IMG/VR virus record: IMGVR_UViG_3300017757_000091
Span: 1 to 29,137 of that record
Length of the DNA: 29,137 nt
Direction: 5' to 3' (one strand)
Source of the DNA: a virus
Program-made: the position numbers and the translations under genes
Notes under the pieces: model-generated
The model's database searches: none
Seen by the model: only the letters and a program-made list of their open reading frames with translations
Told to the model about the DNA's origin: nothing
Part shown: positions 1 through 29,137 of the stretch, one piece after another
Numbering within the stretch: the stretch's first letter is position 1
How the letters are laid out: every line of letters begins with the position of its first letter

Positions 1-196
1 TATAAAAAACATCTAAATATCCAGAAGATTTTGAAAGATAACTAGATATTTATATTTGACCGCTAGTACTTGTATTAGCTGCTAATCTGGACCCGGGTTC
101 GATTCCCGGCATCTCCACCAAGTGACAACTTACAATATGGGGATGAATGGTATTGACAGGTAGTAAGGGTATAAGGAAGGTCAACCGCGTTTAACT

Positions 197-229
197 GGCG
201 AACAAGTTGAAATGGCGATGGCTGCCTAG
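197..229 (+). other. tmRNA proteolysis-tag reading frame
   Basis: The proposed resume codon is GGC at 197-199. Reading gives GEQVEMAMAA and then TAG at 227-229; with the alanine carried by the tmRNA the tag would be A-GEQVEMAMAA. The choice rests on the hydrophobic-Ala-Ala ending typical of ssrA tags, on an encoded length of ten (as in E. coli), and on an A four bases before the resume codon. The neighbouring frame from GCG at 199 ends in Pro-Arg and is unlike any degradation tag. The stop lies in a hairpin, TGCCT (223-227)/AGGCA (232-236), matching the stem that holds the tag stop in other tmRNAs. The exact resume codon is inferred. Confidence 0.75.
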
Positions 230-246
230 ATAGGCACTCATACCAA

Positions 247-278
247 ACGACAAACAGGGATCATGTCGTAGAAATCCC
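247..278 (+). other. H-type pseudoknot in the tmRNA coding piece
   Basis: Stem 1 pairs ACGACA (247-252) with TGTCGT (264-269), six perfect pairs. Stem 2 pairs GGGAT (257-261), inside the loop of stem 1, with ATCCC (274-278), five perfect pairs. The interleaved order is that of an H-type pseudoknot, and it sits downstream of the tag stop where tmRNAs carry PK2 and later pseudoknots. The coding piece probably ends soon after it. Confidence 0.75.
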
Positions 279-309
279 GGAGGATAGAGGTTAAGTATAA
301 AGAAAAAAA

Positions 310-954
310 ATGATTGAACAACTAACATATGGCTCATTAGATATAGATGACTTATTTGATAAGTCACTACCAGATACACTGTTCCAGTACTCTGAAGAAG
401 AGGTTGAACAGTTTCATGAAGGGTATAGTTATGAGATGAATAAACTTATGTTAGAGAGTGTATCTAGAGCAATACGTAGCGGTGGTATGGAACATGAAGG
501 TATGGAACGTATGGAATCGATCATACAATTCTTACAAACACTTACTAAAGAAGATCTACAGATATTTGAAAAACATATGGAAGATTTTGCTGCAACAAAT
601 CCAAATATGTTATGGAATATGTTACACAGTAAGGATAAAAAACTATATAAAACACCAGAGAAATTTTACTACTGGTTATCAAATATAACAGATAACAATA
701 TAGATAAATATATTTATAGGGCTGCAGATGGCAAAAAGCTCCATTCAGATGATATGTATATAAAAGAACCGGTTACTAAAGTTGAAATTTTAGATGGTTA
801 TATAGCTGTTAGTTCATCTAATTTAGATGCTTTAGACAAATTTAAAGAGCGAATTATGATTTCTAATTCTTGTACTTATGATCATAGAATAAAAAAACAT
901 AATGGTATTACAATACATAGTTATGTATTTAATATGAACAAAATTAATAATTGA
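310..954 (+). CDS. Uncharacterised 214-residue protein
   Basis: I do not recognise a family. The protein is soluble-looking, with no signal peptide or membrane segment. The N-terminal part is acidic and helical (Glu-rich around residues 28-38). A Met/Glu-rich helical stretch follows (about 60-95), with a mixed, more basic C-terminal third. The start at 310 is the first ATG after the tmRNA coding piece. No clear Shine-Dalgarno site is close, only an A-rich run and a GAGG about 20 bases upstream. It is the first protein gene after the tmRNA and could be co-transcribed with it. A 69-base gap separates it from the next gene. Its length and steady codon use support a real gene, but function is unknown. 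Confidence 0.7.
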   Translation: MIEQLTYGSLDIDDLFDKSLPDTLFQYSEEEVEQFHEGYSYEMNKLMLESVSRAIRSGGMEHEGMERMESIIQFLQTLTKEDLQIFEKHMEDFAATNPNMLWNMLHSKDKKLYKTPEKFYYWLSNITDNNIDKYIYRAADGKKLHSDDMYIKEPVTKVEILDGYIAVSSSNLDALDKFKERIMISNSCTYDHRIKKHNGITIHSYVFNMNKINN

Positions 955-1012
955 TAAATGGTTATAATAAAATAAATTGAAAAAACATAACTGTATCTTT
1001 TTTAAACTAATA

Positions 1013-1023
1013 TATATTAATAT
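1013..1023 (+). promoter_or_regulatory. TATATT box five bases before a start codon
   Basis: TATATT (1013-1018) is followed by AATAT and directly by the ATG at 1024, with no ribosome-binding site. The same geometry occurs before the primase gene (19754-19764). If the box is a -10 element, the transcript would start at or next to the ATG and be leaderless. No good -35 hexamer is visible here. Confidence 0.35.
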
Positions 1024-1491
1024 ATGAAAGCAAAAATTGAATATAAAACAGAAGTTATAGATGGTGAATTACACATGGAATGTAAAGTGTGTGGTACATC
1101 CACCAAAGTAGGAAGCGATGTACAAGCCGTTACTTGCTATATATGTGTTTCAGAGAACTTCGAAAAAGACTTTCCATTTAAACCATCATATGGTTACGTA
1201 CCAACTGGTCGACCAAGAGGGTGGGCGTTTATGAAGGAATTTGTAGATAAAGATGGAAATGTTTACCATAAAGGTAAAGAGCAGCCTGACCTGAAAGGTA
1301 CTCTTAAACCAACAGTTATAAAACCAAAAGATTCAAAACCTAAACTTACAAAGAGTCAGAAGCAGCGTATTAAATCAGATGCATTTGCTGAAATACATAA
1401 GCTAAAAAAAGATCTCAAAAAAGCAAAATATAAAAAAGATGTTAGGTTAATTAATTCTAAAATTAAAAAATTACAAAAAATTATTAAGTAG
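1024..1491 (+). CDS. Zinc-ribbon protein with GRPRGW motif
   Basis: A 155-residue protein with two CxxC knuckles, C20/C23 and C38/C41, that should bind one zinc as a small ribbon. A GRPRGW motif follows at 62-67, then a short beta-like region with a Lys-Gly-Lys-Glu segment. The C-terminal half (about 95-155) is very lysine-rich and helical, suggesting nucleic-acid contact. GRPRGW resembles an AT-hook core. Proteins with this zinc ribbon plus RPRGW arrangement recur, as I recall, among marine T4-like phages as conserved hypotheticals, but I know of no assigned function. The start is the ATG at 1024, preceded by a TATATT box rather than a ribosome site. DNA or RNA binding is inferred from composition only. 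Confidence 0.8.
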   Translation: MKAKIEYKTEVIDGELHMECKVCGTSTKVGSDVQAVTCYICVSENFEKDFPFKPSYGYVPTGRPRGWAFMKEFVDKDGNVYHKGKEQPDLKGTLKPTVIKPKDSKPKLTKSQKQRIKSDAFAEIHKLKKDLKKAKYKKDVRLINSKIKKLQKIIK

Positions 1492-1517
1492 TAGTTGGAA
1501 ATACAATATTTTTTTCT

Positions 1518-1527
1518 TATATTTATA
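1518..1527 (+). promoter_or_regulatory. Candidate late promoter motif TATATTTATA
   Basis: TATATTTATA lies in the 61-base gap before the gene at 1553, 25 bases ahead of the ATG and followed by an AGGAGAG ribosome site at 1541-1547. TATAAATT at 1526-1533 overlaps it and is one base from the T4 late box TATAAATA, so this gap could hold the late promoter in either form. The same ten-base motif recurs before other genes. Confidence 0.45.
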
Positions 1528-1552
1528 TAAATTAAATAATAGGAGAGTATTT

Positions 1553-1801
1553 ATGAGTCATAAAGAACGATTATATAAAGCATTAAAGAGCGAATGTGAG
1601 TCTGAAATAAATGAGGCGTTACTTACATTAGATATGTGTTTTGAAAAAGCAACAGCAATTGGTGAGCATACGTCAAAACATTTTTTAGAAGAAGCATCTA
1701 AAGCGTTAGATAATTTAACGAATGGTAGAGATAAGTTAGATACATTAAATACTTATTATAATATAGAACCTGCGCTAGGTAAAGAAATTTTAAACGATTA
1801 A
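1553..1801 (+). CDS. Small helical conserved protein
   Basis: An 82-residue, mostly charged helical protein with no membrane segment and no known catalytic motif. It begins MSHKERLYKAL and is rich in Glu, Lys and Leu throughout, suggesting a helical bundle. The start is well supported by AGGAGAG about five bases upstream and a promoter-like TATATTTATA in the same gap. The next gene starts two bases after its stop, so the pair is probably translated from one message. Small helical proteins like this occur in other marine T4-like phages, but I cannot name a role. Confidence 0.72.
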   Translation: MSHKERLYKALKSECESEINEALLTLDMCFEKATAIGEHTSKHFLEEASKALDNLTNGRDKLDTLNTYYNIEPALGKEILND

Positions 1802-1803
1802 AT

Positions 1804-2382
1804 ATGAAAGATAGTACACAAATGTTCTTAATGATTGCTATCATATTTTTAGCATCAATATATTTTACGATTATGGCAGTTGATTATGAGAGAAGATATG
1901 AGATGTTAGAACAGCGCAATCAAGTACAGAAGTATACGATAGATAGTTTACAAATTACTATTGATACACTTGAGTATAGATTAGAAACATATGATATTAA
2001 ACATCAGTATAACGAAATTAAACGAGAGATTAAAGAAGTTATTGATGCTATAATTTTTGTAGAGAGTGGTGATAATGATAACGCTTACTGTGAGCCTGAA
2101 GATGCTGTAGGATGTTTACAAATTAGACAAACAATGGTTGATGATGTTAATCGTATACTAAAAAGAAAAAAATCTAGTACACGCTATTCATATAATGATA
2201 GATGGGATAGAGAGTTATCTATTGAAATGTTTAACATATATTGTAATTATTATAATTTAACTACAGCGGAAGAAATGGCAAGATGTTGGAATGGTGGTCC
2301 GCGTGGTTATAAAAAGCGAGCAACACAAGTGTATTGGAATAAAGTAGAATTAAAATTAGAGGAAGCATATGCATCTAGATGA
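1804..2382 (+). CDS. Membrane-anchored lysozyme-like (SLT) transglycosylase
   Basis: A 192-residue protein with three parts. Residues 7-26 form one hydrophobic segment that would anchor it in the inner membrane. Residues about 28-80 are a charged coiled-coil stalk. Residues about 80-190 resemble the lysozyme-like transglycosylase fold: FVESG with likely catalytic Glu87, AVGCLQI at 101-107 (usual form GLLQI) and CWNGGP at 161-166 (usual form YNAGP). The family cleaves peptidoglycan between MurNAc and GlcNAc. With an N-terminal anchor and no cleavable signal, it probably faces the periplasm and could act in lysis or wall remodelling. It starts two bases after the preceding stop, and its last 14 bases overlap the next gene. 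The motifs are somewhat divergent, so activity is inferred. Confidence 0.75.
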   Translation: MKDSTQMFLMIAIIFLASIYFTIMAVDYERRYEMLEQRNQVQKYTIDSLQITIDTLEYRLETYDIKHQYNEIKREIKEVIDAIIFVESGDNDNAYCEPEDAVGCLQIRQTMVDDVNRILKRKKSSTRYSYNDRWDRELSIEMFNIYCNYYNLTTAEEMARCWNGGPRGYKKRATQVYWNKVELKLEEAYASR

Positions 2383-3133
2383 AAATAAAATAGTAGAAAA
2401 TTGGGAAACGCTAATAAGTAAAATTAACGGCAACTTCTCAGACCCACGTAGAAAGAAACTTATAGAAATGTATGAATTCTTTCAAGATAGAATGATGTTA
2501 ATGCCTGCGTCAAGCTTTGAGCATTACCATAATTGCTTTGCTGGCGGTTATGTTGATCATATTATTAGAGTAATGGATTGTGCACATAAAGTATATCATT
2601 CATGGAAAGATATGGGATCTGATTGTTCAGGATATACGTATGAAGAGCTAATGTTTGCTGCACTTAATCACGATTTAGGTAAAGTAGGTACTCAAGAGTT
2701 TGAAATGTATAAACCTAATCCATCGGAATGGCATAGAAAAAATCAAGGTAAGATTTATGAAATAAATCCTGATATACCTTTTATGTCTGTACCTGATAGA
2801 TCTTTATTATTACTTAACGAGTTTGGCATAACATTTAATCAGAATGAAATGATGGGTATTAAACTGCATGATGGTTTATACGACGACTCTAATAAGCCAT
2901 ATTTTGTAGCATTTAGACCAGAATCTAGAATGAGAATTAATTTACCTATTATACTTCATCACGCTGATCATATGGCTAGTCAAATAGAGTATGAAACGTG
3001 GAAAGGAAGCAACTCAACAGCTATTAAAGAAACTAAAAAGGTAGCTCGTAAAGCTTATAATAATAAAACAGTAAGTGGTGCTAATGATTCTGCTAAAGAT
3101 TTATTTAAAGATTTATTTGGAGACACTAAATGA
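2369..3133 (+). CDS. HD-domain phosphohydrolase
   Basis: A 254-residue protein with the metal-binding pattern of the HD superfamily: His64 (GGYVDH), His101-Asp102 (NHDLGK), a further His-Asp at 167-168 (KLHDG), and a His/Asp cluster at 197-201 (HHADH). These enzymes hydrolyse phosphate esters, often nucleotides or cyclic nucleotides. The C-terminal 50 residues are basic and probably disordered. The ATG at 2369 lies inside the end of the transglycosylase gene, and the stop overlaps the next start by four bases (ATGA), so translation is probably coupled. A role in nucleotide metabolism or host nucleotide signalling is likely by family, but the substrate cannot be read from the sequence. Confidence 0.85.
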   Translation: MHLDENKIVENWETLISKINGNFSDPRRKKLIEMYEFFQDRMMLMPASSFEHYHNCFAGGYVDHIIRVMDCAHKVYHSWKDMGSDCSGYTYEELMFAALNHDLGKVGTQEFEMYKPNPSEWHRKNQGKIYEINPDIPFMSVPDRSLLLLNEFGITFNQNEMMGIKLHDGLYDDSNKPYFVAFRPESRMRINLPIILHHADHMASQIEYETWKGSNSTAIKETKKVARKAYNNKTVSGANDSAKDLFKDLFGDTK

Positions 3134-3420
3134 TTACGACAATAGTTATATTAAGTATTGTTGTTTTAATATGTTTCTTTACAATAGGCAATTTACTTCG
3201 CAAGATAGAAAAGGTTGATGATGAACTTACAAGTGTATCTGTAGATGTAGAAGAGTTTATTAATAATTTGAAAGCTGTTCAAAACAAAATATCTGAAATA
3301 GATAGCAAAGGTATGTTTGAGAGTGATGATGAGGTTGGTACAGTATTTACAGGTATTAGAGACATTATATTAAGTTTTGATACTAAATATAATAATAAAG
3401 AGAAACAAGATAATGAATAG
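3130..3420 (+). CDS. Small single-span membrane protein
   Basis: A 96-residue protein with an N-terminal hydrophobic segment (residues 2-20) followed by a helical, coiled-coil-like region (about 22-60) and an acidic stretch (Glu-Ser-Asp-Asp-Glu around 65-69). The topology suggests an inner-membrane anchor with a cytoplasmic or periplasmic coiled coil. Its ATGA start overlaps the HD hydrolase stop, and its end overlaps the sigma-factor start at 3413 by eight bases, so it belongs to the same translationally coupled set. I do not recognise a named family. Position between the hydrolase and gp55 is the only functional hint. Confidence 0.75.
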   Translation: MITTIVILSIVVLICFFTIGNLLRKIEKVDDELTSVSVDVEEFINNLKAVQNKISEIDSKGMFESDDEVGTVFTGIRDIILSFDTKYNNKEKQDNE

Positions 3421-4177
3421 TCCAGTTAATTTATTTTATGAGAATATAGAGAAGAACAGAATTAAAGAAGCACTAGAGTTATCACAAGCTGCTAAACCTA
3501 AAAGAGGTAGACCTAGAAAAAATAAATTATACTTCACTCAAGATACAGAGGATGCTATTATAGCGTATACTGCTGAAGAGAGTCAACATTTGAGAAACAA
3601 AGTTTATAATGATTATATACATAAGCCGTTACAAAAAATGACCGAGAGTTTAATTCACAGGTATAAGTTTTACCACTTTGATGCAGTAACTAAAGATGTA
3701 CAGCATGAAGTTATAGCTTTTATATTAGAAAAATTACCGAAATATTCTAAAGAAAAGGGTAAAGCATTTTCTTACTTCTCTATAGTTGCTAAAAATTACT
3801 TGATACAAAATAATTATAAACACTATAATAGAAAGAAAGCTAAAGCTCCTGTACTTGCAATTGATACACAACGTAATGTAACTAATGAAATAATAAAGAA
3901 TGAATACACAAGTGAGATTCAAGATTTTTTCCATATTTTTGTTGAACATTGTGAAAAAAATATTGACACGATTATACGGTATAAGAGGGATATACCTATT
4001 GCTTATGCAGTTTTAGAAATATTTAAAAGGTGTGAAAATATTGAAACGTATAACAAAAAAGCACTTTATATTATGGTTCGTGAAATGGTTAATGTAAAAA
4101 CGCAATATATAACACGTGTTGTAAATATACTAAAGAAAGAATATAAAAGAATGTATCTATTATATAAGGAAAGATAG
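3413..4177 (+). CDS. 55: Late-transcription sigma factor gp55
   Basis: A 254-residue protein related to T4 gp55, the divergent sigma factor that directs host RNA polymerase to late promoters. The core at about residues 65-145 has the sigma-2-like pattern: KPLQKMTESLI, a QHEVIAFILEKLPKYS stretch and the GKAFSYFSIVAKNYLI helix. Residues 31-37 (RGRPRKN) form a basic AT-hook-like patch not expected in T4 gp55, which is 185 residues. A longer frame opens at 3377, but I prefer the ATG at 3413 because it gives a small overlap with the upstream stop and a normal N terminus. The gene closes the coupled set starting at 1553. It is the probable reader of the late promoters in this window. Confidence 0.9.
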   Translation: MNSPVNLFYENIEKNRIKEALELSQAAKPKRGRPRKNKLYFTQDTEDAIIAYTAEESQHLRNKVYNDYIHKPLQKMTESLIHRYKFYHFDAVTKDVQHEVIAFILEKLPKYSKEKGKAFSYFSIVAKNYLIQNNYKHYNRKKAKAPVLAIDTQRNVTNEIIKNEYTSEIQDFFHIFVEHCEKNIDTIIRYKRDIPIAYAVLEIFKRCENIETYNKKALYIMVREMVNVKTQYITRVVNILKKEYKRMYLLYKER

Positions 4178-4210
4178 CCCGCCTGATATGTATTATAGAT
4201 AAAATGGTTA

Positions 4211-4218
4211 TATAAATA
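4211..4218 (+). promoter_or_regulatory. T4-type late promoter box TATAAATA
   Basis: An exact TATAAATA sits in the 120-base gap after gp55, 79 bases before the ATG at 4298. This is the gp55-dependent -10 box of T4, and the only exact intergenic match on the + strand that I found. Transcription would begin near 4224 and give a leader of about 74 bases. Confidence 0.6.
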
Positions 4219-4241
4219 AAGGTAAAGGTTATAAATGAGAA

Positions 4242-4267
4242 GAGAGTACTCTCACGGCAATTGTGCC
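4242..4267 (+). promoter_or_regulatory. Structured leader: palindrome and hairpin
   Basis: GAGAGTACTCTC (4242-4253) is a perfect 12-base palindrome. Three bases on, GGCA (4256-4259) pairs with TGCC (4264-4267) around an ATTG loop. Both lie in the untranslated leader between the TATAAATA box and an AAGGAG ribosome site near 4286-4291. They could stabilise the message or bind a dimeric regulator. Confidence 0.4.
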
Positions 4268-4297
4268 ACAAAATAGAATTAATTTAAGGAGAATATT

Positions 4298-4522
4298 ATG
4301 GATTCAGTAATGAAATACGTAACAGGATTTTTTGGTGGTCTTATGACTATTATGATGGCAGTATTGCCAATAACAATCCTGTGGCAAGTGCTAACTGGCA
4401 CAACTGTATTTGGAATGGACGTAATTACTAACTTATCTGCAATTGTAGCTTCACTTGGTGAAGGTGGGTTTGTAGGTTTAGTTGTGTTAGTAATTATTAC
4501 TTCATTTTTCGTGAAAAAGTAG
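4298..4522 (+). CDS. Two-helix membrane protein, holin candidate
   Basis: A 74-residue protein with two predicted membrane helices (about 11-32 and 55-72), a short glycine-containing turn and a basic Lys-Lys C terminus. Size and topology fit class II-type phage holins, but also many small phage membrane proteins. It has its own late-type promoter, a structured leader, an excellent AAGGAG ribosome site seven bases before the ATG, and an intrinsic terminator immediately after. This indicates a single-gene unit expressed strongly and late. A lysozyme-like gene lies about 2 kb upstream, which would suit a holin, but no motif proves it. Confidence 0.8.
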   Translation: MDSVMKYVTGFFGGLMTIMMAVLPITILWQVLTGTTVFGMDVITNLSAIVASLGEGGFVGLVVLVIITSFFVKK

Positions 4523-4548
4523 TTTTTGAAAAAATATATATATTTAAG

Positions 4549-4583
4549 AAAGCGCCTGCTAATCCAGGCGCTTTTTGTTTTTT
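4549..4583 (+). terminator. Strong intrinsic terminator
   Basis: AAAGCGCCTG (4549-4558) and CAGGCGCTTT (4565-4574) are perfect ten-base complements around the loop CTAATC. The core is eight pairs, mostly G-C, followed by a T-rich run to 4583 (CTTTTTGTTTTTT). It begins 26 bases after the small membrane protein gene and isolates that gene from the baseplate block. Confidence 0.93.
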
Positions 4584-4585
4584 AA

Positions 4586-4595
4586 TATATTTATT
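4586..4595 (+). promoter_or_regulatory. Variant late promoter motif TATATTTATT
   Basis: Nine of ten bases match the recurring TATATTTATA. It lies directly after the terminator and 15 bases before the ATG at 4611, with a GGAG ribosome site between. A new transcript for the baseplate block is needed here because the terminator precedes it. Confidence 0.45.
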
Positions 4596-4610
4596 AATAC
4601 GGAGTAACAT

Positions 4611-4946
4611 ATGGAAGAAGCAAATGAAATATTTGAAGGTAAAACTTTTGAGAGTTTGATAAAGGATATATATACAAATTCAACTAGAAAGGAAACTCAA
4701 ATACAAATACTTATTACTGAACTTAAACCAATGATTAAGAATATTGGTGATGCAGTAATTATAGTACCACTTATTAAAGATTATATGGAAATAGCTGTGA
4801 AAAATGATGAAGCACTTATTAAAATGGCAGCAATAGTGCAAAAAGCACAAAATAGATCTGGCGGTGATGGTGATAATTTAATGTTAACAGAAGCAGAGAA
4901 AGAGCAATTAATAGCTGAAGTAGGGCGTGTAGGGGTTAGACAGTGA
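4611..4946 (+). CDS. Uncharacterised small protein at head of baseplate block
   Basis: A 111-residue helical protein without membrane segments. Residues 9-17 (GKTFESLIK) open a helix-rich region. The end (about 93-111) is charged and includes LTEAEKEQLIAEVG. It starts after a GGAG site following the terminator. Its TGA stop overlaps the GTG start of the next gene (GTGA), indicating coupled translation with a baseplate protein. Similar short proteins precede baseplate genes in marine T4-like phages to my recollection. A role as an assembly factor or minor tail protein is a guess from position. Confidence 0.7.
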   Translation: MEEANEIFEGKTFESLIKDIYTNSTRKETQIQILITELKPMIKNIGDAVIIVPLIKDYMEIAVKNDEALIKMAAIVQKAQNRSGGDGDNLMLTEAEKEQLIAEVGRVGVRQ

Positions 4947-5992
4947 GCAGATTTTCATCACCATTAAACAAACATAGAAGTGTACAGTTAAGTACACCTT
5001 ACAGAGAAAGAACCACAGATCAACGCTCTGATTCAACAATGGGTGATGTTATGTCTGTTATTTATGATAAAGAAAAAACTAGTTTAGGTGAAATAGCAAT
5101 AATGGTAAAAACAGAGGATGGTACTAAAGTTGCGTCAACGGCTTTACCATTTAATCCTTATAACTTTATGACACCCGTTCCTAATGAAAGAGTTCATTTA
5201 ATTAAAGATCCTGTCGATGATCAATTCTACTATACAGGCATTGTACCCCCATCTGTATATAGAGGTGAAATTAATTATATGCTTAACTCACAAGCACGTA
5301 CTTTCGAAAAAGGTACAAGCACAATTCATACAGGTAATATATTTAAACCAAGACCTAACACGGTACGCTCACTTGATGTATATGAAGGTGATTACACAAT
5401 ACAGGGAAGGTATGGTTCAACAATCCGATTTGCTGGTACAAATGAAAAAATACCAAACGGATTTCAACATAGTAGTGAAAATGTTGCAACTCCAATAATA
5501 CTTATCCGTAATGGATACATGCATACAGAAGATATAGAGGTTGATGAAGCGTCAATATATCTAACAAGCAATCAGCATATACAAGTACCATTTAAAGCAC
5601 CCTTTCCTTCTGAATTAGAAAGTAGTAGGGTAAAGTATTCTAAAGCACAAATAATATTGCATAGTGATAGATTATGTTTAGCTTCAAGAAACGATGATAT
5701 TATACTAAATAGTAATAAATCTATTCAGCTTCTTACAAAATCATGGGCTCATGATGTTGATAAGGTTTTAGATAGCTTTAGTGAGTTAGTTACAGAAGTT
5801 AAGAGTATTGCAGCAACGGTAAAAAGTCTATCACTTACTTCTATATCACAAACATTTATAGTACCTGGTATTGGTACAACAGCACTATCAACAAAAGTAC
5901 CAGATTGGAATAATTATTATTCAAAAAGTATAGCGATAGAACAGAATGTTAATAATATAGAACAAAAAATAATGCAATTAAAGCAGAAATAG
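4943..5992 (+). CDS. Baseplate spike/hub-like protein (OB fold)
   Basis: A 349-residue protein beginning with GTG at 4943, inside the stop of the previous gene. Residues about 33-100 look like the N-terminal OB-like domain of gp5/gpV spike proteins (GDVMSVIYD, then a strand pattern to YYTGIVPP). Residues 150-165 contain DYTIQGRYGSTIRFAG, a motif I associate with VrlC-like hub proteins of marine T4-like phages. Residues about 245-270 (LASRNDDIILNSNKSIQL) resemble the repetitive strands that lead into a spike beta-helix. The last 80 residues are helical. No lysozyme domain like that of T4 gp5 is present. It probably sits at the tail tip. The exact T4 equivalent is uncertain. Confidence 0.72.
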   Translation: MSRFSSPLNKHRSVQLSTPYRERTTDQRSDSTMGDVMSVIYDKEKTSLGEIAIMVKTEDGTKVASTALPFNPYNFMTPVPNERVHLIKDPVDDQFYYTGIVPPSVYRGEINYMLNSQARTFEKGTSTIHTGNIFKPRPNTVRSLDVYEGDYTIQGRYGSTIRFAGTNEKIPNGFQHSSENVATPIILIRNGYMHTEDIEVDEASIYLTSNQHIQVPFKAPFPSELESSRVKYSKAQIILHSDRLCLASRNDDIILNSNKSIQLLTKSWAHDVDKVLDSFSELVTEVKSIAATVKSLSLTSISQTFIVPGIGTTALSTKVPDWNNYYSKSIAIEQNVNNIEQKIMQLKQK

Positions 5993-6001
5993 TATTTGTT
6001 G

Positions 6002-6011
6002 TATATTTATA
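6002..6011 (+). promoter_or_regulatory. Candidate late promoter motif TATATTTATA
   Basis: An exact copy of the recurring motif lies in the gap after the spike-like gene, 27 bases before the ATG at 6039 and followed by GGAGAG. It could drive the gp25-gp6 region. Confidence 0.45.
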
Positions 6012-6038
6012 ATATATACTATATCTATGGAGAGAATC

Positions 6039-6389
6039 ATGAAAGTAAAAGATTTAGCGAGAGTTATTAAGAAAATTGTACGTGAAGAAGTTCAGAAAGA
6101 AGTACGTAGTGTACTTGCTGAACAAACAAAATCAAAACAAGAAAAATTAACGTTAACAGAGGCTTTAACACAAACTGAAACAGAAAATTATCCAACAATG
6201 AAAACATTTAATAGTGCTGATGCTAGAGCAGGGTTTGCAGCAATGCAAGATGGATTTGGTCAACAACAAGCACCTACAGCTTTTCAAGGGCATAGTGGTC
6301 AAGTTGTAGATGCATCGAAAATCGATCCATCTGTTACAAAAGCACTCACGCGTGATTATAGTAAACTAGTACAGAGATTCAAAAAGTAG
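6039..6389 (+). CDS. Small charged protein between spike and gp25
   Basis: A 116-residue protein. Residues 1-35 form a strongly charged amphipathic helix (MKVKDLARVIKKIVREEV onward). The middle is Gln/Ala/Thr-rich and probably disordered, and the end (about 95-116) is a basic segment, DPSVTKALTRDYSKLV. An ATG exists at 6027, but the GGAGAG at 6028-6033 is a good ribosome site only for the ATG at 6039, so I choose that start, as the same layout recurs in neighbouring genes. The stop is three bases before gp25. Function unknown. Position and lack of catalytic motifs suggest a structural or assembly role in the baseplate. Confidence 0.72.
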   Translation: MKVKDLARVIKKIVREEVQKEVRSVLAEQTKSKQEKLTLTEALTQTETENYPTMKTFNSADARAGFAAMQDGFGQQQAPTAFQGHSGQVVDASKIDPSVTKALTRDYSKLVQRFKK

Positions 6390-6392
6390 ATT

Positions 6393-6803
6393 ATGGCGAG
6401 ATTAGTACCAAAAATATATCCTTTAGATACAGATGAAAACACACCTATTGGTATTAGTTTTCCATTAACTGTTGGTACACAAAAGCAAAATTATCTTACA
6501 ACAGCTCAGGTACACGATAATTTACGTAATCTAATATTAACAATGAAGGGTGAGCGACCAATGCAACCTACATTTGGTAGTGATTTATATTATTTATTAT
6601 TTGAACCACTAGAAGAAGAGCAAATGAAGGAAGCAGCTACCTTAGCTATCAGGAGTGCTGTGCAAGAATGGATGCCAGCTGTAAATATAGATAATGTTAT
6701 AGTTGAGAGTGATATTGATGGGCAGAGAGTGACTATAATTATAAATTATTCTGTTGATGGTTGGGATGCAGAAAACGTACTTAATTTAACTGTAAGGGTG
6801 TAA
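6393..6803 (+). CDS. 25: Baseplate wedge protein gp25
   Basis: A 136-residue protein, close to T4 gp25 (132). It shows the family pattern: IGISFPLT near the start, a long helix-containing middle, the GERPMQPTFGSDLYYLLFEP signature at about 49-69, and a C-terminal beta region with VNIDNVIVESDIDG. gp25 is the conserved wedge subunit that contacts gp6 and helps start sheath assembly in contractile systems. It is followed after one base by gp6, the same partner expected in the wedge. Confidence 0.95.
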   Translation: MARLVPKIYPLDTDENTPIGISFPLTVGTQKQNYLTTAQVHDNLRNLILTMKGERPMQPTFGSDLYYLLFEPLEEEQMKEAATLAIRSAVQEWMPAVNIDNVIVESDIDGQRVTIIINYSVDGWDAENVLNLTVRV

Positions 6804-6804
6804 A

Positions 6805-8691
6805 ATGGCAACATATAATAGTAATGGTAAAAAAGATGTAAGGTATACTTCAAGAGATTTTGTAAGTTTAAAACAAAACCTTATTGAACATGCAAAAAAT
6901 TATTTTCCACAAACAGTAAAAGATTTTTCAGCTGCATCACCATCTACAATGTTTATTGAAATGGCTGCTTATGTAGGTGATGTACTTTCATACTACACAG
7001 ATTATGCTATGAAAGAAACAATGCTGCACGAAGCACAAGAAAAGAAAAATGTGTATGCACTTGCCCAAGCTTTTGGGTATAAACCTAGACTTACAACACC
7101 AGCTACAACGAAACTTAACATTTACATGCTTGTACCAAGTACAGGTACAGGTGCAGATGTAAAACCTGACTTAATGTATGCACCTGTAGTAGAACAGGGC
7201 ATGGTAGTGAGTTCAACTGATGGTATAAAATTTAGAACAATTGCACCGGTAGATTTTGCTGTATCAAGTTCAAGCGATCCTGTAGAAATAACAGAATATC
7301 AAACAAATGGTTCAACTGGATTACCTGAATACTATTTATTCAAAAAAACTGTTTCAGCACAGAGTGGTGAAGCAAGACAGCAAACAATAAATGTAGGTGC
7401 TGCACAAGAATATTTAAAGTTAACAATTAATGATAATAAAGTGCAATCAATTGAATCGGTTGTAGATTCTGATGGGATGGACTGGACAGAAGTACAATAT
7501 TTAGCTCAAGAAACGGTATTCGATGAAAGTGTAAATAGTGTATCAAATGATCCATATATGAGTAGTGACACCAATAGTGTACCTTATATATTAAAATTAA
7601 AAAAGGTAGATAGAAGATTTGTAACAAAGGTATCTCCAAAAGATAGGATGGAATTACAATTCGGTAGCGGTATAAGCTCAACTACTAGTGATGAAGAAAT
7701 TATCCCTAATCCAAACAATATAGGTAGTAATTTATCTAATGATGTAACAACACTCGATAGCTCTTTTGACCCTGCTAACTTTTTATATACTGATACATAT
7801 GGTATCGCACCATCCAATACTACTCTAACTATAACTTATATTCACGGATACGGATTAAAAGCAAATGTATCAGCTGATAGTTTATCAACAATTGATTCAA
7901 AAAATATTACTTTCAATCCTCTTGGTAATTTAATTTCAGGTACTAGACAAACAGTAATAGATTCAATGTATGTAGAAAATCCAGAATCAGCTGTTGGTGG
8001 AGCAACTGTAGAAAGTTTAGAGTCGGTTAGACAAAATGCTTTAGGTAATAACTATGCGCAGAATAGAATGGTAACTAGAGAAGATTATATTATACGAACA
8101 TTAAGTATACCATCAAAGTTTGGATCTATAGCTAAAGCTTATGTAGCATCTGATGAACAAATGCATCCAGATGAAATATCTGTAAATAATCCACTTGCTG
8201 TCAATTTATATGTCTTAAGTTACAATGCACAGGGAAAGCTAGCTACATTACCAACAGCTGCAAAAGAAAATTTAAGAACATATTTATCACAATATAGATT
8301 AATGACAGATGCAATTAATATTAAAGATGGGTATATAGTTAATTTAGGTATTGAATTTGAAATAACAGTAACACCAGGATATAATTCTAACGAGGTATTA
8401 TTAAAATGTATTAATTCGTTAAAAACTAAATATAACACTAACAATCTATCTTTTTCTTCTGCGATAAAATTTAAAGATATTTATTTATGCCTTGCAGACA
8501 ACAAAGGTGTACAATCAGTAGTAAATGTAGTAGTAGATAATAAATTTGGTTCACTTGATGGTTATAGTGATCATAGATACAACTTACAAGAAGCAACATT
8601 TAAAGATGTAATATATCCGTCATTAGATCCTTCTTGTTTTGAAATTAAAAATCCAGATACAGATATTAAAGGTAAGGTAGTAAGCTATTAG
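6805..8691 (+). CDS. 6: Baseplate wedge protein gp6 (J-like)
   Basis: A 628-residue protein, close to T4 gp6 (660). The N terminus has the diagnostic YTSRDFVSLKQNLIEHAKNY and a DFSAASPSTMFIEMAAYVGD stretch, followed by a helix typical of gp6/J-like wedge proteins. The middle contains the conserved region VGGATVESLESVRQNA and RMVTREDYIIR (about 390-425). In T4, gp6 dimers form the inner ring of the baseplate and bind gp25 and gp53. It starts one base after the gp25 stop and ends eight bases before the next gene. Assignment is firm. Confidence 0.95.
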   Translation: MATYNSNGKKDVRYTSRDFVSLKQNLIEHAKNYFPQTVKDFSAASPSTMFIEMAAYVGDVLSYYTDYAMKETMLHEAQEKKNVYALAQAFGYKPRLTTPATTKLNIYMLVPSTGTGADVKPDLMYAPVVEQGMVVSSTDGIKFRTIAPVDFAVSSSSDPVEITEYQTNGSTGLPEYYLFKKTVSAQSGEARQQTINVGAAQEYLKLTINDNKVQSIESVVDSDGMDWTEVQYLAQETVFDESVNSVSNDPYMSSDTNSVPYILKLKKVDRRFVTKVSPKDRMELQFGSGISSTTSDEEIIPNPNNIGSNLSNDVTTLDSSFDPANFLYTDTYGIAPSNTTLTITYIHGYGLKANVSADSLSTIDSKNITFNPLGNLISGTRQTVIDSMYVENPESAVGGATVESLESVRQNALGNNYAQNRMVTREDYIIRTLSIPSKFGSIAKAYVASDEQMHPDEISVNNPLAVNLYVLSYNAQGKLATLPTAAKENLRTYLSQYRLMTDAINIKDGYIVNLGIEFEITVTPGYNSNEVLLKCINSLKTKYNTNNLSFSSAIKFKDIYLCLADNKGVQSVVNVVVDNKFGSLDGYSDHRYNLQEATFKDVIYPSLDPSCFEIKNPDTDIKGKVVSY

Positions 8692-8699
8692 GGATAATT

Positions 8700-9785
8700 A
8701 TGATAAAGACAATATTTCCAACTAAAACCGCAACACTGTATCAAGCTACAGCAAGTCTTAATACAGGTCAGGATGAGATAATGGATATTATAAAAATAGT
8801 ATCCGGCTCTGGTGGTGATCTAATGTTATCAAGACCTGTAATACAGTTCGATACTGCAGCAATATCCGCATCTTTATCTGCACAAGGTATACATACAGGA
8901 AGTGATTCAGGTAGTTTAAAATATTTCTTGAAAGCGTTTATTTCAAAAGAAGAAGATGTAGCTGCAGAATATAAATTAGTTGTACACCCGTTGCGTCAAA
9001 GCTGGACTGCTGGTACAGGAAGGTTAGAAAACTTACCACAAACTACCGATGGTTGTAGCTGGGCTTATAGAACCGGGCTTGCTGCTAATGAAACATGGAG
9101 TGCACAAGGTGGTTTTTTTGGAACGACTGCTGTAGTCTCTCATGTTCAATCTTTTTCTAATGTAACAAGTGATATAGAATTAGATATTACAGGTTTAGTT
9201 GAAAATTGGCATGATGGCACATTAGCTAACTACGGTATAATAGTTAAGAGGAGTGGTTCTGAAGAAACAAATATAAATGAATTTGGTAAGTTAAGTTTTT
9301 ATTCTAAACATACCAACACTATATATCCTCCTAGATTAGAAGTTCGCTATGATGATTCATCTCATGCGTTCACAACAATAACAGGTTCAGAAGTAACTAT
9401 AAATGATGATATAAAGATACAACCGAGAATACGACCTGAATATGTAAGAGGTACAGCAGAACGAATATTTGTCGATACTGTTAAACAGTTTAGTGTTAGA
9501 ACCCAAGCAAATGGAGTAGGTCAATATAGTAGAGCTTATTTACCTCAATCATCTTCTTTTGCTATTATAGACAATGCTACTGGTGAAAAAATTATTAATC
9601 ATGATGCAACATATACATACATCGGAAGAACTGATAACACTTTAAATTATTTTGATCTAGACACAACCTGTCTATTTCCTGAAAGATATTATGAAGTTCA
9701 ATTTAAAGTAAATTATTATAGTGGCACTAACGTAATAGCAACTCGATTATATAACTGTGAAAAATATTTTAAAGTAGTGAGATAA
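8700..9785 (+). CDS. Baseplate-block beta-sandwich structural protein
   Basis: A 361-residue protein with no membrane segment. Residues about 5-225 resemble a DNRLRE-type beta-sandwich: an N-terminal TATLYQATAS strand, WTAGTGRLENLP, a Trp-rich centre, WHDGTLANYGIIVKRSG around 170-190, and SFYSKHTNTIYPPRLEVRY near 200-220. Such sandwiches often bind carbohydrate or make protein contacts. The C-terminal 130 residues look like another beta domain. It sits between gp6 and two large structural genes with short spacers, so it is probably a wedge or peripheral baseplate component. No T4 counterpart can be named with confidence. Confidence 0.72.
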   Translation: MIKTIFPTKTATLYQATASLNTGQDEIMDIIKIVSGSGGDLMLSRPVIQFDTAAISASLSAQGIHTGSDSGSLKYFLKAFISKEEDVAAEYKLVVHPLRQSWTAGTGRLENLPQTTDGCSWAYRTGLAANETWSAQGGFFGTTAVVSHVQSFSNVTSDIELDITGLVENWHDGTLANYGIIVKRSGSEETNINEFGKLSFYSKHTNTIYPPRLEVRYDDSSHAFTTITGSEVTINDDIKIQPRIRPEYVRGTAERIFVDTVKQFSVRTQANGVGQYSRAYLPQSSSFAIIDNATGEKIINHDATYTYIGRTDNTLNYFDLDTTCLFPERYYEVQFKVNYYSGTNVIATRLYNCEKYFKVVR

Positions 9786-9788
9786 TAG

Positions 9789-11375
9789 ATGGCTGGAAAC
9801 TTATACGGTTCAAGTAATTTTGCAGGACAATCTCAAAACAATAGAGAAGTAACTGCGGGTGGTCCACCAGCTTCTAATAATACCGGGTTACCTGGGGGGC
9901 TTGCTGGGATTGCAGATCAAGAAAGAGATCAATTGGCTCTAGGGACACAAACTCCAATGCCATTTGTTTTAGGTTTCGGTATTGATTTATCTAATGGTAA
10001 TTATATAGTAGATCAAAATAAACTTAATATAGTCGAGCACTATATAAAAAATAAAACATATGATAGAGGAGATATTAAAGAATTACAGGATGATACAATT
10101 TTTGAATTACTACCTGTACCTTCTGTAATGCCAATGAATCCACCTGTGAGTGGTAAATTATATGTTGCTAATTGGTCACGAGTTTTAGACTTTGGTGGCG
10201 TTACTGATAGTGATAAAGATCCTAGTATAGAAAGTACTACTGAATGGAGTACAGAACAATGGGCAACACGACACAAATGGCCACGTGATTTTACTTTAGA
10301 CCCCACATATCTATTTTTCACTGGTGACCCACCTATATTTTATACTACAAACACAGTTAGTCACTATGATGAAAATAATAATCCTGTAATGGTTAACAGC
10401 TCTGATATAACTTGGAAACTAGATGGTAAAGAAGTACATAAAGGTTGGTATTTAGAATTAGGTGCTTTATCTGAAACGGTTGAAATTATAGGTGGACAAA
10501 CAGTAATGATTCCACGTATCATACGTTGTGAAATAGCGAATAAGGCGGGTATAATTGCTGAAGAAATAAAATATGCATGTGTTGATTCTGATTCTTCATC
10601 TGCTCTAGCTGGTGTTAACGAAGTAGATAATTTTACAGCAAACTTTGAAGGTAGATTTGTAATAGCACCAGAAGCTAAATCTGTAACATTTGAACCTGAT
10701 TTAAGATACGGTCCTAGAGAAATGTTTGGAAGATTTAAGTGGAGAGAATTAGGTGAAGGTGAATCACCTGTACGTAAATTTAAAAATCGTAAATGTAAAG
10801 TAGAGGTTGATGGTATAACAGTTTTTAATGATGAACCAATCAAGCTAGATGGAAAACGCTCAGGATTTGGTGAATTTATAAATGATATTTTAGCACCTGT
10901 TGCTGCTGTAGGTGGCTCATTAGCTGGATTAGCTATCGGGTTAATATTTACAGGGTTAACAGGTGGACTAGGTTACGGATTATTTGCACTAACAAGTGGT
11001 GCAATACTTGCTAATGCCGGAAAGTTTGCAGATATATTTAGAGATGATGGAACAGTGTTAGATGATAGTAGACCACTAGGTGAAAGAGGTGTTACAGATT
11101 GGACAGAAGGCAGATCCTCTGCATTATTATATACAACAGAAGATGATGATGAGTGGAATCAAATGATAGCATTTGTTAAAAAACCTGGACCGTTTACGAT
11201 TGATGTTAAGTATTCGTTTACTTACCGTAAAGGTTTTCTAAACATGGGTAAAAAATATAGAAGAACATATAAATTTAGTAAATTTTATTCTGGTGAGTTT
11301 TTTAACTTGGATGTACCTTTACAAGGAATAGATATAGGTGTAATACAAATACCTTATTCAGATGAAAGGGTTTAA
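9789..11375 (+). CDS. Structural protein with internal hydrophobic Gly/Ala segment
   Basis: A 528-residue protein of unknown family in the baseplate block. The first 50 residues are Gly/Asn/Ser-rich and flexible. Most of the rest is beta-like and acidic, with Trp-rich sections at about 125-175. At about residues 367-413 lies a long uncharged Gly/Ala/Leu/Ile-rich stretch (APVAAVGGSLAGLAIGL and onward) long enough to cross a membrane twice. The following 110 residues return to soluble beta character. No signal peptide is present. Spacing to both neighbours is under ten bases. A virion protein is the best guess, and the hydrophobic segment suggests membrane contact during DNA injection, but this is inference. 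Confidence 0.72.
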   Translation: MAGNLYGSSNFAGQSQNNREVTAGGPPASNNTGLPGGLAGIADQERDQLALGTQTPMPFVLGFGIDLSNGNYIVDQNKLNIVEHYIKNKTYDRGDIKELQDDTIFELLPVPSVMPMNPPVSGKLYVANWSRVLDFGGVTDSDKDPSIESTTEWSTEQWATRHKWPRDFTLDPTYLFFTGDPPIFYTTNTVSHYDENNNPVMVNSSDITWKLDGKEVHKGWYLELGALSETVEIIGGQTVMIPRIIRCEIANKAGIIAEEIKYACVDSDSSSALAGVNEVDNFTANFEGRFVIAPEAKSVTFEPDLRYGPREMFGRFKWRELGEGESPVRKFKNRKCKVEVDGITVFNDEPIKLDGKRSGFGEFINDILAPVAAVGGSLAGLAIGLIFTGLTGGLGYGLFALTSGAILANAGKFADIFRDDGTVLDDSRPLGERGVTDWTEGRSSALLYTTEDDDEWNQMIAFVKKPGPFTIDVKYSFTYRKGFLNMGKKYRRTYKFSKFYSGEFFNLDVPLQGIDIGVIQIPYSDERV

Positions 11376-11383
11376 AGATAATT

Positions 11384-14300
11384 ATGATTTTAGATATATA
11401 TAACCAACCAGAATTTGAAGTACCTAGAATCCCACGGGATACCAGTGTTACAGAATATAACGCACCTATACTAATAAATACAAACCATCCTTGTGATCGT
11501 ATTTTCATACAACTACTACCAGCAGATGGTGGAATAGTTTTAGCATCAACTGAAATTACAGTTAACAATACAGAATTTGTAACGTTTGATAATGGTAAAT
11601 TACGTATAGATGCACTAGGTGTTATAACTACATTTTTTGGTAGAACAACTGGTACATATATACTTGATATAGCTGGTTACAGGCACGGTATTTATACACT
11701 AGAACTCGAAAGTTTTAATGGCGAAGGTGATGGTGAAGCTTCAACTATTGTTGATTTTACATCTATAGAAAATATGTCTGTAGAAAACATTAACCTGAGT
11801 TCGGTAATTGTAACAGAGATATCACCATCACGTCAAGAAATACGTGTTAAAGCTAGTCCTGGTACTGACATTTCATTTGAACAATTCCAGCTGAATAATA
11901 AACCTGGTGTAATGCCAAATGAACGTTATTGGAAGTATGCTAGCCCTAACTTACACGATCCATCTGGTCAAACTGTTTATTATTCTGAAACATATGAACA
12001 AAGTGATTATAATTTTAATAATGATCATATATTTACCTCAGAAGCAGAATATTTTGCACATAGAGAAGCTAGAGGTTATCCTGAAGATTATACTGGATTA
12101 CAAGTTCGCAATGTACAGCATGAGCAAGTTGGTACTTATACAAGACCTGTTTCAACTACAAGATTATGGCCTTGTATATTAAGCTTTACCAATACAAGTA
12201 GACCTGATGAGCGAAATTTATTTGCTACTATGAATTGGATTAGTCATGTAGTTGAGAGTAAAAATAATCTTAATGAAACAGTATATACTGACACAATAAT
12301 ATTTAGAACGCCGCAGGAAATACCAAATATTGTTCAAGTAGGTGCAAAGCTTCAAATATTGCAAGAAGTATTTCAAGCATATCAAGTGCCGCTTGATATA
12401 GATATACAAGATGAGGTAATAGTTGAGTATGGTGAATTAAGGGGACCAAATTTAAAAGTTGATGTTAACGAACGCTCTGGTCATGATACTATATTAAAAT
12501 CGTTTAACGATTTAGTAGGTACAAATTCAAGAGTACGAAATAGAATTATTAATACTGTAATTAGTGGATCTGATGCTATAGAGCAAAATTATGATTTTAG
12601 ATCATATAGCAATTTTTGTCACTTTAGTTCTGCTGAAGAACGTGTTCGTAACTTTAAATATAAAATAACACAAATTGAAAATTTTGTTTCTAAATCAAAT
12701 GCTGTAAGTACTAATTTAGTAGGATTATCTGAAGCAGCTGCAGCGTCATCATCTGTATTTGTACAAAATAAACAACACTATGATAGTAAAGCTGAAAATA
12801 TTAAAGTTAGTTTTGATCAATATGAAAAATACCTGTATTATACATCTCATTCATATGAAGTAATAGATAATATTATATATCAACCTGCTACATGGCCAAA
12901 ATCAACATCAGAAAAGGTGGGTGGTGAATATAACCTATTTTCTGTTACCTCTTCTGAAGCCATATCATGGTTTAATACACAGATTACTAGTGCATCTTTA
13001 TATGATCAGGAGAATACATCTATACTACGTAACGTAATACCTACACACATAAAAGCAGATACTGAAAACGATCAATATCAACTATTTTTCGATATGGTTG
13101 GTCAACACTTCGATACACTATTTTATGATATACAAGCACTAGAAAATACACATGAAAGAAATGAAGATATAGATGTAGGTATTTCTAAAGAATTAATTTA
13201 CGATTTAGCTAAATCATTTGGTTGGACTTTACAGAGTGGATTTGACACCTCAGAACTATGGAGTACGCTTTTAGGTACAGATTCAGAAGGTGTTTATCAA
13301 GCAAGTGGTTCAAGTGAAACATTAACGTATGTTAAAAAAGAATCAAAATCACATAAAGATATAGAATATCAAACATGGAAACGTATTGTTAATAATTTAC
13401 CATTCTTACTAAAAACAAAAGGTACATCGAGAGGGTTACGCGCTCTTATAGCTACATACGGTATACCTGATACTATATTACGAATACAAGAATATGGTGG
13501 ACCCACACCTAATAGTTCTGCTAACATGAGAGCGTTAACTAAATTTAATTATGCAGTAGACTTTTCAGGTTCAGCTCACGTACAAACTGCACATAATGCT
13601 ATCGATTATGATGGTCCAACAACCACATTAAGTACACCAGGTGCAGCTAATCGTTTCCTGAGTATGTATGAATTTAGAATCGATACCGCGGTAACAGAAA
13701 GTATGCACCTTGTAAGTTCAGATGAAGAAGCACCAGGAGGTGAAAGGTGGTTAGTATACCTTGAACATTCATCTTCATATGCTGGATGGGATTCACCATC
13801 TGCTATAGCTGCAGGTTCAGCTTCAGCTTATGCAACATACGGTAGAGTATCTGCATATTTATCAGGTTCTGCAGCTAACCCAGCTATGTCTTGTTCAACT
13901 GATTACGCACCATTTTATGATAATGATTGGTGGAATATATCGTTTGGATTTAGTGAAATACCGATAGGTGGAAATTTTGAGATTAGATATGCTAAAGCAG
14001 CTGAACATTCAAATGGAAGAATAACACATTCAGGCTCTGCAGCAACAGCAACAGTAACATCTACTAATAGTGGTATGTGGAGAAATACACAAAAATTTAG
14101 ATGGGGTGGTTCCGGCTCGTCAGGTCAAGCTGGTTCTGATTTTTCGAGCTTAAAACCATACTCAGGATCTATGCAAGAAATAAGAGGTTGGGCTGAATAT
14201 CTATCAGATGATACATTCTATCAACATGCATTAGCACCTACTTCTATTGTTGGAAATACAATAGAAAGCGCTTATAATGATTTATTTATCAGAATACCTC

Positions 14301-15661
14301 TTGGAACAGATTTATTACAATATAATGTAGTAATACCGGGAATTACATATACATTTGGTAGTATGAATATATCAGGTTCAATACCTAATACGAATAATAG
14401 TGCAGATAATTATGTTTTAAATCTTAATTCTTCGTATCATCCAAAGTTTATTGGGTGGAACAAAATACCATTTTCACCTAAAACAGAAACTTATTATGTT
14501 GAGGTTCCAAATACAGCAGGCCCGAGACCCACATCAAATAAAATACGTATAGAAGATAATAAACTACGTAACAATCAACTTGCAAGAGAAGCATCTTTTG
14601 AAGAATCATCATTTGATTCAAATCCTTTAGATAGTGATGAAATTAGTATAACTTTATCACCAGCAGATCAAATTGATACAGATATATCAATGCAGTTCGG
14701 TGGGTTTAGTTTAGATGATTATATAGGTGATCCAAGAGATAAATTTAACAGTGAATACACTTCGTTGAGAAACACTAAAAATCTTTACTTTAAAAAATTT
14801 AGTAGATCATATAATGTGTGGGAATTTATTAAATTATTAAACACTATGAATAAAGGATTATTCAAACAAATGGAAGCAATGGTACCAGCTAGAGCAGATG
14901 CTGTTGTTGGTATTGAAATAAGACCTAATTTATTAGAGCGAGTAAAATTAGCTGGCCATACATCGATGTCTCAAGAGATACAATTTTTTACTGCTAGTAT
15001 AAGTAACTATACATCTTCATTTAATGGTGATGCTCAATCAAGTCAACAATTTGACGGAAGTTATTATACTAACTTTAATGCACCAATTAATATTGGTGTT
15101 AGATCGTCACAGCAAAATGCTACTAGTAGTATAACATATATGGATAGATTCCTTGAAGGGAGTGAATATGAAGGTGTATCTTTTGCTGAAGCTACACTAT
15201 CTGCAGCACAAGTATATGTTTCAAGTTCCAAATTATTATCTGGTGGTGATGATTATAAATATGTACCAACATTTAATATCTTCTTTAGGCCAGGTGCTTT
15301 TACAGCTCCTGTTAGTCAATCTGTAACAGGATCAGCTGCAAAAGTTATTAGTAATATTTATCCAAAATCAATAGATGTAAATCAGCAATATTTTTCTAGC
15401 CATGCACAGCGAAGGCTAGTAATAGATGGTTGTAAAATGACATCACCCGATTTTAATGCACCAAGTCAGAACACAATAGATGGTGGTCCTGTAGCTGAGT
15501 TCCAATTAGTTAATCCAAATATAATAGTAGTTGACCCTGCTCCAGGATTAAATAGACCTGATGCAATTGATTCATTTGGTAATGCAGTAAGTCCTATAGG
15601 GTCAGGACCTAATAATACAGCTGGTCCAGCAAGTCCAGCACAAACAATTATAGTAAGATAA
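11384..15661 (+). CDS. Giant gp7-like baseplate wedge protein with lectin-like domain
   Basis: A 1425-residue protein, the largest in the window; T4 gp7 is 1032. The N-terminal 150 residues are beta-rich. At about 565-610 is a helical region with QHFDTLFYDIQALENTH and LIYDLAKSFGWTL, and at about 666-706 NNLPFLLKTKGTSRGLRALI followed by a YGIP motif. This arrangement (helical array, then a Lys-Gly-Thr segment) resembles P2 gpI-type tail proteins, the class equivalent to gp7 in contractile baseplates. Residues about 719-950 look like an inserted concanavalin/LamG-like sandwich ending GSMQEIRGWAEYLSDDTFY. The C terminus is beta-rich with a Pro/Gly/Asn-rich tail. Position after gp25, gp6 and two structural genes fits gp7. 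Wedge role is inferred; structural nature is strong. Confidence 0.75.
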   Translation: MILDIYNQPEFEVPRIPRDTSVTEYNAPILINTNHPCDRIFIQLLPADGGIVLASTEITVNNTEFVTFDNGKLRIDALGVITTFFGRTTGTYILDIAGYRHGIYTLELESFNGEGDGEASTIVDFTSIENMSVENINLSSVIVTEISPSRQEIRVKASPGTDISFEQFQLNNKPGVMPNERYWKYASPNLHDPSGQTVYYSETYEQSDYNFNNDHIFTSEAEYFAHREARGYPEDYTGLQVRNVQHEQVGTYTRPVSTTRLWPCILSFTNTSRPDERNLFATMNWISHVVESKNNLNETVYTDTIIFRTPQEIPNIVQVGAKLQILQEVFQAYQVPLDIDIQDEVIVEYGELRGPNLKVDVNERSGHDTILKSFNDLVGTNSRVRNRIINTVISGSDAIEQNYDFRSYSNFCHFSSAEERVRNFKYKITQIENFVSKSNAVSTNLVGLSEAAAASSSVFVQNKQHYDSKAENIKVSFDQYEKYLYYTSHSYEVIDNIIYQPATWPKSTSEKVGGEYNLFSVTSSEAISWFNTQITSASLYDQENTSILRNVIPTHIKADTENDQYQLFFDMVGQHFDTLFYDIQALENTHERNEDIDVGISKELIYDLAKSFGWTLQSGFDTSELWSTLLGTDSEGVYQASGSSETLTYVKKESKSHKDIEYQTWKRIVNNLPFLLKTKGTSRGLRALIATYGIPDTILRIQEYGGPTPNSSANMRALTKFNYAVDFSGSAHVQTAHNAIDYDGPTTTLSTPGAANRFLSMYEFRIDTAVTESMHLVSSDEEAPGGERWLVYLEHSSSYAGWDSPSAIAAGSASAYATYGRVSAYLSGSAANPAMSCSTDYAPFYDNDWWNISFGFSEIPIGGNFEIRYAKAAEHSNGRITHSGSAATATVTSTNSGMWRNTQKFRWGGSGSSGQAGSDFSSLKPYSGSMQEIRGWAEYLSDDTFYQHALAPTSIVGNTIESAYNDLFIRIPLGTDLLQYNVVIPGITYTFGSMNISGSIPNTNNSADNYVLNLNSSYHPKFIGWNKIPFSPKTETYYVEVPNTAGPRPTSNKIRIEDNKLRNNQLAREASFEESSFDSNPLDSDEISITLSPADQIDTDISMQFGGFSLDDYIGDPRDKFNSEYTSLRNTKNLYFKKFSRSYNVWEFIKLLNTMNKGLFKQMEAMVPARADAVVGIEIRPNLLERVKLAGHTSMSQEIQFFTASISNYTSSFNGDAQSSQQFDGSYYTNFNAPINIGVRSSQQNATSSITYMDRFLEGSEYEGVSFAEATLSAAQVYVSSSKLLSGGDDYKYVPTFNIFFRPGAFTAPVSQSVTGSAAKVISNIYPKSIDVNQQYFSSHAQRRLVIDGCKMTSPDFNAPSQNTIDGGPVAEFQLVNPNIIVVDPAPGLNRPDAIDSFGNAVSPIGSGPNNTAGPASPAQTIIVR

Positions 15662-15680
15662 GGGTAATATTAATTACGCT

Positions 15681-15690
15681 TATATTTATA
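15681..15690 (+). promoter_or_regulatory. Candidate late promoter motif TATATTTATA
   Basis: An exact copy of the recurring motif, preceded by CT as at 1516, lies 23 bases before the ATG at 15714 and followed by AGGAGAG. It begins a new set of structural genes. Confidence 0.5.
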
Positions 15691-15713
15691 TTATATAGAA
15701 TAGGAGAGTTAAA

Positions 15714-16346
15714 ATGGGATATTTAGATAATGCATCTGTAACAGTAGATGCTGTACTTACAAAGTTAGGTAGAGAGAGATTAGCTGCCGGTCAACTAAAC
15801 ATTACGAAGTTTGGTTTAGGTGATGATGAAATAGATTATGGTATGTATGATACCTCACATAATTTAGGTACTGCTTATTATGGTCAAGCTATTGAAGGCT
15901 TACCTATACTTGAAGCTTTTACAAATGATACACAAACATTAAAGCATAGGTTGGTAACATTACCTAAGAATACACAAATACTGCCTGTTGTTTCAGTCGT
16001 ACAAACAGCTGTTACTTTAACAACGCCAGGTCAATCTACAACAATAATTCCTGATACGGCTAATGTCACAGGAGCAAATGCATCGGGATATTCATTTACT
16101 TTATCTAATTCAGATATTGCAACAATGGTGGGTAATGAAAATGCTAATCAAAGTTCAGCTGAAGGTGGTAGAGGTCCAACAGGGTATCAGATAGCAACAA
16201 CTGTAAGTGCTCAATCTGTTACTTTAACAGCTTACTCATTAGTACAAACAACAACAGCCACATTAACTATAACAGGAATTGATACAGGTGGGTCGGTAAC
16301 AATACCAATAACAGTTAATCAAGATCCATCGTTGATACAAGGTTAA
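15714..16346 (+). CDS. Conserved structural protein with Ig-like C-terminal part
   Basis: A 210-residue protein opening with GYLDNASVTVDAVLTKLGRE, a pattern I recall as frequent in structural proteins of marine T4-like phages, then ITKFGLGDDEIDYGMYD and a conserved RLVTLPKNTQILPVVSV at about 83-99. Residues about 100-210 are Thr/Ser/Val-rich alternating strands, like an Ig- or cadherin-type fold. It has a good AGGAGAG ribosome site and a promoter-like motif just upstream. Early beta-turns and absence of catalytic residues fit a virion protein. Its position in the particle is unknown. Confidence 0.75.
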   Translation: MGYLDNASVTVDAVLTKLGRERLAAGQLNITKFGLGDDEIDYGMYDTSHNLGTAYYGQAIEGLPILEAFTNDTQTLKHRLVTLPKNTQILPVVSVVQTAVTLTTPGQSTTIIPDTANVTGANASGYSFTLSNSDIATMVGNENANQSSAEGGRGPTGYQIATTVSAQSVTLTAYSLVQTTTATLTITGIDTGGSVTIPITVNQDPSLIQG

Positions 16347-16365
16347 GAGAGCAGGAGAATAATAT

Positions 16366-17436
16366 ATGTCATATACAACATTAGATCCCGGTGATATAAT
16401 ACTAGGGAATATAGTAAGAGGAGTAACTTCCACAGCATTTAGTAGAAATTCTGGAAGCTTAACAGCGTTCCATACTTCCTCAACACAAGTAGCAGCTGCT
16501 TCCGGTAAATATCATTATGAATTTTATAATACCAACCCTGCAGCAGATACATTAGCAGAGGTACAGTTTAGTGTCGCTTACGGTCACCGCAGAGGGTCTG
16601 GTTCTGTTAGAGAGACTGGAGCAACAGTTGGGCAATCACCAACAAGAGCAGTATACAGTCAGTATAGAAATTTACTACTAGAAAATACCGATCCTAATAC
16701 TACGTTTACAGATGCTGAAGGAGATGGGCATGATAGGATGTTTTTCTTAAGTATGAATAGAGCTAGATATAAGCAAGGTGTAAATGCTGGTAATTGGGAA
16801 CTGCACCTATCATCATCCGCTGGATTTTATGCTAGTGGATCTTCTGGTGCACATGCTAAATTAAAATTAATCGACGATAGTTCTGTAGCTAATGGTGATA
16901 CAACAAACGGTCATTTAGTATATAATATAGTAAGTGGATCTGAAACTGACGGTGTATTTTCCGATGGTTCAGGTAATTATCATTATTGGGGTAAGTTTTA
17001 CCCTCAACTAGGGATATTTGCTTTTGCAGGTGATAAACTAATAGGTGATGAAACATCTGGACCACAAAGCACACCAGGTTTAGAACTTGGAGCAGCTAAT
17101 TCTGCTAATACAAATGATGCAATGCCAGCAAAATTGTATAACGCAATTAATAGAGGAAAATATTTTGCATTACGTGCTGAGGAAGATGTTACATCTACAC
17201 ACTATTTCGTTAGAGCTAGAAACCAAGATTATAATTACTCTACTAACCCAACCTTTCAGACAGGCTCTGTAGGACAATTACGTCATAACTCATTCATACA
17301 GAATCCACAAACTTTTGTAACAACTGTTGGTATGTATAATGATAATAATGAATTGTTAGCTGTAGCCAAGTTAAGTAAACCGATGTTAAAAAACTTTGAA
17401 AGAGAAACAACGATACGTGTTAAATTAGATTACTAG
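16366..17436 (+). CDS. Phage structural protein sharing C-terminal module with next gene
   Basis: A 356-residue beta-rich protein with many Ser, Gly and Asn residues and no membrane segment. The start is marked by AGCAGGAGA upstream of ATG at 16366. The final 45 residues (TTVGMYNDNNELLAVAKLSK and onward) match the end of the following 615-residue protein (TTIGLYSEGNELLAVAKLAY), so both carry one C-terminal module. A likely reading is a common docking or assembly element for two proteins on the same tail structure. Function is otherwise unknown. It is followed by the LamG protein after 12 bases with a GAGAG site. Confidence 0.75.
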   Translation: MSYTTLDPGDIILGNIVRGVTSTAFSRNSGSLTAFHTSSTQVAAASGKYHYEFYNTNPAADTLAEVQFSVAYGHRRGSGSVRETGATVGQSPTRAVYSQYRNLLLENTDPNTTFTDAEGDGHDRMFFLSMNRARYKQGVNAGNWELHLSSSAGFYASGSSGAHAKLKLIDDSSVANGDTTNGHLVYNIVSGSETDGVFSDGSGNYHYWGKFYPQLGIFAFAGDKLIGDETSGPQSTPGLELGAANSANTNDAMPAKLYNAINRGKYFALRAEEDVTSTHYFVRARNQDYNYSTNPTFQTGSVGQLRHNSFIQNPQTFVTTVGMYNDNNELLAVAKLSKPMLKNFERETTIRVKLDY

Positions 17437-17448
17437 CAGAGAGATAAT

Positions 17449-19296
17449 ATGGCGTCAAACTATATGTACAAGCCAATTAAGTCTGCTACGAAATCTCGTA
17501 AAAACTTTGTTGCTCACAAATCATGGATAGTAACAGATGAAAATGCTTCACTATATAATATACAAGAATATTTTGGTAGATTTTCAAATGGCTCTTTTAG
17601 TTTAGGAGATATAAACGATTCTAATGTCGCTAACGAACCTATTACTAATGGTAAGTATGATAGGACTGTATTTAATTCTATACACCATTTATATTATGCA
17701 GATCCAGAAAATTATAATATTTCCGGTGATCCTGAATACTTTAAGCAACAGGAACGAAATTTACATAGAGAAGTACATGTAATATCCATTCCTTCCGGTA
17801 TAACAGGTGACAGGATGAAAGAAAATACTGTTACAATGAGTAATGCTAATGTCACAATCTATGATGATGGCCAAGGCAATTTATTAGATAATAGTATATC
17901 TTCAGCTCCTGGGTTTAAACCACAATCTAGAAATGATTATTTTGTAAAGGTTAATTTTAATGATGGGTGGAAATTTCAAAAAGGTAATTATACAAACGAT
18001 AGAACTTTTAAAAATGGTAATATAGATATAATAGATATTAGTGATGGACCGTATGAAGCAAAAGGTGTTAATGTAACATTTAGTTATAATAACCCAGGCC
18101 CTACAGGTGGTCCATGGGGATTCAGTGGGTCTGCTTTTGTTAAAACAACTGGTACAAGCTCACTAATACCATTAAAACCTTACTATGAAACAATACCCGG
18201 GCAACCAACTATATTTACAAAACCAGTTGCTGGATCTTTTGTTAGAATAAATAACACACAACAATTAGCTAATCAATTACAAGCATATGATAGTGATTTT
18301 TGTGTATCCTTAAGAGTATTATTACCTACATCACAATCAGTAACATCTAGTTTTACTGGACCATATGAAAATCCAAACGGTTCTGGTTATAGGACATTAA
18401 GAGCACATGATTATAATGTATTAGCTACATCTAGAATGTGGTCACATAAAATTCCTTGGGAATTAAATGTTTATAATCAAAACACGGCATTAAATGGTAA
18501 GATATATTTTCAGAGAGGTACAACTGGAAACACAACAATGATTACTTCGTCTGCTTTAGTAAATGATAATAACTGGCACAGTGTAGTGATTCAAAAGTCT
18601 GGTTCTACTATGCAAATGTATGTAGATGGAGCTTTGCAGGCTAGTAAAACTGATCCTGTCGATGGTATTAATGTTGGTACTATACATTCTGACATACACC
18701 TTGGAGCAAGAAAATGGGGCACACAGTATCGAGAGCGTATTGATATACCAAGAGAGCAGTTAGCTGATGATCTTGAAGAGACACAAGAACAACAATATGC
18801 ACATACTCGAGCTACTAATTATATTTACCCAAGTAGAGCAAGTTTCGATCAATTTAGAGTAATGAAAAAAGCACTAACAGCAGCAGAAGCTTTATCACTG
18901 CATACATATTACGGTAAAGACAATAATATAATTGGTAATGTTTTTTATAATCATTCAATGTTAACTATTACCGATTTATCTGAATCATATGATGCCCTGT
19001 TACAAGACTACACACTCAATTTTAAAGGCACGCAAGATATCGAAGTTCACAATTACAGATGTGTAGTTGAAAATGGTGATTTTAATGTTTCTTTAAATCC
19101 TACGTTAAGAAAAAATTATAACTTAAATAATATGAATTTAAAAGGTATTGCATCTGCATCATTTTTTAATCCATATATTACAACAATTGGGCTATATAGT
19201 GAGGGTAATGAATTGCTAGCAGTAGCAAAATTAGCTTATCCTGTAAAAAGTCCTGAAGAATTAGATATAGTATTCAACGTACAATTCGATACATAA
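17449..19296 (+). CDS. LamG-domain tail protein, candidate receptor-binding protein
   Basis: A 615-residue structural protein. Residues about 280-490 form a concanavalin/LamG-like sandwich: DFCVSLRVLLPTS, ELNVYNQ, the signature NNWHSVVIQKSGSTMQMYVDG at about 381-401, and a closing ASFDQFRVMKKALTAAEAL. LamG folds commonly bind glycans, so this protein may contact the host surface. The last 45 residues match the C-terminal module of the preceding protein. The N-terminal 270 residues are Asn/Gly-rich and of unknown fold. It starts after a GAGAG site. Alternative: a non-adsorbing decoration or tail protein. Confidence 0.78.
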   Translation: MASNYMYKPIKSATKSRKNFVAHKSWIVTDENASLYNIQEYFGRFSNGSFSLGDINDSNVANEPITNGKYDRTVFNSIHHLYYADPENYNISGDPEYFKQQERNLHREVHVISIPSGITGDRMKENTVTMSNANVTIYDDGQGNLLDNSISSAPGFKPQSRNDYFVKVNFNDGWKFQKGNYTNDRTFKNGNIDIIDISDGPYEAKGVNVTFSYNNPGPTGGPWGFSGSAFVKTTGTSSLIPLKPYYETIPGQPTIFTKPVAGSFVRINNTQQLANQLQAYDSDFCVSLRVLLPTSQSVTSSFTGPYENPNGSGYRTLRAHDYNVLATSRMWSHKIPWELNVYNQNTALNGKIYFQRGTTGNTTMITSSALVNDNNWHSVVIQKSGSTMQMYVDGALQASKTDPVDGINVGTIHSDIHLGARKWGTQYRERIDIPREQLADDLEETQEQQYAHTRATNYIYPSRASFDQFRVMKKALTAAEALSLHTYYGKDNNIIGNVFYNHSMLTITDLSESYDALLQDYTLNFKGTQDIEVHNYRCVVENGDFNVSLNPTLRKNYNLNNMNLKGIASASFFNPYITTIGLYSEGNELLAVAKLAYPVKSPEELDIVFNVQFDT

Positions 19297-19297
19297 T

Positions 19298-19738
19298 ATG
19301 AGTCATTGGTTATATAAAAATAAAGTGCTCGATGAAGCACCTGAAGGGTATTTTGGATTTGTATATAGCATTACAAATAACGATACAGGTAAGCAATATA
19401 TTGGTCGTAAATATTTTGGTTCAACAAGACGTGTAAAGGTTAAAGGTAAAACACGACGTAAAGTTGTACGCAAAGACTCTAACTGGAAAGAGTATACAGG
19501 TTCATCAAAAGAGCTAAACCAAGATATAAAACAACTAGGAAAGTTGCATTTTAAATTTATTATTCTTATATTAGGTAAAACTAAAGGGCAAGTTAATTAT
19601 CTAGAAGAAAATCTTCATCACCGATTTCACGTAGCTTCTAATGAATTATTTTATAATGATTGTATAGGTCCACGACGATTTGGTAATGTAAAAATCGATA
19701 TTGACACTAAACAAATAATAAAAGAAATAGTTGGTTAA
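19298..19738 (+). CDS. GIY-YIG family endonuclease
   Basis: A 146-residue protein with all the expected catalytic features of a GIY-YIG nuclease domain: GFVY at 20-23 (variant of GIY), YIG at 34-36 followed by Arg37, Glu103/Glu104 in YLEENL, and Asn120 near the end. A very basic insert (about 43-60) could contact DNA. The domain fills most of the protein with no obvious DNA-recognition tail, which is shorter than classical Seg homing enzymes. It begins one base after the LamG gene stop with no ribosome site. It may be a free-standing homing endonuclease or a domesticated phage nuclease. Metal-dependent DNA cleavage is the family activity; the target is unknown. Confidence 0.85.
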   Translation: MSHWLYKNKVLDEAPEGYFGFVYSITNNDTGKQYIGRKYFGSTRRVKVKGKTRRKVVRKDSNWKEYTGSSKELNQDIKQLGKLHFKFIILILGKTKGQVNYLEENLHHRFHVASNELFYNDCIGPRRFGNVKIDIDTKQIIKEIVG

Positions 19739-19759
19739 TCGCAATAATTTTCATATATT
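19731..19759 (+). promoter_or_regulatory. Sigma-70-like promoter with -10 next to the primase start
   Basis: TTGGTT (19731-19736) and TATATT (19754-19759) are 17 bases apart, the optimal spacing. The -10 lies five bases before the ATG at 19765, so the expected start site falls at the start codon and the message would be leaderless. The sequence TATATTAA..TATG matches the one before the gene at 1024. The -35 is a partial match only. Confidence 0.45.
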
Positions 19760-19764
19760 AACGT

Positions 19765-20676
19765 ATGAGTTTAATTAGTTTATTAGAAACAGTAATAGGT
19801 AGATCTAAAAAGACATCTGGTAATAATGTATCATTTAAATGTCCTTTATGTAATCATCATAAACACAAGTTAGAAGTAGATTTAAATACACAGTATTGGC
19901 ATTGCTGGGTTTGTAACTCTAAAGGTAGAAAGTTATACACACTTTTTAAAAAAATTAATGCTACAATTTCACAATTTAAAGATTTAAATAAGTATGTAGA
20001 TAGTTATATAAAAATAAAAGAAGTTGATGAAACACACGTAAGCTTACCTCCAGAGTTTAGATTAATTATAAATGGTAATAAAACTAATCCTGAGTTTAGA
20101 AATGCACTAATGTATTTAAAAAACAGAGGTCTTACAAAGGAAGATATTATACGCTATGGAATAGGTTACTGTGAAACAGGTCAGTATGAAAAAATGATTA
20201 TAATACCTAGTTATGATATTAAAGGTAAACTAAACTTCTTTACAGGTAGGAGTTATTATAAAGATGCTTCATTTAAACATAAGAATCCAAAAGTATCAAA
20301 AGATATTATTGGATTTGATTTGTTTATAAATTGGAATCAACCAATAACTATCGTAGAGGGAGCGTTCGATGCTATAGCTGTAAAGAGAAACGCAATACCA
20401 CTTTTTGGTAAAATTATATTAGATAATTTAAAGAAAAAAATAATAGAAAAACAAGTTAATACTGTTTATATAGCTCTAGATTCTGATGCAAGATCTAAAG
20501 CTCTAGATATATGTCAATATTTTATAAACAATGGAATTCGTGTACACCTTATAGAATTGCAAGATAAAGATCCTTCAGAATTAGGTTACAGAGAAATAAC
20601 AAAAGTTAAACAAATAACACAACCGGTAACAGGTAGTGGGTTAATGTTAAAACAGATGGGGTTAAATTTTGGTTAA
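19765..20676 (+). CDS. 61: DNA primase, gp61 type
   Basis: A 303-residue primase. The N-terminal zinc ribbon uses C26, C29, C47 and C50 (CPLC and CWVC), which contact single-stranded template. The catalytic TOPRIM part follows, with IVEGAFDAIAV (about 195-205, with its Glu), IALDSDARSKA (about 236-247) and KDPSE (about 272-276), the three acidic elements that hold Mg. T4 gp61 is 342 residues, so this is slightly short but complete. It would prime lagging-strand synthesis with the replicative helicase (gp41), which is not in this window. No ribosome site precedes the ATG; a promoter-like box sits directly upstream. Its stop overlaps the TTG start of the gp47/46 fusion. Confidence 0.92.
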   Translation: MSLISLLETVIGRSKKTSGNNVSFKCPLCNHHKHKLEVDLNTQYWHCWVCNSKGRKLYTLFKKINATISQFKDLNKYVDSYIKIKEVDETHVSLPPEFRLIINGNKTNPEFRNALMYLKNRGLTKEDIIRYGIGYCETGQYEKMIIIPSYDIKGKLNFFTGRSYYKDASFKHKNPKVSKDIIGFDLFINWNQPITIVEGAFDAIAVKRNAIPLFGKIILDNLKKKIIEKQVNTVYIALDSDARSKALDICQYFINNGIRVHLIELQDKDPSELGYREITKVKQITQPVTGSGLMLKQMGLNFG

Positions 20677-23600
20677 AAACATAAATTTAAAATTTGAAAA
20701 AGTAGAAAAAATATTACATGTTGCTGATATACATATTAGAAATTATCAACGACATAAAGAATATCGAGAAGTATTTAAACACTTATATGAGGCAGCAAGA
20801 AAATTACCTGAAAATAGTTTAATTTATATTGCTGGTGATGTTGTACATAATAAGACAGATATTTCACCTGAACTAATTGATGTTACTTCTGAATTTTTTA
20901 AAGAGTTAGCAGATATTAGACCTACAATTGTAATTACTGGTAATCACGATACTAACTTAAATAACACAAGTAGACTAGATGCACTTACTCCTATTATAAA
21001 TAATTTAAATCATAAAAATTTATTCTACTTAAAAGATTCAGGGGTATATAAATTTGGGAATGTTCACTTTACTGTTTTTAGTATTTTTGATCACCCTTCA
21101 ACATTTATTAAAGCTAAATCATTTAAAGCTGACACAAAAATAGCACTATTTCATGGACCTGTAAAATCGTCCAAAACGGATATAGGATATGAAGTAACAG
21201 GTGATGAGTATACAGCAGATTTATTTAATGGGTACGACCTATCACTATTAGGTGATATTCATAAACGTCAATATGTTGATAAAGAAAAAACTATATGTTA
21301 TCCTGGCTCTCTTATTCAGCAAAATTTTGGTGAAGCTTTTAAACATCATGGTTATGCTATATGGGATGTTAAAACAAGAAAGCCTAAATATACTGATATT
21401 CCTAATAATTATGGGTTCTATACTATAGACATAAATGATGGTGTTTTACCTAATATAGATGATATTCCTAAATATCCTAGGTTAAGGCTACGTACTAAAA
21501 ATACAACAGAAGCAGAAGTAAAAACTATACTTAAAGATATTAAAAAGAAGTGTAGAGCACATGATGTTGTTATTATAAAGCAAGATAAAATAAAAGGCCA
21601 TGCCACAACTTCAAGATCATTAACTAGAGATGTTAGAGATATTAATTATCAGAATAAGTTATTAAAAGACTATATAGAGAAAAATCATGATATAGATAAT
21701 AACATGATGAGTCAAGTACGCAGTATTAACAAAACTTTAAATAGCTTGCTTTTAAATGAAGATATTTCACGGTCTGTCACATGGAAATTAAAAATGTTTG
21801 AGTTTTCAAATATGTTTAGTTATGGTGAAAATAACTCTATTAATTTTAATAAAGCTAAAGATGTAGTTGGTGTATTTGCACCAAATCATGCTGGTAAATC
21901 TGCAATACTTGATTCTGTATGTTTTTGTATATTTGATAGATGTAGTAGAGGTAAACTAGCTACTGATATAATGAATAATAAAAAGAATAATTTTCATTGT
22001 AAATTAAATTTTGAGATAGACGGCACTAATTATTATATTGAGCGTAAAGCAAAACGTATTGCTAAAGGTTGGATGAAAGGTAAGGTGAGGGTTGATGTAG
22101 ATTTCTGGTATGTAGATGAAGATGGAAATAACGTGTCTCTCAATGGAGAGCAACGCAGAGAGACAGATAAAAACATTCAAGGGTACTTAGGTCAGTATGA
22201 CGACTTTGTACTTACTGCTCTTTCTGTACAAAATAATAATACTGGCTTTATAGATAAATCTCAGTTTGAAAAAAAAGATTTATTGTCACAATTTTTAGAC
22301 ATAACAGTATTTGAAGAATTATATAGTCTAGCAAATGATGAAATTAGAGATGTTCAAGCTCTACTAAAAGATTTTGGTAGTACTGATTACTCTCAACAAT
22401 TAATTGATGCAGAAGAAAAATTAGATGTAGATACTATCAGACACGCTGAATATCAAACTGAAAAAGATTTTGTTGAATCTGAGATTAAAACTATACAAAA
22501 ACAGATTTTAGCTGAAACTAAAACATTACATAAGCGTGTGCCTTTAGATGATATTAATATATTAGAATTAGAACTTATTGGATTAAATAATCAAATTAAT
22601 CAGATTAATAAAAGATTAGAATCTGATGAAGGTGTTGCAGCTGCCAATAAATTGAAAGCTAAAAAGGCTAATGAGATATTATCATCATATAATATAGATT
22701 TAGTTAATAAACAATATAAACAATATAATGAAACGTTAATTAAAGTATCTAAACTTGAGCAACAGAGAGAAAGACTTAAATTAGAGGTAAAGCATAAGTT
22801 AGATAAATTGGAAACTAAAAGAAATTTTGATCCTAATTGTGATTTTTGTAAAAAGCGTGAAAGTGAATATATTGAAATGGCTGCTACTACTACAAAAGCT
22901 CTTGAGCAAGATAAAATAAAAGTTAAAGAAGTTTTACAGGAACTTAAAATACATAATGATTTTATTAATAATACTAGTAATATAGTTGAGGATTATGATA
23001 AAATACAACAAATAGATAAATTGTTAGGTACAATTGAGCAAGAGCGTAATGTTGGTAGGATTGCTTATTATCAAGCTAAAGATAAACGAACCGGCATTGA
23101 GTACGAGGTAAAAAGTATAAATAAAAGAATAAAAAAGTATCACGATAATATAAAAGCAATTGAAGACAATAAGAAAATAAATAGTAAAATAGATAAATTA
23201 TCTGCTAAAGAGAATACTCTTAAGCATGAATTAAATTCTATTGATAGCAAGTGTCAATTATGTTATAGTGATATAAAAGTATTAAAATCTGAAATTAAAG
23301 GTGTTAATAACCAAATTAAAAAAGCACATACGCTAGAAACTAAATTAAAAGCTTATGAATATTATCTAGATGCAATTCAACGTGATGGTATACCGTATGA
23401 AATAATATCCGATACTTTACCTTATATAGAAGAAGAAATAAATAATATTTTATCACAAATTGTTGACTTTAAGTTATTATTTGATGTTGATGGAAAAAAT
23501 ATACTCACATATATTAAATATGGTGATGACAATCAATGGCCATTAGAAATGACTTCAGGTATGGAAAAGTTTGTAAGTTCATTAGCTATCAGAGTAGCAT

Positions 23601-23824
23601 TAATAAATATATCAAGCTTACCTCGCCCTACCTTTTTAGCAATTGACGAAGGTTTTGGTAATTTAGATACTAATAATATTAACTCGATTGCCATGTTATT
23701 TGATTATTTAAAATTACAATTTGATTTTATAATGATTATATCACATATTGATATTATGAGAGATATGGTTGATGGTACTATTGAAATAAGCAGAAAAAAT
23801 AATTTAAGTAACGTTATTTATTAA
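20669..23824 (+). CDS. Fused gp47-gp46 (SbcD-SbcC/Mre11-Rad50-like) recombination nuclease
   Basis: One continuous frame of 1051 residues joins two proteins separate in T4 (gp47 339, gp46 560). The nuclease half (about 1-330) has the metallophosphoesterase motifs VADIH (18-22), AGDVVHN (55-61), GNHD (91-94), FHGP near 160 and GDIHKR near 195. The ATPase half has Walker A APNHAGKS (about 403-410), a coiled coil with a zinc-hook CDFC (C724/C727), signature SGMEKFVSSLAIR (about 964), Walker B FLAIDEG and an ISHID His-loop. A second CxxC occurs at C862/C865. The complex resects DNA ends for recombination-dependent replication. The only canonical start ahead of VADIH is TTG at 20669, overlapping the primase stop. 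Confidence 0.93.
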   Translation: MVKNINLKFEKVEKILHVADIHIRNYQRHKEYREVFKHLYEAARKLPENSLIYIAGDVVHNKTDISPELIDVTSEFFKELADIRPTIVITGNHDTNLNNTSRLDALTPIINNLNHKNLFYLKDSGVYKFGNVHFTVFSIFDHPSTFIKAKSFKADTKIALFHGPVKSSKTDIGYEVTGDEYTADLFNGYDLSLLGDIHKRQYVDKEKTICYPGSLIQQNFGEAFKHHGYAIWDVKTRKPKYTDIPNNYGFYTIDINDGVLPNIDDIPKYPRLRLRTKNTTEAEVKTILKDIKKKCRAHDVVIIKQDKIKGHATTSRSLTRDVRDINYQNKLLKDYIEKNHDIDNNMMSQVRSINKTLNSLLLNEDISRSVTWKLKMFEFSNMFSYGENNSINFNKAKDVVGVFAPNHAGKSAILDSVCFCIFDRCSRGKLATDIMNNKKNNFHCKLNFEIDGTNYYIERKAKRIAKGWMKGKVRVDVDFWYVDEDGNNVSLNGEQRRETDKNIQGYLGQYDDFVLTALSVQNNNTGFIDKSQFEKKDLLSQFLDITVFEELYSLANDEIRDVQALLKDFGSTDYSQQLIDAEEKLDVDTIRHAEYQTEKDFVESEIKTIQKQILAETKTLHKRVPLDDINILELELIGLNNQINQINKRLESDEGVAAANKLKAKKANEILSSYNIDLVNKQYKQYNETLIKVSKLEQQRERLKLEVKHKLDKLETKRNFDPNCDFCKKRESEYIEMAATTTKALEQDKIKVKEVLQELKIHNDFINNTSNIVEDYDKIQQIDKLLGTIEQERNVGRIAYYQAKDKRTGIEYEVKSINKRIKKYHDNIKAIEDNKKINSKIDKLSAKENTLKHELNSIDSKCQLCYSDIKVLKSEIKGVNNQIKKAHTLETKLKAYEYYLDAIQRDGIPYEIISDTLPYIEEEINNILSQIVDFKLLFDVDGKNILTYIKYGDDNQWPLEMTSGMEKFVSSLAIRVALINISSLPRPTFLAIDEGFGNLDTNNINSIAMLFDYLKLQFDFIMIISHIDIMRDMVDGTIEISRKNNLSNVIY

Positions 23825-23830
23825 GCAGAT

Positions 23831-23840
23831 TATATTTATA
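23831..23840 (+). promoter_or_regulatory. Candidate late promoter motif TATATTTATA
   Basis: An exact copy of the recurring motif sits in the 56-base gap after the gp47/46 fusion, 40 bases before the ATG at 23881 and ahead of a CGGAGA ribosome site. It is placed where structural genes resume after the replication block. Confidence 0.5.
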
Positions 23841-23880
23841 TATGATACGTGCGTGAAGCAGGTAGAAAACGGAGATAATT

Positions 23881-25914
23881 ATGCTACAACGAAGAGTCGG
23901 TAAACTAAAACCAGAGTTTGCACAACAGATGCTTATCAATGATACAGCTACCAATTCGCAGTACTTTAGAGTAGCAAACTTTCCTGAAGAATTTACCTCC
24001 GGTAAAAATAGTTTTAAGATGTATGGTGATAATACCCTTCTACAAGGCAATTCACAAATTATGATACAAATAACAGATGTAGCTGGTAATCCTGTTTACC
24101 ATCACGTAAACACATATATTGATTCTGCTGGTAGATTACTTATAGGTGTTTGGATATACCCTGACACTCCCCCAGGACTTGGTAAGGTGGAAATAATTGG
24201 TGTTGCTACAAGAAGGCCTAATGGTAGACAAGTCCCAAATAATTTTATTGGTAAGTATAATGTTAAATGGTCACGAGATGTTTATATCGAGCCAGAAAAA
24301 ATTAATAAAACACCTATAATATTACAAACTGTTCCTGGTGTTAATATTAAAGAGTATGAACGAGAATATTTAACACAGACTTATTTAACCGGTGAATCGA
24401 TTGCAACAACGAGTGATGGATCAATTACATATAATTATCAAGGTTATGGTGATGCTACTATCACAGTAAGTGGTGGAAGTTTTTCATCTTCAATGGCTGG
24501 TGGTATATTAACAGTACCGAATCCAATAGTAAATCTACCTTCTAATACCACTATAACCCCTGGTACAGACACTGTATATTCTGCATATATAGATACAGTA
24601 ATAAATAACACTACTATTAGAGTATCACCGTATATACTTAATGTAGAGAGTACTGCTGCCGTTTCACCTATTAATCAAACTAGCGATCGACCGATCGGTA
24701 TATCAACATTTCAATCCGCCTTTCCTGTATCTACATTTGGACCAGAATCAAATTATACTATTGAGTGGCAACAAGAAGCTACTTATGCAACTGGGTCAAC
24801 AAACTCACAATCTTTTGCTAGTATTACTTTAAAAAATATAGACCCTATAGCAGGTAATATACATTCAATAAAAACATACTTACGAAGTCATGGGTATCAA
24901 GAATTTTTACCAAAAGGTGAAGCTTTACTTCAAGAACGAGATTTGTTAATAAATTTATCTTCTGATTTAGCATACGATCCAATGGGCGATTTTAAAAGTC
25001 AAGAAATAATAAATAATTTTTGGACATCTGAATCCGTTAATCAACCAGGTCATGTTCCTTATAGTAAGCATGATGATTCACAAATGATATCATCAGTATT
25101 AATATCTGGCAGTACTGATTTATCAGGCTCAGCTAACTACCCTAGTATACAATCATCTGATCCATTTATAAAGTTTGTAAGTAAAACAGGTATTGATTTA
25201 TATAAAGATAATGATTATCAAATTAAATTTAAAGTAGTATGCGAATCTGATACAGCATCACAGGTATCATCTTCACGAATGGATATTTATATTTCTGGCA
25301 GTCATATAGGTAACCTACCAGTAGAGGATGGTAGAACAATAGGAACAAAATTGGTAACTTTAGAAACAGATAATGTTGCACCAGGAATGGTAACTAATGT
25401 TGCAGAATTCCAAGGGCTAGCTGCTTTATCTGCAGTTCCAACATCAAACGTAAATTTAGACAGGCCAGCATATACCTCTACAGGAAATGTAGTAGTAGGA
25501 GCTAATTTTGATGCGAACAGTTCAACAACTGTTAATTATAATGATTTACAATCACATGATGAGCGCGCTGTAGAACTTTCTTTTACACCTTCTTTAGACA
25601 CAACAGCACATTTAGTGTTTGCAGTAACTAGAGGTAAGTGGTATATATCTAATGTTGAAATAGAAGGAGCAAGTGACTTTGGGTTTACACCCAATCATAC
25701 GTTTTTAGAAATACCTATACAAACAGAGCAAGCAGATGATATATTAGATTTTAAATTTGAGTTTTATAATGCTAATGGGGAATTAGCTAATATATCTATG
25801 ACTACCCAATCATTAAGTTTTGTTGGGAGTAATACATATATTAGTGGTGATAGCAACCAATTACCTGGTTCAATAACTATAGGCGGTGGTATAATAATGG
25901 AAGGGTTTAGATAA
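23881..25914 (+). CDS. Structural protein, probable tail-fibre component
   Basis: A 677-residue beta-rich protein without membrane segments or catalytic motifs. The N terminus (about 1-140) looks like a folded attachment domain (RRVGKLKPEFAQQMLINDTA; later YNVKWSRDVYIEPEKI). The middle has repeated Thr/Ser/Asn-rich strands (about 170-300), then a helical section near 335-365 and a long beta part. The end has HTFLEIPIQTEQADDILDFK and ISMTTQSLSFVGSN, followed by a glycine-rich tail, features I associate with fibre or fibre-adaptor proteins of marine T4-like phages. A CGGAGA ribosome site supports the start. Its TAA shares one base with the next ATG, coupling it to the fibre gene downstream. Confidence 0.75.
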   Translation: MLQRRVGKLKPEFAQQMLINDTATNSQYFRVANFPEEFTSGKNSFKMYGDNTLLQGNSQIMIQITDVAGNPVYHHVNTYIDSAGRLLIGVWIYPDTPPGLGKVEIIGVATRRPNGRQVPNNFIGKYNVKWSRDVYIEPEKINKTPIILQTVPGVNIKEYEREYLTQTYLTGESIATTSDGSITYNYQGYGDATITVSGGSFSSSMAGGILTVPNPIVNLPSNTTITPGTDTVYSAYIDTVINNTTIRVSPYILNVESTAAVSPINQTSDRPIGISTFQSAFPVSTFGPESNYTIEWQQEATYATGSTNSQSFASITLKNIDPIAGNIHSIKTYLRSHGYQEFLPKGEALLQERDLLINLSSDLAYDPMGDFKSQEIINNFWTSESVNQPGHVPYSKHDDSQMISSVLISGSTDLSGSANYPSIQSSDPFIKFVSKTGIDLYKDNDYQIKFKVVCESDTASQVSSSRMDIYISGSHIGNLPVEDGRTIGTKLVTLETDNVAPGMVTNVAEFQGLAALSAVPTSNVNLDRPAYTSTGNVVVGANFDANSSTTVNYNDLQSHDERAVELSFTPSLDTTAHLVFAVTRGKWYISNVEIEGASDFGFTPNHTFLEIPIQTEQADDILDFKFEFYNANGELANISMTTQSLSFVGSNTYISGDSNQLPGSITIGGGIIMEGFR

Positions 25915-27998
25915 TGGCTAATATTAGAACTATAGATTACGGTGGATTTAATCACGCAACTGGAAGTGCTGCAACCGGCTCAGGATTTATGATTTGGTCA
26001 GGCTCAATGTCTTTATCTAAATCTGATGCTTATGCTGCAGAAGATACACAATATTATGGAGTTGGTATTGAAGCGATAGCTGACAGTGCTAGTTATTTAA
26101 GATTCCAAACAGATACAGATGGTACAGGTACATCATTATTAGATATAAGAACTAATCAATTTATTTTAGGTAGCTTAGGTCCTGGAGGGTCATTCATATC
26201 AGGATCTGGTAATGGAACAATAGCAATATCATCTAGTAACTTTGAATTAACCGAAGGTGGTGATGTAACAATGCAAGGTGCTATTACTGCAGAAGCAGGT
26301 GGTACAATTGGTGGTTGGATAATAGGATCTGGTTCTTTATCATCTAGTGATAACAGCATAAATATAAGGTCCGGTGATGATCCAAGAATTAAACTCACAG
26401 GAGAAACTCCACTTAATTTTATGCAGTTGTATTACGGTAACGATTCAGATTATGGACTAGTAGCCCGACAAGATAATGCTACTACATTCGCTTTAGGACG
26501 TCCAGGTTCTTTTTCAACAGGTAATTTAATTGCAGGTTGGACTTTTACAGATACAGCATTAACGGGCGGTGAACTGGTATTAAATAAAGAAGGCTCTGTA
26601 AAAAATACAAGTTATATACCTAACCAACAAGGGTTTGCCCTTACAGCTGCATCAGGTGGATTTTTAGAAGTTGAAAATGCTAAAATACGAGGAACATTAT
26701 CAACAGCAGTATTCGAAAAAGAAACAGTTAATGCTGTTGGTGGCCAATTGTATGTTGCTAACTCAACTACACTAACCGGGTCAGTAATAACTGGTCAAGC
26801 AAATCAGGGTGGATTATATGCTGCAAGTGATACAACTTTCTCTGTTGTCAATGTATCTGGTTTTACAGGTAGTTATGGAGCTGCAGGTGGTGAAATATTA
26901 AGTTTAAAGAAAATTACTGATACAGGATTTTCAACAGAATATGTAATGGTACAATCAGCCTCAAGAAATACACCAAGTAGTGGCACAGACTTTTCTGGAC
27001 TTTTATATGTATCAAGATCATATGGTAATAATTTAACTGCTACAGGTACATCACAATCACTGGGTGAGATTCCCGGTGCTGCAGTACCATATTCAGGTTC
27101 TCAAGTTATTGTATCTACAGGAAGGGTTGGTACAGGTTATATTAGATTGAATGCTAATCCTAATGATAGTACAACACCATATTTAGATATAGTTGAGAGA
27201 ACAGGGTCTAGTGTATATGCTATAGATTTAAAAGCAAGGTTAGGTGATCTATCGGGTATAACAGATACTATTAATGGTAAAGATATTTCAGGCTTTGGTT
27301 TGTATACTGATAATGCATTCTTGAAAGGAGGTATAGTTGCAACATATGGTAGTATAGGAGGTTTTGGTATTTCAGATACAGCAATATCATCATCTAATAA
27401 CAATTTAATATTACGAAGTAATGGTGAAATAACCGGCTCTGATGTTTTATTTACTTCGGGTAAGATCGCATCATTTACTATTACAGGTAATCAACTTAAT
27501 GCACCTAACTTTATAATTGATGGTGGTGAAAAGCGTCTTACAGCTGGTGCTAATGACAATGTTGTAATATTAGACGGCGATGATGGTATATCAGCTGGTA
27601 GTGCGTCATTTTTACAGGCGCCCTTCAATGTATCTAGAACAGGATTTGTTACAGCTGCTAATTTAGCAGGTAGAATGGAAGTTGTAAATGAAGATAATTC
27701 AGGTTCATATATAAGACATACAAATATTGATTCAGCATCTGGTGATTTAGTTTTTGATGGTTCACGTGGTGGACTCGCTATTATGAATATGATAATTAAT
27801 ATACCATCTACTTTTGTTATTCAAGATATAATTGTACCAAGAACTGGTTCACATCATAGTGATGTTTTTATATCAATACATAATGATGCACCTAATATTA
27901 GTTTTAACAATGGTATTTCATATCCAAGTTGGCAAGAATTGACAGAAGCTGTACCATCAGCATATTTAAATCCATTAACAGGTTCAGGAGGAGATTAA
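25914..27998 (+). CDS. Repetitive tail-fibre shaft protein
   Basis: A 694-residue Gly/Ser/Thr-rich protein with fibre character. A module recurs: TIGGWIIGSGSLSSSDNSIN (about 130-150) and SIGGFGISDTAISSSNNNLI (about 480-500), each followed by a LRS/IRS strand and an Ile-Thr-Gly step, with a weaker copy at IAGWTFTDTALTGGELVL. Such repeats usually build triple beta-helix shafts. The C-terminal 110 residues are less repetitive. It starts on the ATG overlapping the previous stop and ends directly against the next start, so three fibre genes are in series. No chaperone domain is seen at its end, unlike the next gene. Confidence 0.8.
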   Translation: MANIRTIDYGGFNHATGSAATGSGFMIWSGSMSLSKSDAYAAEDTQYYGVGIEAIADSASYLRFQTDTDGTGTSLLDIRTNQFILGSLGPGGSFISGSGNGTIAISSSNFELTEGGDVTMQGAITAEAGGTIGGWIIGSGSLSSSDNSINIRSGDDPRIKLTGETPLNFMQLYYGNDSDYGLVARQDNATTFALGRPGSFSTGNLIAGWTFTDTALTGGELVLNKEGSVKNTSYIPNQQGFALTAASGGFLEVENAKIRGTLSTAVFEKETVNAVGGQLYVANSTTLTGSVITGQANQGGLYAASDTTFSVVNVSGFTGSYGAAGGEILSLKKITDTGFSTEYVMVQSASRNTPSSGTDFSGLLYVSRSYGNNLTATGTSQSLGEIPGAAVPYSGSQVIVSTGRVGTGYIRLNANPNDSTTPYLDIVERTGSSVYAIDLKARLGDLSGITDTINGKDISGFGLYTDNAFLKGGIVATYGSIGGFGISDTAISSSNNNLILRSNGEITGSDVLFTSGKIASFTITGNQLNAPNFIIDGGEKRLTAGANDNVVILDGDDGISAGSASFLQAPFNVSRTGFVTAANLAGRMEVVNEDNSGSYIRHTNIDSASGDLVFDGSRGGLAIMNMIINIPSTFVIQDIIVPRTGSHHSDVFISIHNDAPNISFNNGISYPSWQELTEAVPSAYLNPLTGSGGD

Positions 27999-29137
27999 AT
28001 GGGAGATATAAGATTAACACCAAATAATAGATATACATTCGCACGAGATAACAACAACACTGTTATACTTGAAGGTACAGATAATGCTCAAACAAAGACA
28101 ATTTTTAATCATAGTATAAAGGTATCGTCTTCATTTGCTGGTACCGGTATTATTGAAACAAATACAAATACAAATCAAAACATATTTAACATAGCTACCC
28201 CCGGTAATACTACACCTATTCTTAAATTAAAAACCCTTAACTCAGCTGTTAATAACCATTTATATGTGCAATTCGATCATACATCTAACGATTTCTCTAT
28301 GGGCATAGTGCATGGTAGTGTGGCCAACACAGATGATGAAGGGTTTTTTATTTTTTCTGATAGTTCAAATATCCATAATCCTTCCTCAAGAGTTATGATG
28401 TTTGATAAAAATACTGAAAATGTTTATATACCTAATGGTGGGCTGGTTGTAGGAGGTGCAAATGACGGAACTCAAACAGCTCCGCTCGATGGCCAACTAA
28501 TCGTAAGTAGCTCTAATGATGTAAACGCTATAAGGATAAATATAGGTCCAGCTGCATCTTATTATTTTCATGCTAATAGTACAAGTGGTTACTCAACTAC
28601 TTTTAATATGGATGATACTGAGTTACAAATTGGACACAATTCAACAAGTAGAAAATTATCACTTCGAACTGGCGACACGTCTCGTATGACGGTTGCAGCT
28701 GATGCTAACAGAGTAGGTATAAACAATGGGGCACCTGAAAAATCATTACATATAGTAAACAGTGGAATCCTATTATCAGGTGTTGGTGCTATTGAATCAG
28801 GTACTGGTGATGGAGGTCTTGCCCCTAGGTTTATAATTGATACAGGAGCTTCAACATCACATCAATTATGTCATATGTATTCAGATACAGGTGTTAATAT
28901 TTTGCTTGTCAAAGGTGATGGTTCAATATTTATGTCACATCTAAACACTCAATCATCAGGTGGTAACAGCTTAAAAATATTTTCTGGTCAGGTATGTGAA
29001 ATGACCTCTACTCGCAAGATTAAAAAGAATATTGAAGATCTAGATAGCAATTTTGTAGATAACTTTTCTAAAATTAGAACAGTACAATTTTTACATAAGT
29101 CCGATGATTCACCTGGATATGGTTTTATCGCCGAAGA
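27999..29137 (+). CDS. Tail-fibre tip protein with S74 chaperone domain (partial)
   Basis: The frame opens at the ATG immediately after the preceding TAA, with GGAGGAG just upstream, and stays open to the window end (379 codons seen), so the C terminus is cut off. The first 330 residues are beta-rich and Asn/Ser/Thr-rich like a fibre. From about residue 336 the sequence reads TSTRKIKKNIEDLD and then GYGFIAEE at the very edge, which matches the start of Peptidase_S74 intramolecular chaperones. These trimerise fibres and cut themselves off at a Ser (probably Ser337 here) with a nearby Lys dyad. The protein is therefore probably a distal, host-contacting fibre. Confidence 0.85.
   Translation, partial: MGDIRLTPNNRYTFARDNNNTVILEGTDNAQTKTIFNHSIKVSSSFAGTGIIETNTNTNQNIFNIATPGNTTPILKLKTLNSAVNNHLYVQFDHTSNDFSMGIVHGSVANTDDEGFFIFSDSSNIHNPSSRVMMFDKNTENVYIPNGGLVVGGANDGTQTAPLDGQLIVSSSNDVNAIRINIGPAASYYFHANSTSGYSTTFNMDDTELQIGHNSTSRKLSLRTGDTSRMTVAADANRVGINNGAPEKSLHIVNSGILLSGVGAIESGTGDGGLAPRFIIDTGASTSHQLCHMYSDTGVNILLVKGDGSIFMSHLNTQSSGGNSLKIFSGQVCEMTSTRKIKKNIEDLDSNFVDNFSKIRTVQFLHKSDDSPGYGFIAE

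Follow-up and report, generated by a model that had tools for sequence, protein, structure and literature searches.

The locus

The window, by which is meant the whole 29,137-nucleotide stretch analysed (IMG/VR virus record IMGVR_UViG_3300017757_000091), is a 29 kb virus contig, and the baseplate-wedge genes that it carries point to its origin in a contractile-tailed phage. On its plus strand, positions 20669-23824 hold an open reading frame of 1051 amino acids without an internal stop, the first part of which (residues 6-349) matches PHROG 100, SbcD-like, with an E value of 4.5e-32 and the remainder (residues 283-1050) PHROG 77, SbcC-like, with an E value of 2.2e-45. Pfam gives Metallophos on residues 14-199 (6e-14) and, weakly, SMC_N on residues 374-1043 (4e-6, under its cut-off) and SbcC_Walker_B on residues 961-1011. 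The features are as follows.

19765..20676, plus strand: DNA primase gene (PHROG 47), directly upstream, its end overlapping the start of the fused gene by 8 bases
20669..23824, plus strand: fused SbcD-SbcC (Mre11-Rad50, gp47-gp46-like) gene, 1051 codons, TTG start, from PHROG matches
20708..21376, plus strand: Mre11/SbcD calcineurin-like nuclease domain, residues ~14-236, with all metal-site motifs, Asp196 replacing the first His of GHxH
21377..21625, plus strand: capping domain region, residues ~237-304, with the poorly ordered 307-317, from model secondary structure and pLDDT, the fold match running up to residue 304
21641..21748, plus strand: helix-loop-helix (residues 325-339 and 344-360), placed and shaped like the Rad50-binding domain of Mre11, from the model (pLDDT ~82-89) and the published description of fusions
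21749..21781, plus strand: inter-domain linker, residues 361-371 (~11), from the homologue alignment
21782..22348, plus strand: Rad50/SbcC ATPase N-terminal lobe with Walker A and Q-loop, residues ~372-560, from alignment, model and SbcC fold match
22349..23377, plus strand: antiparallel coiled-coil arms, residues ~561-903, helices in the model
22838..22849, plus strand: zinc-hook CxxC (C724, C727), invariant in 70/70
23378..23821, plus strand: Rad50/SbcC ATPase C-terminal lobe with signature, Walker B, D-loop and H-loop, residues ~904-1051, from Pfam, alignment, model and fold

The start codon is TTG in the window and ATG in 8 close relatives, in each case near or overlapping the primase stop, and the 8-base overlap makes translational coupling of the two genes likely. 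A scan for promoters and terminators around the fused gene gave nothing above chance. Upstream of the primase, at 19298-19738, is a SegE-like gene for a GIY-YIG endonuclease (Pfam PF19835, 6.5e-32); its best PHROG match carries the name ‘NAD synthetase’ (phrog_447), apparently in error. A GIY-YIG gene is found at the equivalent position in Microcystis phage Mel-JY01 too, a hint that its function is settled and that it is not a roaming homing gene.

Conservation of the frame

Relatives were fetched in two scans of IMG/VR at ~40-88% identity; related contigs numbered at least 580 in the second scan, from which the best 80 were taken. The scans also yielded L015, a contig that matches the window base for base over all its 6,222 bases, the junction between the two halves included. 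When the same fusion was sought in related phages, as the earlier note had proposed, both halves were found in one open frame, of 1007-1202 codons, at 89 of 107 loci, these 89 coming from IMG/VR, phage records and one MAG. The remaining 18 comprise contigs whose ends fall within the gene, distant bacterial or archaeal single genes, L003 (below), L005, which is a very divergent jumbo-phage protein and itself one ORF of 1318 aa, and one locus without a match. Among the 107 loci examined no close relative is split at the junction. For residues 320-380, dN/dS is 0.01-0.08 in those close pairs where it was computable and, on these codon comparisons, the junction is under strong in-frame purifying selection; in most pairs it is the coiled-coil arms that have the highest dN of the regions.

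Three sets of relatives merit separate mention. In the huge phage LR756508 (L003, 4600-5650) an insert breaks up the fused gene just behind the catalytic motif GDIHKRQ; within the insert is an ORF that matches HNH-endonuclease (PHROG 1271) and TnsA-like proteins, and the gene resumes in another frame. The insert is likely a homing-endonuclease insertion or an unrecognised intron, though its comparison with Rfam for a known intron gave no credible match. A full fused gene, 29% identical, is on a 7.8 kb contig of a Flavobacteriales MAG (JABHTA010000021.1), possibly a phage contig and so a hint of host range. Four large IMG/VR relatives (G002, G003, G005 and G006) have, besides the fused gene, a further one or two small genes, of 220-278 codons, for calcineurin-like phosphoesterases.

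Motifs of the two halves

Complete nuclease and ATPase motif sets had been claimed for the frame, and the sets are indeed present, but they are not fully canonical. The nuclease motifs, D20-x-H22, G56-D57-x-x-H60, N92-H93-D94, H162 and G195-D196-x-H198, are in register and invariant in 70/70 aligned relatives, except H93 (69/70), and so the Mre11/SbcD metal site (DxH, GDxxH/D, GNHD, H, GHxH) is represented throughout, with GDxH as the fifth element. All the motifs of a Rad50/SbcC ATPase follow, in two groups between which lies a coiled coil bearing a CxxC hook: Walker A A404...G409-K410-S411, Q521, signature S963-G-M-E966, Walker B D993-E994, D-loop D1000 and H1026, again in 70/70. The hook cysteines, C724 and C727, are equally invariant. 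The two departures are an Ala in place of the first Gly of Walker A, and Asp196 at the position of His206 of P. furiosus Mre11, i.e., GDxH and not GHxH. Asp for the motif V His could change metal binding or activity. Is it a correlate of being fused? GDxH is present in most of the fused phage proteins examined and GHxH in most of the split phage pairs examined; however, because the fused protein of Sphingomonas phage PAU has GHxH, and a split Vibrio T5-like SbcD has GDxH, the association in this sample is only a loose one.

There is a second CxxC at residues 862-865 (23252-23263), on the returning coiled-coil arm, in close relatives of the window protein only. C862/C865 was considered as a second hook and rejected, there being no conservation beyond those relatives.

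Folds and the linker

The structure model used was built from the 70-sequence alignment and has a mean pLDDT of 82 and, as a monomer, a pTM of 0.45; an earlier model from 10 sequences (pLDDT 61.6) was too poor and was set aside. Residues 11-304 of the model match S. aureus SbcD (7dog, Z 25.1) and residues 372-1051 match E. coli SbcC (7yzo_D, Z 30.6), so that in the predicted structure a nuclease and capping fold is followed by a putative Rad50-binding helix-loop-helix. The helices of the latter, 325-339 and 344-360, are followed by a break, and the first ATPase strand begins from 371. A ‘helical linker’ at about 330-370 had been proposed from the sequence, and while the helices stand, they are mainly the Rad50-binding helix-loop-helix of Mre11, the true linker being the ~11 residues, 361-371, that come after it. 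The stretch between N358 and W372 is 13 residues in 70/70 aligned homologues. As pTM is only 0.45, the placement of nuclease relative to ATPase is not fixed by the model. The best viral matches among predicted structures are fused giant-virus proteins, e.g., that of Tupanvirus (25% identity, 1319 columns), and chains of JetABC and Lamassu are also in the list of fold matches.

Relation to known fusions

That the partners are separate chains in T4 was correctly stated in the earlier note, and T4-like and SPO1-like phages do have them as separate genes; its gp47-gp46 order in one chain also holds, there being one ORF with PHROG SbcD and SbcC matches. The arrangement is, however, not unprecedented, either in the literature or in cultured phages. 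Mre11/Rad50 fusions were reported in 2011 by Yoshida, Claverie and Ogata from Mimivirus (R555), a Bacillus phage, plasmids, bacteria and eukaryotes, the phage named being 0305phi8-36 (PMC3175470). In those fusions Mre11 comes first, and most have the helix-loop-helix and extra linker residues; R555 has a His-to-Asp change at the P. furiosus His206 position (PMC3175470). Aquatic viral metagenomes were found to be rich in relatives of R555, whose scaffolds also carried phage primases and endonucleases, and many of these relatives were suggested to belong to phages (PMC3175470), a description that the primase and GIY-YIG endonuclease beside the present fusion fit. Here, too, both domains are in one chain with Mre11 N-terminal, the helix-loop-helix is retained and the linker is short. 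The window fusion thus belongs to a class known since 2011 and the fusion itself is not new. Compared by description, R555 and the other 2011 fusions share domain order, helix-loop-helix, short linker and aquatic viruses with it, and R555 the Asp as well, but R555, the protein of an amoeba virus, has 1351 aa and a longer coil, whereas the window protein, of a tailed phage, has 1051 aa.

Full-length fusions in the phage collection are those of Microcystis phage Mel-JY01, a huge uncultured phage (L004) and jumbo phages of Tenacibaculum, Sphingomonas and Chryseobacterium. Tenacibaculum PTm1/pT24, Sphingomonas PAU gp288, Chryseobacterium MA9V-1 and Mel-JY01 likewise have both domains in one ORF, though in the jumbo phages the protein has 1301-1326 aa and a longer coil, and its similarity is only distant (PTm1 24% over the matched part). 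These fusions of jumbo phages and Mel-JY01 are labelled only ‘metallo-phosphoesterase’, ‘DNA repair’ or ‘AAA domain’, or are unlabelled, and nothing further was found in later literature on phage SbcDC fusions or on Mel-JY01. T4 gp47/gp46 and SPO1-like pairs have the same two domains and gene order, and presumably the same job, but as separate chains, often with small genes between, and with GHxH as motif V where the window has GDxH. Both folds are also shared with E. coli SbcCD and with Thermotoga and archaeal Mre11-Rad50, which are separate chains at ~20% identity.

How often did the fusion arise? A tree built from 20 fused and 6 split pairs has a branch (support 100/98) that sets the fused ones apart, with the window family, jumbo phages and Mel-JY01 together. 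This is compatible with one origin of the fusion within that sample, in which split pairs are few, several branches are long, the root is one bacterial pair, and cellular and giant-virus fusions, including R555, are absent. In the 2011 analysis fusions were not one group (PMC3175470). A larger proposal, which at present seems doubtful, is that one ancient fusion, with a homodimer lock and the His-to-Asp change, was ancestral to the proteins of aquatic phages, of Bacteroidota and Sphingomonas jumbo phages and of giant viruses, and that these are a distinct class exchanged between phage and giant virus.

Proposed working

One frame with both domains, their intact motifs, the helix-loop-helix, the linker, the folds, selection on the frame and, in large relatives, the lack of a second strong SbcC-family match are established. 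We infer a dimer with docking in cis, resection and a role in replication. The preferred reading, to which we give a probability of about 0.88, is that a contractile-tailed aquatic phage here makes a single-chain Mre11-Rad50 (SbcDC), most likely acting as an M2R2-like homodimer in DNA-end processing for UvsX-type recombination. Two fused chains would form a homodimer equivalent to M2R2, with each nuclease tied to one ATPase by a short linker, of fixed length, that connects to the first ATPase strand. The two nuclease domains would pair, ATP would close the two ATPase heads, and the zinc hooks would meet at the tips of the coils. DNA ends would then be processed, by resection or by cleavage of hairpins or blocked ends, to 3′ single strands, and these would pass to the phage UvsX-type recombinase for recombination-dependent replication and repair, in the manner of T4 gp46/gp47. 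Ten large records have no strong SbcC-family match other than the fused ORF, and 8 of the ten have a UvsX-like recombinase (PHROG 97), which together make a role of the T4 gp46/gp47 type likely.

Can so short a linker span the distance? Between the C-terminus of Mre11 and the N-terminus of Rad50 the Thermotoga complex has a gap of ~28 A, needing 9-12 extended residues, and a structural argument for the in-cis fit of fusions has been published (PMC3175470); the ~11 residues of the window linker are within that span. Domain swapping between the two chains may also be compatible with a linker of this length. As to stoichiometry, which a fusion had been proposed to fix at 1:1, fusion does not change it: since canonical M2R2 is already 1:1, being fused only enforces that ratio and pre-pairs nuclease with ATPase.

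The single chain could be a precursor that is cut by a protease, or internal initiation could yield free SbcC, and either would leave an ordinary two-chain working complex. The model shows poor order at residues 307-317, which lie between capping domain and helix-loop-helix and could be cut, yet the linker length is conserved, for which there would be no need after a cut. Some homologues do have Met codons in the junction, but M382, which belongs to the ATPase domain, is the only Met conserved in 70/70, and the junction Met codons of the window have no clear Shine-Dalgarno-like site before them. An internal start for free SbcC was accordingly rejected, a conserved start being absent from the 70 homologues, and we consider a two-chain product by either route to be improbable.

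T4 gp46/47 also act in host DNA degradation. An SMC-like ATPase with a nuclease is, moreover, the plan of defence systems, of which the JetABC and Lamassu chains noted above are examples, so that the protein might have been repurposed, e.g., for counter-defence or as a nuclease degrading host DNA, and no longer serve replication and recombination. Set against this are closest matches that are to Mre11/Rad50 proper, the position beside a primase, and the lack of another strong SbcC-family match in these phages; repurposing is rated a little less probable again than a two-chain product. That two neighbouring genes were falsely joined through an assembly or sequencing error, with loss of a stop or a frameshift at residues 320-380, is scarcely credible given the identical separate contig L015, the 89 other loci that keep the frame, the conserved linker length, the low dN/dS at the junction and the lack there of a ribosome site or conserved internal start, even though an artefact-like fusion is known, the ‘fused’ 1009-aa gene of Listeria phage LMTA-57.

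At the junction LMTA-57 and its split relative P61 differ by one A in a short A-run, and in LMTA-57 the second gene still has its ribosome site and its ATG; the LMTA-57 ‘recombination exonuclease’ fusion is, as judged from its sequence, probably a sequencing error or an isolated mutation. The window family does not have the appearance of such an isolated frameshift.

Significance

Understanding of how Mre11-Rad50 complexes work is unchanged by the single-chain protein described here. What is gained is, in part, practical: with a short fixed linker, and nuclease and ATPase pre-paired, it is a handy, naturally occurring construct for studies of structure and mechanism. Members of the family, though common in aquatic viral contigs, go in databases under the labels ‘metallophosphoesterase’, ‘AAA domain protein’ or ‘hypothetical’. 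To a class that in the metagenomes of 2011 was seen as fragments only, full-length phage members are now added and, were the doubtful single ancient fusion to be true, single-chain Mre11-Rad50 would be a distinct mechanistic class.
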